DNA from: Rhodopirellula halodulae | GTDB lineage: Bacteria; Planctomycetota; Planctomycetia; Pirellulales; Pirellulaceae | Length of the DNA: 64,000 nucleotides | Direction of reading: 5' to 3' | Assembly: GCF_020966775.1 (NCBI RefSeq) | Contig: NZ_JAJKFV010000009.1 | Coordinates: 186,001-250,000, forward strand | Shown: piece after piece, positions 1-64,000 of the stretch | Numbering within the stretch: the first letter of the stretch is position 1 | Layout: every line of letters starts with the position of its first letter | Translations under genes and position numbers: made by a program | The notes under the pieces: model-generated | What the model saw: the letters and a program-made list of their open reading frames with translations, nothing else | What the model was told of the DNA's origin: nothing | Databases searched by the model: none

Positions 1-2
1 AC

Positions 3-3000
3 CCAGACGGAACGTCGACCAGTATCCGAGTGGATGCGGCATCGGGCGAAATGAAAGAGGTCGACCCGGGAGACAGCGACGCGACTCGAGAAGCCGTTTT
101 GAAAGGCGGACGCACACCGCGATCTGGACGAGCATCGGATGCGGATACCGAGATCACCTTCATCAACCACGCGGACCAAACACTGAAACTGTTTTGGGTC
201 GACAGCACGGGCAAACGCGTTGGGTATGGTGCGGTTAAAGCCGGCGAAACGTTGATTCGCACAACCTACGCAGGACACGTTTGGGAACTGATCGGCGACG
301 GCGAGACGAAGTTTGGTTACTTCGTTGCGGAAGTCGAACCAACACGAGTGGTGATTGAAGAGCCAGCGAAGTTTGTTCAACCAGAACGCGGCGCGTCTCC
401 TCGACGTCGTGGAGGTTCGCGACGCCCCGGGAATCAGAATTGGAACGAAGGCGTCAACACTCCGGCGGAGTTCCCCATCGCAATTCGTTTGAAGGATGGA
501 AAGCTGCAGCGTCGCAACACCGAGGGTGAAGACACCGAATGGCAGACGTTGATCGAAGAGTCGACTCTGGCCGAAAGGTTTGCCGACAAAGTTCGTGACG
601 AAGCGAAGTCGATCGAATTGCAGTCGCCTCAGTGGTCACCCGATGGAACGGTCGTGATGGTGCGCGCCGTCATTCCGTACGAGACTCAGCAGGTGCACTT
701 GGTCGAATCGTCACCGAAAGAAGGCGGGCGAGCAAAACTCAGTTCACGACCTTATCTGCTACCCGGCGATCCGGTGGATCAGGTTCAACATTTGGCGTTC
801 AACGTGGAGACTGGCGAAGAGGTTGCGTTGGACTTGCCGTGGTTGTCTCAGCGATTTTGGAGGTTTCGTTGGGCGGGGCCGCATCGCGGATTGTTGGCGG
901 CGACGCAGCGCGGGCATCAACAGTTTCGACTGTTCCTCGTCGACGCGTTGGCAGGAGAAGTCGATACCGTCATCAACGAAGAATCGGACACGTTCATTTG
1001 GACGACTCACAAAACGGACTTGCCCCGTTGGACGTATCTGGAAAGCAGCGATGAAGTCATCTGGGTCAGCGAAAAGGACGGTTATCAACATCTTTATCTC
1101 GTCGATCTGAAAAAGGATCCGGCGGATGAAAACGCGATTCGACCGATCACCGCAGGAGAGTTCGTCGTTCGTGGAATCGATCACATCGACGAAGAAAACC
1201 GAGTGATCGATTTGGTGGTCAGCGGCGTTTATCCCAATCAAGACCCGTATCTGAAACACTACGCTCGCGTCGATTTCAGTGGCGACAACTTCACGTTGCT
1301 CACCGAAGCCGACGGCAATCACTCCGCAGTTTTCTCGCCGGAACGCGATCGTTTGGTGGTGACTCATTCACGAGTCGATTCTTTGCCGGTGCATGAACTT
1401 CGTTCGGCGGATGGCAAGCTGATCCAAACACTCGCGACGGCATCCGTTTCGCCTGAGGGAGCAGAACTGAATCTGCCAACCGTTTTCTCTGCCAAGGGAC
1501 GCGATGGAGAAACGGATATCTGGGGATTGGCGTGTTTTCCTGAGGACTACGATCCGAGCACGGACAAAAAATATCCCGTGGTCGAGTACATCTACGCGGG
1601 GCCGCATGATTCGCACGTTCCCAAATCATTTCGTTCGGCAGCTTGGCACCGTGATTACTTAAAAGCCGGTTTCATCGTGGTGCAGATCGATGGCATGGGA
1701 ACCGCCAACCGATCCAAAGCATTTCACGACGTTTGTTGGCACAACTTGAAGGACGCGGGATTCCCCGATCGCATTGCTTGGATGAAAGCACTGGCGAAAG
1801 AGCATCCCGCGATGGATTTGGAACGAGTCGGAATCTTTGGCACGTCCGCCGGCGGTCAAAACACGGGATCGGCGTTGTTGTTCCATGGCGACTTCTACGA
1901 TGCCGGTGTCGCTGCGTGCGGTTGTCACGACAATCGGATGGACAAAGCGTCTTGGAACGAACAATGGATGGGTTATCCCGTCGAAGATCACTATTCCGCC
2001 AGTAGCAACATCGACAACGCTGGCAATTTGAAAGGCGACTTGTTCCTCATCGTTGGCGAGATGGACACCAACGTTCCACCCGAGTCCACGCTCCGTTTCG
2101 CGGACGCGTTGATCAAGGCGAACAAGGACTTTGACTTGTTGGTCATGCCTGGCGTTGGACACAGCGACGGTGGTGCCTATGGCAAACGACGAACGTTGGA
2201 CTTCTTCATCGAAAAACTGCGACCGGGGAGTGCGTTTGACGGCGACGATGGACCGGAATCTTCCAATGCCGACTCATCGGTGGCGAAAAAGCTGATCGAC
2301 TGGGAACAGTTGCAACCACAGACCGCTTGGATGGAGATTCAAAACCATTTCCAAACGGACTTGGCGACGTTGAAGCGGCGCTTACCGATCCGCATTTCGC
2401 AGGAACGTTTCGAACAGACGACCGCGTTTTTGCAATCGTGGGATCGTGAGTTGCTATCGGCGATGAAGATCGAAGACGAGCAGAAACTCAGCGACGCTGA
2501 CATGGAGATTGCCAAAGCGATCGCCGCCGATGTGGAAAAAGAATTGTTGGCGATTCGGTCGGACAAGTTGTCTGCGAAACGAATCAGCGAACTCGCGCCG
2601 TTCGCCGGTCAATTGATCGATTTGACCAACCTTTCGCACCGCGTGAAAACGTTGAACGGGCAAGCCATGGCTGCGGTGGTGGAAAACATGACGGAAACGA
2701 TTGCGTTGAGTTTGGAAGGCAACGAGCCAAAGTCCATCGCGGTCAGCCAACCAGTGCTGGATGCCGCCAACGATTTGTTGGAATCGTACCGGTCATGGAA
2801 AACGTTCTACGAAGGCTACCATCCGGACTTCAACTGGTGGGTGTTGGATCTGGCCAACGAAACGGACGAAAAACTGGAGCAGTGGACCAAGACGCTGGTG
2901 TTGGACGAAGACCTGACCGACCAACATGCTGAGACGGCGGCAAGCGGCAACGTTCCATTGCCAAGCGGCCCGAAGACGTTCGTGTTCGGTGACGCTTATC

Positions 3001-4298
3001 CACCCATCCGAGATTGGATGGAGCGAGAAACGACATTCATGCCAGCCGTGACGCGCCGCTTTTTTCGCCGTGGTGAGAATCGTGATCGCAGCGAACAATC
3101 ACTTGCTCGATGGACCAAGGAACTCGAAGAACTTTCGTGGAATGGCACGTCGTTCGATGATTGGTCCATTCAAGATCAGATCGATTGGCATCTGTTGAAT
3201 GCGGAAGTCGCCACGCAGTGGGGACGGAAACGTATTCAAGAGACCGGTGAAAAATTGCCGCCCGCAACCTCGTCCGTGGAAAAGGACTTGTCCGGCACTC
3301 CGGTCGGTCGCGAACGGATTGAATTGGAGCTGCGGCGTCAATTCATCGATCATTCGCCAGAAGAACTGATCGAGTTGGCGGAACGCGAATACGCGATTGT
3401 TCGAGCCGAGATGGTTCGAGTTGCCCAGGACATGGGGCTCGGCGACGATTGGAAAGCCGCCGTGGAGCGGATGAAGAACCAACACGTGCCGCCCGGTCAG
3501 CAGCCGGTGCTGATTGGTAAGATGGCGCGAGAATCAGTCGACTGGCTGCAGAAACGCGACTGGATCACCGTCCCCTCGTTCGCTGATTATTGCTGGCGGA
3601 TGATCATGATGACGCCGGAACGTCAGAAAGTGAATCCGTTCTTCACCGGCGGCGAAGTGATCAGCGTTTCGTTTCCGACGTCGGAGATGTCACCCAGCGA
3701 CAAGCGTCAGAGTCTGCGTGGAAACAATGTTGGCTACGCAAGAGCGACCGTGCATCACGAGTTGATCCCAGGTCACCATTTGCAGATGTTCATGAATGAT
3801 CGCTACCAATCGCATCGCAATCGAATGCGAACGCCGTTCTGGCTGGAGGGTTTGGCGGTGTATTGGGAACTAAAACTGTATGACGACGGATTCGCACGAA
3901 CGCCGGAGGAACGCATGGGAATGCTTGTGTGGCGGGCTCACCGCTGTGCACGGATCATCTTCTCATTGAATTTCCACCTGGGGCGTTTTTCGCCCGACCA
4001 ATGTGTTGACTTCTTGGTGGACAACGTCGGGTTCGAGCGACGCAACGCGACCGCAGAGGTTCGGCGTAGCATTGGAACAAGCTATCCTCCGCTTTACCAA
4101 GCCGCCTACATGCTGGGCGCGTTGCAGATTCGTCAGTTGCACCGCGAAATCGTTTTGTCGGGCAAGATGGAAGAACGAGAATTCCATGACGCGATCATGA
4201 AAGCGGGCGTGTTGCCGATCGCGATGTTGAAGCAAGTGTTGTTAGACGAGCCGCTACAAAAAGAGGCGCCGCCAATGTGGCGTTTCCAAAACGATTGA
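3..4298 (+). CDS. VHL-beta / S9 dipeptidyl-peptidase IV / DUF885 fusion peptidase (5' end outside window)
   Basis: The frame is open from base 3, so the true start probably lies upstream; residues here are counted from the GTG at base 30. Three parts are visible. Residues about 43-100 resemble the beta domain of the von Hippel-Lindau protein (FINHADQTLKLFWVDSTGKR, then TYAGHVWELIG). Residues about 200-740 are a DPP-IV-type beta propeller followed by an S9 alpha/beta hydrolase with Ser606 in GTSAGG (the family usually has GxSYGG), Asp679 in GEMDTN and His711 in GVGHSDG. Residues about 770-1420 match DUF885, with a zinc-type HELIPGHH motif at 1243-1250. The chain would cut dipeptides from peptides and carry a second, metal-dependent hydrolase. 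No export signal can be judged because the N-terminus is missing. The next gene is convergent. Family assignments are firm; the combined role is inferred. Confidence 0.9.
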   Translation, partial: PDGTSTSIRVDAASGEMKEVDPGDSDATREAVLKGGRTPRSGRASDADTEITFINHADQTLKLFWVDSTGKRVGYGAVKAGETLIRTTYAGHVWELIGDGETKFGYFVAEVEPTRVVIEEPAKFVQPERGASPRRRGGSRRPGNQNWNEGVNTPAEFPIAIRLKDGKLQRRNTEGEDTEWQTLIEESTLAERFADKVRDEAKSIELQSPQWSPDGTVVMVRAVIPYETQQVHLVESSPKEGGRAKLSSRPYLLPGDPVDQVQHLAFNVETGEEVALDLPWLSQRFWRFRWAGPHRGLLAATQRGHQQFRLFLVDALAGEVDTVINEESDTFIWTTHKTDLPRWTYLESSDEVIWVSEKDGYQHLYLVDLKKDPADENAIRPITAGEFVVRGIDHIDEENRVIDLVVSGVYPNQDPYLKHYARVDFSGDNFTLLTEADGNHSAVFSPERDRLVVTHSRVDSLPVHELRSADGKLIQTLATASVSPEGAELNLPTVFSAKGRDGETDIWGLACFPEDYDPSTDKKYPVVEYIYAGPHDSHVPKSFRSAAWHRDYLKAGFIVVQIDGMGTANRSKAFHDVCWHNLKDAGFPDRIAWMKALAKEHPAMDLERVGIFGTSAGGQNTGSALLFHGDFYDAGVAACGCHDNRMDKASWNEQWMGYPVEDHYSASSNIDNAGNLKGDLFLIVGEMDTNVPPESTLRFADALIKANKDFDLLVMPGVGHSDGGAYGKRRTLDFFIEKLRPGSAFDGDDGPESSNADSSVAKKLIDWEQLQPQTAWMEIQNHFQTDLATLKRRLPIRISQERFEQTTAFLQSWDRELLSAMKIEDEQKLSDADMEIAKAIAADVEKELLAIRSDKLSAKRISELAPFAGQLIDLTNLSHRVKTLNGQAMAAVVENMTETIALSLEGNEPKSIAVSQPVLDAANDLLESYRSWKTFYEGYHPDFNWWVLDLANETDEKLEQWTKTLVLDEDLTDQHAETAASGNVPLPSGPKTFVFGDAYPPIRDWMERETTFMPAVTRRFFRRGENRDRSEQSLARWTKELEELSWNGTSFDDWSIQDQIDWHLLNAEVATQWGRKRIQETGEKLPPATSSVEKDLSGTPVGRERIELELRRQFIDHSPEELIELAEREYAIVRAEMVRVAQDMGLGDDWKAAVERMKNQHVPPGQQPVLIGKMARESVDWLQKRDWITVPSFADYCWRMIMMTPERQKVNPFFTGGEVISVSFPTSEMSPSDKRQSLRGNNVGYARATVHHELIPGHHLQMFMNDRYQSHRNRMRTPFWLEGLAVYWELKLYDDGFARTPEERMGMLVWRAHRCARIIFSLNFHLGRFSPDQCVDFLVDNVGFERRNATAEVRRSIGTSYPPLYQAAYMLGALQIRQLHREIVLSGKMEEREFHDAIMKAGVLPIAMLKQVLLDEPLQKEAPPMWRFQND

Positions 4299-4311
4299 CC
4301 CGCTGTCGTAG

Positions 4312-4330
4312 CACAGGCTGCCAGCCTGTG
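4312..4330. repeat. 19-base perfect palindrome (REP-like)
   Basis: CACAGGCTG and CAGCCTGTG form nine-base arms around a single C, just after the stop of the peptidase gene. It may be an extragenic palindrome or part of its transcript end; there is no T-run. Confidence 0.5.
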
Positions 4331-4409
4331 ACGTCAGCCAGTGATCTCTCAAAGATACGTGCAGTCACTGCCGGCGTTCGTTGCAGGAATGGCCGCAAGC
4401 AAATGCAAA

Positions 4410-4455
4410 AAGACTCATGGGCTTGCAATCGATTGAAAGCAAACCCACGAGTCTT
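4410..4455 (-). terminator. Rho-independent terminator of the lipoprotein gene
   Basis: AAGACTC at 4410-4416 pairs with GAGTCTT at 4449-4455, and the stem continues inward through TGGG/CCCA and TTGC/GCAA with single mismatches. Read on the minus strand the stem is followed by TTTTTGC. It lies about 60 bases beyond the stop of the minus-strand lipoprotein gene, between two convergent genes, and could slow transcription from both sides. Confidence 0.6.
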
Positions 4456-4516
4456 CGTATGATGTTCGGTTCCCGTGACATTTCGGTCATGAGAACCGTG
4501 ATTGCTGATGGAAGTC

Positions 4517-5113
4517 TCAGTCGACCAGTTGTGCACCGGGCGGCAATGGGTCGGCGTGAATGATTTCGTCGCCGTGGATGTCATATCGATTCGACATGAC
4601 TCGTGGGCCGAACGAATCGCCTTGCATCACGCCGTGATCGGAGTAACTACCGGGGACGATGGTTTCGCCGTAGCCGATGGTGCCGCTGCCCAAGTACGGG
4701 TCGACGGTGCCTTCGTAGTAGCCGGATGAACTCGACATATATTCGCCACCGCAACCATCACCCACGTACGGTTGCACGGGTGGGCACGTGGTGCAGGTTC
4801 CGGCAGACGCTTGCGGTGCTGCATAAGGAACGTAAGCAGGTGCCGGCGTGTAAACCGGTTGTTGTGGGACCACGGGCGGTGGCACAACGGCTTGGCCGCG
4901 GTTGAACAAACCGCAGGAGCCCGTGTTGCACCCGCCGGCCGAAGGTGGCGGTGGAGGAGCAAAGGGATTCACGGCGCGCCCAATCGCGCCAACTCGATTG
5001 CAAAGACCGCAGTTGGCACCGCGGCCGAAAAAGAAGTTTCGCATTCCCGAGCAGCCGGTCGAGGTAACCGAGACCGTCACGAGCGTCAGGAGCGTTAGAG
5101 TTCGGATTGTCAT
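4517..5113 (-). CDS. Proline/glycine/cysteine-rich predicted lipoprotein
   Basis: No family is recognised. The chosen ATG gives a typical lipoprotein signal (MTIRTLTLLTLVTVSVTSTGC), with the lipidated Cys at about residue 21, and has AAGGAAA about 8 bases upstream; a longer frame to 5206 has no signal at its start. The mature chain is low complexity: a polyproline stretch near residue 48, several Pro/Val/Ala-rich repeats such as PPPVVPQQP, and scattered Cys pairs (CTTCPP, CGLCNR). The C-terminal third is Gly/Ser/Tyr-rich. It is probably attached to a membrane facing the cell exterior or periplasm. Similar proline-rich secreted proteins are common in planctomycetes, and function is unknown. 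Confidence 0.65.
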   Translation of the reverse strand: MTIRTLTLLTLVTVSVTSTGCSGMRNFFFGRGANCGLCNRVGAIGRAVNPFAPPPPPSAGGCNTGSCGLFNRGQAVVPPPVVPQQPVYTPAPAYVPYAAPQASAGTCTTCPPVQPYVGDGCGGEYMSSSSGYYEGTVDPYLGSGTIGYGETIVPGSYSDHGVMQGDSFGPRVMSNRYDIHGDEIIHADPLPPGAQLVD

Positions 5114-5355
5114 CAGAGTTTCCTTGACTGGCAAAGCAGGCGGATCGGGCAAGGTGGTCCTAACGGACAAACCGAGCCTAAACGTTGGCCTTGGCATCAA
5201 GACCACTCAAAAGTAGGACGCTCTGCGCGTTGTGCAAATGCAACGTGCAGATTTTGGGCAACAATTTGTTGACAAAACGCCACATTCCCCGCCTGCAACG
5301 GCCCGTGGTAGCTTGGACGCCCCGCACGATTCATACGACCCGTTTGATTGTTCGC

Positions 5356-6774
5356 ATGATGCCGCTCCCCACCAAACTCGAATCTTCCACGCTCATGACC
5401 GTGACCTCACCAGGCCGATCATCGGGCAGCTTTTTACAACGCCACTCGGGACGTGTCGTGGATCCACCACGTGCCACTTGGTTGCAGCGTGGACCGGTGG
5501 TCACCTGGGCAATTGTCGGACTGTGTTGTTTGGTGGCTGCGACCAACGGCGCTTTGGGTGATCGCAATGCCAGAGCCGCAGAACCTTTCCGGTTGATGGC
5601 GGAAGCGGAGTCATCGCAGCCCTTGTCGCTTGCGGATGCCAGTCAGTGGACTTCCACCGGCACCATCGCCGCGAAAAAGTTGGTGGAGCAGAATGCAGAC
5701 GAAGAGTTGGAGCCGCTTGCAATTCCCGCTTTGACGCTGCAACACAACCAAGTTCAGTCCGTTGCCATTTCAACTTCGGTGCACGCGACGCAGTTTCCCT
5801 CTGCGTCGCAGATGCCAACAGCATCTTTGTCTACCAGCGACTTGTCACCGAATGCAATTTGTTTGCCGACGCCCTCTTCGCTGCGAGAGTCTTTGTCGAG
5901 CGATCGGTATTGGTTGATCAGCACGCGACACATCACCAGTACCGCGTGTCGAGCCAATTTGATCAATCCGTCGCTGCACATTTCGCGACTGAACCGTTGT
6001 GGGCGAACCACGCCATCCAGTTTGGAAGAGTATCTGGCGACGTTCGATCCGTCTCGGCCGCGAGTCATCTACGTGCACGGGAACCGACGCTCCGCTCCGT
6101 TGGCCATCGAACGCGGGTTGAACGTCGCTCGTGAATTGCAATGCAATCGGTTGGATTCGACCCCGATGGATTTTGTCATTTGGAGTTGGCAGAGTGATCG
6201 CGAAACCTTCGCGGTGGCGGACGCGCGGATCAAGGCGGAACGCACCGACGCGCAAGGTTTGTATCTCGCATGGTTGTTGCATCATCACGTGGCGGCGGGG
6301 CAACCCACGGCATTGATCGGATTCAGCTTCGGTGGTCGGATCGTCACGGGAAGTTTGCATGCTTTGGCGGGCGGCGTTTTGGGCCGGCGGCAATTGCCCA
6401 ACGAGCCCGTCATCGCGGCCAACATCGACGTGGGTTTGTTGGCTCCTGCGGTTCAAAGTGATTGGCTGACGTCGCGCGGTTATCACCGCATGGCGACACA
6501 GAACATGAATCGTCTGGTGCTGCTGTACAACCAACGCGATGCGATCCTGAAAAATTACTGGCTCATTTCACGAATTCGTGGTGTGCGAGCGTTGGGATAC
6601 ACCGGCCCAACACGTTTCGCGGCACGTTATGACGGCACGGTGTTGCCCGTTCGTTCGCACGATTGTTCTCCCACGGTTGGCAAGGCTCATTCGGAAGAGG
6701 AATACTACAAGCGTTCTTGCTACGCCGGTCGCGAAATGGCGTCGCTGCTGCAAACCTGTTTTCAAGTGGACTGA
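5356..6774 (+). CDS. Alpha/beta hydrolase family protein with N-terminal membrane anchor
   Basis: The C-terminal two thirds look like a serine alpha/beta hydrolase: an oxyanion-type strand (RVIYVHGN), a WSWQSDRE stretch, the nucleophile elbow GFSFGG with Ser324 counted from this start, and a late His in VRSHDCSP. The layout resembles the DUF900-type hydrolases of planctomycetes. One hydrophobic segment near residues 50-70 (VVTWAIVGLCCLVAATNG) may anchor or export the protein. The start is uncertain: ATG at 5356, 5359 and 5395 are all possible and none has a clear ribosome binding site. The 100 or more residues between the hydrophobic segment and the hydrolase fold are Ser/Thr/Leu-rich and look unstructured. 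Substrate unknown. Confidence 0.75.
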   Translation: MMPLPTKLESSTLMTVTSPGRSSGSFLQRHSGRVVDPPRATWLQRGPVVTWAIVGLCCLVAATNGALGDRNARAAEPFRLMAEAESSQPLSLADASQWTSTGTIAAKKLVEQNADEELEPLAIPALTLQHNQVQSVAISTSVHATQFPSASQMPTASLSTSDLSPNAICLPTPSSLRESLSSDRYWLISTRHITSTACRANLINPSLHISRLNRCGRTTPSSLEEYLATFDPSRPRVIYVHGNRRSAPLAIERGLNVARELQCNRLDSTPMDFVIWSWQSDRETFAVADARIKAERTDAQGLYLAWLLHHHVAAGQPTALIGFSFGGRIVTGSLHALAGGVLGRRQLPNEPVIAANIDVGLLAPAVQSDWLTSRGYHRMATQNMNRLVLLYNQRDAILKNYWLISRIRGVRALGYTGPTRFAARYDGTVLPVRSHDCSPTVGKAHSEEEYYKRSCYAGREMASLLQTCFQVD

Positions 6775-6803
6775 GCTCGGGATCACACTTCACGCTCTCG
6801 AAC

Positions 6804-6824
6804 GTAGGTCCGGTTCCACCGGAC
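6804..6824 (+). repeat. REP element, family GTAGGTCCGGTTCCACCGGA
   Basis: A 21-base element with a dyad core (GTCCGGT/ACCGGAC). The same element occurs at 6957-6977 and seven times between 52941 and 53500. Confidence 0.85.
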
Positions 6825-6956
6825 TGAGCTGCTCCGCATTACGCTGTCGCATACGTTCGGTGGCATGGGACGAATGAGGCTGAGTTGTGCGGGCGGATGT
6901 CGGCCAAGAGTGGCCAACCTACGACTGAGCGCGGTGTCACCGTTCAGCTCCCGAAC

Positions 6957-6977
6957 GTAGGTCCGGTTCCACCGGAC
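6957..6977 (+). repeat. REP element, second copy
   Basis: Identical in sequence and orientation to the copy at 6804-6824, and preceded by the same CGAAC. Confidence 0.85.
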
Positions 6978-7155
6978 GAAAACTCTCAGCAACCGTCACA
7001 GGTTCTCTGGCCCGTGAAGTCTGCCTGTTGCGTGCGATGCGTGAAACGAAGTTCGCATTGGTCCGAAGCGATCGATTGCGACGATTCCAAGCCTGTCGCA
7101 ACGGATTCGCGACGTATCCCCGTTCGGTTTCGCAGGAAGCATTGCCGGTAGCCCA

Positions 7156-7815
7156 ATGAAAGCCATTTCGTTTCGATCGCTCGTCCCTGGATTGTTGGTT
7201 GCTTGCATGGCAAACGGGGCGGCGTCCCTGTGCCAAGCGGATTGGCCGTTTCCGTTGCTTCGTCCCGATGGGGCTCAGCGAATCGACGTCATCGGACCAA
7301 TCGGCAATCGGTTGCCTGAATCCTATCGTCGGCAATACAACCGCCCCACGTATCTGGGCGGCAAAACCGCAGCGATCATCGCTCCGTCCAGCCAAGAAGC
7401 CATGGCGTGGCGGCGTGCCGAAGCGTTGGGACTTTACGACAACAACGGCGTGAAGGGATTGATGCACGGCAAGCACTGCCCGCCTCAACGCGTCGAGCAG
7501 CACTACTTCTATCCCAAGCCATGGGAAGTGTTGACCGTTGGCCCGCGGCAATCCAAGTCGGCAGTCACGGACGAGACCATGGGCGGGTACGAAGAACCGG
7601 TGATGCTCGACGAAAACGCTTTGTTGAACGAAGAAGCGGAGTTGGTCGAAGAAGCGGAAACGATTCGTGCCCCCAGTCCCAATGAACTGGAATCCGTTCT
7701 GCCCGAACCGGGGGCCCAGGACGACGTGTTGGATCTGAATGACCAGTCGTCGATCCGAAATCCGATTGCTGATCCGGTTTTTGTCGCACCCGTCAGTGGA
7801 CTTCTGAAGCGTTGA
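7156..7815 (+). CDS. Secreted hypothetical protein
   Basis: A 219-residue protein that starts with a likely Sec signal (MKAISFRSLVPGLLVACMAN, then GAASLCQA). The mature part has a short conserved-looking block (WPFPLLRPDGAQRIDVIGP, then LPESYRRQYNRPTYLGGKTA), a central HYFYPKPWEVLTVGPRQS stretch, and an acidic C-terminus rich in Glu, Leu and Ala from about residue 140. No domain is recognised. The start at 7156 places the signal at the N-terminus, but no strong ribosome binding site precedes it. Likely periplasmic; function unknown. Confidence 0.65.
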   Translation: MKAISFRSLVPGLLVACMANGAASLCQADWPFPLLRPDGAQRIDVIGPIGNRLPESYRRQYNRPTYLGGKTAAIIAPSSQEAMAWRRAEALGLYDNNGVKGLMHGKHCPPQRVEQHYFYPKPWEVLTVGPRQSKSAVTDETMGGYEEPVMLDENALLNEEAELVEEAETIRAPSPNELESVLPEPGAQDDVLDLNDQSSIRNPIADPVFVAPVSGLLKR

Positions 7816-7900
7816 GTCGGTGAAACGTCGAATTTTTGTGGCAAATTCGCGACCCACCGTTCCTTGACCTAACCAAGGTGCTCCATTAATCTAGGCTTAC

Positions 7901-7917
7901 GCGGGGATCAGCCCCGC
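7901..7917. other. Short GC-rich hairpin
   Basis: GCGGGG and CCCCGC flank a five-base loop about 85 bases after the preceding stop codon. No T-run follows, so it is not called a terminator. Confidence 0.35.
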
Positions 7918-7983
7918 TCCCGCCTGCCACCCTCCCCAACGGCTACCGAATCGATTCATCCCCGGGATTGATTCGGATCGGCG

Positions 7984-10900
7984 ATGAATTTTCGTCCCCA
8001 AGCATTTGCTGGAAGGAATTTCGTCGTGACAGATGTTGCATTGATCACGTTGTCCACTCGGTCACCGCGATCCCCTCTTCCCCACCTACTAGCCGTTGCG
8101 GGACTTTTCTTTTGCATCGCCCTCGGTCTCGTTGGCGATGTCTCAACGCAGCGAGTAAGCGCCGACGAAGTCGTCCCGCCGGCAGAGAAGACTCTGGTCA
8201 GCTTCCACGCGGACGTGCTGCCCATCCTGCGAAGCAATTGTTTCGGATGTCATCAAGGAGCCAAGCAGCTCGGCGAATACCTGATGACTGACTTTGATGC
8301 GATGATTCGCGGCGGTGAGTCAGGGGATCCAGCGATCGTTCCCGGCGATGCGGATGCCAGCTATTTGGTGAATCTGATCACGTCTCATGATGGCGTGGCG
8401 GAAATGCCTAAGTCACCACAAAAGCCGCTGCACGAAAGCGAAGTCGACACGATCCGTCGCTGGATCGATCAAGGTGCCCGGGACGATTCGCCCGAGGACA
8501 GTGGCCCGCGTTTTGACGCTGAACACCCGCCGATCTACGCCGGTGCTCCCACGTTGCCATCGATCGATTTGTCGCCCGACCAAAAGACGCTGGCGATCGC
8601 GGGCTACCATGAAGTTTGCCTGTTGGACCCGACGACTGGCAATGTCACCCAGCGTTTGGTTGGCATGTCGCCTCGGATCAATTCCGTTCGCTTTTCACCG
8701 GACGGAAAACGCATCGCCGTCGCGGGGGGTGTGCCGGGGGAAAGAGGCGAGTTGCAGGTTTGGAACACGGACGATGGAACGTTGTTGCTTTCACGTCTGG
8801 TGACCTACGACACGATCACCGGTTTGTCGTGGTCGCCCGACGGCACGATGATCGCTATCGGAGCGAACGACAACACGATCCGTGGATTGGATGCGTCGAC
8901 CGGCGAGCAGCGTTTGTTCCAAGGTGCCCACGAAGATTGGATTCGTGACACGGTCTTCACGAGCGACGGCAAACATTTGGTCTCCGTCGCGCGAGACATG
9001 ACGTGCAAGCTGACGGAGGTCGAGACCGAACGCTTCATCGACAACGTGACCTCGATCACACCGGGGGCTCTGTCCGGCGGTCTTTCGAGCGTCGCGGTTC
9101 ACCCTTCACGAGACGAGATCGTGGTGGGCGGAGCAGACGGTGTCGCGAAGGTTTATCGTGTTTTTCGACAAACCAAACGTCAAATTGGCGATGACGCAAA
9201 CTTGGTGCGGAATCTGCCTCGACTCAACGGACGGATTCGCCAAGTCGTGGTGAACCCGGCGGGAACGCATTTGGCTGCCGTCGCGACGATCGATGGCCAA
9301 TCCGAGGTCCGTGTTTGGAAGTACGACTTTACCGGAGACTTGACTGACGAATTGAAAGCCATCCTCGGCAAACGTGTCGCGAATCGATCCGCGGAAGAGA
9401 AGAAGAAGGTCGAAGAATCCGTCAATCAAACGGTCACCCAGACGCTGCAGTACCATCTGCCAAATGCCGCGGCGTATGCGATGGAGTTGACGGACCAAGG
9501 CGAAGTCTTCTTGGCCGCGAACGATGGCAAGATCCGTCATCTTGGTAACGATGGCGAACTGCTTCACGAATTCGCGGCGGTGCCTGAGACGGATGAAGAG
9601 GCAGACCAGTCCGACGAAAAAGTTGCATCCGACCCCGATGCGAACCCGTTGAAGTTGGCTGATCGAAGCGAGTTCGCCGAAGCCAACGCGAACGACGACG
9701 CTCAACCAGAAACCGCAATCGACCCATCCGAGTTGGTTACGTTGTCGGTGGTTCCAAGTGAGATCGAGCTTCGTTCTCCCTATGCCTACGCTCAGTTGGT
9801 CGCGACCGGAACGATGCGAGATGGCGGAACGATCGACGTCACACGAATGGTTCAGGTGTCTGGCGATGAGTCTTACGGTTGCTCGTCCTCTGGATTGATT
9901 CGACCGAAACGGAACGGTTCCACCGACTTGGTGGTTTCTTTCGGCGAGCATCAGGTTTCCGTTCCCGTCGTGGTGACCGGGCAATCAGATTCCTCCGTCG
10001 ACTTCATTCGCGACGTGAACCCGGTTCTGTCTCGATTGGGTTGCAACCAAGGAACCTGTCACGGGGCGCAAAAGGGCAAGAACGGTTTTCGTTTGTCGCT
10101 TCGCGGTTATGACCCCATTTTTGATCTACGAGCGTTGACTGATGATTTGGCTGCTCGCCGAATCAATCCATCGGCGCCGGATGATTCGATGATGTTGCGA
10201 AAGCCGTTGGGGATCACGCCGCACGAGGGTGGCACGTTGATGTCCAAGGGGGATCCCTATCACGCGGTGTTGCATCGCTGGATCGCGGACGGATCTCAGT
10301 TGGATCTGGAAACGCCTCGTGTGACAGCATTGGAGATCTTCCCAAGCAATCCAGTCGTTCAATCCACGGACGCGAAACAGCAGGTTCGGATCGTCGCGTC
10401 TTATGCGGACGGGACCACGCGAGATGTGACGCGTGAGGCGTTCATCAACTCCGGCAACACCGAAGTCGCGACGACTCAGGCCGGCGGTATGCTGCAAGCC
10501 GTTCGACGCGGGGAAGCACCCGTGTTGGCTCGGTACGAAGGTGCCTACGCCGCGACAACGCTGACCGTGATGGGTGATCGTGCGGGATATGAGCAAGCCG
10601 ACGCGGAAACTTGGGGACGCATTGATGAATTGGTCGCCCAGAAATGGGACCGCATGAAGATCGTGCCCAGCGATTTGGCCGACGACGCGACTTTCCTACG
10701 ACGGTTGCACTTGGATTTGACCGGTTTACCGCCGACCAGCGACACCGTGCGAGAATTCTTGGCCGACCAGACGCCGCAGCGGATCAAACGCCAAGCCATG
10801 ATCGACGAGCTGATTGGCAACAAAGACTTCGTGGAGTTTTGGACCAACAAGTGGGCGGATCTGTTGCAGGTGAACCGAAAATTCTTGGGAGTCGAAGGCA

Positions 10901-13323
10901 CCAAACTGTATCGAGATTGGATTCGCGATGCGGTGCAGGAGAATCGACCGTACGACGAATTCGCCTATCAAATTTTGACCGCTTCGGGTTCGAACAAAGC
11001 CAATCCAGCCGCCTCGTACTACAAGGTCCTTCGCACACCGGAGGACACGATGGAAAACACCACGCACCTGTTCCTGGGGATCCGGTTCAATTGCAACAAA
11101 TGCCACGACCATCCGTTTGAACGTTGGACGCAGGACCAGTACTACGAGCTGGCGGCATATTTCGCAAAAGTGAATCGCACGAAGGATCCGGAATCGGGCA
11201 ACAAGAAAATTGGTGGCACGGCGGTCGAAGGTGCGACGCCGTTGTATGAGATCATCGCGGACAATTCTGACAAGGAAGTTCAGCACGGCCGAACGGGTGA
11301 AAACGTCGTTCCGTCGTTCCCCTATGAGTTGCTGAGTGCTTCGCCGGCGGAACCGGCTGACTCACCCGAGACGAATCAGGTGTCCGATGTCCAATCGGGT
11401 GAAGCGACCGGTCAGACTCTGGTGACTCACGCGAGTGATCCGCCGACTCGCCGCGAAGAGCTGGCCCGTTGGATGACGGACCCCACCAACCCGTATTTCG
11501 CTCGGTCATACGTGAACCGCGTTTGGGGCTATCTGACTGGCGTCGGCTTGATTGAGCCCATCGATGATATTCGCGCGGGCAATCCGCCGACCAATCCGCA
11601 GTTGCTGGACCACTTGACCGAAGAGTTCATCGCGTCGAATTTCAACACTCAGCAGTTGATGCGTTCCATCGTCAGTTCGCGGACGTATCAGTTGTCGGTC
11701 GAGTCGAATCAGTGGAACGACGATGACCATCTGAACTACTCGCACGCCACACCCCGACGTTTGCCGGCGGAGGTGATCTACGATTCGGTGCACGCGTTGA
11801 CCGGGGCCACCAGTCAGATTCCTGGCATGCCGGCTGGGACACGAGCCGCCGCCGCGACGGATTCCGGTGTTTCGCTTACCGACGGGTTCTTGGCCAACCT
11901 TGGGCGCCCCGTTCGCGAAACGGCGTGTGAATGTGAACGAGGCACGGATTTGCAGCTCGGTCCAGTCATGGCATTGATCAGCGGCCCAACCATCGGCACC
12001 GCGATCAGTGACCCGAAAAACGAACTAGAGAAGATTGTCGCCGAGCATTCCGAAGATGCGGCGGTCGTGGAAGAAATCTTCTTGCGTGCCTTGGGACGTT
12101 ATCCCGCGAAAGAAGAGCGAGCGGCGTTCGCTTCGATGAATCAGCAGATCGCTGGTGATCACGAAGCGTTGGTGAAGCGTTTGGCTTCCGCGGAAGAGGC
12201 TTGGAAAGAGCGATTCCCGCAATTAGAAGATGCACGCAAAAAGATGCTGGACAAATTGGCGGCTGACATCGCGGCCAGGACCGAGGCCATCGCTGTTGAA
12301 CGTGCCAAGATGGAAGCGGATCGGCAATCGAAAATCGAAGCCGCTCAAAAGAAGCTGGCGGGGGAAGAAGACAAGCTACCAAGCCACGTCGATGCCTTCC
12401 TCAAGGAAAAGCAATCCGATGTGGAGTGGTATCCGCTGCTACCGAAGAGTTTGTCCGCGAGCAATCAGGCCACGTTGTCAGTTCAACCGGATCGGAGCGT
12501 TTTGGCCAGCGGCAAACAGGGCAATGGCGTCTACACGGTGGAGTTTGAGACTCAACTCACGAACATCACGGGCTTCCGAGTCGAAGCGTTGACCGATCCG
12601 AGCTTGCCACAGAATGGGCCCGGCCGAGCGGGCAACTTCGTGGTGACCGAGATCACCGTGAAAGCGGGGGCCGATGCCAAGGCAAAGTCGAAAGATCTGC
12701 CGAAGCAAAAGATTGCTCGAGCCTCGGCGGACTTCTTGCAGAACGGTTTCAAGATCGAACAGACCTTCGACGGCAATGCGGGTAACCAGAATGCTTGGGC
12801 GGTCTCAGGTGCCAATGGGCATCAACACTGGGCCACGTTCCAGTTCGCCGAGCCGATCCAGGCGGAGGACAAGACTCGATTGCGTTTTGAAATCGCACAA
12901 AACCACAACGCGAAAGAACATCAACTGGGACGATTCCGAATCAGCGTGACCACCGCCGAAGGTGAGTTGCCACTTGGTTTGCCCGAATCTTTCGCGGCCG
13001 CGGCAGCAACGCCAACGGAGCAGCGATCGGAAGGTGTTGCCAAACCGTTGGAGGCGTACGTTGCAGCGACCAACGACAAGATTCGCTCGGCTCGCGACGC
13101 CGTGAACCAAGCCAAGAAACCTCTGCCGAAAGACGAGCAGTTGGTCTCGCTGGAAAAACGTCGCCAACGGTTCGAACCCGAAACGCCGGTGGATCCGTCT
13201 TTGGTCGAGCTGCGAGCCAACGTCGAACGGTCCAAAAAACAACTGGCCAATTCGCGTTTGACTGCCGCCGAAGATTTGGTTTGGGCGTTGGTGAATTCGC
13301 CTGCCTTCCTGTTCAACCACTGA
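7984..13323 (+). CDS. Giant planctomycete cytochrome-type protein: PSCyt1, WD40, Ig-like, DUF1549, DUF1553
   Basis: A 1779-residue secreted or membrane-anchored protein. After a hydrophobic segment at about 32-50 comes a cytochrome-like domain with CFGCH (Cys86, Cys89, His90). WD40-type propeller repeats occupy about 185-510 (SPDGKRIAVAGG, WSPDGTMIAIGAN). An Ig-like Big_2 stretch follows at about 580-665, then a variant motif CNQGTCHG with four residues between the cysteines. DUF1549 spans about 870-1065 and contains CNKCHDHPF (Cys1037, Cys1040, His1041). DUF1553 follows, starting near RREELARWMTDP. A coiled coil (about 1390-1470) and a galactose-binding-like stretch lie near the C-terminus. 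The DUF1501 gene 130 bases downstream is the usual partner. Haem binding is inferred from the motifs, and the physiological role of these proteins is not established. Confidence 0.93.
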   Translation: MNFRPQAFAGRNFVVTDVALITLSTRSPRSPLPHLLAVAGLFFCIALGLVGDVSTQRVSADEVVPPAEKTLVSFHADVLPILRSNCFGCHQGAKQLGEYLMTDFDAMIRGGESGDPAIVPGDADASYLVNLITSHDGVAEMPKSPQKPLHESEVDTIRRWIDQGARDDSPEDSGPRFDAEHPPIYAGAPTLPSIDLSPDQKTLAIAGYHEVCLLDPTTGNVTQRLVGMSPRINSVRFSPDGKRIAVAGGVPGERGELQVWNTDDGTLLLSRLVTYDTITGLSWSPDGTMIAIGANDNTIRGLDASTGEQRLFQGAHEDWIRDTVFTSDGKHLVSVARDMTCKLTEVETERFIDNVTSITPGALSGGLSSVAVHPSRDEIVVGGADGVAKVYRVFRQTKRQIGDDANLVRNLPRLNGRIRQVVVNPAGTHLAAVATIDGQSEVRVWKYDFTGDLTDELKAILGKRVANRSAEEKKKVEESVNQTVTQTLQYHLPNAAAYAMELTDQGEVFLAANDGKIRHLGNDGELLHEFAAVPETDEEADQSDEKVASDPDANPLKLADRSEFAEANANDDAQPETAIDPSELVTLSVVPSEIELRSPYAYAQLVATGTMRDGGTIDVTRMVQVSGDESYGCSSSGLIRPKRNGSTDLVVSFGEHQVSVPVVVTGQSDSSVDFIRDVNPVLSRLGCNQGTCHGAQKGKNGFRLSLRGYDPIFDLRALTDDLAARRINPSAPDDSMMLRKPLGITPHEGGTLMSKGDPYHAVLHRWIADGSQLDLETPRVTALEIFPSNPVVQSTDAKQQVRIVASYADGTTRDVTREAFINSGNTEVATTQAGGMLQAVRRGEAPVLARYEGAYAATTLTVMGDRAGYEQADAETWGRIDELVAQKWDRMKIVPSDLADDATFLRRLHLDLTGLPPTSDTVREFLADQTPQRIKRQAMIDELIGNKDFVEFWTNKWADLLQVNRKFLGVEGTKLYRDWIRDAVQENRPYDEFAYQILTASGSNKANPAASYYKVLRTPEDTMENTTHLFLGIRFNCNKCHDHPFERWTQDQYYELAAYFAKVNRTKDPESGNKKIGGTAVEGATPLYEIIADNSDKEVQHGRTGENVVPSFPYELLSASPAEPADSPETNQVSDVQSGEATGQTLVTHASDPPTRREELARWMTDPTNPYFARSYVNRVWGYLTGVGLIEPIDDIRAGNPPTNPQLLDHLTEEFIASNFNTQQLMRSIVSSRTYQLSVESNQWNDDDHLNYSHATPRRLPAEVIYDSVHALTGATSQIPGMPAGTRAAAATDSGVSLTDGFLANLGRPVRETACECERGTDLQLGPVMALISGPTIGTAISDPKNELEKIVAEHSEDAAVVEEIFLRALGRYPAKEERAAFASMNQQIAGDHEALVKRLASAEEAWKERFPQLEDARKKMLDKLAADIAARTEAIAVERAKMEADRQSKIEAAQKKLAGEEDKLPSHVDAFLKEKQSDVEWYPLLPKSLSASNQATLSVQPDRSVLASGKQGNGVYTVEFETQLTNITGFRVEALTDPSLPQNGPGRAGNFVVTEITVKAGADAKAKSKDLPKQKIARASADFLQNGFKIEQTFDGNAGNQNAWAVSGANGHQHWATFQFAEPIQAEDKTRLRFEIAQNHNAKEHQLGRFRISVTTAEGELPLGLPESFAAAAATPTEQRSEGVAKPLEAYVAATNDKIRSARDAVNQAKKPLPKDEQLVSLEKRRQRFEPETPVDPSLVELRANVERSKKQLANSRLTAAEDLVWALVNSPAFLFNH

Positions 13324-13453
13324 TTCATTTCGACGTGTGACATGCGAACCGAGGACGCCGCGTTCATCCGGATTCTGCTTCCTTGTCATTTTCACAACGT
13401 CTTTCCATTCAACGCCGCCCACGATCGTTCTATCTCACCGCTGAGGACTCGAC

Positions 13454-14950
13454 ATGCTCTCCTTCAAAGGCCCGCGAGCCAAAGATCTCTGTGATCCCCA
13501 GTTGGGTGAAACCCGGCGAGCGTTCTTGCGAATCGGCGGGGCGTCGTTGTTTGGTTTGTCTCTGCCGCAGTTGATCCAGTTGCAATCGCAACAGGCTGCC
13601 GCAGCGGAAGCGACCGGGCCAAAAGATGGTCATCATGGCGGTGGTCCCGGTTGGGGAAAAGCAAAGTCGATCATCATGGTCTACTTGCAAGGAGGTCCCA
13701 GCCATTTGGATTTGTGGGATCCCAAGGAAAACGTGCCGGACAACGTCAAAAGCAAGTTTTCGCCCATCTCAACGAAGATTCCCGGAGTTCAATTCACTGA
13801 GAACTTGCCTCGTCTGTCGCAGGTGAATGACAAGTTCACGATGATCCGTTCGATGTCGTACACTCCGAACGGATTGTTCAACCACACCGCGGCGATCTAC
13901 CAGATGATGACGGGGTACACGACGGACAAGGTCAGTCCGTCCGGGCAATTGGAACCGCCCTCGCCGAAGGACTTTCCGAATTTTGGCAGTAACATCGTCA
14001 AGATGAAGCCGATCGAGGAGCCCATGTTGCCGTTCGTGATGTTGCCTCGTCCGTTACAGGAATCCAACGTGGTCGGCAAAGGCGGCACCGCGGGATTCCT
14101 CGGAAAAGCGTTTGATCCCTACACGCTGTATCCACCCGGCGACGACATGGACATGGAGAAGATGCAACGCATCCGTACCGATGATCTGTCGCTTCGCGAT
14201 GAAGTCTTCGATGTTCGGCTGCAACGGCGAGCGAACTTGCGTCAGGCACTCAACGCCCAGATGCCGGTGATCAATGAAGCGGTTGAAAAGTTCGAGTTGG
14301 ATCAGAACTACGATCGGGCTTTGTCGTTGATCCTGTCCGGACGAGCACGAGACGCATTTCAGCTTTCCGCGGAGGACGACGTGCTTCGCGATGCCTACGG
14401 ACGCAACACGTTTGGACAGAGTTGTTTGCTGGCTCGCCGTCTGGTCGAAGCCGGCACCCGCGTGGTGGAGGTCATCTGGCCGAAGGTCGCCAACAGCAAC
14501 AACCACTCGTGGGATCACCACTCGGGTTTGTCCGATCGCATGAAAAAACAGTCGGCACCGATGTTGGATAACGGGCTGACCACGTTGATCGAAGATCTGG
14601 ATCAACGCGGCATGCTGGAGGAAACACTGGTGGTCGCGGTGGGCGAGTTCGGTCGCAGCCCGCAACGTGGTGTCAGCACATCAGGCAACAACAATTCGGA
14701 CGATGGCCGCGACCACTGGCCGTACTGCTACACCGCCGTGGTGGCGGGGGCTGGGATGAAACGTGGGTTCGTGTACGGCAAGAGTGACAAGACCGCTTCA
14801 GCTCCGGTGGAGAATCCTGTGCACCCAGGCGAGTTGCTGGCAACAATTTACCACAGCTTCGGAATTCATCCGGAAACGATCGTCTACAACCACCTGAACC
14901 AGCCTCGAGAGTTGGTGAAGGCTCAAGCTGTGACGGCGTTGATGTCGTAG
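13454..14950 (+). CDS. DUF1501 family protein, Tat-exported
   Basis: A 498-residue protein with a twin-arginine signal near residues 21-40 ([19 protein letters not shown]). The body shows the DUF1501 pattern: [15 protein letters not shown] after the signal, [37 protein letters not shown], and GEFGRSPQ near the C-terminus. DUF1501 is related to the alkaline phosphatase/sulfatase fold. Genes of this family normally follow a DUF1549/DUF1553 gene, as here, so the two products probably act together outside the cytoplasm. Substrate unknown. Confidence 0.93.
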
Positions 14951-15016
14951 TTTTGAGGGTGTGTGGCGGGGTGTTGTCGAGACACTGGGTGGTGTCGAGG
15001 GACAGTGTGGCACCGG

Positions 15017-15047
15017 GCGGCTCGCGCCGCTGCGCTAAGAGTTTTTT
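15017..15047 (+). terminator. Possible terminator after the DUF1501 gene
   Basis: GCGGC, loop TCGC, GCCGC, and then six T residues after an 11-base gap. The gap is longer than usual, so the call is weak. A convergent gene ends at 15058. Confidence 0.3.
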
Positions 15048-15057
15048 GCGCCGGCGG

Positions 15058-16599
15058 TCATTGCTGGCTCCATTCTTCGTCGTAGAACCGGACCAGGATT
15101 TGGTCGTTCAGACGATTTGCCGGAACATCCAGCGGTTGCTGATCTGCCGGCAGATCGAACAGACTCGCGAGCGTGGAATTGGTGAGATACCGTAGCTCGG
15201 TCAATTCTCCGGGCAGCGTGGGAGGCAACTGCCACGGTTTCGGCTCGTCATTCACGGCCGTTTTCTTCGCCAACGCGAATCCCCAAATTCCAAAGGTTGG
15301 CACCGGCGCGTGATAGGGCGTGACATCAAAACCCGCTTCCTGCATCGTTCGCAAAATGCACCAGTATGATTTGGGGGCCACCAGTGGTGAGGTGCACTGG
15401 ATCGCCAATCCGCTGTCATCCGTCATCCGTTGCCGAAGCAAACGGAAGAACCTCGACGAGTACAGTTTTCCGATGGAGTAATTTCCTGGGTCAGGGAAAT
15501 CGATGACCACCGCATCGTAAGTCTCATCGCCCTCCCCCACCCAGAGAAATGCATCGCGATGTACCACGGTGACTCGATCGTTTTGCAGGGCGTTGTGGTT
15601 CAGCTCGGCGAGCGGTTCGAACTGGTTCGCCAACCGAGTCATCGCGGGATCCAAATCGACTAGCGTGACCGATTCAACATGCTCATGCCGCAGGATTTCA
15701 CGCACCGCCAATCCATCTCCCCCACCCAGCACCAACACTCGTTTGGCCGAATCGCAAATTGACATCACCGGGTGCACGAGCGCCTCGTGATAGCGGTATT
15801 CGTCGACGCTGTTGAATTGCAGGTGACCATTGAGGTAAAGCTGGAAGCCCTTGTCCGTTTGCGTTACTGCGATGCGTTGGAACGGCGAGGTGTCGGCGTA
15901 CACAATGCGCCCGCCCAGCGTGTTTTCCTCAGCCAAGCTTGTCAGCGAATCGGCTTTGATGAAGCCGGCGATCAAGATTCCGATCACCAAGAACGCACGG
16001 CCTCGCAAACCGTCCAAGCCTTTGTTGGAGAGCAACGGGCGTAGCAAGTAAGTGCCCCACAACCCAACGAGTGCGTTCAGAATGCCAAAGACGATGGCGG
16101 TGCGGTTCAAGCCCAAACGCGGGACCAAAAAAATTGGAAACAGTAGTGATGCAAACAAGGCACCCAGGTAATCGAACGCCAAAACTCGCGAGACAAGTTC
16201 GTCAAAATCGAGGTGTTCTTTCAAGATCCGCATCAGCAGCGGCAGCTCGAGTCCAACCAGCGTCCCGATGACGATGACGCTGCCAAACAATAGCCATCGA
16301 AACCATTCGATGGCGGGAAATGCAAGGAACAAAAGCGGCGTCGAGAATCCACCGAGCAACGCCAATGCCAACTCGACTTCGATGAAGACGCGAGCCAGTT
16401 TGGTCGTCACGTATTGCGACAGCCAGGCACCAAACCCGAGTGCCGAGAGATAGACACCGATGATCAGCGAGAACTGAGTGACTGAATCGCCAAGCAAGTA
16501 GCTCGCCAGCGTCCCCGCCAACAACTCATAAATCAATCCGCACGTCGCGATGACGAGAACATTGAGATAGAGCCAATGCAGCGGGGCGCGATGGAGCAC
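15058..16599 (-). CDS. Membrane-bound spermidine-synthase-like methyltransferase-fold protein
   Basis: The first 215 residues are a multi-pass membrane region of about seven hydrophobic segments. The rest is a polyamine aminopropyltransferase fold with the nucleotide-binding loop [15 protein letters not shown], the acidic strand end [11 protein letters not shown], and [10 protein letters not shown] followed by KLYSSRFF. Membrane-anchored relatives are annotated as spermidine synthase, but their substrates are mostly unproven. The GTG start is the first possible one: an in-frame stop lies three codons upstream. It begins 40 bases after aconitase A on the same strand, so the two are probably co-transcribed. 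Confidence 0.88.
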
Positions 16600-16639
16600 G
16601 TTGGGTCAATTGCCGAAGGAAGGCACGAATGCCGGCGGA

Positions 16640-19345
16640 TCAGCCGCGAAGGTTTCGCAGCACAGTCGGCAGGATGCCACCATTTTGGTAGTACTGCAAC
16701 TCCACCGGGGTGTCGATGCGGACGCGGCATTGGAATTCCGTTTTGCTACCGTCTTCCGCTGTCGCGATCACGGTCGTCATCGAACGTGGCTCCAGGTCGT
16801 TGGACAGGCCAGGAATGTCATACGATTCTTCGCCCGTCAGGCCGAGTGATTTCCAAGAACCGCCATCAGCAAACTCCAAAGGCAGCACACCCATGCCCAC
16901 CAGATTGCTGCGGTGAATGCGTTCGAAGCTGGTGGCGATCACGGCTTTGACGCCCAACATCAAGGTGCCTTTGGCCGCCCAGTCTCGGCTGCTTCCGGTT
17001 CCATACTCAGCACCTGCTAACACGACCAGCGGAACGTTGTCGGCTTGATATTTCATTGACGCGTCATAGATGCTCATCGTCTCACCGGACGGCAAGTAAC
17101 GCGTCACGCCGCCTTCGGTGCCCGGAGCGAGCTGGTTGCGAATACGAATGTTGGCAAACGTTCCTCGCACCATCACTCGGTCATTTCCACGGCGGGAACC
17201 AAACGAGTTGAATTCTCGAACGGGAACACCGTTCTCTTGCAAGTAGCGACCCGCGGGACCGTCGGTTGCGATGGCTCCCGCCGGGGAGATGTGGTCCGTG
17301 GTCACCGAATCACCCAGCAACGCCAGCACCTTCGCGCCCGAAATCGGCGTGATGTCCGGAACCGCTTCGCCGGTGACATTGTCCAGGAACGGAGGGTGGT
17401 GGATGTAGGTGCTGGAATCGTCCCAAGGATAAAGTGCACCGCCCGCGGCTTCGATCGCGTTCCACATGTCGTTGCCGGACACCGCCGCCTCGTATTCGCT
17501 GGTGAACATGTCGGGCTGGATGCTGGACGCAATCGTGTCGCGAATTTCGTCGGCGGATGGCCAGAGGTCTTTCAGATAAACATCGTCGCCGTTGGTGTCT
17601 TTTCCGAGCGGTTCCGTCACCAGGTCAATGTCTGTCGTTCCTGCCAAAGCGTAGGCAACGACCAACGGTGGGCTGGCGAGATAGTTGGCTTTGGTCAGGG
17701 GATTGACTCGGCCTTCGAAGTTGCGGTTGCCCGACAGAACGGCGGACGCGACCAAGTCACCTTCTTCGATCGCCGCGGCAACGGGCTCGGGAAGCGGGCC
17801 TGAGTTTCCGATGCAGGTTGTGCAACCGTAGCCGACGGTGTTGAAGCCGAGCTTATCCAGCGCGTCCGACAATCCGGCCTTGTTCAGATAGTCCGTGACG
17901 ACGCGAGAGCCGGGGGCCAGCGACGTTTTGACATACGACGGAACCGCCAAGCCTTTCTCAACAGCCTTCTTGGCCAGCAAGCCCGCGCCGACCATCACCG
18001 ATGGGTTCGATGTGTTGGTGCATGAGGTGATTGCGGCGATCACTACGGCACCGTGTGTGATGTCCGTGCTAGCGCCGTCGCTGGAGACGTGCCCGGTGTG
18101 CTTCAGGTCCTCGGGGGCGAGGCCAAACCCGGACGCTCCCACGGGTGCCGTCAGGGACTCGTTGAACGCTCGCTTCATTTCGGCGAGTGCCAAGCGGTCT
18201 TGCGGTCGTTTGGGACCAGCCAAACTTGGTTCAACGGTCGACAGGTCGAGCGACAGTGTTTTCGTGTAGTTCAGTTTCGGACCGTCGTCCAAGCGGAACA
18301 AACCCTGCTCTTTGCAGTAACGTTCGACCAGTTCCACACTGGCTTTGCTGCGTCCTGTTTGACGCAGGTAGTCGAGCGTCAGGTCATCGACGGGAAAGAA
18401 GCCCATCGTCGCACCGTATTCGGGAGCCATGTTTGCGATGGTCGCGCGGTCGGCAACGCTCATCGTGTTCATGCCGGTTCCGAAGAATTCCACGAACTTG
18501 CCAACGACGCCTTCTGCACGAAGGATTTCGACGACTCGCAAAACCATGTCGGTTGCGGTGGCCCCCGCTGGGAGTTCGCCGGTGAGTTCAAAACCGATCA
18601 CCTCGGGCATCAGCATGTAGAGCGGTTGGCCCAACATGTTGGCTTCGGCTTCGATGCCACCGACGCCCCAACCCAGAACACCCAAACCGTTGATCATCGT
18701 GGTGTGCGAATCGGTGCCAACCAATGTGTCGGGCATCGCCACGGGGCCTTGTTCGTCCTCTCCCATGGCAACGACGCGAGCGAGGTATTCCAGGTTGACT
18801 TGGTGCACGATGCCGACGTTCGGGGGAACCACATCGAAGTTGTTGAATGCTTGTTGGCCCCAACGAAGGAACTCGTATCGCTCTTTGTTCCGCTCAAATT
18901 CGCGTTCCACGTTTTGAACGAGTGCACCGTCGCTGCCAAAGAAGTCGACTTGGACAGAGTGATCGATGACCAAGTTCACTGGAATCAGTGGATTGATCTT
19001 GTTGGGATCGCCTCCGATGCGTTGCATTGCCGAACGCATCGCCGCGAGGTCCACGACGGCGGGCACGCCGGTGAAGTCTTGCAGGACAACGCGATAAGGT
19101 TTGAAAGGGACCTCGTGCGACGCGACGTCAGAAGCCTGCCAACCGGCCAGGTTGTTCACGTCTTCTTCTTGAATCTGGAATCCGTCGCAGTTCCTGAGCA
19201 CGGCCTCCAGCAACACGCGAATGGAAAACGGAAGACGATCGATTTGTCCCAAGCCCTGCTTTTGCAAAGCTTCCAAACGATACATCGCGGCGGTACCGGA
19301 ACCCGTTTCAAACGTTTGGCGCGCACCGAAAGTGTTCGAAGTCAC
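16640..19345 (-). CDS. acnA: Aconitate hydratase A
   Basis: Converts citrate to isocitrate in the TCA cycle. The AcnA/IRP1 pattern is complete: SFKPYRV-type N-terminal motif (here [20 protein letters not shown]), [20 protein letters not shown], iron-sulfur ligands Cys442 in [10 protein letters not shown] and Cys508/Cys511 in [10 protein letters not shown], and [13 protein letters not shown] with the active-site Arg near the C-terminus. About 901 residues, normal for AcnA. The GTG at 19345 is chosen because the product then begins [11 protein letters not shown] as expected, and AAAGGATT lies about 8 bases upstream; the frame stays open for 82 more codons without family similarity. Confidence 0.95.
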
Positions 19346-19553
19346 TGCAAGAATCCTTTTGTTGGTCGAAAAAAGCTTCTTGAGCGATAGTTTAGCAATG
19401 CTCGTACCAAAACCGTAGTGGGAAGCCGTGGCGGCGGCTCCGACGAACGGTAGTAATGGTTCGGTCGAGTGAAATTGGCTGCTCTTTGTTCTTGATAAAG
19501 CGGTTTTTAAGAACGCGGTTTTGAGAACGCAGTTGTCGAGAACGCAATGGCTA
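19346..19553. other. Upstream region of acnA with triple GAACGC repeat
   Basis: This gap between the MATE gene and acnA holds GAACGC at 19511, 19525 and 19540, spaced 14 and 15 bases apart in similar contexts. It could be a regulatory site or chance; no matching regulator is known to me. Confidence 0.3.
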
Positions 19554-20957
19554 TCAGACCATCCGCATGCGTTGCCATTTGCCTTGAGCAAAGCGCCCGG
19601 CCATCACCGCCGCTAGCGTGCAGATCCATCCAGTGATCACCCACCACCACCAATCCAATGCGTTCAGGGCCGCGGGGGCGGCACCGGGGTCTTGGAATCG
19701 ACCGGTGGATGGTTGCCACCACACACCAATGATCACTGCACCGACAGACACGGTCAGTCCCGCCATCAACACGAACCAAGTGTCCCCGGCACCTCGCAAT
19801 GCGCCGGCCAAAATCAATTGGGTGGCATCCAGGATCACATACAACGCGACAAAGCCCAGCAATGTTTCCGCGATGGCAAACGCGGCTTCGCTATCCACTC
19901 CCGTCGGCGACAAGGAATACAACGCGATCAAACCACCGGGAGTGAACACGTAGGCGATGGCCCAAACAAACGAGTAGCCCCAGCCGACCAGCAACGCCGC
20001 GACGACGCATCGAATTGCATTGCCGGGCCCGGACCGAATCAGGTGCTGGCCGACAAGAACCGATGCCGCGATGGACATGCCGACCAACGGTATGAAAGCG
20101 ATCATGTTGAAGTTGATCGCCATGGTGGTGGCTTGTAGTGGGACGTCGCCCAGGCGTCCGATCTGCAACACGATGACGCTGAAGCCACCTGCTTCGGTGA
20201 CGTACATCAATCCGGCGGGCAAGCCGAAGTAGATCAAACGTTTCATCATGCGGCGATTCAGCCGAATGCCTCGAAAGATCCCGTAGCGTTCCCGTTCAAT
20301 GGGCTTCATCAGAAGAACGGCGTAGCAAACCGCTTTGAACCAGAACGAAAGCGTGCTTGCAATCGCCGCGCCCGCGATACCCAGTTCCAAAAAACGTTGG
20401 CCGGTCTCGGGAGAAGGCGATCCAAGGCCGAAAATCAACACGACATCGAGCACGAGATTCAGACAACCGGACGCCAGCGAAACGAGCATGATGGTTCGCG
20501 TGCGATGCGTGCCGCTGTAGAAACCCGACAGTGCCGTTTGCAAGACTTCCCCCGCGCCGCCCCACATCAAAATGCGGAAGTAGACCGCTTGCATGGGGAT
20601 CAAGTGTTCCGGTTGGTCCGTCCAACGAAACAGGGATTCCGCGAATTCGCCGATGAGAATGAACAATGGGCTCGTCGCGAGTGCGAACCAAACGGATTGC
20701 CACAGGAGTTGCCCCACTCGTTTGGGCTGGGCCGCGCCGATGTACTGGCTGACGATGGCGCTGGTCATCGAAGCGATGCCAACGAAAACACAAACCGACA
20801 CCCAAAACAAATTACCGGCCGCCATCGCGGCGCCCATTTGAGATGGTTCGTGCCACAGCAATAGCGTGCGGTCGACGAACAGGACCAGCGAAAACATGCC
20901 GGTGCTGACCATCAACGGAATCGCGACGCGAAGTACTTCCTTGAGAGCCGTGATCAT
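19554..20957 (-). CDS. MATE family efflux transporter
   Basis: A 467-residue integral membrane protein with about twelve hydrophobic segments in two similar halves, the layout of the multidrug and toxic compound extrusion family, which exports cationic compounds by Na+ or H+ exchange. Family-like stretches include [18 protein letters not shown] at the N-terminus, [29 protein letters not shown], and [13 protein letters not shown] near the end of the first half. The start ATG gives a standard short cytoplasmic N-terminus. The next gene upstream is divergent, with 272 bases between. Substrate cannot be told from sequence. Confidence 0.9.
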
Positions 20958-21229
20958 GTGTGAAGGCGATTTGGTGGCAGATGGTCAAACGCGATTCGTC
21001 GGACCGAGCCTGCAATGATGGGGATGGAGCGAAGGTAATGAAAGGGACGTCGTCTGGTAACAGCGTGGGGTGTTGTGGTCCAGCCCGCGGATTTGGGAAA
21101 TGGCGGTGCCAGCGATTGCTTGCGAGTCGTGCTGGCATGGGATCGCTGGTATGGCGTGGCTGGCTTGCCGGACGGAATCTCTCGATGCCGACTTGTCGCG
21201 TTGGTCCGCCATCTGGTTAAGCTAGTCGT

Positions 21230-22660
21230 ATGCGACGCTTTCTTCTGACGTTTCTGGCAGCTTTCTTCATCCTGATGGGGACATGTTGGGCGACGAATCG
21301 GTTCGCGCCCCATTTAGTTCCCGACTCGCCGAGCTACACCGAATACTCGTTTGAGTCTGCCGAGACCGTCGCTTCGCAAATTCGCACGCTAGGCTACCCG
21401 GTCTTGCTCCGGTTGTCAGGAATCGTAGGCGAACGCAACGCGAACCAAACAATGGTTTTGATTCACATCGCGTTGCAAGCGATGGCGGTGACACTGCTTG
21501 CCTGTGAACTGAGAGCTTGGGGAGCCACGCGAACGGCGACCATCGTCGCTGCGGCGTCACTCGCGATTGGCTGCACGTTCTGGGATCACGTCAACACGAT
21601 CGCGACCGATGCTCCCGCGATGTCGTTGGCCGTCGTGGTAGGAGTCTTGCTGCTTCGGACCTACCGGGTTGCTTCCGACGGGAAGTGGCTGGCATTGATC
21701 GGAACATTCACGGCGGTGGTGATTTTCATTCGCCCAGCGTATCTGGTTCTGATTCCTTGGTCGGTCCTCATCGTGTTGGGCCGACCCTCCTCGTTGGTTT
21801 CGCGACGTTTCGTGGAAGCGTCGATGGTCGCCGTCGTACCGGTGGTCATGGTGTTGGCTTGGTGCGGTTTCCGGTTCGCCGCGGTGAGCGACTTTGGCTT
21901 TTTGCCATTCGGTCATCAGAATATGGCGGCGGTCACGACTCAGTTGTTGGATGCCGACGAGTTGGAATCGTTGCCAGGTGACCTGGGGACATTGGGGGCC
22001 AACATCGCGGATCGCCGCGTCGAGATGGCCGCTGCGGATCGCGAATATTCGGATGGTTTGGATTTGCGGCCCGTTCCAAATGCTGAACAACGAGCGGATT
22101 CGTACACCACGATCGAAAACCGCTGGGACGCTATGACCTACATGGTGGTGATTCCGGCAGCTGCGGAGTTGGAGCCTGATTCAGTTCGCCAGCATCAATT
22201 GCTTGCCCGAATGGATCAAACCATCGTCACCCAATATCCCTCACGCTATGCGAAATGGTTCGCTTTGGCCGTGCGGCGCGGTGTGTGGGGATCGCTCGCG
22301 GACACCATCATGCACCCGATTTTCTTCGGCGTTGCACTTCTTGGCATTGCATCACTTTGCTGGGGATGCTGGCGTCTGCTGTCGCAGTCTTCGGAGGCAA
22401 CCTTGGCCACGCGAATGAATGCCGGGCGATGGCGTTTACTGGCGACGCTGACCGTGATCACGCTCAGCTATTGGCTTAGCAACATCGCGTTTGTTGCTTT
22501 GACCAGTCCACCCATTGGTCGGTTTTCAGATGCGGCGGCCGTTTGGATTCCCGTTTGGCTCACCGTCGTGGTGGCGGAAGGTTACGCGTCGTTTTCGATC
22601 TCGCTGAGCAACGCTTCCAGTTCTTCGGGAGACAAGTCTGACGCTTCGATGTCCGAATGA
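21230..22660 (+). CDS. Multi-pass membrane protein, GT-C glycosyltransferase-like
   Basis: A 476-residue protein with an N-terminal hydrophobic segment, a loop with DSPSYTEYSFESAETV and GYPVLLRL, and about eight further hydrophobic segments. An acidic loop after the first segment, with a DxxxY and GYP pattern, is typical of GT-C-type membrane glycosyltransferases and mannosyltransferase-like proteins, but no diagnostic catalytic residues can be assigned. The last 79 bases overlap the end of the convergent acyl-AMP ligase gene. The C-terminal tail is Ser-rich (SLSNASSSSGDKSDASMSE). Confidence 0.65.
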   Translation: MRRFLLTFLAAFFILMGTCWATNRFAPHLVPDSPSYTEYSFESAETVASQIRTLGYPVLLRLSGIVGERNANQTMVLIHIALQAMAVTLLACELRAWGATRTATIVAAASLAIGCTFWDHVNTIATDAPAMSLAVVVGVLLLRTYRVASDGKWLALIGTFTAVVIFIRPAYLVLIPWSVLIVLGRPSSLVSRRFVEASMVAVVPVVMVLAWCGFRFAAVSDFGFLPFGHQNMAAVTTQLLDADELESLPGDLGTLGANIADRRVEMAAADREYSDGLDLRPVPNAEQRADSYTTIENRWDAMTYMVVIPAAAELEPDSVRQHQLLARMDQTIVTQYPSRYAKWFALAVRRGVWGSLADTIMHPIFFGVALLGIASLCWGCWRLLSQSSEATLATRMNAGRWRLLATLTVITLSYWLSNIAFVALTSPPIGRFSDAAAVWIPVWLTVVVAEGYASFSISLSNASSSSGDKSDASMSE

Positions 22661-24918
22661 ATCTCGTCGACCACGTCCGTCTCCGCGACGTGACCATCGT
22701 CGGGCGAGCCGCCGGCCAATGTTTCGGCCAAGTAAGCCGCCAAGCGTTCCGGCGTTGGGTAGTTGAACGCCAACACGGGGGTCAGCTCAATGCCCAGCCA
22801 ATCTTCCAGTTCGCTGCTGAGCTCGACCGCCGTCAGTGAATCCATTCCGGTTTCAGCGAACGGCGTTTGCGGCGTCAAGGATTCTCGTTCGACGCTGCTG
22901 TCCTCGTGAACCTGTTCGCCGCTGTGTCCGGACAACCATGCCAGCAACCAAGCCGTGATTTGTTCGGTGGCTTCGGGAATCGTTTCTTGGGTGACTCGCG
23001 TGGGCAATTCTGGCATCGCCACCGATTCCGAATCGTCTTGGAATCGATTTCGTGACCATTGATACCGTGCGGTCAGCTCACCGGACTCGATCATGGCGCG
23101 GCATTGTTGTCGCTGAACTTTGCCGCTGGTCGTCAGTGGAATGGCGGCTGGCCGAGTGATCAGGACTTGGCGAGCGTCCACTTCGTGTTCGTCGATCACC
23201 GCACGTCGAATGTGGCGAACGATGTCGGGAAGTTCTTCCGATTCGACGTGTCGCGAAACTTCGGCGGCGATGGCCAAGGCGTCGCCGGTACGACCGCTGG
23301 TGGCAACGGCGACGCATTGCAACACGTCGGCGTGGATCAAGCCTTTGACCGTTGCCTCGATGTCTTGCGGGAACAAGTTGCGACCACGAAGGATCACCAC
23401 ATCTTTACTGCGCCCGGTGACGTAAACCTCGCCATCATGCAGGAAGCCTAAATCGCCGGTGCGAAGGAATTTGTCGTCGGCGTCATCGTCAGCGAGCTTC
23501 GCAGCGAAGACCTCGGCGTTGACTTCGTCTCGTTTCCAGTAACCCGATGCGACGGACGGACCGGAAAGCCAAATTTCACCAATGTCGCCGGGATCACAAA
23601 CACGCTTGGTTTTCGGATCGACCACCAACACGGTCATCGCGTGTGCGGGGCTGCCGGAGCTGACCAGTTGCCGAGTGTTTTCGTTGTTGGTTTCGGTTGG
23701 TTGAGCGGACGCCTCGCACAGCGTTGTTTGGCGAACCACCTTGCCTTTTCCCAAAGCCAACGCATCCTTGTCGACGTCGATCAGATTGGGCGTTTGACCG
23801 GACCGACAGCTAGACGCCATCAAGGTCGCTTCGGCCAGACCGTAACAAGGACAGAATGTTTCGCCGCGGAAGCCCGATTTGGCGAAGCGATTGGTGAATT
23901 GTTTCAGTGTGTCCGCGTTGATCGGCTCCGCACCACAGAACGCCAATTCCCAGCCTCGCAAGTTCAGCGATTCGGCTTGGGCCGCTTCGATGCGATCCAC
24001 GCAAAGTTGATAGGCAAAGTTGGGAGCACCGCTGATGGTGGCTTTGTAATCCGAGATCGCTCGCAGCCATCGCATCGGACGAGCCAAGAACGAACGGGGC
24101 GACATCAAGATCGCGTGGCCGCCGACGTACAGCGGTTCCAAGATCCCGCCGATCAAACCCATGTCATGGAAGGGGGGCAACCAGAACAAACCGCGTTCGT
24201 AATCGTCGCGATCGTCACCGGTCCACTCGATTCCAAACGCTTGGCGGATCGTTTCCAAATTGCTCAGCAGGTTTTGGTGCGAAACCATCACGCCTTTTGG
24301 ATCGCTCGTCGATCCGCTGGTGTATTGCAGCAACGCCAAATCGCTCGATTGGATTTGATCCAACGGCAAGTCGTGATCGTTCTCGTCGGATGCCAAGTCA
24401 GTTTCGATCGACGCGTCGGTTGCGATCTTGGGCAGGGCCGCGGTTTGTGCCGAAACGCGATGCGGATCGATGCCTTCGATGGTTTCGGTGTCGCTGATCA
24501 GCACCGTGGGTTGGCAATCAGCGACCGAGGAATCCAGCCGAGGCATCGCGCGGCCGGGTTTGGGATAGCTGGTTGGCACGGGTACCAATCGAGCCATTTC
24601 GCAAGCCATGAACCCGATCATGAATTCGAGTCCCGGCGGGAACAACAACATGGCTCGGTCACCCGCCACGGCTCCGGTGTCGCGAAGCAAACGAGTCGCG
24701 ACGGCTCGCACGCGGCGATGCAATTCCGCGTAGGTCAACGTCGTTTCGACGGAGACTTCTGATGGATCGTTGCCGCTGGGATCGTCGGCTAAAAACGTCA
24801 ATGCCGGCCGACTGGGATGTCGCGCAGCACGATCGGCGAGCAAGTGAGCGAGCGATTTCCATCGCGTCTCTTGCGACTCGCGGGTCGTTGAATCAGGTTT
24901 CTCTGATTTGCGTAACAT
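22582..24918 (-). CDS. Fatty acyl-AMP ligase fused to an acyl carrier domain
   Basis: About 778 residues. The main part is an ANL-superfamily adenylation domain: LLQYTSGSTSDPKGVM (ATP loop), WLPPFHDMGLIGG and SPRSFLARP, which are typical of fatty acyl-AMP ligases rather than CoA ligases, then LRTGDLGFLHDGEVYVTGR and a C-terminal lysine region (TTSGKVQRQQ). From about residue 655 there is a carrier domain with the phosphopantetheine Ser694 in GMDSLTAVEL. It would activate a fatty acid as acyl-AMP and load it on its own carrier. An acidic Glu-rich tail follows. Start: ATG at 24918 chosen; GTG at 24969 is the alternative. No polyketide or peptide synthase lies nearby. Confidence 0.88.
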   Translation of the reverse strand: MLRKSEKPDSTTRESQETRWKSLAHLLADRAARHPSRPALTFLADDPSGNDPSEVSVETTLTYAELHRRVRAVATRLLRDTGAVAGDRAMLLFPPGLEFMIGFMACEMARLVPVPTSYPKPGRAMPRLDSSVADCQPTVLISDTETIEGIDPHRVSAQTAALPKIATDASIETDLASDENDHDLPLDQIQSSDLALLQYTSGSTSDPKGVMVSHQNLLSNLETIRQAFGIEWTGDDRDDYERGLFWLPPFHDMGLIGGILEPLYVGGHAILMSPRSFLARPMRWLRAISDYKATISGAPNFAYQLCVDRIEAAQAESLNLRGWELAFCGAEPINADTLKQFTNRFAKSGFRGETFCPCYGLAEATLMASSCRSGQTPNLIDVDKDALALGKGKVVRQTTLCEASAQPTETNNENTRQLVSSGSPAHAMTVLVVDPKTKRVCDPGDIGEIWLSGPSVASGYWKRDEVNAEVFAAKLADDDADDKFLRTGDLGFLHDGEVYVTGRSKDVVILRGRNLFPQDIEATVKGLIHADVLQCVAVATSGRTGDALAIAAEVSRHVESEELPDIVRHIRRAVIDEHEVDARQVLITRPAAIPLTTSGKVQRQQCRAMIESGELTARYQWSRNRFQDDSESVAMPELPTRVTQETIPEATEQITAWLLAWLSGHSGEQVHEDSSVERESLTPQTPFAETGMDSLTAVELSSELEDWLGIELTPVLAFNYPTPERLAAYLAETLAGGSPDDGHVAETDVVDEIHSDIEASDLSPEELEALLSEIENDA

Positions 24919-26075
24919 ACGGACTCGGGCGCAGGAATCCGATCGGTTGGCCGTTGGAGACGTGGCCACTTATCGGGTAGGCAGTGAGTGGGTGGGAAGT
25001 CTGTTGGTGCGTTGGCTCGCCGAGGCAGGATAGTGAGTCTGGGTCGTCTAGCCTCCTAGCATATAACTCTGCTAGGTGGATGGAAAGGATGACGACGTTT
25101 CTTTGATGGCGCAGCCAAAAATGTCATGGCTCGGTCGGATTTTGCCGCAGAATCGGTATCTTTTGATAACCGCCCACAGCTCCCTGTTTACCTCATCGTT
25201 AATGTCTGGCAAGCGGTCTGTTTTCTGAGCCCAAATTCGCGAACGCTGAGTCCCGGGGGGCGTCCAACAAATGATTCGCTGCGACAGTCATCCGCAACGC
25301 TCAATTGTCGCTCTAACTTCACTGACACACTCTGTTTGCCGAGATCGCTTGATCGAATCCGCGAGTCCAGCGTGACGAATTGGTTCGCGTCACTTCTTTT
25401 TGTTTCGGGGCGACAGAGCGATTCGGGAATGATAAGATTCGCCCATGCGGTTCGCCAAATTCTCTCCGCGAGAACCCGCCGGGTGAATTTCAGGACCGCC
25501 ATCCATCATCCCACCCAGTTGGTTGTTTCGTTTTGCGAAGACGGGCGATTCCAGTCCTACGCACCGCGACGACAGTCGGCTGTGAAGCGAGCGGCCTCGC
25601 TGCTGCGTTTCGCCACAAGGCTCAAGCGGCCAAAGACATCACTTCGAGGACCCATCGTCTTGAAACTGAACGTGTTCGGTGAATCCGCCATGCCCCGACG
25701 GGCATCCTTGGTCATGACATCTTGGTTGGCGGCGGATTCCGATCGTCTGGTTGGCGGATTGGTTGTTCGCGGTTCGGATTCGCCCGAGCGGTCATCGATA
25801 GGAACGAAACAAGTGGGAACGAGCTGACGAGGCGATCCGACGAGGAAATCCAGCGCGACGTGCGACCCCATCCGTCACGTGCGTTTGATTTCGACCGTCG
25901 CCATGACGGACGATTGTCGCACCGGCAGTTCTTCGTGGACCAGACGAATGCGTCGGTGATGACGCTCAGCAGCGAGGACTCGCGTGTGGAACGTTGGCGA
26001 GAAAGCCGACTCCCGCGATTTGTGCATCGGTAGATTTCACTCAACTTCTTTTGACACCATACAGAACTGTTTTCC
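24919..26075. other. 1.1-kb intergenic region before acnB
   Basis: No gene is called. All frames contain only short or unrecognisable reading frames. From about 25683 to 26033 one plus-strand frame has codon use like a real gene and ends in TAG at 26031-26033 (tail VERWRESRLPRFVHR), but it lacks a plausible start and any known motif; it may be a decayed gene. A hairpin lies at 25055-25076. The promoter of acnB must be in this gap, but no clear -35/-10 pair is placed. Confidence 0.5.
25055..25076. repeat. Inverted repeat CCTAGCA / TGCTAGG
   Basis: Seven-base perfect arms around an eight-base AT-rich loop. It may be an operator or a small hairpin; no T-run follows. Confidence 0.45.
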
Positions 26076-28874
26076 ATGAGCGCTTACGACAACTACCTGC
26101 AGGAAATCAAAGAACGTCAAGCGGAAGGGCTCCATCCCAAGCCGATCGATGATGCGGGTTTGCTCAGTGAGATCATCGCGCAGATCAAGGACACTTCGAA
26201 TCCACATCGCGAAGACTCGCTGAAGTTTTTCATCTACAACACGTTGCCGGGAACCACCAGCGCGGCCGGCGTCAAAGCGAAGTTCTTGAAAGAGATTGTT
26301 CTGGGCGAATCGACGCTGGATGAGATCTCACCCGAGTTCGCGTTGGAACAACTGTCGCACATGAAGGGGGGGCCTTCGATCGAAGTGCTGTTGGATCTGG
26401 CTTTAGGGGACGACGCGACGATCGCGAAACAAGCCGCCGACGTTTTGAAAACGCAGGTGTTTCTGTACGACGCGGACACCGATCGTTTGGCAAAGGCTTT
26501 CCAGGCCGGCAACCTGATCGCGAAAGAGTTGTTGGAGAGCTATGCACAGGCCGAGTTCTTCACCAGCCTGCCCGATGTTCCCGAGAAGATCGATGTTGTG
26601 ACTTACATCGCCGGGGTCGGCGACATTTCGACCGACTTGTTGTCACCCGGCAGCGAAGCTCACTCGCGTTCCGACCGAGAGCTTCACGGCAAGTGCTTGA
26701 TCAACGAAGAAGCCCAGAAGGAATTGGTGGAGCTGCAGAAACAACACCCGGACAAACGAGTGATGTTGATCGCGGAAAAGGGAACCATGGGTGTTGGTTC
26801 GTCTCGCATGTCGGGCGTGAACAACGTGGCGTTGTGGATTGGAAAGCAAGCCAGCCCGTACGTGCCGTTCATCAACATTGCACCCGTTGTGGCCGGTACC
26901 AATGGGATCTCGCCGATCTTCCTGACGACCGTCGGTGTGACCGGCGGGATTGGCGTGGATCTGAAGAACTGGGTGAAGAAGGTCGACGCCGACGGCAAAG
27001 TGGTCGTCGATGAGAACGGCGATCCAGTGCTCGAGCAAGCTTACTCCGTCGACACCGGCACGGTTCTGACGATCGATACCAAGGCGAAGAAACTCTACAA
27101 CGGCGACGAAGAGCTGATTGATATCTCCAGCTCGCTGACGCCGCAAAAAGTTGAGTTCATGAAGGCCGGCGGTTCGTACGCGGTTGTGTTCGGCAAAAAG
27201 CTGCAAACCTTCGCTGCAAAAACGTTGGGCATCGACATCCCGCCCGTGTTTGCTCCGTCGAAAGAGGTCTCGCACGAGGGACAAGGTTTGACCGCGGTGG
27301 AGAAAATCTTCAACAAGAACGCGGTTGGAAACACGCCCGGCAAAGTGTTGCACGCGGGATCCGATGTGCGAGTGGAAGTCAACATCGTTGGGTCGCAAGA
27401 CACCACGGGGCTGATGACGTCGCAAGAATTGGAAATGATGGCGGCGACCGTGATCTCGCCAATCGTGGACGCGGGCTATCAATCCGGTTGCCACACGGCT
27501 TCGGTTTGGGATTCCAAGGCGCAGCAAAACATTCCCAAGCTGATGAAGTTCATGAACGACTTCGGCTTGATCACCGCCCGCGATCCGAAGGGCGAATACC
27601 ATGCGATGACGGACGTGATCCATAAGGTTCTGAACGATCTGACCGTGGACGATTGGGCGATCATCATCGGTGGCGATTCGCACACGCGGATGTCAAAGGG
27701 AGTCGCGTTTGGTGCGGACAGCGGAACCGTCGCGCTGGCACTGGCAACAGGCGAAGCCACCATGCCGATTCCTGAATCGGTGAAGGTAACCTTCAAAGGT
27801 GCCATGAACGAGCACGTTGATTTTCGCGACGTGGTCCACGCGACGCAGGCACAAATGCTGAGCAAATTCGCCGGTGACAATGTGTTCCAAGGTCGCATCA
27901 TTGAAGTGCACATCGGAACGCTGCCCGCCGACCAAGCGTTCACGTTCACGGACTGGACCGCGGAAATGAAGGCGAAGGCGTCGATTTGCATTTCCGAAGA
28001 CGACACGTTGATCGAATCGTTGGAAATCGCGAAGAGCCGCATTCAAACGATGATCGACAAAGGCATGGACAACAACAAACAAGTCCTGCAGGGATTGGTC
28101 GACAAAGCCGAACGTCGCATCGCGGAAGTCAAATCCGGTGAGAAACCACCGTTGGCTCCGGATACCAACGCGAAATATTTCGCGGAGTTCGAGGTGGATC
28201 TGAGCTTGATCGACGAGCCGATGATCGCGGACCCAGACGTGAACAACGAAGACGTCTCGAAACGCTACACGCACGACACGATTCGCGACCTGACGTATTA
28301 CAACGGCGAGAAGTCAGTCGATCTTGGCTTTGTGGGTTCGTGCATGGTTCACAAAGGCGATTTGAAGATTGTCTCGCAGATGCTTCGCAACTTGGAATCG
28401 GAGCAGGGAACGGTCGAGTTCAAAGCACCCTTGGTGGTCGCGGCGCCGACCTACAACATCATTGATGAGCTGAAAGAAGAAGGCGATTGGGACACGCTGC
28501 AAAAGTACTCCGGATTCGAGTTCAACGATTTGGCGCCCAAGAGCACGGCTCGGACAGAGTACGAGAACATGATGTACCTGGAACGCCCCGGTTGTAACCT
28601 CTGCATGGGCAACCAAGAAAAGGCTGCCAAGGGTGACACGGTGCTCGCAACGTCCACGCGTTTGTTCCAAGGTCGCGTGGTTGCTGACTCCGAACGCAAG
28701 AAGGGCGAATCTTTGCTCGCGTCGACTCCGGTTGTTGTGTTGTCGGCGATCCTGGGACGAATCCCAACGATCGAGGAATACAAAGCCGCCGTGGTTGGCA
28801 TTCCGCTGACCAAGTTTGCTCCGCCAACGAAGAGCATGAGCACCGCCGGGCCAACTCACTTGGTGAATTTCTGA
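26076..28874 (+). CDS. acnB: Aconitate hydratase B (2-methylisocitrate dehydratase type)
   Basis: A 932-residue AcnB, which interconverts citrate and isocitrate and in some bacteria also works in the 2-methylcitrate cycle. The N-terminal HEAT-like domain begins MSAYDNYLQEIKERQAEG; the swivel and catalytic domains follow (VGDISTDLLSPGSEAHSRSD, HTASVWDSKAQQNIP, IIGGDSHTRMSKGVAFGADS). Iron-sulfur ligands are Cys756 in VGSCMVHKGD and Cys840/Cys843 in RPGCNLCMGNQ, matching the family. The ATG is placed at the expected N-terminus but has no Shine-Dalgarno sequence. Confidence 0.97.
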   Translation: MSAYDNYLQEIKERQAEGLHPKPIDDAGLLSEIIAQIKDTSNPHREDSLKFFIYNTLPGTTSAAGVKAKFLKEIVLGESTLDEISPEFALEQLSHMKGGPSIEVLLDLALGDDATIAKQAADVLKTQVFLYDADTDRLAKAFQAGNLIAKELLESYAQAEFFTSLPDVPEKIDVVTYIAGVGDISTDLLSPGSEAHSRSDRELHGKCLINEEAQKELVELQKQHPDKRVMLIAEKGTMGVGSSRMSGVNNVALWIGKQASPYVPFINIAPVVAGTNGISPIFLTTVGVTGGIGVDLKNWVKKVDADGKVVVDENGDPVLEQAYSVDTGTVLTIDTKAKKLYNGDEELIDISSSLTPQKVEFMKAGGSYAVVFGKKLQTFAAKTLGIDIPPVFAPSKEVSHEGQGLTAVEKIFNKNAVGNTPGKVLHAGSDVRVEVNIVGSQDTTGLMTSQELEMMAATVISPIVDAGYQSGCHTASVWDSKAQQNIPKLMKFMNDFGLITARDPKGEYHAMTDVIHKVLNDLTVDDWAIIIGGDSHTRMSKGVAFGADSGTVALALATGEATMPIPESVKVTFKGAMNEHVDFRDVVHATQAQMLSKFAGDNVFQGRIIEVHIGTLPADQAFTFTDWTAEMKAKASICISEDDTLIESLEIAKSRIQTMIDKGMDNNKQVLQGLVDKAERRIAEVKSGEKPPLAPDTNAKYFAEFEVDLSLIDEPMIADPDVNNEDVSKRYTHDTIRDLTYYNGEKSVDLGFVGSCMVHKGDLKIVSQMLRNLESEQGTVEFKAPLVVAAPTYNIIDELKEEGDWDTLQKYSGFEFNDLAPKSTARTEYENMMYLERPGCNLCMGNQEKAAKGDTVLATSTRLFQGRVVADSERKKGESLLASTPVVVLSAILGRIPTIEEYKAAVVGIPLTKFAPPTKSMSTAGPTHLVNF

Positions 28875-29178
28875 ACCGGCTCTGAGGGGTTTCTCGAGAG
28901 ATTGGTGAGTTTTCTCGAGAGATTGGCTTGATAGTCAGTGGCAACCAGGCCTTCCGAGTAAGTTGCCACGAGGCTTTGGCGGAGTGGAAAGTCACAAAGT
29001 CTTGCTGCAATGTCCGTTTGCGATCCATTGGTGCCGTTTTCCTGCCCACTTGGGGGTGTGGATCGGGCATAATCGAGGCTTCGTTCATTTCATCCGCGTG
29101 ACGGAATGCTAGTGAGGCCGCCCTTGGCCTCTGCCAACATTCCTCGGGTCGCGGTCGAGTTCGTTGCCAGGAGCGTTC
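28875..29178. other. Intergenic region after acnB
   Basis: A 304-base gap. Apart from the tandem 16-base repeat at 28890-28926 nothing is recognised. The second half is presumably the promoter region of the following cytochrome-domain gene. Confidence 0.5.
28890..28926 (+). repeat. Tandem 16-base repeat TTTCTCGAGAGATTGG
   Basis: Two identical copies at 28890-28905 and 28911-28926, five bases apart, 15 bases after the acnB stop. Each contains the palindrome TCTCGAGA. Possibly a protein-binding site or a transcript-end structure. Confidence 0.7.
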
Positions 29179-31830
29179 ATGGGGTCGCGATTTCTGATGC
29201 CGGGGGTTTGTGCTGTCGCCCTGTGGCTTGCTTCAGGATGGAGTATTGCGGAAGAACCGCATCAACCGCATCGGGTGAGCGACGGGCTGTTGGCTCTGTA
29301 CACCTTCGACGAGTGCGATGGGACAACGATCCGGGACCGGTCCGGACGTGATGCTCCACTGGACTTGGAAATCAAACGTCCCGAGGCGGTGGAGTGGCGT
29401 GATCACTCTTTGCTCATCCGCCGTCCAACGGAAATACGATCTTCGCAACCCGCGAAACAGTTGGCCGACGCGATCAAGCGAACGAACCGTTTGACGGTGG
29501 AGGCGTGGGTCAGTCCGGCGAACCTGACTCAAAAGGGGCCCGCGAGGATCGTTTCGCTTTCAGGTAGTTCTATTCAACGCAATGTGACGCTGGGACAAGA
29601 ACGTGACCGCTTTCGAATTCGTCTGCGGACCACGCGAACCAGTGACAATGGCATTCCCGAAAACGACGCGGGAGTGAAGCTGAAGACCGAGCTGGTTCAA
29701 CTCGCCGTGACTCGAGATCAACGCGGCAAATTGCGAACGTTTGTGGACGGGAAGCTGACGGCGGAGCACCCGGTCAATGGCGAGTTGTCCAATTGGGATG
29801 ACTCGTTCGCCTTGTTGCTGGCGAACGAGCAAACAGGCGATCGTGCTTGGTTGGGCGAGTTCCATTTGGTTGCCATCTACGATCGCGACTTATCGCCGGA
29901 GGAGCTTCGTCAGAACTTTCGGGCGGGGGCGAACGCTGGCATGGATCCACGCGCTGCCGAAAGGCTGGTGGTCAAACAATCGGAATCGCTGTTCTCGAAT
30001 CAGGTGGCTCCGCTGCTGGCTCGGCATTGTTTGGAATGTCATGACTCGGCGACTCAAAAGGGCGGACTGGATCTTTCGCGTCATCAACTGGCCATGGTGG
30101 GTGGAGAAAGCGGTGCCGTCATCACGCCCGGGAACGCCAGCGACAGTTTGCTTTGGGACCAAGTGCATTCCGGTGACATGCCGCCCCAAGGCCAACCGCT
30201 TTCCGATGAAGAAGTGAAGTTGCTGAAGGAATGGATTGACTCTGGGGCTCGTTGGTCAGTCGACTTCATCGACCCGATTGTGTTTGTGACCGGGGCGGCC
30301 AGCCAACCCTTTGTGCAACGTCTGACGATCGATGAGTACATCGAAACGGTGCGAAGTGCGGTTGGCGTGGAGATCGCTGATGAGGCTGAAGAGTGGTTGC
30401 CGCCCGACTTGCGTGCGGACGGTTTTAGCAATACCGCCTACAACTTGAATGTGGATTTGAAGCATGTTGAGTCCTACGCGCGGCTCGCTCAAATCATTGT
30501 CCAGCGGATGGACGTTGCGAAGTTTGCCAAGCGGTTTTCCAAATCAAGGAGCTTGAACACAGATGCCACGGCCCGGAAGTTCGTTGCCGCTTTGGGCGAG
30601 CATTTGTTGCGTGGGCCGCTCGATGAACGGGAAGTCAGCAACTACAGCGGCATTCTGACGGCGGTGGCCAGCGCCGGTGGCTCGTACGAGCAGGGCGTTG
30701 GTTTGATGATGGAGGCGATGCTTCAATCACCGCGATTTGTTTATCGAATCGAACGTCAACAAAACGCTGGAGCGGTGGACCATTACGAACTGGCTTCGCG
30801 CCTGAGTTACATCGTTTGGGGTGGCCCACCGGATGCAACGTTGATGCAAGCTGCCGCGGACGGGCGATTATCAAACCGCACAGAAATTCGCGAACAGGTT
30901 CAAAGGATGTTGGATGATCCTCGTGCGGTGGATCGTTCGGCGCGGTTTGTTTCCGATTGGTTGCATTTGGGCCGTCTGGAAAACATGCAGCCCAACATCA
31001 AGCGTTATCCGCACTGGTCGCCGGAGTTGGGACGCGACATGCGGAGAGAGACGTTGGCGTTTTTCGAAGACGTGGTGTGGAAGCAACGACGACCGCTCAG
31101 TGATCTGTTCAATGCCTCGTTCACCTATGTGACGCCTCGATTGGCTGCCCACTACGCACTTCCGTTTGAACGGTCGCAGTCCAGCAGCACGACCGCAAGC
31201 GATGCGTTGCAAAGGATTGACCTGACAAAGGTGGAGTCTCGCGGCGGGTTGTTGACGCACGGCAGCGTGTTGACCATCGGTGGCGATGATGCCTCGATGG
31301 TAACGCGAGGTTTGTTTGTCTTGAGGGACATCCTGCGAGGCGTCATCGGAGCACCGCCTCCCGGTGTGGACACGACTCCGGTGCCGACTCAGCCTGGCAT
31401 GACTCATCGTGACATCGCTCAAGACCGAATCGACAACGTGGCGTGTGGTGGTTGCCATCGCAAGTTTGAGCCTCTCGCGTTTGGTTTGGAACAGTTTGAT
31501 GGCTTGGGGGCGTTTCATACTCAAGACGAATTTGACAACACGCTCCGCAGTGACGGCCAATTGGTCATTCCGGGCGAGCCACAGCCGATTTCGTATCAAA
31601 CGTCCGCGGAACTGATGGATCACTTGGCCGCCAGCGAGCGAGTCCGGGAGACGCTGACGTGGAAGTTGACACAGTTTGCTATGGGGCGACCGCTGGGGCC
31701 CGCCGATGCTGCCATCGTCCAGTCCATTCATTCGGAGGGGCAGCGTGATGGCGGAACCTATCAGAGTCTGCTGACCGCCATTGTGACGAGTGATCTGGTC
31801 ACTCGGTATCGTCCGCCTTCCGTGCCGTGA
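29179..31830 (+). CDS. LamG + planctomycete cytochrome + DUF1587/1595/1592/1588/1585 protein
   Basis: An 883-residue secreted protein. An N-terminal signal (RFLMPGVCAVALWLASGW) is followed by a LamG/concanavalin-like domain at about 45-245 (LLALYTFDECDGTTIRDRSG, LGEFHLVAIYDRDLS). Next is a cytochrome-like domain with CLECH (Cys284, Cys287, His288) and MPPQGQPLSDEEVKLLKEWI. DUF1587, DUF1595 and DUF1592 follow in the usual order, then DUF1588 (RGGLLTHGSVLTIGGDDASM) with a second CGGCH near residue 755, and DUF1585 at the C-terminus. ATG at 29179 is preferred over TTG at 29164. The DUF1552 gene 102 bases downstream is its usual partner. Two haems are inferred. Confidence 0.93.
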   Translation: MGSRFLMPGVCAVALWLASGWSIAEEPHQPHRVSDGLLALYTFDECDGTTIRDRSGRDAPLDLEIKRPEAVEWRDHSLLIRRPTEIRSSQPAKQLADAIKRTNRLTVEAWVSPANLTQKGPARIVSLSGSSIQRNVTLGQERDRFRIRLRTTRTSDNGIPENDAGVKLKTELVQLAVTRDQRGKLRTFVDGKLTAEHPVNGELSNWDDSFALLLANEQTGDRAWLGEFHLVAIYDRDLSPEELRQNFRAGANAGMDPRAAERLVVKQSESLFSNQVAPLLARHCLECHDSATQKGGLDLSRHQLAMVGGESGAVITPGNASDSLLWDQVHSGDMPPQGQPLSDEEVKLLKEWIDSGARWSVDFIDPIVFVTGAASQPFVQRLTIDEYIETVRSAVGVEIADEAEEWLPPDLRADGFSNTAYNLNVDLKHVESYARLAQIIVQRMDVAKFAKRFSKSRSLNTDATARKFVAALGEHLLRGPLDEREVSNYSGILTAVASAGGSYEQGVGLMMEAMLQSPRFVYRIERQQNAGAVDHYELASRLSYIVWGGPPDATLMQAAADGRLSNRTEIREQVQRMLDDPRAVDRSARFVSDWLHLGRLENMQPNIKRYPHWSPELGRDMRRETLAFFEDVVWKQRRPLSDLFNASFTYVTPRLAAHYALPFERSQSSSTTASDALQRIDLTKVESRGGLLTHGSVLTIGGDDASMVTRGLFVLRDILRGVIGAPPPGVDTTPVPTQPGMTHRDIAQDRIDNVACGGCHRKFEPLAFGLEQFDGLGAFHTQDEFDNTLRSDGQLVIPGEPQPISYQTSAELMDHLAASERVRETLTWKLTQFAMGRPLGPADAAIVQSIHSEGQRDGGTYQSLLTAIVTSDLVTRYRPPSVP

Positions 31831-31932
31831 TATATCGTTTTGTCGTCTTCCGGCCCTCACGTGCTAGCTCAACAACGCTCGCCGATTCGCCCGCATCATT
31901 CAATTCAAATGACTCTCGAAGGGAATTGATCC

Positions 31933-33351
31933 ATGAAGAACACTCGTTTGCAACGCCGGGCTTTGTTGAAGAGCGTCGCGGCCGCAACCGTGGGGCTGCC
32001 TCTGTTGGAAGAGATGATGGTCGGTTCCGTCTCGGCGGCGACGGATCAAGCCGTTCCGGTGAGAGCGCTCAATGTGTTCTTCGGTTTGGGGATTCCCGCA
32101 CCGATTCAACAGGAAGGTTTCGACGACGTTTTGGAGCCGTTGAAACCGCTGAATGACAAACTGTTGATCATGCGGAAAGTGGACCAGATTCGCTGCGATG
32201 AAAAAGGAAGCAACGCTCACTACGATGGTGCTTCCGGGGCGTTCACGGCCGAACCACCGGACGGCGAAGCGAAATCGGGTGGTCCGTCGATTGATCAAGT
32301 CATCCGACACACGCACTATCCGGATGGAATGCCGCCCGGGATGGTGCCAACGTTACTGGCGGGAACCTATTTCCGGCGTTCTCGGGTTGGCCGGTATGTC
32401 CACAGTTACAACATGGACGGAACGGTTGCGGCGACGACTCAAGAGAAACCACGCGATGTGTTCGATCGTGTTTTTGGTGGAATGGCTGTCTCGGGCGACG
32501 ATCTGAACCAGCGGTTGCGCCGGAGCGTGCTGGATTCCGTGGTGGAAGATTATCGGTACTACACCGGACCGCGATCACCGCTGGGTGGTTCTTCGAAATC
32601 ACGCGTGTCAGACCACCTCGATCGAATTCGCGAATTCGAGCAACGTGCTTTCGCGATGAAACATCGTGATGAAAACAGCCCGCCCATTCCGCCACGTTCC
32701 GTCATCCCTCACGGTGGTCCGGCGGATCCGGGAGGTCAGGGTATCGATATCACGTTGGATGAACTCACCAATGAATGGCGTTTGCTGGCCGACATTTATG
32801 CGTTGGCGATCCAGATGGATCGCGTGCGGTTCGGTGCGCTGACGTTCTTGGCTGCCGGAGAGCGGATTCGGTTGACGGGAGATTACGTCTACGACGGCGA
32901 AACCCGGTATCGGTTTGACGATGCGAAGCAACTCAACGCCAGTGGTGACAAAGGGTGCAGCCACGAGTGGTGGCACAAGTTCAACGAGAAGAAACGCAAC
33001 GAAGCCTTGCGGGCTCATGCTCATATGAAAATGAGGGAAGTGGCTTACTTCCTACAAGCTTTGGACAGCGACGATTGCCGTGAAGCCAACGGACGCACGA
33101 TCCTTGAGAACTCACTGATTACCGTTTCAACCGAGTCGGGTGACGGCCGACACAACGACGTCAAACGCGAATTGTCGGGCGTTTTTCACTGCATCACGGG
33201 GGCCAATGGTCGGTTCAAGACAGGCCAAATTCTGGATGTGGGGGCCGAGGGGATCGACGTCTACAACACGATGCTGGATGCCTATCAAACGAAGCATCGC
33301 TTGGGGCCGGCCAAACGCGAATTTCAGGCGACCGATTCCATCCGAGCGTAA
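31933..33351 (+). CDS. DUF1552 family protein, Tat-type signal
   Basis: A 472-residue protein with an N-terminal twin-arginine-like signal (RRALLKSVAAATVGLPLLEE). The DUF1552 family is an exported, phosphatase-fold-related group that in planctomycetes and verrucomicrobia is encoded next to DUF1592/DUF1588 cytochrome proteins, as here. Visible blocks are LNVFFGLGIPAP, SNAHYDGASGAFTAEPP, SIDQVIRHTHYPD, and NGRTILENSLITVSTESGDG near the C-terminus. Probably works with the preceding gene product outside the cytoplasm. Confidence 0.9.
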   Translation: MKNTRLQRRALLKSVAAATVGLPLLEEMMVGSVSAATDQAVPVRALNVFFGLGIPAPIQQEGFDDVLEPLKPLNDKLLIMRKVDQIRCDEKGSNAHYDGASGAFTAEPPDGEAKSGGPSIDQVIRHTHYPDGMPPGMVPTLLAGTYFRRSRVGRYVHSYNMDGTVAATTQEKPRDVFDRVFGGMAVSGDDLNQRLRRSVLDSVVEDYRYYTGPRSPLGGSSKSRVSDHLDRIREFEQRAFAMKHRDENSPPIPPRSVIPHGGPADPGGQGIDITLDELTNEWRLLADIYALAIQMDRVRFGALTFLAAGERIRLTGDYVYDGETRYRFDDAKQLNASGDKGCSHEWWHKFNEKKRNEALRAHAHMKMREVAYFLQALDSDDCREANGRTILENSLITVSTESGDGRHNDVKRELSGVFHCITGANGRFKTGQILDVGAEGIDVYNTMLDAYQTKHRLGPAKREFQATDSIRA

Positions 33352-33471
33352 CGGACGACCCAAGAAAGTTTTCGTGTTTCGGATGTTCGGATTTGTTAAG
33401 ATTTGGGTTCAGCCATTGGTCAACGATGGTCCCGCCCCAACTTGCTGCTCCTACCCACCCCAGGCATTCCG

Positions 33472-34443
33472 ATGAACAACGATCGTTCTTCCGCGTCACA
33501 GATCGCCCGCCGTGACTTTGTCAAACTCGGAGGAGCCGTCGCGGCTGGCGTTGCAACCGGCGGTCTGCTCAACACTCGGTTTGTCCACGCAGCGGGAGCC
33601 TCCAATGTGTCCGCCGAGAGTGTTGTTGGAGAGCTGTATGCTTCACTGACGGATGCGCAGAAGCAAGTCGTTTGCCGACGTTACGATCACGCGGATCGAA
33701 GCAAGATCAATGCGAACTGGCACGTGAGCAAAGTCACCATCGGTGACAGCCTGTTTTCGAAGCATCAGCGAACGTTGGTCGATCAAATTGTCCGCAACAT
33801 CACATCATCAGACGGCTACGATCGGTTGCAGGAACAGATGGAATACGACGACGGAGGCATGGACAGCTACAGCTTCGCCTTGTTTGGCGAACCCGGAAGC
33901 GACCAATTTCAGTTCGAGATGACGGGGCGTCACCTGACGATGCGTGCGGATGGAAACCATGACGACAAGGCTGCCTTTGGAGGACCGCTCGTTTATGGGC
34001 ACGCTCAGGAATATCTGCCGGACAGCGTCTTCTTTTATCAGACTCAGCAAGCGAACGAGGTGTTCCAAGCGTTGGATCCGGAGCAAGCCAAACTGGCTTT
34101 GCGAAAGAAGGCTCCCAGTGAAACCGCGGTGCAATTGCAGGGCGAAGGCGGGAGGTTCCCGGGAATCGGTGTCGATCAACTTTCCGCCGACCAGAAAGAA
34201 CTTGTGCAATCCACACTCAAGACTCTCCTGGCACCCTATCGCGAATCGGACGTGGATGAGGTGATGAAGATTTTGAAGGAAACCGGCGGGATGGATCAGT
34301 TGCACATGGCGTTCTATCAGGAAGAAGACGTCGACAACGATCAAGTTTGGGATATCTGGAGAGTCGAAGGTCCCTCGCTGGTCTGGCATTTTCGCGGTGC
34401 ACCTCACGTACACGCGTACATCAACATCGGCGTGAAAGCTTAG
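33472..34443 (+). CDS. DUF3500-like exported protein
   Basis: A 323-residue protein with a twin-arginine signal (ARRDFVKLGGAVAAGVATGG, predicted cleavage after HAA). The mature sequence has SLTDAQKQVVCRRYDH, FEMTGRHLTMRADG and ALDPEQAKLALR, then WRVEGPSLVWHFRGAPHVHAYI near the end, which is the arrangement I associate with DUF3500. The ATG at 33472 puts the signal at the N-terminus. It lies 120 bases after the DUF1552 gene and may belong to the same unit. Function unknown. Confidence 0.75.
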   Translation: MNNDRSSASQIARRDFVKLGGAVAAGVATGGLLNTRFVHAAGASNVSAESVVGELYASLTDAQKQVVCRRYDHADRSKINANWHVSKVTIGDSLFSKHQRTLVDQIVRNITSSDGYDRLQEQMEYDDGGMDSYSFALFGEPGSDQFQFEMTGRHLTMRADGNHDDKAAFGGPLVYGHAQEYLPDSVFFYQTQQANEVFQALDPEQAKLALRKKAPSETAVQLQGEGGRFPGIGVDQLSADQKELVQSTLKTLLAPYRESDVDEVMKILKETGGMDQLHMAFYQEEDVDNDQVWDIWRVEGPSLVWHFRGAPHVHAYINIGVKA

Positions 34444-34538
34444 TTGGATCTGGTACGGACCCCACGGGTTGAAGTCGATGGATTAATTTGGGCGGAGGAA
34501 ACGTTGTTTGGTTTCGCCCTCCTGCCCTCCAGCCTGCC

Positions 34539-37487
34539 ATGTCCCGCCCCAGCCTATTGTTTCGTCCAGTGCACGTCGGACGAGCATCGATCCGCAACGG
34601 ATGGTGCTCACAACACTTGCGATCACTCGTTGCAGTCGGAATTTGTGTCCGAGAAAGGCTTGCGTCGGCACAAGCCCGAAGCCTTGCCATGGCGAGTTTG
34701 TTAGTTGGATGTCTGCTGGTCACAATCGGTTCGCCAAACGCTGCTGCGGAACAACCGGCGTATGATTTGGTGCTTCGGGGCGGCAAGGTCATCGATGGGA
34801 CGGGGACTCCGTGGTATCGAGCCGACGTTGCCATTCGTGATGGCAAGATTGTTGAGATCGGTCGCATCGGAGCGGACCGGGCCAAGCAATCGATCGACGT
34901 CGATGGTTTGATCGTCGCACCGGGGTTCATCGACATGATGGGCCAAACGGCGACGCCAATGTTGCGGGACCAACGGTCCGCCATCAACTTGCTCACGCAA
35001 GGCATCACCACCATCAACGCGGGAGAGGGCTATTCCGCCGCGCCGGTTTCCGATCACGATGCGAAGTCGTTGGGTTGGAAGACGATGGCGGAGTACTTCC
35101 AGTTGTTGGACATGGAAGGCATGCCAGTGAACGTCGTCCAAACTGTGGGGCACACGCAAGTTCGCGAACTGGTGATGGGGGAAGACAATCGCCGCCCCAG
35201 CGAAGACGAACTGAAGCAGATGCAGGATCACGTTCGCGAAGGGATGCGGGCCGGTGCGATTGGTGTTTCGACCGCGTTGATTTATCCGCCGGCTGTTTAC
35301 GCGACGACGGAAGAGATTGGTGCGTTGGCAAAGGTGGCGGGTGAGTATGGCGGTCGCTACTACACTCACATGCGGAACGAGGGCGACCAGCTTCTGGAAG
35401 CGATCGACGAAGCCTTGCAGATTGGTCAGGTCGGAAATACACCGGTGCACATCTTTCATTTGAAAGCCGCGGGCCAATCGAATTGGGGCAAGATGCCGTT
35501 GGCGATCGCGACGATCCAGGCGGCTCGTTCGGCTGGCCAAGAAGTCACCGCGGATATCTATCCGTACATCAACAATGGGCTTGGGATTGATGCCTTGATC
35601 CATCCGAGGCACTTCGGTGAAGGCCGCGGCAAGTTCTTGCAGCGATTGGAGACCGATGCGGAGCTGCGTGCCGAAGTGAAGGAAGAGATCGAGACCACCG
35701 GTGGTTGGGAGAATTGGTATCGGCATGCCGGTTCGGATTGGAATCGCATCATCGTCGGCAAAACCAACCATCCGCAGTATCGCGAACATGTTGGCAGTTC
35801 CGTCGCGGCGATTGCAAAAGCCACCGGCGATGACGAATGGGAGGTTTTCTTTGGGTTGTGCACGTCCGCGACGTTCGCACTGCCAGAAACGATGACGGAC
35901 GCGAACAAGATTCTGGCGATGCAGCAGCCATTCGTTTCGTTCTGCACCGACGTCGGACCGGCGGGCGGCAACTACGGTGCGTCTCATCCAAGGTCCTACG
36001 GTGCTCTGCCGCGGGTTCTTTCGCGATACGTGCGAGGGTACGGCGCAATTCCGATGGAACGAGCGATCGCTCAAGCCAGTGCGGGGGCGGCCAGCGCGGT
36101 GATGCTGCGTGACCGAGGCCGGATTGCGGAGGGCTTGGCGGCTGATGTGATCGTGTTTGACGAAGACGAGCTGGCTGACCGTGCCACATTCGAGGAGCCG
36201 CACGCCGAGTCAGTCGGCATGAAGCACGTGATTGTGAACGGAACTTTGGTCTACACCGACGGCAAAGCCACGGGCAAACGTCCCGGCCGCGTTCTGCGAG
36301 GCCCTGGTTACGAACCAGTTGACTTTGCCAAACAGGCTCAGGTTGGCGATTCGCGAGAAAACTATGTTGAGTTGGACGGCGTCATTCAAGATTTCCTGCG
36401 GGAGAATCGGTTGCCCGGTGTTTCGGTCGCGATCTCCGAAAGCGGCAAGCTGGCTTACTCCAAAGGTTTCGGTTTCGCCGACGTTGGGTCTCGGGAGCTT
36501 GTCACGCCAGAAAGCCGTTTCCGGATCGCCAGCGTTTCTAAACCGATCACATCGGTTGCCGTGATGAGGTTGGTTGATGCGGGCAAGCTGTCTTTGGAAG
36601 ACAAGGTGTTTGACCTGTTGGACGCGGAGCCGCACTTGGAAGACGGAGCCAAATTAGACGAACGTCAAAGCGAGATTACGATTCAGCATTTGCTGCAACA
36701 TCGTGGTGGCTGGGACCGTAATCAGTCCTTCGATCCCATGTTCCGTGCCGTGCCATTTGCTGAAATGCTCGGCGAGGAACCTCCGGCCACGCCGCGGATG
36801 GTGATCCGAGTGATGCGTGGCAAGCCTTTGGACTTTGATCCTGGCGAGCGATCCGCGTATTCGAATTTTGGATATTGTTTGTTGGGACGCGTGATCGAGC
36901 AGGTGAGCGGGCAGGACTATGGTGAGTTTGTTCAGCAGGAAGTGCTGCGTCCGTTGGGAATCACCGACATGGAGTTGGGAGCCACACGTTTGGAGGAACG
37001 CAAGCCTCGTGAGGTGCGGTACTACGACCCCGCGATCGGAACGTCGGTCTTCGCGGATGATTTGAATTCCGAGGTGCCTCACGCTTACGGGGCATGGCAT
37101 TTGGAAGCGATGGATTCGCACGGTGCCTGGATCGCGACGGCGTCAGATTTGGTGCGATTTGGGGATGCGTTTTCGGACCCCAGTGATTGTCCCATTTTGT
37201 CGCGAGAGAGCGTGGAGGCGATGTTCGAACGCCCGGATGGACTGGCGGGGCACAAGAAAGATGGTGAGCCAAAGTCCAGCTACTACGGATTGGGATGGTC
37301 GGTCCGGGAAGAGGAGAGCGGCAAGCGATATTCGCACAACGGATCACTACCAGGGACCAACGCGATGTTGGTGCACCGTCCGGATGGACGAACGATCGCG
37401 ATTCTTTTCAATGCACGAGTGACCTGGAACAACGCTGCGGTGGTCGGTGGTTTGCTGCGACGTTTGGAACAGGTGCTGGATCGGTGA
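34539..37487 (+). CDS. Amidohydrolase (D-aminoacylase-like) fused to a serine beta-lactamase-fold domain
   Basis: Two enzymes in one chain of about 982 residues. The first 600 resemble N-acyl-D-amino-acid deacylases (DLVLRGGKVIDGTGTPWYRA, PGFID, ITTINAGEG, GRYYTHMRNEGD). The usual HxH metal motif after PGFID is replaced by MMGQTA, so the metal site differs. From about residue 620 there is a class C beta-lactamase/esterase fold with SVSK (Ser about 665), YSNFGYCLLG and HNG (third motif) in YSHNGSLPGT. A secretion signal probably lies at ASLLVGCLLVTIGSPNAAA. Starts are uncertain: ATG at 34539 or at 34689 (directly before the signal). Both domains could act on peptidoglycan or D-amino-acid derivatives; that is inference. 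Confidence 0.85.
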   Translation: MSRPSLLFRPVHVGRASIRNGWCSQHLRSLVAVGICVRERLASAQARSLAMASLLVGCLLVTIGSPNAAAEQPAYDLVLRGGKVIDGTGTPWYRADVAIRDGKIVEIGRIGADRAKQSIDVDGLIVAPGFIDMMGQTATPMLRDQRSAINLLTQGITTINAGEGYSAAPVSDHDAKSLGWKTMAEYFQLLDMEGMPVNVVQTVGHTQVRELVMGEDNRRPSEDELKQMQDHVREGMRAGAIGVSTALIYPPAVYATTEEIGALAKVAGEYGGRYYTHMRNEGDQLLEAIDEALQIGQVGNTPVHIFHLKAAGQSNWGKMPLAIATIQAARSAGQEVTADIYPYINNGLGIDALIHPRHFGEGRGKFLQRLETDAELRAEVKEEIETTGGWENWYRHAGSDWNRIIVGKTNHPQYREHVGSSVAAIAKATGDDEWEVFFGLCTSATFALPETMTDANKILAMQQPFVSFCTDVGPAGGNYGASHPRSYGALPRVLSRYVRGYGAIPMERAIAQASAGAASAVMLRDRGRIAEGLAADVIVFDEDELADRATFEEPHAESVGMKHVIVNGTLVYTDGKATGKRPGRVLRGPGYEPVDFAKQAQVGDSRENYVELDGVIQDFLRENRLPGVSVAISESGKLAYSKGFGFADVGSRELVTPESRFRIASVSKPITSVAVMRLVDAGKLSLEDKVFDLLDAEPHLEDGAKLDERQSEITIQHLLQHRGGWDRNQSFDPMFRAVPFAEMLGEEPPATPRMVIRVMRGKPLDFDPGERSAYSNFGYCLLGRVIEQVSGQDYGEFVQQEVLRPLGITDMELGATRLEERKPREVRYYDPAIGTSVFADDLNSEVPHAYGAWHLEAMDSHGAWIATASDLVRFGDAFSDPSDCPILSRESVEAMFERPDGLAGHKKDGEPKSSYYGLGWSVREEESGKRYSHNGSLPGTNAMLVHRPDGRTIAILFNARVTWNNAAVVGGLLRRLEQVLDR

Positions 37488-37500
37488 GAGTGCGCGTGAG

Positions 37501-37618
37501 CCCCTCTCCCCCGACCCCTCTCCCCGAAGCGGGGCGAGGGGAGCCAGGGTATTCGCTTACACACAATATCCAGGCTCCCTTCTCCCCCGTGGGGGAGAAG
37601 GGCTGGGGAAGAGGGGGC
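37501..37618. repeat. Large structured repeat, copy 1 (flanks DUF559 gene)
   Basis: A CT/GA-rich element of about 118 bases. It contains a hairpin (CCCCTCTCCCC, GAAGC, GGGGCGAGGGG), a GGGAGCC/GGCTCCC pair around a 25-base AT-rich loop, and a second hairpin (CCCTTCTCCCC, CGT, GGGGAGAAGGG). Its outer ends are nearly complementary. Copy 2 lies at 38049-38167, with the same stems and a different loop. Weak similarity continues another 25-30 bases to the right. Confidence 0.9.
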
Positions 37619-37675
37619 AGGCACCTGAAAAAACTTCGATCTCTCGAGCGGCTTTGATAGCGAAGGTGAATCAAG

Positions 37676-38104
37676 ATGCGACGCAATCCGGAGCGACAAG
37701 CCGAACGCATTGAGTTTGCTCGAGAGCAGCGTCATCAGGCGAATGAGTTTTCGGTGGATGTTTGGCAAATGGTTCGAGCCGGTCGAATGCTTGGCGAGAA
37801 GTTTCGTCGCGAACATCCGTTGGGAAGTTACACGCTCGACTTTGTTTGCCTACGTCTGCGTTTGGTGATTGAGGTGGATGGGAAGCATCATTTGAACGAG
37901 GAAGGTGTTGAGCGTGATGCGGTGCGAGATCGGTTTCTGAAGGATCGTGGCTTTACGGTTCTGCGAATTCGTGGGTTTGAGGTCACGCAGGATGGGGCAG
38001 CGGTGCGTCGTCGAATCGAGGAGGTGGTGAGGCGGTTGCAGGGTGATGCCCCCTCTCCCCCAACCCCTCTCCCCGAAGCGGGGCGAGGGGAGCCAGGGAT
38101 TTAG
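37676..38104 (+). CDS. DUF559 endonuclease-like protein
   Basis: A 142-residue protein of the DUF559 family, related to very-short-patch-repair-type endonucleases of the PD-(D/E)xK group. It has an N-terminal helical segment (RNPERQAERIEFAREQRHQ), the strand FRREHPLGSYTLDFVC with Asp55, EVDGKHH with Glu66, Asp68 and Lys70, and a final strand VLRIRGFEV. The C-terminal 18 residues (PSPPTPLPEAGRGEPGI) are translated from the flanking repeat, and the stop TAG lies inside that repeat. The gene sits exactly between two copies of the same repeat, suggesting that the unit moved or spread as a cassette. Nuclease activity is inferred. Confidence 0.85.
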   Translation: MRRNPERQAERIEFAREQRHQANEFSVDVWQMVRAGRMLGEKFRREHPLGSYTLDFVCLRLRLVIEVDGKHHLNEEGVERDAVRDRFLKDRGFTVLRIRGFEVTQDGAAVRRRIEEVVRRLQGDAPSPPTPLPEAGRGEPGI

Positions 38105-38167
38105 ACAAAACCTAATCATCCAGGCTCCCTTCTCCCCTGTGGGGGAGAAGGGCTGGGGAAGAGGGGG
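38049..38167. repeat. Large structured repeat, copy 2 (overlaps DUF559 3' end)
   Basis: Same organisation as the copy at 37501-37618; the hairpin arms are conserved, while the central loop (about 21 bases) is unrelated between copies. The left end CCCCCTCTCCCCCAACC matches the reverse complement of the right end at most positions. Confidence 0.9.
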
Positions 38168-38351
38168 CTGGAGCCTGAAGCAATTCCGATCGCTTGAGAA
38201 AGACGATCAGTTCGGTGCAATTCATAGGCTGGAGCGCTGAGCAATACGGTCATTTCCAAAGCCCCGGCTCCCTCAACATCTCCTGACGAGCTACGGTGAG
38301 CACCAGTTGGTTCGAACGATCGTTTCGTCGCTTTGATTCGGAGGTTGTTGG

Positions 38352-39128
38352 GTGAGTTCGAGTGACGCTTTGTGCCGAGTGGGGACGCATATTGAGTCTC
38401 GGAGGCACGTGGTTTGGTTTCCGCATGCGGGGGGCGCGACGGCTCCGCTGTTCAAGCAAATGCGGGCTCTATCGGCCAGTCCATCCACGCTGCCAAAGCT
38501 CAATCTTTGGGCGGTTCGACTGGCGGGGCGAGAGTCGCGATTTTCGGAACCACTCGAGACCGAGATGGAGTCGTTGGTCGATACGCTAGCCCAGGATTTA
38601 GAACATCAATTCCAACCTGATGACGAACTCGTTTTGGTAGGACACAGCCTGGGGGCATTGATCGCGTATCGCTTGGCAAGCCGCTTTCTTCCAACAGACG
38701 CCGCCGCTTCGTGCCCGAGAGTGAAAGGCTTGATCGTGATGGGCAGCTCGCCTCCGATGATGTGGACTCAGAATCGAGACTGGTTGGACTGGGACGACGA
38801 TGCTTTTGCGGACGAACTGGATCGGCGTTACGGCGGTTTGCCGGCTGGGTTGAAGGACCATCCCGATGCGCTGACGATGTTTCTGCCCATTGTTCGAGCC
38901 GATCTGAAGTTGGCTCGTGGCGTTGCAGATGCCGACCATCCGGTGTTGTCCGTTCCGATTCGTGCTTTTGCGGGGGCGGACGATCAGGTGGCCAATCGGG
39001 TCAAAATGCAGGGCTGGCAATCGTTGACTCAGGCTGGGTTTTCGTTGCGTGTGTTGCCGGGAGGGCATTTCTTTCCTTTGCCAAACCTGAGCAAAATTCT
39101 GCTGACCGCGGAGTCAATGCTGGGCTGA
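38352..39128 (+). CDS. Type II thioesterase (alpha/beta hydrolase)
   Basis: A 258-residue protein of the GrsT/type II thioesterase family, which frees mis-primed carrier proteins of polyketide and peptide synthases. It has WFPHAGGATAPLFKQ near the N-terminus, the nucleophile Ser99 in GHSLGALIAY, Asp in FAGADDQVANRV, and His in LPGGHFFPLP. It starts with GTG and has no visible synthase neighbour; the only carrier domain in the window is on the acyl-AMP ligase at 22582-24918. The next gene begins about 100 bases on, in the same direction. Confidence 0.85.
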   Translation: MSSSDALCRVGTHIESRRHVVWFPHAGGATAPLFKQMRALSASPSTLPKLNLWAVRLAGRESRFSEPLETEMESLVDTLAQDLEHQFQPDDELVLVGHSLGALIAYRLASRFLPTDAAASCPRVKGLIVMGSSPPMMWTQNRDWLDWDDDAFADELDRRYGGLPAGLKDHPDALTMFLPIVRADLKLARGVADADHPVLSVPIRAFAGADDQVANRVKMQGWQSLTQAGFSLRVLPGGHFFPLPNLSKILLTAESMLG

Positions 39129-39233
39129 GCAGAAGTTTGACGGCCGCGATTGCGTGTGAAACGGTCGGATTGCTCTTGAGGTGCTTGGGGGTGGGATGCG
39201 ATTGTGAAGGGCGATCCGCGAAACGGCGGATCG

Positions 39234-40535
39234 ATGGTTGCCCGTTCATTCCCGCGTTGGTTCGTTCCGCCCGTGACCCAAATCGATCGCTACGTTTTGG
39301 TGCTCTTCCTGCGCACGGTGCTCGTGTGCTTTTTGTCGCTGGCGGGCATCTTCATCGTGTTTCACGCGTTCACGGCGATGGACGATTTGATTGCGCAATC
39401 CAAAGCTGGCGAGCCGTTGCCTCTGGTCCTGGGAAAATTCTACGGGCCGTATCTGTTGCTACTGTTCGACATGACCGGAACGATCATCACGCTGATGGCG
39501 TTCCTGTTCACGGCGGGATGGTTGCGACGCACCGGGGAACTGACCGCCACCTTGTCCGCCGGAGTGTCCCACGGGCGGATCTTGCGACCGATGGTCATGG
39601 CATCGCTGGTGATCATCACCGTTCAATTGGCGAACCGTGAATGGGTGATTCCTCGGTTCCGTGATTCGCTGACGATGAAAGCGAAGAACCTCAGCGGTGA
39701 CACGGAACAAGCCGTCATGCCGACCTATGATCAAGCCGCCGGTATCTTGATCGAAGGCGACCGGATGCGAAGCCTAGCTCGCGTGATCTATCGCCCCAAC
39801 TTTCGCTTGTACAGCGACTACGCCGGTTTTGGGGAAGTCTTGCTGGCCGACGAGGCGATCTGGTGGGACCCAGAAGAAACCAGAGTTTGGTTGCAAGGTG
39901 GAAACGCCGTTTCCCCAGCAGCTACCGAATCAAACACATCAGATGACGAACCGGCAACGGTAGATTGGACGGATCTCACGTCTCGTCAGGGAATGCCCGA
40001 AACAACCGGCTATCTACTGCGTGGCGTGCGTCGACCAGAGGACCTGCGGCGCGTTCCATCGGCGGGGCCTGCGGCGATGGAGCAGTTGATGTTGCTGACG
40101 CCGGCCGACCAGTCTTGGTTAGGACCGGATGAGTGCTTTGTTGTCACCAGTATCGATCCCAACATGCTACAAACGCAGGAGACCGCAACGAAGCTGGCTT
40201 CGGTGTTGGAGTTGTCGGGACGCATCCGCAATCCGGCCGTGCACAGCAGCATGGCGCTGCGAACGCTGACCCACGAGCGAATTGTGCGGGCTCCGTTGGA
40301 CTTCGCTTTGATTCTGTTGGTCTTGCCAATGGTAGTCAATCGGCGTGGTCGGAAGCTGTTTGTGCTAATCGCCTCGGCGGTGGGGCTGGTCATCGGCTTC
40401 TTCGCTTTGAAGACGATCGCAAGTACTCTCGGCGGCAGCACCAATTTGGTGACGCCTGGGGTCGCTGCGTGGATCCCGTTGCTCGTGATCGGGCCACTGG
40501 CCTATTCGCGACTGCGTCATGTCCAAACGGTGTGA
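39234..40535 (+). CDS. LptF/LptG family permease
   Basis: About 433 residues with the layout of LptF/LptG: two hydrophobic segments at the N-terminus (LVLFLRTVLVCFLSLAGIFIVF and YLLLLFDMTGTIITLMAFLF region), a large periplasmic beta-type domain, and three segments at the C-terminus. These are the membrane subunits of the lipopolysaccharide export transporter. Family-like stretches include LRRTGELTATLSAGVS, which lies on the cytoplasmic coupling loop, and NREWVIPRFRDS. Start uncertain: GTG at 39204 or ATG at 39234. No LptB-like ATPase lies nearby, which is common because that gene is elsewhere. Confidence 0.88.
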   Translation: MVARSFPRWFVPPVTQIDRYVLVLFLRTVLVCFLSLAGIFIVFHAFTAMDDLIAQSKAGEPLPLVLGKFYGPYLLLLFDMTGTIITLMAFLFTAGWLRRTGELTATLSAGVSHGRILRPMVMASLVIITVQLANREWVIPRFRDSLTMKAKNLSGDTEQAVMPTYDQAAGILIEGDRMRSLARVIYRPNFRLYSDYAGFGEVLLADEAIWWDPEETRVWLQGGNAVSPAATESNTSDDEPATVDWTDLTSRQGMPETTGYLLRGVRRPEDLRRVPSAGPAAMEQLMLLTPADQSWLGPDECFVVTSIDPNMLQTQETATKLASVLELSGRIRNPAVHSSMALRTLTHERIVRAPLDFALILLVLPMVVNRRGRKLFVLIASAVGLVIGFFALKTIASTLGGSTNLVTPGVAAWIPLLVIGPLAYSRLRHVQTV

Positions 40536-40585
40536 ACGCGGCGTCGTGAACCAGTCGTGATGCTTCCGCCTGGCAGGGATATCGA

Positions 40586-41257
40586 ATGAAGGTCAGCGTG
40601 GTGATTCCGACTTGGAACGAGGCTGGCAATATCGCTGATTGCATTCGGTCCGCGTTGCAATGTGGTGCCTGGGAAGTCATCGTCAGCGACGGAGGCAGTC
40701 AGGATGACACTTTGGCGGTGGTGAGTTCTCTGCAAGAGTCGCGAGTGAAGTTGTTGCGAAGCGATCCCGGTCGCGGGGTGCAACTGCGAATGGGGGCTAG
40801 CCACGCAAGCGGCGAGATGTTGCTGTTCCTGCATGCGGACAATCGATTGCCAAGCGATGCGCTGGAGCAGATCGCGGGGGCGGGGTGGCCAAAGTGGGGC
40901 GGATTCTGGCAGCGAATCGACGCGAAAGGGATTCGGTTTCGATTGTTGGAGTGGGGGAACGCCTATCGCGGGCGGAGCCGCTCGAATTTGTTTGGCGACC
41001 AAGCAATCTTTGTTCAGCGTGGGTTGTACGAAGCGGTCGGCGGTTTCGCGCCGGTGAGTTTGATGGAGGATGTCATGCTCTCGGCCGAGCTTCGGAAGCA
41101 TTCGCCGGCGACTCTGTTGCCTGGTCCGGTCTCGGTGGATGCCAGACGTTGGAAGCAACGCGGTGTGGTGCTTCAGACCTTGCTGAATTGGCGGATTCAG
41201 CGAGCGTTCGCAATGGGCGCTTCACCCGACGAGTTGCGTCAGATTTATGACGGTTGA
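40586..41257 (+). CDS. Family 2 glycosyltransferase (TIGR04283-like)
   Basis: A 223-residue soluble glycosyltransferase with VSVVIPTWNEAGNI, VSDGGSQDDT, a GRGVQLRMGASHASGEMLLFLHAD stretch, and FGDQAIFVQRGLYEAVGGFAPVSLMEDVML, the pattern of the small GT2 enzymes known as TIGR04283 (often near selenium or arsenic genes, which are not seen here). The DxD-type site is HADNRLP. It starts 50 bases after the LptF/LptG gene and may be co-transcribed. Acceptor unknown. Confidence 0.85.
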   Translation: MKVSVVIPTWNEAGNIADCIRSALQCGAWEVIVSDGGSQDDTLAVVSSLQESRVKLLRSDPGRGVQLRMGASHASGEMLLFLHADNRLPSDALEQIAGAGWPKWGGFWQRIDAKGIRFRLLEWGNAYRGRSRSNLFGDQAIFVQRGLYEAVGGFAPVSLMEDVMLSAELRKHSPATLLPGPVSVDARRWKQRGVVLQTLLNWRIQRAFAMGASPDELRQIYDG

Positions 41258-41467
41258 GACGATCGCATGATGACGGCGGCTCGCATGGGGCGTGCGGCTG
41301 GCACCGATCGAGCGAACTTTGACGTGCTCGCAACGCCGAAAGGACACTTTTTGCCTGCTCGATTTGAGCGTCTGTGAGTTTTTGGTGAATGGTTGATAGG
41401 ACGTGGTCCCCTCCGGGGTGCGGTGTCCGCCACATCCGTTCTGAAACACTCACAAGTTGGAAGTCTC

Positions 41468-42367
41468 ATGCCCGTTCTGTTGATGATCAACCTCAAAGGT
41501 GGAGTTGGAAAAACCGCGTCGACGGTTGCGATTGCGGAGACATTGGCGGAGCAGGGCTACAAAACGCTGGTGATCGATGCGGATCACCAAAGCATGGCTG
41601 GCGAGTTGCTTCTTGGCGAGAAACGTATGTTGCAGTGTGAGAAAGGCAAACGCACGTTGCACGATGTGTTCCTGGAAATGTGCAGCGATGATTTCGAGCT
41701 AGCCGACCTTCGCAATTTCATCGCGCAGGACACGTCGAATGTGGAAACGGTTTGTGACTACTTGGACGTGATTCCGTGTTCGTTCCGGATCGATGATTTT
41801 TACAACAACGCCTTTCGATCAAAACGCAAGACGGGATTGTTTGATACCGAACGAGAGTTGTTCGACCACTTGAAGAAGCAAATGCCGGGCGTGAAGGCGT
41901 GGCTGAATCAACTCTACGATTTTGTGATCGTCGATTGTCCGCCCAGCATTGCGATGCAAGTCAAAATGTTCTTGCGAATTGCTGACGGTTGTGTGATTCC
42001 GTCCATTCCCGATCAGTTGTCAGTGCGAGGGTCAGCCAACTTGGTGGATCGTTTGCGTCGCTATCGTGTGGACACGATCGGAACTCTGTGGACGCTCTAT
42101 CGTCAGCAAACGTCCTTGCATCGCATGATGGTCAACGAGCCCTATTCGAAATTGCCGACGCCGTTTGACGCGGTGATCCCCAACGCGACTCAATTGGCAA
42201 CCGCGGTCGATCCACGCGAGTTGGCAACGGTCAAGTCAAACTGCGATGCGAAGTACAGTCGTCAATTCGCGTCTCGCTACCGAGACCTCTGCGGCGAGAT
42301 GATCTCGCGGCTGCGAAATCTGGGCGTGGTTGTCGAAGAGCGACAAGAAGAACTGATCTGCTTGTGA
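41468..42367 (+). CDS. Orphan ParA/MinD-like ATPase
   Basis: A 299-residue ParA-family ATPase with Walker A KGGVGKT at residues 10-16, the A' motif VIDADHQS, and the Walker B region FVIVDCPPS. ATG at 41468 is used, with GGAAG upstream; the frame is open for 25 codons before it. No ParB or centromere-like repeat is next to it, so a role in chromosome or plasmid partition cannot be claimed; many orphan ParA proteins place other cargo. Between Walker A and B there is an extended acidic insertion (about residues 50-130). Confidence 0.85.
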   Translation: MPVLLMINLKGGVGKTASTVAIAETLAEQGYKTLVIDADHQSMAGELLLGEKRMLQCEKGKRTLHDVFLEMCSDDFELADLRNFIAQDTSNVETVCDYLDVIPCSFRIDDFYNNAFRSKRKTGLFDTERELFDHLKKQMPGVKAWLNQLYDFVIVDCPPSIAMQVKMFLRIADGCVIPSIPDQLSVRGSANLVDRLRRYRVDTIGTLWTLYRQQTSLHRMMVNEPYSKLPTPFDAVIPNATQLATAVDPRELATVKSNCDAKYSRQFASRYRDLCGEMISRLRNLGVVVEERQEELICL

Positions 42368-42422
42368 GACCTAGCTGGGAAAGCAAGCTTTCAGGCCTGC
42401 CTGATTTAGCAACGCTTGAACG

Positions 42423-42494
42423 ACAAGTGACGATTTTAAACAAGTGACGATGTGAGCGCTGTGGCACAAGCCGCCCGGTGAGGAACCGGAGGGC
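42423..42494. repeat. Direct repeat ACAAGTGACGAT and adjacent palindrome
   Basis: ACAAGTGACGAT occurs at 42423-42434 and 42440-42451. Immediately after it, CCGGT/ACCGG form a hairpin with flanking GCC/GGC (42473-42494). It lies between two convergent genes, where extragenic palindromes are expected. Confidence 0.55.
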
Positions 42495-42534
42495 TCACGC
42501 CCTACCGTTATGCCATCGGCTGTTCGCGTGACTC

Positions 42535-43596
42535 TTAGAACGGCGGTTCAGCTACTGGCGTGAAATCTTTATTCACGTTGCCTGACAAGTGAATGTCATC
42601 CGGGTCGAGGGTAAGAGCAGGGGAACCGGAGGAGAGATCCAAGTCCTCCAGGTTCACCCAGATGACGTTGGGGCTGGTTGTCAGCTCAAAGAAAAAACGT
42701 CTGGCATCCAGGTTTGCGACGGTGCGGTATTCGGTGTCGTAGATCGTTCCCGGCGTCTTGTAAGGCGCATTGAATGGCACGGAAGCGTTTCGGGCCAGCG
42801 ACAGCGTCGTGGCAATTGCTTCTCGTTCTCCTTCGGGTTTGCGAAGCGTCTTCAAGAAGTAGTGGGCTCGCACAAAACGATCGATCGGATTGACGTTGCC
42901 GGGGAGCGGTGTTTGGCGAGTCGCATTCGCGAAATCCCACTTCTTTAGTTCGAGCAACTGTTGATCGTAGGGCGGATCATTGGTCACCACTTGATGTTCG
43001 GATCCATGATAGATCTTTGGCTGGCCATCGACGTATTCGATGATCGCGGAATCTCCTGATGCATCTTCGATTGCAAAGTGAAGCGACGACTTGAATCCCG
43101 CGTGTTCGACCATGATTGGTTGAACGTCTTTCATTCGCTGCAGAGCTTCTTCGACTGTGGCGGCGTTGTCGAGCAAGTACTGCCCCCACAGGCCCGCCTG
43201 AAGACCGGCCTTTTCAGGGTTTCGCGGCCCGTAGTCGGTGGCGGTTAGGAACAGCAAATGCATCGCGAGTCCCTTTTCGTTCAAGCCATCGACCGATGCC
43301 AGGCCATAAGCAGACACGACTACCGATCCATAGCGAGACGTCCAGGAGAGCGGGTTCTTATCACCGATATCAATCGGTCCAACTCGACCACCATTTCGTT
43401 GCATGCCTCTCGGGAAGACATGCAACTTGGGTTCTGTTGATTCCGCCCAATCCATCGTCCGTCCGGCAACCGTCAGGACACCATTGGTATTCCACAGAAT
43501 GCGAGTGCACGCCATGGCGGTGGAGGCGGACATTGCCAGACCAATCGCCAGGATTGACCACATGGATTCGTGAAAGAAGTGCTGCTGCGCCGCCAT
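42535..43596 (-). CDS. Choloylglycine hydrolase / penicillin acylase family protein, exported
   Basis: A member of the linear amide C-N hydrolase (Ntn) family. The ATG at 43596 has AAGGA upstream and gives a signal peptide of 29 residues ending MSASTAMA, which places the catalytic Cys30 at the start of the mature chain (ACTRILWN). Further motifs are GRTMDW, VSAYGLASVDGLNEKGLAM, HFAIEDASGDSAIIEY, and VTNDPPYDQQL with the conserved Asn. Processing by signal peptidase would expose the nucleophile, as in this family. Relatives cleave bile acid or penicillin amides, or acyl-homoserine lactones; the substrate here is unknown. Confidence 0.9.
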   Translation of the reverse strand: MAAQQHFFHESMWSILAIGLAMSASTAMACTRILWNTNGVLTVAGRTMDWAESTEPKLHVFPRGMQRNGGRVGPIDIGDKNPLSWTSRYGSVVVSAYGLASVDGLNEKGLAMHLLFLTATDYGPRNPEKAGLQAGLWGQYLLDNAATVEEALQRMKDVQPIMVEHAGFKSSLHFAIEDASGDSAIIEYVDGQPKIYHGSEHQVVTNDPPYDQQLLELKKWDFANATRQTPLPGNVNPIDRFVRAHYFLKTLRKPEGEREAIATTLSLARNASVPFNAPYKTPGTIYDTEYRTVANLDARRFFFELTTSPNVIWVNLEDLDLSSGSPALTLDPDDIHLSGNVNKDFTPVAEPPF

Positions 43597-43769
43597 GCAA
43601 CTGGTCCTTGATTTCTTGAAAAGATATCCCTCGAGCAAACAACGCATGGCATTGTCCGGCAGTGAAGAGAGATTGCAAGTCGTGTGACGATTCCCCTTCC
43701 TTGCTGACGCAGCGGATGGGAATGAATGCAGCGATGGTCCGAGGTCTAGCTGATATCGGCTTCGGAGAA

Positions 43770-45251
43770 TCAGGCGATGATTTCGCGGATGGGGCGTACG
43801 GGTTCGACGCCGACCAGTTTTTGATCCAATCCGCCGTAGAAGTACGACAGGTGGTTTGGATCCAAGCCCATTTGATGCAGGATCGTGGCGTGTAGGTTAC
43901 GCACATGCAGTGGGTTTTCGACCGCGGCCGCACCTAGTTCATCGGTGGTTCCGAAACTGACGCCGCCCTTGATGCCGCCGCCGGCCATCCACATGGTGAA
44001 TCCGTAGGCATTGTGGTCGCGACCGCTGCCTTTGGCGTATTCCGCGGTGGGTTGGCGACCAAATTCACCGCCCCAAACGACGAGCGTTTCGTCCAACATG
44101 CCAGTGCGTTTGAGGTCGGCCAGCAGCGCGGCGATCGGTTGATCGGTCGCGCCCGCGTGTTTGTTGTGGTTGATTTCTAAATCGCCGTGGGCGTCCCAGT
44201 TGTCGTCGTTGTGGGCTCCGCCGCTGTACAATTGGATGAAGCGAACACCACGCTGTGCCAGTCGGCGAGCGAGCAAACAACGCTTGCCGAACGCTTCAGT
44301 CTTTGGATTGTCGATGCCGTACATCGAAAGCGTTTCCGCCGTTTCGTCGGACAGGTCGACGGCTTCGGGGGCGGAGGATTGCATTCGGTAGGCGAGTTCG
44401 TAACTGGCAATTCGCGAGGCGAGTGGTTCTTCGCCAACATGCTGTGCCAAGTGGCGACGGTTGGCAACTTGGATGGAATCGATCAGGCGACGTTGCAAAC
44501 CAGGTGGGAAGTCCGACGGTGGGTTCAGGTCCAGGATTGGATTGCCTTCCGTGCGGAACACGGTGCCTTGATAGGTCGCCGGCATGTAACCGCTGGACCA
44601 GTTTTTTGCTCCGCTGATCGGGCCTCCGGTCGGGTCGAGCATGACCACGAAGCCGGGCATGTTTTGGTTTTCGCTGCCCAATCCATAAGTCAACCAAGAA
44701 CCGAGTGCGGGCGAGCCTGACAAGATCTTGCCGCTGTTCATCATCAACATCGCCGAACCGTGAATTGGCGAGTCGGCGGTGAGCGAGTGCAGAAACGCGA
44801 TGTCGTCGACGTGTTTGGCGACGTTGGGGAACAACGTGCTGACCATTTTGCCGCACTCACCATGAGGAGCAAAATCCCAACGAGGCTCCACGATTCGGCC
44901 GCCGGATTTGTGGCCACCGCGGCCGAAGGTTTTGACGTCGACGGTTTTGCCATCCATGCCCTTCATGGCTGGTTTGTGATCGAACGTGTCGATGTGGCTG
45001 GGGCCGCCGTACATGAACAGGAAAATCACCGTCTTGGCTTTGGGAGCGAAGTGCGGTGGTTTGACGGCCATCGGACCCGATGGCATCGTGTTGTCGATCG
45101 CCGAGTTGGCGGATGCTTGTGGCAACAATCCATCGGACGCCAACATCGAACTCAGCGCCGCGGCGCCAAAACCACACCCGGTTTCCCAAACGAATTCGCG
45201 TCGGGTGCGGCCACAGAAATTCCCGGAATGGCTGGATCGATGAGCGGTCAT
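43770..45251 (-). CDS. DUF1501 family protein
   Basis: A 493-residue DUF1501 protein (YGGPSHIDTFDHKPAMKG, GGRIVEPRW, NSGKILSGSPALGSWLTYGLG, GGEFGRQPTAEYAKGSGRDHN, GTTDELGAAAVENPLHVRNLH). The N-terminus has a twin-arginine-like stretch (GRTRREFVWETGCGFGAAALS) after ATG at 45251; longer starts to 45365 add residues without family similarity. Unlike the copy at 13454-14950, no DUF1549/DUF1553 gene is adjacent, so its partner must be elsewhere or absent. Confidence 0.88.
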   Translation of the reverse strand: MTAHRSSHSGNFCGRTRREFVWETGCGFGAAALSSMLASDGLLPQASANSAIDNTMPSGPMAVKPPHFAPKAKTVIFLFMYGGPSHIDTFDHKPAMKGMDGKTVDVKTFGRGGHKSGGRIVEPRWDFAPHGECGKMVSTLFPNVAKHVDDIAFLHSLTADSPIHGSAMLMMNSGKILSGSPALGSWLTYGLGSENQNMPGFVVMLDPTGGPISGAKNWSSGYMPATYQGTVFRTEGNPILDLNPPSDFPPGLQRRLIDSIQVANRRHLAQHVGEEPLASRIASYELAYRMQSSAPEAVDLSDETAETLSMYGIDNPKTEAFGKRCLLARRLAQRGVRFIQLYSGGAHNDDNWDAHGDLEINHNKHAGATDQPIAALLADLKRTGMLDETLVVWGGEFGRQPTAEYAKGSGRDHNAYGFTMWMAGGGIKGGVSFGTTDELGAAAVENPLHVRNLHATILHQMGLDPNHLSYFYGGLDQKLVGVEPVRPIREIIA

Positions 45252-45475
45252 AGCGTCTCTGAGTGAATTCGGTGGGCGAAGAAGGCGGGCACGAAACCAA
45301 AACTCGATGGAGTGACGTTCAATCTTAGTTGGTTTCGCAGTCCTCATTGTAGACGACAAAGGCAAATCGAGGCAATCGATTCGTGAAAAAACGAAATTCG
45401 AGGCGTTCAGAGTCGTTCAGCGGGCAGGTGCGAACGTCGTTGGGCCGCTAAAATTCTGGCAAAATCGTTCGGTCT

Positions 45476-46930
45476 TTGCTGAGTTTGAACCGGTCTACCG
45501 CCCATCCATTGGAACTGAAATTGTCTTCGCACGCGTATTCTTTTGAGTCGAATCCCGCCCCAACCGCATTGGTGAAATACGAGTTGAGTTTGGAAACCGA
45601 GGCTTATCGCTATCGAACGCCGATGAAATTTGGTGGTCGCGTGGTGGAGGACGTGACGGTGCTGACCGCTCGGTGCCGGGCCAGCAATGCGGCGGGGAAA
45701 ACGGCGGACGGAGACTCGATCGGCGTCGGCAGCATGACCATGGGAGTCGCGTGGGCTTGGCCGGATGCGTCCGTTCCCGACGCGACCAAGCTGGAAGCCG
45801 TGTTGGAGATGGCTTCGCGAATGGCGGCGAAGGTGAATGAAATGTCGGGTCAGTCGACCGGGCATCCAATGCAGCTTTGTCTGTCGCTGGCGCAACACCA
45901 CGCCACGATCGCCAAAGAGGTGGAGGACTCGCAAGAACTGAGCGGCCCCATCCCGGATCTAGCGATTTTGCTTGCGTCTTCGCCGGTCGAAGCGGCGTTG
46001 TTCGATGCTCATGGGAAAGCGTCCGGGCAGAGTAGCTATGCGTTGCTTACGAAGGAACATCTGCCTCAGGACTTGGGGCAACTGCTTGGCGATGATCAGT
46101 ACAACAATGTGTGGCTGGATCAAATCATCTCAGCCTACCCCGTCGCGACTTTGCCGCTGTATCACTTGGTCGGAGCCTTGGATCCGTTGACCGAGGAGGA
46201 AGTGGAGACGCCGGTAGGCGACGGGTTGCCGGAAACGCTTGGCGAATGGATCACGCGGAACGAGTTGACGCACCTGAAGATCAAGCTGAACGGCGACGAC
46301 GCGGATTGGGATTTTTGTCGTGTGCGAGACATCAATGCGGTTGCCGATGCGACGGTGGATCGCGGATCGTCGACGGGCAAGCCTTGGTGGTTTTCGCTGG
46401 ATTTCAACGAACGCTGCGAGGATGAGGCTTACGTGTTGACGTTGTTGGATCGGCTGCAAGCTGAATGCCCGGAAGCCTACGAGCGGATTCAATACATCGA
46501 GCAACCCACGCACCGCGATCTGACTCGGCCCGATGCGGTCACGATGCACTTGGCAGCCAAGAAGAAACCCGTGGTGATCGACGAATCACTGACCGGACTT
46601 GAGAGTCTGCGAATGGCGGTGTCGCAAGGCTACAGCGGGATCGCGCTCAAGGCTTGCAAAGGACACGCGGAAGCGTTGTTGCTGGGAGCCGTCGCGGTTC
46701 ACGAGGGGCTGTTTCTGTGTGTGCAAGACCTGACGTGCGTGGGGGCGTCGCTCTTGCACTCGGCGTCTTTGTCCGCACACATTCCTGGTGTTGCCGCGGT
46801 GGAAAGCAACGGCCGGCAGTATTGCCCGGAAGGGAACGCCGAGTGGATGGCGAAGTTCGGCCCCATGTTCGAAGTCCGCGGCGGCAGTGTCCCAACAAGC
46901 TGCTTGGGTGGGCCGGGGTTGGGGTATTAG
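45476..46930 (+). CDS. Enolase-superfamily protein (mandelate racemase / muconate lactonizing type)
   Basis: A 484-residue protein with the full set of superfamily catalytic positions: KIK at 268-270, metal ligands Asp309 (FSLDFN), Glu342 (YIEQP) and Asp369/Glu370 (VIDES), and Lys392 on the far side (ALKACKG). This K-x-K plus K layout is that of muconate lactonizing enzymes, dipeptide epimerases and related racemases. The chain is about 100 residues longer than usual, with the extra part near the N-terminus. No ATG or GTG is available in the expected region; TTG at 45476 is the first start after an in-frame stop at 45449. Substrate unknown. Confidence 0.88.
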   Translation: MLSLNRSTAHPLELKLSSHAYSFESNPAPTALVKYELSLETEAYRYRTPMKFGGRVVEDVTVLTARCRASNAAGKTADGDSIGVGSMTMGVAWAWPDASVPDATKLEAVLEMASRMAAKVNEMSGQSTGHPMQLCLSLAQHHATIAKEVEDSQELSGPIPDLAILLASSPVEAALFDAHGKASGQSSYALLTKEHLPQDLGQLLGDDQYNNVWLDQIISAYPVATLPLYHLVGALDPLTEEEVETPVGDGLPETLGEWITRNELTHLKIKLNGDDADWDFCRVRDINAVADATVDRGSSTGKPWWFSLDFNERCEDEAYVLTLLDRLQAECPEAYERIQYIEQPTHRDLTRPDAVTMHLAAKKKPVVIDESLTGLESLRMAVSQGYSGIALKACKGHAEALLLGAVAVHEGLFLCVQDLTCVGASLLHSASLSAHIPGVAAVESNGRQYCPEGNAEWMAKFGPMFEVRGGSVPTSCLGGPGLGY

Positions 46931-46992
46931 AGTGCGGAGATAGCAGGGCTGAGGGCTGAGAAGTTGACCCCCACGCGAAAGTCGGATGATCC

Positions 46993-47065
46993 GTAGCGAA
47001 ATTCGTCAAGAATTTCGGTTTTGATAGGTCGGGCCAGGTTCGAAAGTCTTGACGACTTTCGCTAC
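46993..47065. repeat. Inverted-repeat element, copy 1
   Basis: Begins GTAGCGAAATTCGTCAAGA and ends with its near-perfect reverse complement (18 of 19), around a 35-base centre that includes GATAGG and GCCAGGTTCG. The structure is like a miniature inverted-repeat element or REP unit. Confidence 0.85.
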
Positions 47066-47102
47066 GACAACCGGGGTGAGATTCGCTGACGATATCCGGA
47101 CG

Positions 47103-47174
47103 GTAGCGAAATTCGTGAAGAATTTCGGAGGGATAGGCAGAGCCAGGTTCGAAAGTCTTGACGACTTTCGCTAC
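47103..47174. repeat. Inverted-repeat element, copy 2
   Basis: Same layout as copy 1, 37 bases downstream in the same orientation; the terminal arms match at 17 of 19 positions and the centre again has GATAGG and GCCAGGTTCG. Confidence 0.85.
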
Positions 47175-47196
47175 GGTTGGAATGGCCGGTTGGTCT

Positions 47197-48159
47197 TCAG
47201 GCGACTCGGCGGGTGCGATGCCGTGAACTGCGAGTGCTGGCGGTTCCAGTCGAGGCACACGTCGTCGTGAGCGACTTGATCCGATCCAGAGCGTTGGCCA
47301 TGGCCACGCCATCGCGAAAACGCTTCATCGGTTTGGGATCCATCGATTTGCGAATCCAATCGACGAAGTCTTGATGCAGGCCACGACGCAGTTTGGCGTA
47401 GGACGGCAGCGGCGATTCGAACGGATACTCAGGAAGAGCACCCGAAAGCATCCGATAGATCACCAACCCCAGCGAGAACACGTCGCTGCGATAGGTCGGT
47501 TTGCCCATCGCTTGTTCCGGCGCGATGTAACCCAACGTGCCGGACGCGGAAATCGCGTGGCGTCCCCGTTCGACGCGAGCCAGACCAAAGTCCGTCAAAC
47601 AGATTTTGGTATCCGGAAACAGAATGAAGTTTTCCGGTTTGATATCGCGGTGCAACACTCGGCGTTCGTGAGCGTAGGCCACGGCGGCGGTCATTTGGCG
47701 GACGTATTCCAACGACGTCGCACGGGCCATGCGGCGGCTCAAGCGGTCGTGCAAGGTTTCCTCGCCCAACGGGAATACCATGACGAAGTGCCCGTCGATG
47801 TAGCGAGCGTCCTTCAGAGGCAAAATGTTCTCGTGCGACAGGCTCGCCATAATACGAACCTCACGCTGCAAATCGTCCGCGGACGTTTGATCCTGGGAGG
47901 AAGACGACTCAGGGATCTTCAATGCGACGTCGCGGTCCTCGATCGTATCGTGGGCCGAATAGACCGTGGCAAATCCACCCTCGCCAAGCTTTTTGACGAG
48001 CCGGTATTTGTCCAAACGCATGCCCACACGAAGTCGACGATTCGATTCCGTGGGGTCCATCACCAATTTCAAACGTGCCGTCACTGGCATTGCCTCAAGA
48101 GAGAAATCGATTCGGCCGGAGTCCAAATTGGACCCGGCCATTGCCGTCACACGAGTCAA
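47197..48159 (-). CDS. Soluble Hanks-type serine/threonine protein kinase
   Basis: A 320-residue kinase with glycine loop GEGGFATV at 59-66, Lys81 (VALKIP), HRDIKPEN at 170-177, DFGLARV at 190-196 and APEQ in the activation segment. There is no membrane segment or sensor domain, and the C-terminus is a basic, Ser/Thr-rich tail. The TTG start at 48159 shares four bases (TTGA) with the stop of the GH57 gene upstream, suggesting translational coupling; ATG at 48141 is an alternative. Its pairing with a glycosidase hints that the kinase controls or follows polysaccharide metabolism, which is inference. Confidence 0.9.
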   Translation of the reverse strand: MTRVTAMAGSNLDSGRIDFSLEAMPVTARLKLVMDPTESNRRLRVGMRLDKYRLVKKLGEGGFATVYSAHDTIEDRDVALKIPESSSSQDQTSADDLQREVRIMASLSHENILPLKDARYIDGHFVMVFPLGEETLHDRLSRRMARATSLEYVRQMTAAVAYAHERRVLHRDIKPENFILFPDTKICLTDFGLARVERGRHAISASGTLGYIAPEQAMGKPTYRSDVFSLGLVIYRMLSGALPEYPFESPLPSYAKLRRGLHQDFVDWIRKSMDPKPMKRFRDGVAMANALDRIKSLTTTCASTGTASTRSSRHRTRRVA

Positions 48160-50315
48160 ACATTCACGTGATCGTGGCTTTGCAATTCAATGGTCTTCTC
48201 GCATCGAGTTGCGATGTCGATCGTGACCGCCCAACGTCCATCGGCATCCGCTGTGATGATCCAGTGAGGCATCACACAAACCGATTGATGGACCAATTCA
48301 AAACCCGCTTCGCTTTGGCTGACCGTTTCGATGGGAAACGCCCAAACGCCGCTGTCGCGATCCGTTCGCAGATCGATGTCGACGCCCAACCAGCGGTCAG
48401 ACAGAGAAACGCCGCGTGCGTCCTGCAAATCCAAACGTTCGCCGAGCTGTCCGATCTGGTTGCCTTCAACGTCGCTGAAGTAACGGTCGTCGGCACCGGC
48501 GGGCAGCCCCGCGAAGTTCCATTCCACCGCGAAGTGAAGTGGTGTTCCCGGTGGCAGGTTTTCGAGTAGGTAAGTGACCGAAAGGTTCCCGCTGCCTTGT
48601 TGCAATGTCACGGCTTTGGTCAAAGTGATCGGAATCCCCCACGCGTTGCCGTCACGACGAAGTTGAGCTTGCACGCGATCGTTGCCGCGACGCAATTTGG
48701 CTTCGAATGGCAGCTCGACAAAGTCACCTCGTTCGGGCGATTCGCCACGCGCGACCGATTCCAGCGTGGCTTCGTTATCGAAGAAGTGATCCATCAAACT
48801 TTTGCGAGCATAGCGATCGTACTGGATCATCTGATCCAAGCCTTCTTGTTTGAAGACCACGCGATCGTGAATGCTGGCAACCTCGTCGCCGCCGTTGCTG
48901 GGGCCAGCCAACACTTTTCGGTGGTAGGCTTCAGGTCGACGTTGCAACGTGGCGAGCAGATTGTGGTTGATGTCACGCAAGTCCCACTCGTACATCCGAC
49001 CGCCTTGAGCGGGATCGATCCACGCGACCATCGAATCGTTGGCCAAGCGGATTTCTTGTTGCCCGTCGTAGTCGTAATCAGCAGCGGTGGCCGAGACCGT
49101 TTCCAGCGTTCCCTCGAGCTTTTGCAGCATCGTGTCGGCTTGGATCAGGTGTTGGTAAATCGCGTTGCGAAGGTGAGGCAAATAGATGCCGCCAAAGGCA
49201 CCGTGCCAGTAAGGGCAATTGCACTGGCCGCGATAAAGGTGATCGCGAATTTCGGCGAGTTCACCGGCGTCGTGGCCCGACGCGGCGGCTTTCGCCAGTC
49301 GCTCGCTGACGTGCATCATGCGAGCGTACATCTCGTTGGTTTCCGCGTACTTGACTTTGAAGTTCCGCCAGAAACCGCCGCGGACGAACGATTCCAAGTG
49401 CCCCCAACGCTCGTCGTTTTCCATCGCATGAGAAACGTCGTCGAGGATCTCTTGCGATTCGGCGGGCAATGACCAAACGGTCATTTCGCGGTAGCTGCAA
49501 TCGGGCAGATAGGTCTTGCCCGCGGGTGCGGCACGCTGGATCGACTCGGCCAACGTGACCGTGTGCAGCCACTCTTGGTTTTCTGTCAACGCGTCAAAGA
49601 ACGAACGCAGCCAACCTTCGTCGTAGACATGCGATTTGGTGTCCGGCCAGGTGCCGAACTTTTCACCATCATCGCCGAACGTCATCACCGCACCGGGATG
49701 CGAATGAGCGATGCCGCGAAGATAATCGATGGTCTCGTGAGCCGGACGGAACGGGATTGTGTAACGCAGTTGTTCGCTGCCGGGGAAGACGCGAAGCAAT
49801 TGGCCTTGGTCTTCCACGATGAAGTAGCTGCGGAGTTCCTCTTCCGACATGCCGGCGGCTTTGAAGTGATAATCGTCCAGCACGGTGTAACGGATACCGG
49901 CGGCCGCGACATCGGCGGTCAAACCGGATTCCCACACACGTTCGGGCATCCACATGCCGGCCGGGGTGACTCCCAAGTTGCGTTGCAACCAACCGCTGTA
50001 GGCTTGGATTTGTCCCACGCGATCGCGGCGTGGCAACATCGTCAAAATGGGTTCGTACTGAGGGCCACCCACGATCTCGACTCGGCCTGCTTCGACCAGC
50101 AAGCGGATTCGGTCGAGGTATTCCGGATGGCGTTCCGCCAACCACATCATCAGCGGTCCCGACGTGTGCAGCGAAATCTGCAATGCATCGTACGGTTCGA
50201 ACACATCCAAGAATGGCAGGTAGCTGTCCTGGTACGCTTGCTCGAACACGCCATCGAAGTTGCCGATGGGTTGGTGATTGTGCAGGACCAAGCAGAGATG
50301 GACGTGAGGCGACAT
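48156..50315 (-). CDS. GH57 family glycoside hydrolase (4-alpha-glucanotransferase / alpha-amylase type)
   Basis: A 719-residue GH57 enzyme acting on alpha-glucans. The family motifs are HNHQPIGNF near residue 14, GGPQYEPI, the nucleophile Glu125 in GMWMPERVWE, and the acid region FGDDGEKFGTWP at 213-224. The C-terminal half has DUF1925/DUF1926-type beta domains. The ATG at 50315 starts MSPHVHLCLVLHNHQP, as expected for the family; the open frame continues upstream for 165 codons without similarity. No signal peptide, so it is probably cytoplasmic, acting on glycogen. It overlaps the downstream kinase gene by four bases. Confidence 0.92.
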   Translation of the reverse strand: MSPHVHLCLVLHNHQPIGNFDGVFEQAYQDSYLPFLDVFEPYDALQISLHTSGPLMMWLAERHPEYLDRIRLLVEAGRVEIVGGPQYEPILTMLPRRDRVGQIQAYSGWLQRNLGVTPAGMWMPERVWESGLTADVAAAGIRYTVLDDYHFKAAGMSEEELRSYFIVEDQGQLLRVFPGSEQLRYTIPFRPAHETIDYLRGIAHSHPGAVMTFGDDGEKFGTWPDTKSHVYDEGWLRSFFDALTENQEWLHTVTLAESIQRAAPAGKTYLPDCSYREMTVWSLPAESQEILDDVSHAMENDERWGHLESFVRGGFWRNFKVKYAETNEMYARMMHVSERLAKAAASGHDAGELAEIRDHLYRGQCNCPYWHGAFGGIYLPHLRNAIYQHLIQADTMLQKLEGTLETVSATAADYDYDGQQEIRLANDSMVAWIDPAQGGRMYEWDLRDINHNLLATLQRRPEAYHRKVLAGPSNGGDEVASIHDRVVFKQEGLDQMIQYDRYARKSLMDHFFDNEATLESVARGESPERGDFVELPFEAKLRRGNDRVQAQLRRDGNAWGIPITLTKAVTLQQGSGNLSVTYLLENLPPGTPLHFAVEWNFAGLPAGADDRYFSDVEGNQIGQLGERLDLQDARGVSLSDRWLGVDIDLRTDRDSGVWAFPIETVSQSEAGFELVHQSVCVMPHWIITADADGRWAVTIDIATRCEKTIELQSHDHVNV

Positions 50316-50791
50316 GGGCACTGAGAGGGTGTGTGGAAGGGCGTTGTGAAACAGGCGATGTCGATGCGCGGATTCTACGATTTGCTTGCATGGAGTGGAT
50401 GCAAAAAATGCCCCGAATTTTCGAAAGGAAGCGAATGTTCCGGCGAGCCAAATTCGCTGGTCGTTTCGAGCCCTCGGGGCCGCGCAATCGTCACACTCGT
50501 GACAACCGTTGCGTTCCTCATCGGCAGTCCGGTTGTACGGGCTTGAGCGGAAACGCAGGTTGTACCGGTTATGCGGATGAAGCCGGCCTTGTCGTCGGTG
50601 GTCACCAGCAAAATCGCACGTGAGGAACGAGTCGCGTATAACAAATGGACCGCGATCCGCGAGTTCACGCGTGAGTTGGTTGTCGACGCGATTGCCGACT
50701 CGCGACGTTGACACTCGCCAGTCCAATCCTCGCGATTTAAAAAAGTTGGATCCGCCTGCCAAGATCGACCGCCGATTCGCGAACACCCAAT
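50316..50791. other. Divergent promoter region between GH57 and a membrane protein gene
   Basis: A 476-base gap with no convincing gene. It holds a dyad (GTCAC, loop ACTC, GTGAC at 50490-50503). A TATAAC hexamer near 50640 could be a -10 box for the plus-strand gene. A 71-codon GTG frame at 50331-50546 is rejected. Confidence 0.5.
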
Positions 50792-51937
50792 ATGCGACGC
50801 TTCTTTGCAATCATTCGAAAAGCCAGTTGGACGCTGTTTTGTTTGGCGTCCTTGGCTTTGATCTTGGCTTTCGTGACCGCGCTGCCGTTGTTCCAAGTGA
50901 TCACGCTGGGGTACCTGCTGGCGGTAGCCGGGCATTTGGCTTCCGGTGGAAAGCTGAAGGACGCGTTGCCGAATTTGGAAGCGGCCGGCGTCATCGGCTT
51001 TGGCTTTTTGACGTTGGCGTTGGCCTCCGCACCGACTCGCTTGCTCGCTCATTGGGAGTCCGTGGCGGCGGTGATTGATCCCGGATCGCCCGATGCGATG
51101 CGACTGCGGTACGGAGCCATCGCCTTGTCCGCGTTTTTGACCGTCTATTTGGGTTGGGCGTGGGCTCGGGGAGGACGGCTGAAGCACTATCTGTGGCCGC
51201 AACCCAAACGCTTTTTTCGCGAAGCTTGGCGTCCATCGACGTGGTCCCGTTTTGCCGATCAGGTGTGGGACTTCGTCAAGCAGTTGCGGATCCCGTCGTT
51301 GTTCTGGATGGGGCTGCGTGGAGCATTGTTGACGCTGGTGTGGTTGATCCCCGCGTTTGTGATCATGGGAGTGACCCGTGACGGCGACAACGCGGCGGAC
51401 GGCGTGATCGGTGTGCTGGCGTTGTTGCTGCTGAGCTTCGTTTTGCTGTACCTGCCGATGTTGCAAACCAACTTCGCGGCCCAGAACAATTGGCGAGCGA
51501 TGTTTCAGTGGCGGCAGATCCGCAAAGATTTTCGCTACGCCCCGTGGTCTTGGGCGGCGGCGATGTTGATCGGATTGGTGTTGATGCCGATTCCGTTGTA
51601 CCTGTTGAAGATCGAAGCCACGCCTCAGGAGATCACTTGGTTGCCGTGTCTGTTATTCGTCGCGTTCATGTTGCCGGCACGAATCGCCGAAGGGTTGGCG
51701 TTGCGACGTTGCCGGCGACAACGTGAACTCGCGGAAACAGGCGAGTGGTCCCCGGGGGTGTGGGGCGGCCGTTGGTGGTTCTTCTCGCGGTGGACGGTGC
51801 GATTGGTGGTCATGCCAGCGATCGTTGCGGCGTACGTGTTGGTGTTGTCGGTCAGTCAATACACCAGTTGGGACGGCGTGGAGACTTGGGTTCGCCAGCA
51901 CGCTTTGTTGGTGCCGGTTCCATTCGTTAGCGTTTGA
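50792..51937 (+). CDS. DUF4013-like multi-pass membrane protein
   Basis: A 381-residue integral membrane protein with about seven hydrophobic segments (for example LALILAFVTALPLFQVITLGY, GVLALLLLSFVLLYLPMLQ, AAMLIGLVLMPIPLYLLK). The pattern of a hydrophobic N-terminus, a YLLAVAGHLASGGK segment and a LPARIAEGLALRR loop resembles the DUF4013 family, which I cannot confirm without a search. Function unknown. ATG chosen as first start. Confidence 0.7.
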   Translation: MRRFFAIIRKASWTLFCLASLALILAFVTALPLFQVITLGYLLAVAGHLASGGKLKDALPNLEAAGVIGFGFLTLALASAPTRLLAHWESVAAVIDPGSPDAMRLRYGAIALSAFLTVYLGWAWARGGRLKHYLWPQPKRFFREAWRPSTWSRFADQVWDFVKQLRIPSLFWMGLRGALLTLVWLIPAFVIMGVTRDGDNAADGVIGVLALLLLSFVLLYLPMLQTNFAAQNNWRAMFQWRQIRKDFRYAPWSWAAAMLIGLVLMPIPLYLLKIEATPQEITWLPCLLFVAFMLPARIAEGLALRRCRRQRELAETGEWSPGVWGGRWWFFSRWTVRLVVMPAIVAAYVLVLSVSQYTSWDGVETWVRQHALLVPVPFVSV

Positions 51938-52072
51938 GCCGCAAGTCAGGCGATTGGTGAGCGTCCATCGATGCGACTTGCCAGATTGGTCTGAAGAGGA
52001 GCTGGTGATTGTTGAGCTGGAATTCCAGCGGGTTCCCTTGTTCCGATTTGGATCAAGTGGTAGAAGCGCAGC

Positions 52073-52540
52073 ATGACTCGATTGCCCCACCCGAACTCAT
52101 CGAAGACGCCTCATCGCAACCGCAAACGCGGCGTGATTGGGGTGATGTTTCGTGAAGACCGATTGTTGATCATTCGGCGGTCCATGACGGTCAACGCACC
52201 CGGCAAGTTGTGTTTGCCTGGAGGCGGGATCGAGGCCGGCGAGACGGAGGAGCAGGCGCTCGTCCGCGAAATGCAGGAAGAACTCGCGATTGATGTCACG
52301 CCGAATCGTCTGTGCTGGCGAAGCGTCACGCCATGGGGAACCAAATTGGCGTGGTGGTTGGCGGAGTTTCCTGATCACGTGGATCCCGTGCCCAATCCCG
52401 AAGAAGTCGCAGAGGTTCACTGGATGACGCCCGCGGACATTTTTTCAGCGCGAGGCGTGTTGCCCAGTCTGCCCGATTTCGTCACCGCATGGCGAAACGG
52501 CAAAATCGAGCTGCCGTGGACCGATTCCACTCGCTCGTGA
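52073..52540 (+). CDS. Nudix hydrolase
   Basis: A 155-residue Nudix protein; the box GGGIEAGETEEQALVREMQEEL at about 50-71 fits the G-x5-E-x7-RE-x2-EE pattern (Gly51, Glu57, Arg65, Glu66, Glu69, Glu70). Such enzymes hydrolyse nucleoside diphosphate-linked compounds; the substrate cannot be told from the box. The N-terminal 20 residues are basic. ATG is the first start, 135 bases after the membrane protein gene. Confidence 0.9.
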   Translation: MTRLPHPNSSKTPHRNRKRGVIGVMFREDRLLIIRRSMTVNAPGKLCLPGGGIEAGETEEQALVREMQEELAIDVTPNRLCWRSVTPWGTKLAWWLAEFPDHVDPVPNPEEVAEVHWMTPADIFSARGVLPSLPDFVTAWRNGKIELPWTDSTRS

Positions 52541-52584
52541 GTGAAAACTCACCTTGTCGGTGGCTGACGTTCTGCTAGGCTACG

Positions 52585-52662
52585 CGATTCGATCGGGCCC
52601 GTGTTGGAGCCCGGTCAGGCTGGCGTTTCGCGAAACCTCGCCTCCCGCACGGGGGTGAATCG
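52585..52662 (+). ncRNA. Possible structured leader RNA
   Basis: CGATTC at 52585 pairs with GAATCG at 52657, and CCCGTG at 52598 with CACGGG at 52648. Inside lies GTTTC-GC-GAAAC with flanking GGC/GCC. It lies upstream of the 29-codon basic-protein gene. It does not match SRP RNA, tmRNA or a riboswitch that I can recognise. It may be a leader that controls the small gene, or a chance GC-rich structure. Confidence 0.3.
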
Positions 52663-52766
52663 ATGGCGACCAAGCCGCAATTGAATTTTGCGAGCCGGCC
52701 TCTCACGCGTGCGAAACGCATCCCAAAACACTATTTACCGTGAATTCATTCAGGAGAGCGAACTAG

Positions 52767-52856
52767 GTGGGTACCAAGAAATCTGGCAAAGGACGTCGCA
52801 AAGTGGGCCGCAAGAAACGTCGTATGCGAGCCAAGATCCGTCACCGCAAAAAGTGA
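52767..52856 (+). CDS. 29-residue highly basic protein, possibly ribosomal (bS22/mS38-like)
   Basis: A 29-residue protein (MGTKKSGKGRRKVGRKKRRM, then RAKIRHRKK) with 17 Lys/Arg. A clear AGGAGAG ends about nine bases before the GTG start, stronger than most sites in this window. The KKRRMRxKIRHRKK end resembles the small basic ribosomal proteins of the bS22 (AURKAIP1/COX24 domain) group, but the match is short and based on composition. It would bind RNA. Too short for most gene finders. Nudix and coiled-coil genes flank it. Confidence 0.7.
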   Translation: MGTKKSGKGRRKVGRKKRRMRAKIRHRKK

Positions 52857-52940
52857 TCTGACTGCGGCTGGGATCTGATCCCAGCAATGCGAACCCACCT
52901 TCAATCGCTCCGGTGCCGCCGGACGAATCGTGCGAAACAT

Positions 52941-53039
52941 GTAGGTCCGGTTCCACCGGACGAAGCTGTGCGGCGAAATGTGTAGGTCCGGTTCCACCGG
53001 ACAAGCTGTGTTGGCTGTGTCCGGTGGAACCGGACCTAC
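52941..53039. repeat. REP cluster 1 (two direct, one inverted copy)
   Basis: GTAGGTCCGGTTCCACCGGA at 52941 and 52982 on the plus strand, and its complement at 53019-53039. The last two face each other and can form a long hairpin. Confidence 0.88.
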
Positions 53040-53067
53040 GGTTGTTTTCAGCCGGGTTGCGACGGGT

Positions 53068-53208
53068 TCACTCGCCGTCGCTTTGCAGGCCCAATTCGGC
53101 GAGCCAGCGTCGTCCTGTTTTCGGTTGATCGCGAGCTTCGCGTTTTTCGCGTTGAAGGCGTTCCAATTCCTCCTCGAGTTCTTCCGAACGTTTGGCCAGC
53201 TCCTGACG
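53068..53208 (-). pseudogene. Fragment A: copied 3' end of the coiled-coil gene
   Basis: About 141 bases nearly identical to the end of the gene at 53529-54974, including its stop codon (complement at 53068-53070). Similarity ends at CTCCTGACG, after which the REP context begins. It has more substitutions than fragment B, so it may be older. Confidence 0.85.
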
Positions 53209-53218
53209 TGCGAAACAT

Positions 53219-53275
53219 GTAGGTCCGGTTCCACCGGACAACTGTGCTGGCGGTGTCCGGTGGAACCGGACCTAC
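53219..53275. repeat. REP pair 2 (facing copies)
   Basis: Direct copy at 53219-53239 and inverted copy at 53255-53275 with a 15-base spacer; they can form a hairpin. Confidence 0.88.
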
Positions 53276-53303
53276 GGTTGTTTTCAGCCGGAATGGGACG
53301 GGG

Positions 53304-53431
53304 TCACTCGCCGTCGCTTTGCAGCCCCAATTCGGCGAGCCAGCGTCGCCCTGTTTTTGGCTGATCGCGAGCTTCGCGTTTTTCGCGTTGAAGGCGTTCC
53401 AGTTCTTCCGAACGTTTGGCCAGCGCCTGAG
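53304..53431 (-). pseudogene. Fragment B: second copied 3' end
   Basis: About 128 bases matching the gene end, with the stop complement at 53304-53306 and a 12-base internal deletion relative to the intact gene. It is otherwise almost identical to it. Confidence 0.85.
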
Positions 53432-53442
53432 GTTCTAAACAC

Positions 53443-53500
53443 GTAGGTCCGGTTCCACCGGACGAACTGTGCTGGCTGTGTCCGGTGGAACCGGACCTAC
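53443..53500. repeat. REP pair 3 (facing copies)
   Basis: Direct copy at 53443-53463 and inverted copy at 53480-53500, immediately before the intact gene end. Confidence 0.88.
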
Positions 53501-53528
53501 GGTTGTTTTCAGCCGGAATGGGACGGGG

Positions 53529-54974
53529 TCACTCGCCGTCGCTTTGCAGGCCCAATTCGGCGAGCCAGCGTCGCCCTGTTTTTGGCTGATCGCGAGCTTC
53601 GCGTTTTTCGCGTTGAAGGCGTTCCAATTCCTCCTCGAGTTCTTCCGAACGTTTGGCCAGCTCCTGACGTTCGCGAGACAATTTGGCTCGTTCGAGCGAG
53701 ACCTCGATTTCGGCGGATCGGAATTTGTCTTCCCATTCCGATTTCAGTTGAGCGAGTCGCTCGCGTTCGGCAATGACCAGTTCGTCCGAATCGACCATGC
53801 CCGCGATTGCGGCGGCGCCAAAGGCGACATGATCGTTGCGCGTGTCTTGGCGGTTCTGCAGCAAGATCTGCAGCTCTTTGATCTCCGCGTTTCGTTCGGA
53901 GATGGTCTGCTCGGCTTGTGACAAGCGACCGACCAAATCGTCGATGAACGCGACGGGATTGGATTGCCACGCGGGGTCAATCGTTTCGACCACTTCTTGC
54001 GACGATTGCGACAGCGATTCCAGGAACGACTCCGCGTTGAAGTCATCCTGTTCCATCTGTTCGAGGATCCGAGCTTTCCGCTCTTCCCACGACATCGATT
54101 CATCGCAGCCTTGCGAGTCGGAAACCACGCCTTGGACACCGCTGGACGCGATCTCAGCCGCGAGGGCGTCGTTTTGGGTTTGCAGCTCGTGCGAATGGTT
54201 GCGTTCGGCCTGCAGTTCTTCTTCCAAATGAAGCAGCTTGGCCGTCAGTTGATCAAGTTGATGCAGTGCGTAATCGTTGTGCTCTTGGCCGGCCCACGCG
54301 TCCGCTGCTTCAGTGGAGTCATCGTGATCGTCGAAGTTGTGTTGCCCCGGAAGTTCGCACGCACGGTCGTCCGCGGTCAGCCGCGATGCGGGCCATTCGG
54401 AGTCGCTGCTTTCTTGCGCGGTGTCCGACAATCCGGACAACATCGACAGGCCATCCAGGCGAAGGTTGAGTCGTCCTTCGAACTCACCCAGGAACGACAG
54501 GATCTCTTGCAGTTTTTCGTCGACGCGTTCGTTCGGGGCGTCGTTTGCAGGCTCTGTGACTTTGGGATCGACTGGCGATTCCAAAGCTTCACAACGGATC
54601 TCTTCCGTCAGCGATTCTTCCAGCGACACCGGTGTTTCGTCAGCGGACGGTTGATCGGGATCGATGCCCTGGTCGGTGTCTTGGCCGGTCGCGACGGTAT
54701 GTGGCTCGAGAGCATCTTCTGGCTGCGAGGATGGCAGCGCCGAGACGCACGGATCGGCAGTCTCCGCTTCGGGTTCGTGAATCAGCTCGGTCGTGTTCTC
54801 GAGTTGTGAAGATGACATTTCGATTGCGCAGGAGACCTGGTCATCGCAGGCGGGCGACCCTTCGATGTTGGTTGAGCGATCCTCCTGCACCGATTCGTTT
54901 ACTCGCGACTTGCGGCGCGAATTCGAAGCGGATGAGGAAGGTCGACGTTTTCGTTTCCGGTTATTTCGAGCCAT
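53529..54974 (-). CDS. Coiled-coil protein with basic N-terminus and acidic middle
   Basis: A 481-residue protein from ATG 54974; TTG at 54989 would add five residues. A basic start (RNNRKRKRRP) is followed by a long acidic, Ser/Glu/Asp-rich region with little structure. Coiled coils lie at about 240-280 (LHQLDQLTAKLLHLEEELQ) and 400-470 (LERAKLSRERQELAKRSEEL). The C-terminus ends with WLAELGLQSDGE. No enzyme motif. The 3' end is duplicated twice downstream together with REP elements. Function unknown. Confidence 0.8.
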   Translation of the reverse strand: MARNNRKRKRRPSSSASNSRRKSRVNESVQEDRSTNIEGSPACDDQVSCAIEMSSSQLENTTELIHEPEAETADPCVSALPSSQPEDALEPHTVATGQDTDQGIDPDQPSADETPVSLEESLTEEIRCEALESPVDPKVTEPANDAPNERVDEKLQEILSFLGEFEGRLNLRLDGLSMLSGLSDTAQESSDSEWPASRLTADDRACELPGQHNFDDHDDSTEAADAWAGQEHNDYALHQLDQLTAKLLHLEEELQAERNHSHELQTQNDALAAEIASSGVQGVVSDSQGCDESMSWEERKARILEQMEQDDFNAESFLESLSQSSQEVVETIDPAWQSNPVAFIDDLVGRLSQAEQTISERNAEIKELQILLQNRQDTRNDHVAFGAAAIAGMVDSDELVIAERERLAQLKSEWEDKFRSAEIEVSLERAKLSRERQELAKRSEELEEELERLQREKREARDQPKTGRRWLAELGLQSDGE

Positions 54975-55147
54975 TCGGCTGAAGTTCAATCATTCCAGGG
55001 CAAATCGTGTCAGGCATGGCCTGATGGGCGTGATGGACTGTCTGCTATAGTCCTTCGTAGACGCCTCACCGGAAACCTAGACCACAATCATTTGCTGGTC
55101 AAAAATTCACGCATCCGATCCCTCCCGCATTCACGAAAAACAAAGTT

Positions 55148-55582
55148 TTGGCTAAGAAGAAACGGAACCCCCCGGTTGATGACCCTGCGGTCGAGTCCGC
55201 CGAAAAGGATTCGTTGCATGCGGACGATGCCGGTACGTCGGAAAATGACGCGGTGGAGTTGGGTGATTTCGAGACCACGCTGGAGGATGTCGAAACGATC
55301 GTTCGAAAGCTGGAATCCGGTGCGTTGACGCTGGACGAATCGCTGAAGCAGTACGAAGTCGCCGTGGGCAAAATGCGTCAGTGTTATCAGTTGCTGGATG
55401 TCGCCGAACGCAAAATCTCGGTCCTGGCGGGCGTGGATGCGGAAGGTCGCCCGGTGACGCAGCCGCTCGACAACGCGGCCGGCAACGAGTCTCTGCAGCA
55501 GAAACAAGCATCTCGTGGGAAACGTCGCGGCGTGGCGGCGAGTGATGCCGGTGACGATTGGGACGAGGGCGTATCGGACTGA
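55148..55582 (+). CDS. xseB: Exodeoxyribonuclease VII small subunit
   Basis: A 144-residue protein; the central part (LGDFETTLEDVETIVRKLES, then GALTLDESLKQYEVAVGKMR and CYQLLDVAERKI) is the XseB family core, a helical hairpin that binds the XseA nuclease. N- and C-terminal extensions of about 35 and 50 residues are charged and probably disordered. It starts with TTG. The large subunit gene is not in the window. The stop TGA overlaps the start of ispA by one base (TGATG). An upstream TATAGT hexamer near 55034 could belong to its promoter. Confidence 0.88.
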   Translation: MAKKKRNPPVDDPAVESAEKDSLHADDAGTSENDAVELGDFETTLEDVETIVRKLESGALTLDESLKQYEVAVGKMRQCYQLLDVAERKISVLAGVDAEGRPVTQPLDNAAGNESLQQKQASRGKRRGVAASDAGDDWDEGVSD

Positions 55583-56535
55583 TGAGCAGCGATGCATTGG
55601 GCGAATCCGGCACGGTGGCTGGCGCCGCAGAAGAGTCTTTGAAGCAGTACATGGCTTCGCATCGTCCCGCCGTGGAAGCCGCGTTGGCGGAGGCGTGTGC
55701 GGATCAACCGGGCATGCCGACTCGCTTGGCCGAAGCGATTCGTTACGCCGTTTTGGCACCGGGCAAGCGTCTGCGTCCGGTTTTGACGATCATGGCGGCG
55801 GAAGCATGCGGCGGTTCGGTCGCGTCCGCGATGCCAGCCGCGGTTTCCGTCGAACTGATTCATGCGTACTCGTTGATCCACGACGATTTGCCGGCGATGG
55901 ACGACGATGATCTGCGACGAGGCCGTCCGACAACTCACATTGAGTTCGACGAAGCGACCGCGATTTTGGCGGGGGACGCGTTGCAGTCGATGGCGTTCGC
56001 TCACTTGCATCGCCATGCGGTGGACGACACTCAGGCCGCGGCATGGATCGGAACACTGGCCACCGCGGCGGGACCCTCCGGATTGGTGGGAGGCCAGGCG
56101 GATGACTTGGATGCGGAAAAGCGCACGGTCGATGATTTCGGCGGCCCGGAGGCTGCTCGGACGCATTTGGAAGCCATCCATCATCGAAAGACGGGGGCTC
56201 TGTTCACAGCCTGTGCGGCGATGGGTGCAATTTCCGCCGGAGCCGACCAGCGTGCCGTTTCGGCCTTGACCAATTACGCTAGAGCGTTTGGACTCGCGTT
56301 TCAAATCACGGATGACTTGCTCGATTGCACCTCCACCGACGAACAGCTTGGCAAGCGAACGGGCAAGGACGATGGACGGGGCAAATTGACCTATCCCGGT
56401 TTGATGGGGCTGGATCGGGCGCGAGCCCACGCCGAGGCCATGATTCGCACGGCACACGAATCGCTCGAGTTGTTTGGAACAACCGGCCAGCGGTTAAGAA
56501 ACTTGGCGGACTTTGTTTTGGAGCGTACGAATTGA
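55582..56535 (+). CDS. ispA: Polyprenyl (geranyl/farnesyl-type) diphosphate synthase
   Basis: A 317-residue trans-prenyltransferase that condenses isopentenyl diphosphate with allylic diphosphates. The first aspartate-rich motif is DDLPAMD at 101-107 (in SLIHDDLPAMDDDDLRRGR), the second is DDLLD at 244-248 (AFQITDDLLD), with KRLRP near residue 62 and GDAL at 131-134. Chain length of the product cannot be fixed from the residues before the first motif. The start ATG overlaps the stop of xseB, and the stop TGA shares bases with the TTG start of dxs, so the three are probably translated together. Confidence 0.92.
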   Translation: MSSDALGESGTVAGAAEESLKQYMASHRPAVEAALAEACADQPGMPTRLAEAIRYAVLAPGKRLRPVLTIMAAEACGGSVASAMPAAVSVELIHAYSLIHDDLPAMDDDDLRRGRPTTHIEFDEATAILAGDALQSMAFAHLHRHAVDDTQAAAWIGTLATAAGPSGLVGGQADDLDAEKRTVDDFGGPEAARTHLEAIHHRKTGALFTACAAMGAISAGADQRAVSALTNYARAFGLAFQITDDLLDCTSTDEQLGKRTGKDDGRGKLTYPGLMGLDRARAHAEAMIRTAHESLELFGTTGQRLRNLADFVLERTN

Positions 56536-58439
56536 CTGATCAAAAACACCCTTTGCTGGCCGGCCTGCAGGATGCGACCCCCTTGGCCAATTGGTCTTCT
56601 GCGCAGCTGAACGATGCCGCCGTTGAAATTCGCGACGTGCTGTGCAACTTGCTGGCAACCCGCACGGCTCACTTCGCATCCAACTTGGGTGTGGTTGAAT
56701 TGTGCTTGGCGCTTCACAGCGAGTTTGATTTTCGTACCGACCGCTTGATTTGGGACACCGGCCACCAAGTTTACCCGCACAAGTTGGTGACGGGCCGCTA
56801 CGACCGATTCGAAACCATCCGCACCGCTGGCGGATTGATGGGTTACCCCAACCCGCACGAAAGCGTTTACGACTTGTTCATGACGGGCCACGCGGGTTGC
56901 AGTGTCAGCACCGCGGTTGGGCTGCGCAGTGGCGATGTCTTGATGGATCAGAAGGATCGTCGAACGGTCGCCGTGATTGGCGACGGTGCCTTCCCGTGTG
57001 GAGTTGTCTTTGAGGCGCTGAACAACGCCGGCGAGTTGGGCGACGACCTGACGATCGTGTTGAACGATAACAAAATGTCGATCTGTCATCGCACAGGATC
57101 AGTGGCTCAGTATCTGGATCGCTTGCGAGGCAATCCGTTCTACACCGGGCTGAAACACGAAGTCACGAAGTTGCTCGACCGAGTCCCCATGTTCGGGGAT
57201 CCGGCTGAACGACTGCTGGCGCAAATGAAAGAAGGTGTGAAAGCGGGCTTGCTCGGCGGAATGCTGTTCGAGGAATTGGGCATTCGCTACATCGGTCCCA
57301 TCGATGGTCACGACATCGCGTTGATGCAGAAGTATCTGCGTCTATGCAAAGAGACCCCCGGCCCGGTGTTGTTGCACGTGGTGACTGAAAAAGGACACGG
57401 TTACAAACCGGCCGCGGAAGACCCCGTGTTCTTCCACACGCCGCCGGCGTTCGAAGATCGTGGCGGCACACCGGTGACTCGTCGCAGCGAAGGCTGCCCG
57501 CCCTACACCACTCACGCTCGCGATGCGATTGGCAAGGCGATGGAGCGTGATTCGCGAGTCACGGTCATCACCGCGGCGATGTGCCAAGGAAACAAGCTCG
57601 AACCCGTTCGCGAAAAGTTTCCTGAACGGTTCTTCGACGTTGGGATTTGCGAATCGCACGCGGTCGCTTTCGCGGCGGGCCAGTGCAAAACCGGCATGCG
57701 TCCGATCGTGGATATTTACAGCACTTTCCTGCAACGCAGCTACGACCAGATCTTCCAAGAAGTCGCTCTGCAAGATTTACCGGTCGTGTTCATGATGGAC
57801 CGAGCGGGGCTGACGGCGCCTGATGGTCCGACGCACCATGGTGTGTACGACATCGGATACATGCGTTTGTTCCCCAACATGGTCATGATGGCACCCGGAT
57901 ACGCCCAAGAGCTGCCGATGATGCTCGACAAAGCGTTGACGCTGGATCATCCCGCCGGGATCCGTTATCCGAAAGCCTCTGCTCTCGAAGCGTCGCACAC
58001 ACCTGCACCGATCGAAGTCGGAAAAGCCGAATGGATTCGCGAAGGCACCGACGGGACGATCGTGGCATATGGAGCGATGCTCGAACAAGCCATCGCCGCG
58101 GCCGAGCAGTTGTCGGGCGAATTGGACATGGGCGTTGTGAACGCTCGTTTTGTCAAACCGATCGATGCCGAGATGGTTGCCAAGTCACTCGAAGACGGTC
58201 GCTTTGTGGTGACTTTGGAAGAAGGCACCGTGGTCGGCGGGTTCGGTTCGGCGTTCCTTGAGTCCGCTGTCGATCAACGATTGGACACTCGCGCGATTCA
58301 CCGCTTGGCTTTGCCGGACGAGTTTGTCTTGCACGGCGACCGTTCGCAGTTGCTGGACGAGAGTCAGCTTTCTTCCAATAAAATTGCCCAAGTTTGCCGA
58401 GAGGCGGCTTCGGAGATTGGTTCCCAGGTTGGTGTATGA
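56532..58439 (+). CDS. dxs: 1-deoxy-D-xylulose-5-phosphate synthase
   Basis: A 635-residue DXS that makes the first intermediate of the methylerythritol phosphate pathway from pyruvate and glyceraldehyde 3-phosphate with thiamine diphosphate. Motifs include DTGHQVYPHKLVTGR, IGDGAFPCG with the cofactor-binding NDNKMSI, ICESHAVAFAAGQ, and MMDRAGLTAPDGPTHHGVYD. The segment after the first His is GHAGCSVSTAVG where most DXS proteins have GHSSTSISAALG, an unusual variant. TTG at 56532 overlaps the ispA stop by TTGA. The ATGA junction with nadK follows. Confidence 0.92.
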   Translation: MTDQKHPLLAGLQDATPLANWSSAQLNDAAVEIRDVLCNLLATRTAHFASNLGVVELCLALHSEFDFRTDRLIWDTGHQVYPHKLVTGRYDRFETIRTAGGLMGYPNPHESVYDLFMTGHAGCSVSTAVGLRSGDVLMDQKDRRTVAVIGDGAFPCGVVFEALNNAGELGDDLTIVLNDNKMSICHRTGSVAQYLDRLRGNPFYTGLKHEVTKLLDRVPMFGDPAERLLAQMKEGVKAGLLGGMLFEELGIRYIGPIDGHDIALMQKYLRLCKETPGPVLLHVVTEKGHGYKPAAEDPVFFHTPPAFEDRGGTPVTRRSEGCPPYTTHARDAIGKAMERDSRVTVITAAMCQGNKLEPVREKFPERFFDVGICESHAVAFAAGQCKTGMRPIVDIYSTFLQRSYDQIFQEVALQDLPVVFMMDRAGLTAPDGPTHHGVYDIGYMRLFPNMVMMAPGYAQELPMMLDKALTLDHPAGIRYPKASALEASHTPAPIEVGKAEWIREGTDGTIVAYGAMLEQAIAAAEQLSGELDMGVVNARFVKPIDAEMVAKSLEDGRFVVTLEEGTVVGGFGSAFLESAVDQRLDTRAIHRLALPDEFVLHGDRSQLLDESQLSSNKIAQVCREAASEIGSQVGV

Positions 58440-59326
58440 CCTCTTCCCGCGGTGAAGTTCCGGATTGGTGCGGTTGTGATCGACCGCCACGGATCGTTGT
58501 GTTGGGTGCACCTGACAAAAACAACGTCTCGTCGGCGTGGAAGCGATTGCGACCAACGATCCAATCGCATGCGGAACTGATCGCGGCGGACTTTGAGTTC
58601 ACTTACGACTTCGAAGGCCAAGACATCGATTTGGTCATCGTGATTGGCGGCGATGGATCGATCCTGCAATCGGCTCGTCAGATGGGAACCAACCAAATTC
58701 CCGTGTTGGGGATCAACTGCGGGCGTTTGGGGTTCTTGGCGGCTTTGTCGCCCGAGGATTTCCTCGATGCTTGGCCCAAAGTCTGCTCGGGTGATTTTGA
58801 CATCATTCATCACCTGATGTTGGAGGTCCAACTCGTTCGCGGTGACCAAGTGATCGCCCAATCGATGGCGTTGAACGAGGCCGCGATTTTGAACGGGCCT
58901 CCGTTCTCGATTCTGGACATCGATTTGTTCGCCGACGATGAATTGGCGACCCAGTATCGATGCGATGGTTTGATTGTGGCAACTCCCGTTGGATCCACCG
59001 CTCACAACCTGTCCGCCGGCGGTCCGATTTTACGTCGCCAGTTGCAAGCGATTGTGATTTCGCCGATCAGTCCTCACACGTTGACCTACCGACCACTAGT
59101 GGATTCGGCCGACACGCGATTGGAATTGGCGGTTACCGAACCCAATGAGTCAACCAGCATCGTGGTTGATGGTCGTATTCTAGGAAAGCTCGAGTCAGGA
59201 GACCGCGTCCGTGTGCACCGCGCAACCGTGGCGTTTGAAATGATGCGTGTACCAGGCCAGAACGATTATCGAACTCTGCGTGAGAAGCTCGGTTGGTCGG
59301 GGCGTTTGGCGCTGCGTCAGCATTGA
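58436..59326 (+). CDS. nadK: NAD kinase
   Basis: A 296-residue ATP-NAD kinase that makes NADP. It has VIGGDGSILQSARQ (GGDG motif at about residue 60), NCGRLGFLA, VATPVGSTAHNLSAGGPI, and a C-terminal beta region. The ATG overlaps the dxs stop by four bases (ATGA), which fits one transcription unit with xseB, ispA and dxs. NADPH from this pathway is used by later steps of isoprenoid synthesis, which may explain the linkage (inference). Confidence 0.92.
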   Translation: MTSSRGEVPDWCGCDRPPRIVVLGAPDKNNVSSAWKRLRPTIQSHAELIAADFEFTYDFEGQDIDLVIVIGGDGSILQSARQMGTNQIPVLGINCGRLGFLAALSPEDFLDAWPKVCSGDFDIIHHLMLEVQLVRGDQVIAQSMALNEAAILNGPPFSILDIDLFADDELATQYRCDGLIVATPVGSTAHNLSAGGPILRRQLQAIVISPISPHTLTYRPLVDSADTRLELAVTEPNESTSIVVDGRILGKLESGDRVRVHRATVAFEMMRVPGQNDYRTLREKLGWSGRLALRQH

Positions 59327-59354
59327 TCACCGCTGAGTAAGGTTCGCGTTGTCG

Positions 59355-60020
59355 ATGATCGAAATTGTGTGGCAGACCGAAGCTTGCCTGGTCGCCAATA
59401 AGCCCGCAGGTTTGTCGACCACGTCGCCTCCGGGAACGGATAGTCTCGAGTCTTGCTTGCGCGAACAGCTTCGTGTCGCGAAGGAACCGTGCGACTATCT
59501 CACCGCCGTGCACCGGTTGGATCGCCCCGTCTCGGGATTGGTCTTGCTGGCTCGTCGCAAGAAGGCGGCGCGGTTACTCAGCGAACAGTTCCGTGTTCGT
59601 TCTGTACGGAAACTGTATGTTGCCGAAGTCGTCGGTGACGCGAGAAGTGTTTGTGATCCTGGGGTTTGGACTGACTACTTGGCCAAGGTGCCGGAACAGG
59701 CTCGTGGCGAGGTGGTGTCGGAGCAACATCCGAACGCGAAGCACGCTGAAACGCGGGTGAGTTGCCTGAGTTTCGACTCGGAACGCAACGTTTCGCGGTT
59801 AGAACTGCGTCCCGTGACGGGTCGGATGCATCAATTGAGAATCCAATGTGCCCATCGGGGGAACGCCATGGTCGGCGATTCGTTGTATGGCGAAGAGGCT
59901 CCGGATGAGTCGCAGGCAAACTCCGAGAACCCACTGCATCTCGTTTCGGCAAAGCTCGAATTTCGAGACCCAACCAACGGTCGAGCCATAACGGTTGAGC
60001 TACCAACGCTCCCGTTTTAA
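59355..60020 (+). CDS. RluA-family pseudouridine synthase
   Basis: A 221-residue protein with the RluA catalytic motif HRLDRPVSGLVLLAR (catalytic Asp near residue 53), LVANKPAGLSTTSPPG near the N-terminus, and RPVTGRMHQLRIQ, which is the family's third motif. It lacks an S4 domain and the C-terminal extensions of larger RluA enzymes. ATG at 59355 is preferred over TTG at 59349. It follows nadK by 28 bases. The RNA target cannot be determined from sequence. Confidence 0.9.
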   Translation: MIEIVWQTEACLVANKPAGLSTTSPPGTDSLESCLREQLRVAKEPCDYLTAVHRLDRPVSGLVLLARRKKAARLLSEQFRVRSVRKLYVAEVVGDARSVCDPGVWTDYLAKVPEQARGEVVSEQHPNAKHAETRVSCLSFDSERNVSRLELRPVTGRMHQLRIQCAHRGNAMVGDSLYGEEAPDESQANSENPLHLVSAKLEFRDPTNGRAITVELPTLPF

Positions 60021-60142
60021 CGCACGCATTGTGACTTCAATCCAAGCGGAATGGCGCGAGCCATCCGGTGCGAGCTACCCCCGTTCGAACGCGATTCCGG
60101 CAATCCGTCCCAACCCTGACCTCATTCTCGCCAGTCCACCGC

Positions 60143-62026
60143 TCACTGGTTAGGGACGGCAAATCTCAATGGGTTCAGTTGCAAATTCGGATTCGCTTTC
60201 CGCAATTGGTTCAATCCTGTTTCCGTGATCCCCGTGCGTTGCACGTCCAACGTTTTTAACTTGGGCATCGCTATCAGACTCGGGACCAACGCATCTGTCA
60301 CTTCGCTGCCGCTCAACCACAGTGTGGTGATCGATTGCGGCAACGCATCACCGATCGCATCGTCAACGTGAGTGAAGCTTAGGTCGAGTTCTCGCATCTC
60401 GGTCGTACCACGTAGCAGTTCCCCGACCTGCGAAGTCACTCCGGTCGCCTCCAGACTCAACTGATCCATCACGACCGTGTCGGAAATCAAACGTCGAACG
60501 TCTGCATCACCAACGGGCAAACGTGAAAGGTCGCACCATGTCAAACCCGACAAGGATGGCTGGTGCGCCAACCCTGACTGACTAATCTCGCATCCCGCCA
60601 GACACAAGGTTCCGATGGCACCGTCGATTGGGTTCGAAAGTAGGTGAGCGTCATCGACTCGCAGCGAACGCTGGACCTGTGCCGGGGAGCAAACTTCTTC
60701 GCTGAAACGTCGGATCATTGCGTCCGTTTCCGAAGACGCGTCCAAACGGTTTGAATAAAGATCAACAAGGTATTTCAGTAAATCACGTCTCGCGTCCGTC
60801 CCGGCAACGTCCATCAAATGATGGGTGTGCAAACTGGATTGCGAGTACCAACGTGAGAGATCTGGTTGGGATTGGATTTTGTTTCGCGTCCCACGCAATT
60901 CTTCCAGCGTCGCGATTGGAACACCCGCGATCAACGCTTGGTAGCGAGCCAATTGCAATCGCGGCGATTCCCATCCGCCGACGAAGGCCAAGCCATCTGC
61001 GTAACGCAGCGATTCCATGTAACCCGCGATACCCTCGATCAACCAAAAATCCTTCGTGGTCGCCGTCGGCAATGCGAGATTGCTGTTTGGACGCCGCCGA
61101 GTCGCATGTGCGGAGGCTTCGGTGAACAGTTGGTGACAGACCTCATGGTGCAACGTTGCTAGATCGCGAGCGGGAAAGAAGAACGACATTCGTTGTGTGT
61201 CGCTGTAGAAACCGGTGGACGCGGCGACGGCTGCGGCGTCGGTCTCTTGAAAGGCGTTCTGAATGGTCGCACGATATTGATTGGCATCGGCCAATAAGAC
61301 CACTCGATGGCGTCCGCGTGATTTCAACCGAGTGCGAGGCGACAACGTTGCCAAATGTTCGGACGCGGTGGTGGTGTCCAGATTCCAGTCCTTGGCGAGC
61401 AAAGCGATCTGGTCGCGGCCTTCCCAAACGGGAAAGAAAACTTGCGTCCACACCCAATACTCTCGCTCGAGGGCTTCGGCGACACGTTTGGATTCGAGGT
61501 CGCTAGCTCGGCTGAGGATTTCGAAATGATCCGTCTGCCAAACGCGAAATGATCCGGGCCGCCAGTCGAGAAGGTTGGGCGCGACACGGCCTCGTCGCTG
61601 CGTGATCATGACATCCGCGTCAGCGGGCAAGCCAAACAATCCACGAATTCGCGAGTCCGACGGCGATTCGCGGTGTGCTCGCCAAAGTTCGATGTAGGCG
61701 TTCCAGATTTGATCGGCTGCGTTGGGCGAACCGGAACGAGCCGCTACATTCGCCGTTTTACGAGATGGCTTGCCCGATGCGTCGACCAGCGGCGAAAGTG
61801 TCTTGGGGTCAGTCGCGGCAGGCAGTGGAATGAAAGCCGTCGTGCGATCGATTTTGTCCCACTCCGGTTTCGTTTCCAACGCTTCCTCAGCAAAGGACCG
61901 AGAGGCGGAACCGAACAAAACGGAGAAAAACGAGAACGCGATCAGGTATAGTATGCCACTTGCTCGTTTCGACGATGCGACTCCCTCCCCCAACCCCCAC
62001 CTATCAAACCGGTTCTTGCTCACCAT
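60143..62026 (-). CDS. Secreted putative metalloprotease with C-terminal leucine-rich repeats
   Basis: About 627 residues. A signal or membrane segment lies near the N-terminus (SGILYLIAFSFFSVLFGSA). The middle has HEVCH at about 294-298, a zinc-peptidase-like motif, in a setting (ARDLATLHHEVCHQLF) reminiscent of DUF1570-type proteins, with a downstream EGIAGYMESLRY. The last 170 residues have leucine-rich repeats (LDLSFTHVDD, LWLSGSEVTD, LDVQRTGITE). The ATG at 62026 overlaps, on the other strand, the sulfatase start (CATG); a later TTG in GEGVASSKRA is possible. Protease activity is inferred. Confidence 0.7.
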   Translation of the reverse strand: MVSKNRFDRWGLGEGVASSKRASGILYLIAFSFFSVLFGSASRSFAEEALETKPEWDKIDRTTAFIPLPAATDPKTLSPLVDASGKPSRKTANVAARSGSPNAADQIWNAYIELWRAHRESPSDSRIRGLFGLPADADVMITQRRGRVAPNLLDWRPGSFRVWQTDHFEILSRASDLESKRVAEALEREYWVWTQVFFPVWEGRDQIALLAKDWNLDTTTASEHLATLSPRTRLKSRGRHRVVLLADANQYRATIQNAFQETDAAAVAASTGFYSDTQRMSFFFPARDLATLHHEVCHQLFTEASAHATRRRPNSNLALPTATTKDFWLIEGIAGYMESLRYADGLAFVGGWESPRLQLARYQALIAGVPIATLEELRGTRNKIQSQPDLSRWYSQSSLHTHHLMDVAGTDARRDLLKYLVDLYSNRLDASSETDAMIRRFSEEVCSPAQVQRSLRVDDAHLLSNPIDGAIGTLCLAGCEISQSGLAHQPSLSGLTWCDLSRLPVGDADVRRLISDTVVMDQLSLEATGVTSQVGELLRGTTEMRELDLSFTHVDDAIGDALPQSITTLWLSGSEVTDALVPSLIAMPKLKTLDVQRTGITETGLNQLRKANPNLQLNPLRFAVPNQ

Positions 62027-63626
62027 GCGAAACGATTCGACTTCGTTCACTCGTGCGTTCTCTGTTCCGCGGCCCCACCGCGAACAGTTTTTGGATTGCT
62101 TTGCCTGGGCCATCATGGCGTTGGGTTTCATAGCGGTTTCAGTCCTTGGTCAGGCGTCGAGCCAAGCAACGGAACGGAATGTTTTGTTCATTATCACGGA
62201 TGACGAGAGTCCGACGCTGGGATGCTACGGCGACCAGGCGGCCGTGACGCCAGCCATCGATGCGATCGCAGCCGACGGGATGGTGTTCCGAAACGCTTTC
62301 GCCACCACCGCTTCATGCAGTGCCAGCCGCAGCGTGGTGATGAGCGGGTTGCACAACCATCGTAACGGACAGTTTGGACACCAGCACCACTACCACAAAT
62401 TTGGATCGTTCAACGATGTCGCCGCTTTGTCACTGCCTCGCGTGATGGCCAACGAAGGCTATCGCACCGGCCACATTGGCAAGTATCACGTGGCACCGGA
62501 AAGTGTTTATCACTACGAGACTTACTTGAAAGCCAACTCACGCAGCGCGGTCGAAATGGCCAACGCCGCGAAAGATTTTCTGACGAACACCGAGGACGAT
62601 CGTCCATTTCTATTGTACTTCGGGACTTCTGATCCGCACCGTGGTGGCGGAGTGGACAAGACATCCGATTTGGAGCTCAAGCCAGACTTGTTCGGCAACA
62701 AGCCTCGAAAAGGGGCTTACCCCGGCGTGGACGAAGTGTTTTTCAAACCGGAGGACGTGGTCGTTCCTGATTTCCTGCCGGACACCCCAGAAACGCGAGC
62801 CGAGCTAGCTCAGTACTACCAATCGTGTGCCCGGGTGGATCAGGGCGTCGCTCGATTGGTCGAGATACTGAAAGAAGCGGATCTTTACGACAAAACCATG
62901 ATCATCTTCACCAGCGATCATGGGATGGCATTTGCTGGCGGTAAAACGACGGTCTACGAAGGCGGATTGCGGGTCCCGATGGTCGTGCGTGATCCCTATC
63001 AATCGAAACGAGGCGTCGAAAGCGACTCGATGATCAGTCACATCGATCTGACGCCGACGATGTTGGACTTTGCCGGTGGTTTGAACAAGGAAACGAACGC
63101 GCCCAAGAAACTGGTGCCGGCTCGCAAACTACGCAATGAAATGGGCGTGTCACCACAAGACAACCACAATGGGAACGAGCCTTTTGACCACTACCATGGT
63201 CGTAGCTGGATGGATGTTCTCGCGGATCCGGACAAGCCTCATCACGACGAGATCTTCGCCTCGCACACCTTCCACGAGATCCAGATGTACTATCCGATGC
63301 GAGTCATTCGTGATGGGAAGTACAAGCTGATCTGGAACATCGCTCACGCGTTGGACTATCCGTTTGCGAGCGATTTGTGGGCCGCGAGTTCCTGGCAGGC
63401 TCAACTGGCAAAGGGTTTGGACGCGCCGTACGGTCAGCGAACGGTTGGCAAGTACATTCATCGCCCCGAGTTTGAGCTTTATGACATCGAGGCCGATCCC
63501 AACGAGTCCACCAATCTGGCGATCAGCAGCAGTCACACGGAAGTCTTGAAGGCTTACCAAGCCAAGCTGAAGGCCATGCAGAAAAAGTATGATGACCCGT
63601 GGATCATGAAGTGGGACTACGAGTGA
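62025..63626 (+). CDS. Sulfatase
   Basis: A 533-residue arylsulfatase-type enzyme. After a hydrophobic segment (ALGFIAVSVLGQASSQA) comes NVLFIITDDESPTLGCYGD, the metal-binding start, and CSASR with Cys98, the residue modified to formylglycine. ITFTSDHGMA-type motifs appear as IIFTSDHGMAFAG. The family cleaves sulfate esters from polysaccharides and is strongly expanded in marine planctomycetes. Export is predicted. ATG at 62025 or 62115 are both possible starts; the first is used because it supplies a charged N-terminus before the hydrophobic part. An adjacent divergent gene shares the start region. Confidence 0.92.
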   Translation: MRNDSTSFTRAFSVPRPHREQFLDCFAWAIMALGFIAVSVLGQASSQATERNVLFIITDDESPTLGCYGDQAAVTPAIDAIAADGMVFRNAFATTASCSASRSVVMSGLHNHRNGQFGHQHHYHKFGSFNDVAALSLPRVMANEGYRTGHIGKYHVAPESVYHYETYLKANSRSAVEMANAAKDFLTNTEDDRPFLLYFGTSDPHRGGGVDKTSDLELKPDLFGNKPRKGAYPGVDEVFFKPEDVVVPDFLPDTPETRAELAQYYQSCARVDQGVARLVEILKEADLYDKTMIIFTSDHGMAFAGGKTTVYEGGLRVPMVVRDPYQSKRGVESDSMISHIDLTPTMLDFAGGLNKETNAPKKLVPARKLRNEMGVSPQDNHNGNEPFDHYHGRSWMDVLADPDKPHHDEIFASHTFHEIQMYYPMRVIRDGKYKLIWNIAHALDYPFASDLWAASSWQAQLAKGLDAPYGQRTVGKYIHRPEFELYDIEADPNESTNLAISSSHTEVLKAYQAKLKAMQKKYDDPWIMKWDYE

Positions 63627-63709
63627 GTCTCTGACAGCATCTCGACCACACTTTACGGGGTGACTTGAAATGCTTGCCCCGAATAGCAATTTCGTAGCGC
63701 TGCGAAGCG

Positions 63710-63988
63710 CTACAGATGTAGTGGCAGAAACCGTTTGGTTTCGTCATCGGCTTTTGCCTTGGGAGGATCAATCCAAGGCACGCGCTGGTCTTCATCGAGG
63801 TAGCTGGAAATCTTGGCTCGCGTTGCTTTGACGAGCGCGGCCAGGATGTCTCGTTCGCTGGCACCTTCCGTTTCCAACCCGTCCAAATTCGCGACGCGTC
63901 CGCAAAGACGGCCGGCTTCGTTTCGGCGGATGTAGACGACACAACCAAACGCGGGTTGGTCACCACTGGTAGTCGGCAGCGAAGTCAT
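63710..63988 (-). CDS. Small HicB-like protein
   Basis: A 92-residue protein with GCVVYIRRNEAGRLCGRVANLDGLETEGASERD, where the VANLDGLETEGASE segment resembles the HicB/UPF0150 domain (pattern V-x-LPG-x2-TEG-x-S-x2-E). Helices with ILAALVKATRAKISSYL follow. The ATG at 63988 has AAGGAT about six bases upstream. HicB domains occur in toxin-antitoxin pairs with HicA; no HicA-like gene is visible, but the window ends 12 bases beyond its start. The resemblance is weak. Confidence 0.65.
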   Translation of the reverse strand: MTSLPTTSGDQPAFGCVVYIRRNEAGRLCGRVANLDGLETEGASERDILAALVKATRAKISSYLDEDQRVPWIDPPKAKADDETKRFLPLHL

Positions 63989-64000
63989 GCGGATCCTTCT

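Follow-up and report, generated by a model that had tools for sequence, protein, structure and literature searches.

Stand-alone DUF559 nuclease genes and triplex-motif repeats as the likely parts of a widespread bacterial cassette

Stand-alone genes for DUF559 proteins and structured repeats of the triplex-motif (TM) class are linked in many bacteria and diversify together. We interpret them as the two parts of a widespread, REPtron-like cassette with TM-class repeats as its ends and a stand-alone DUF559 nuclease inside, the nuclease being unrelated to that of the REPtrons. We regard this reading as likely and assign it a probability of roughly 0.68; cleavage and movement are inferred, and no cleavage data were found. 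The cassette is described here from Rhodopirellula halodulae, where it is contained in a stretch of 64 kb which was analysed as a whole and is referred to as the window (Table 1).

Table 1. Features of the DUF559 cassette in the window (positions count from the first base of the window)
Feature	Position	Strand	Remarks
Stand-alone DUF559 gene	37676-38104	+	142 aa, predicted Vsr/EDxHD-like nuclease fold; PF04480 92 bits
Upstream double triplex-motif element (tail-stem-loop-stem ... stem-loop-stem-tail)	37501-37618	no strand	repeat finding; ssDNA folding z -5.1
Gene-facing half-unit of upstream element	37577-37618	+	hairpin 37577-37602, tail ~37605-37618; inverted repeat
Outer half-unit of upstream element	37501-37546	+	partial matches elsewhere in the genome
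Downstream double triplex-motif element	38050-38168	no strand	gives last 18 codons and stop; ssDNA folding z -6.4
Gene-facing half-unit of downstream element (tail first, hairpin second)	38050-38095	+	sequence reading, repeat finding
TAG stop codon	38102-38104	+	within variable inner part of downstream element

The two elements of the window are arranged in direct orientation, with 549-550 bases from start to start. Their first 49 nt are 98% identical, and identity amounts to 88% along a stretch of 81 nt. The ATG of the DUF559 gene follows 57 bases past the end of the upstream element, and the downstream repeat begins at codon 125 of 142; therefore, 18 residues and the stop codon lie within the element. 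A preliminary description had claimed two copies of about 118 bases around a DUF559 gene, the first of them 60 bases before it, with the last 18 residues and the TAG derived from the repeat, and had assigned two GC-rich hairpins, an inner pair and nearly complementary ends to each copy. This was correct in nearly every detail: both copies and all of their structural features were confirmed, the codon positions supported the repeat-derived end of the protein, and the distance to the gene nearly held. It missed the membership of the repeat in the known BoxC/PIT/TM triplex-motif class. Searching positions 37000-38800 against Rfam yielded 21 matches at E <= 1, mostly to microRNA models, none of which reached the gathering score. 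The window also contains a 999-codon frame at 34488-37487, one half of which matches amidohydrolase families and the other half the beta-lactamase family, as well as a separate short repeat (ggctggagcctgaag / ggctggaagcctatgccac) near the cassette at 38166-38245, which is also present in relatives (L206, L207).

Each 118-base element consists of two half-units of about 45 bases in inverted order. A half-unit is composed of a hairpin (S-loop-S'), a short link and a tail T', which repeats S' in mirror order. For the gene-facing half-unit of the upstream element, the purine arm GGGGGAGAAGGG reads GGGAAGAGGGGG when reversed, and the tail holds 12 of these 12 letters exactly. One half-unit directs its tail toward the gene on both sides of the window gene. 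The inner pair differs between the two copies yet pairs in both of them (GGTATT/AATATC in copy 1, GGATTTAG/CTAATCATCC in copy 2); the earlier claim had been that conserved stems with a free loop indicate a maintained structure. The fold check proposed along with that claim was clearly passed by the whole elements, as none of 200 dinucleotide shuffles was equally stable as single-stranded DNA (z values in Table 1). Taken alone, the half-units of the first copy are only weakly more stable than shuffles (z -1.6 with 13 of 200 shuffles, z -2.1 with 8 of 200), as does a single E. coli unit (z -1.1), which counts against our main reading; values of z -4.2 and -3.1 were obtained for the second cassette of R. 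halodulae (see below).

The mirror order of the tail was compared with direct order in 70 arm-and-side combinations with asymmetric arms, many sides of which lack any tail; mirror order won in 31 cases, lost in 3 and tied in 36. Among 80 scored upstream units, the tail was on the gene side in 48 and on the far side in 12, while 12 were symmetric and 8 had no scored hairpin. In 47 of 91 cases, the reading frame extended into the matched downstream repeat or past it, so a repeat-derived protein tail is common. A single mismatch (T.C or G.A) recurs at one stem position in planctomycetes and in E. coli. Because a common one-mismatch form of TM has already been described (PMC4666352), we do not offer mismatch recognition as a mechanism.

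The repeats of E. coli to which the window elements are related by their plan were first described in the 1990s as BoxC and were later re-found as PIT and as TM (TM_ECO; Holder et al. 2015, PMC4666352). According to the same study, strain MG1655 contains 23 TM copies, TM loci are unstable between E. coli strains, the repeats are widespread, and the neighbourhood of TM sites never showed any remnant of a transposase or integrase. PIT elements are reported there to lack promoter or terminator activity, and a triplex of TM repeats was seen in vitro and was absent from the in-vivo footprint. Its main text uses neither the word endonuclease nor the word DUF. The class is defined by a second purine arm which can lie on the first in mirror order, with A or T on A (PMC4666352), and the window repeats fulfil its criteria (arms of 6-15 nt, a mirrored second purine arm, loops of 1-6 and at most one mismatch). 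The strict TM_ECO pattern has no match in the 64-kb window and is present within 500 bases at 13 of 80 DUF559 loci from across the bacteria (see below), the other 67 being without it at this distance. By their sequence, the window repeat and these 67 loci belong to the wider BoxC/PIT/TM triplex-motif class under the mirror rule; a triplex inside cells has not been demonstrated.

The DUF559 member of E. coli is ycjD, which is located between sapF and fabI, and its stretch is covered to at least 80% in 3365 of 5426 E. coli genomes. Behind ycjD, strains KE47 and 118UI carry two units each, and K-12 carries one intact unit and one tail-less remnant; all of the intact units (one in K-12, two each in the other strains) match the published TM_ECO pattern CCCTCNCCC N3-6 GGGNGAGGG N3 GGGNGAGGG letter for letter. 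The median number of unit places per E. coli genome is 18 (5375 of 5426 genomes), and 13 genomes identical to K-12 over ycjD contain 17-23. In a sample of 60 records spread evenly over 5,413, from which one fragment was dropped, the ycjD-positive genomes (n = 37) showed 15-32 unit places with a median of 23 versus 3-20 with a median of 5 in those with sapF only (n = 22; p 6e-10). This contrast is confounded by lineage, and some of the negatives (11-20 places) overlap with the positives, both of which weaken it as support for our main reading. The gcvP-ygfF and yggL-yggN sites share a gene-less composite of about 179 bases with 87% identity, which is ordered as hairpin-tail, about 30 bases and tail-hairpin and thus represents the cassette layout without the gene. 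In the open-access literature searched, no DUF559 paper was judged to concern repeats, and the papers found on BoxC, PIT or triplex repeats name neither DUF559 nor ycjD; the early BoxC and PIT papers were outside the scope of this search, and absence of the link from print is not proven.

We assessed bracketing by a motif-free local alignment of the upstream and downstream flanks, taking a score of at least 40 as positive; the top score with shuffled flanks was 32. The relatives, a set of 98 genomes, yielded 48 near-full-length stand-alone DUF559 genes for this test. With flanks of 500 bases, 46 of them were bracketed (41 of 48 in inverted order), the exceptions being L041 and a single member of the L044 array; with flanks of 300 bases, the count was 40 of 48 (36 inverted). 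After collapsing orthologous sites and tandem copies, 36 sites remained, of which 35 were positive at 500 and 32 at 300 bases. These counts exclude duplicates (L002, L020, L022), broken or partial genes (L042, L043, L053, L062, L063), genes at contig ends (L018, L025) and weaker partial matches. None of 30 loci of Uma2, another nuclease-fold family in the same genomes, was bracketed. The most closely matched control, 18 DUF559 domains that form part of long fusion proteins and were chosen by hand from the relatives, likewise gave no bracketed case.

The analysis was extended to the best 80 of 570 loci confirmed by DUF559 sequence alone, from across the bacteria. With flanks of 300 bases, 56 of 71 testable loci from 10 phyla were bracketed, compared with 2 of 141 shifted control windows, none of them inverted; with flanks of 500 bases, the numbers were 57 of 70 versus 3 of 136. 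Assigning phyla from the record titles, we counted bracketed loci in Planctomycetota (9/9), Pseudomonadota (29/38), Chloroflexota (5/7), Cyanobacteriota (3/4), Bacteroidota (2/3), Desulfobacterota (2/2), Nitrospirota (1/3), Myxococcota (1/1), Binatota (1/1) and Patescibacteria (1/1), and two of two loci without assigned phylum. Chance or base composition as the source of bracketing is ruled out by the Uma2, fused-domain, shifted-window and shuffling controls. Of the possible refutations named in the preliminary description, DUF559 genes mostly without flanking copies were therefore not found, and its question whether they are repeatedly flanked is answered positively in the relatives and across the bacteria.

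The order of the repeats is not strictly inverted, because 30 of the 71 loci reached the cut-off in direct orientation beside 46 in inverted orientation, some in both. The remaining 15 unbracketed loci count against the main reading, as do several DUF559 genes with repeats on one side only, which we recognised by eye downstream of ycjD in E. coli and of a Sinorhizobium gene and upstream of two Azospirillum brasilense genes. By the same inspection, the gonococcal gene (L176) has two direct copies of a structured repeat, one on each side. L103, L141, L145, L161 and others fail the two-sided test, yet have an exact TM_ECO unit no more than 500 bases away from DUF559, which indicates that one-sided cassettes exist in Gammaproteobacteria and Chloroflexota.

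The association between repeat and gene was quantified with the pattern CCCTCACCC-N1-5-CCCTCTCCC, of which 57 copies occur within 500 bases of 51 DUF559 genes (orthologs and tandem copies included) versus 0.31 expected, corresponding to a 184-fold enrichment. The other refuting result named beforehand, a repeat without preference for DUF559 genes, was thus not found either. The exact pattern accompanies 25 of the 51 genes, 20 of them on both sides, and the remainder have other repeat classes or none. Of the 98 relatives, 29 have a full-length DUF559 gene (E < 1e-20), and the pattern is present in 25 of these versus 22 of the 69 others (Fisher p 7e-7, not corrected for kinship). Two observations from these counts speak against the main reading, namely that only 57 of the 647 pattern copies in DUF559 genomes (8.8%) lie near the gene, and that those 22 genomes keep the pattern without a full-length gene, with 89 copies in G090, 41 in G078 and 37 in G055. 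One genome from a second genus contains two pattern copies. Where a genome contains more than one cassette, the best match of the ends was to the partner end of the same cassette in 20 of 24 cases (Wilcoxon p 2e-5). The similarities of repeat and DUF559 protein are correlated over 41 cassettes (Mantel rho 0.40, with 0.31 between and 0.64 within groups; p 0.0005 each). In one cassette of G010 (L023), the loops of both repeats show the same change, GGCTTCC to GGTTTCC in one and its complement in the other, which suggests that the cassette ends evolve in concert.

The genome of R. halodulae contains one further DUF559 match, on contig C29, which is also located between two inverted unit copies. 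These belong to a different subtype and lie about 30 bases before the ATG and 15 bases past the stop codon. Partial matches to the outer half-unit of the upstream window element, covering 43-55 of 130 query bases, are scattered over 8 further genomic places, including four on contig C30. The repeat type of the second cassette has only one weak match beyond its own two copies, and this lack of clear dispersed copies speaks against the main reading.

Evidence for a mobile unit comes from genome G087, which carries three cassettes (L026, L047, L048) between different neighbouring reading frames. Their pairwise homology of 74-77% begins and stops at the outer stems of the repeats or no more than 20 bases away from them; in sliding windows, identity was 85-100% for the repeats and about 75% for the gene. 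The criterion of dispersed copies with homology ending at inverted repeats is met, and a dispersed unit bounded by repeats is thus shown for this one genome; L026 carries an in-frame TAG, which is a point against the main reading. Spread of the cassette as a unit is supported because the G087 paralogs are bounded by repeats, cassette ends match each other and the protein diversifies together with them. This supports the earlier suggestion that repeat and endonuclease-like gene spread as a cassette in the manner of REP elements; action of DUF559 on the repeat, which was offered as inference, remains so, as cutting has not been shown. Tandem cassettes occur in G002, G054 and G033. In the last of these genomes, five near-identical DUF559 genes are arrayed at intervals of about 1.4-3.3 kb (L044, G033:C5:328900-340500), and a sixth, diverged copy (L053) lies outside it.

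At a site next to MoxR/DUF58 genes, six genomes from the genus carry the cassette, and neither gene nor repeat is found in G006, G008 and G009; two further orthologs (L186, L189) are not included in this reading. Arrays of 7-base tandem repeats (tagctgt, ctcctag and aactcgc types), whose number varies by species, are located just outside the cassette at L001, L018, L021, L023, L024 and L032, and they are missing from the three empty sites. As to the empty sites asked for in the preliminary description, sites free of gene and repeat occur, none of them base-exact, and no target-site duplication was seen at the compared sites, which are too diverged or rearranged. Several other candidates for an empty site were rejected. 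The window site has neither gene nor repeats in five relatives, but the upstream stretch is different; at a glycoside-hydrolase/sulfatase site, G004 has the repeats without the gene and G000 neither repeat; the E. coli gcvP site is rearranged; and at phnK-phnL of E. coli (L218), where 540 of 5362 genomes cover at least 80% of the stretch with the TM pair, two other aligned genomes carry different sequence without a clean gap. Three E. coli strains without ycjD (L200, L201, L203) contain genes for a multidrug MFS transporter and an outer-membrane efflux protein behind sapF, so there is no simple empty site either.

The window protein possesses all residues of the invariant columns identified by comparing 32 sequences (D55, E66, D68, H72 and D81), of which we take E66, D68, H72 and D81 to be the EDxHD motif; the criterion of a conserved E, D, H, D core is met. 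Its AlphaFold2 model (mean pLDDT 88.6) retrieved NGO0050 (3hrl, E 2.5e-8) and I-Bth0305I (3r3p, E 6e-4) with Foldseek, together with Toxoplasma mitochondrial ribosome proteins (best E 5e-4) and, more weakly, PvuRts1I (7e-3) and Vsr (0.04), and a profile search also found 3r3p (E 3e-5). The model thus predicts a Vsr/homing-endonuclease fold with a Vsr-like core; nuclease activity is inferred. For five orthologs at the MoxR site, the ten pairwise dN/dS ratios were 0.08-0.20, which shows purifying selection at the one site tested and indicates that the gene is kept for a function. The Pfam description of DUF559 still gives its function as unknown. For VsrA, a DUF559 protein of Caulobacter, a role as a nuclease in mismatch repair has been suggested (PMC12907096), and the EDxHD homing family is reported to include a cyanobacterial DUF559 gene (PMC9403480).

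The mechanism we propose for the cassette is inferred throughout. DUF559 would recognise the structure of hairpin plus mirror tail at its own ends when the repeat is single-stranded or supercoiled, and it would cut at or beside this structure. Repair may then copy the cassette, or a gene-less pair of repeats, into new intergenic places. Gene-less repeats, such as BoxC/PIT/TM of E. coli and the solo half-units of R. halodulae, would represent non-autonomous derivatives comparable to the REPINs of RAYT cassettes.

The main rival, which we regard as unlikely, is a homing process in which DUF559 introduces breaks at pre-existing solo TM repeats and the gene is copied in by repeat recombination, while the repeats spread by other means. 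In its favour, the nearest solved relative with a named function, I-Bth0305I, is a homing endonuclease, cassettes occur in genomes having solo repeats, the tandem cassettes fit recombination between direct copies, and G004 has repeats without the gene at one site. However, matching ends are more often inverted than direct, the three empty MoxR sites examined have no repeat, and the homology among the G087 cassettes takes in the repeats. It is still less probable that TM repeats merely constitute fragile or permissive landing sites where DUF559 genes persist as passive passengers. The reported instability of TM loci between E. coli strains (PMC4666352) and the many repeat copies without DUF559 nearby, which form the majority, would agree with such a passenger role, but none of the 30 loci of Uma2, which also has a nuclease fold, is bracketed, most cassettes own a matching repeat pair, and repeat and protein co-diversify.

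A third explanation regards the repeats as control elements, i.e. terminators or autoregulatory operators, of a domesticated Vsr-like repair nuclease. Purifying selection on the DUF559 gene and the mismatch-repair role proposed for VsrA of Caulobacter (PMC12907096) are compatible with it, but copies of the repeat are found far away from DUF559 as well as on each side of it, and PIT elements were reported to show neither promoter nor terminator activity (PMC4666352). We consider this explanation very unlikely. The two-part cassette is our preferred reading.

A bolder version of the cassette reading, for which we see the chances as balanced, would be an undescribed class of mobile elements in which a Vsr-type nuclease recognises triplex-capable DNA and moves its own cassette as well as gene-less repeats. 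If this is true, DUF559 would be the enzyme that moves the BoxC/PIT/TM repeats of E. coli, for which a mover has been lacking, as well as palindromic repeats of a similar kind elsewhere among the phyla. The cassette would then represent a second repeat-plus-nuclease system beside REP/RAYT, whose enzyme is unrelated and whose DNA structure is unusual. A long-known repeat without known mover gains a likely partner enzyme, including ycjD in E. coli K-12, the question of how BoxC/PIT/TM repeats arise and spread becomes testable at the bench, and DUF559 gains a testable function through its link to the repeats.

Compared to known systems, DUF559 resembles the EDxHD homing endonucleases, e.g. I-Bth0305I (3r3p), in fold and profile, but its gene stands alone in intergenic DNA with repeats around it. 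The family of the window protein also includes NGO0050 of Neisseria gonorrhoeae (3hrl) and YcjD of E. coli. The 3hrl sequence is the product of the gonococcal gene flanked by two direct repeat copies, which do not meet the TM_ECO pattern, and ycjD differs from the window cassette in having repeats on one side only. The cassette repeats share with BoxC/PIT/TM_ECO the succession of a C-rich arm, a short loop, a G-rich arm, a short loop and a mirrored second G-rich arm, whereas the cassette class is accompanied by a partner gene, comprises many types of stem, of which some have a structured second loop, and is distributed over at least 10 phyla. The CGTC-type REPs, which are reported without transposase, are likely different repeats, judging by their stems of 8-9 bp with a CGTC foot (PMC3733652). 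The closest parallels in organisation are the REPtrons or TIRtrons and the REPINs, which likewise consist of a small nuclease gene between structured repeats (PMC3733652, PMC3116915) and share the dispersed gene-less copies, the inverted doublets and the fit of the repeat type to the partner gene. The DUF559 cassette differs from them by lacking a GTAG tag in the units examined by eye, by a Vsr-like nuclease that does not meet the criterion of an HUH enzyme with catalytic tyrosine, and by the mirror tail carried at its ends.
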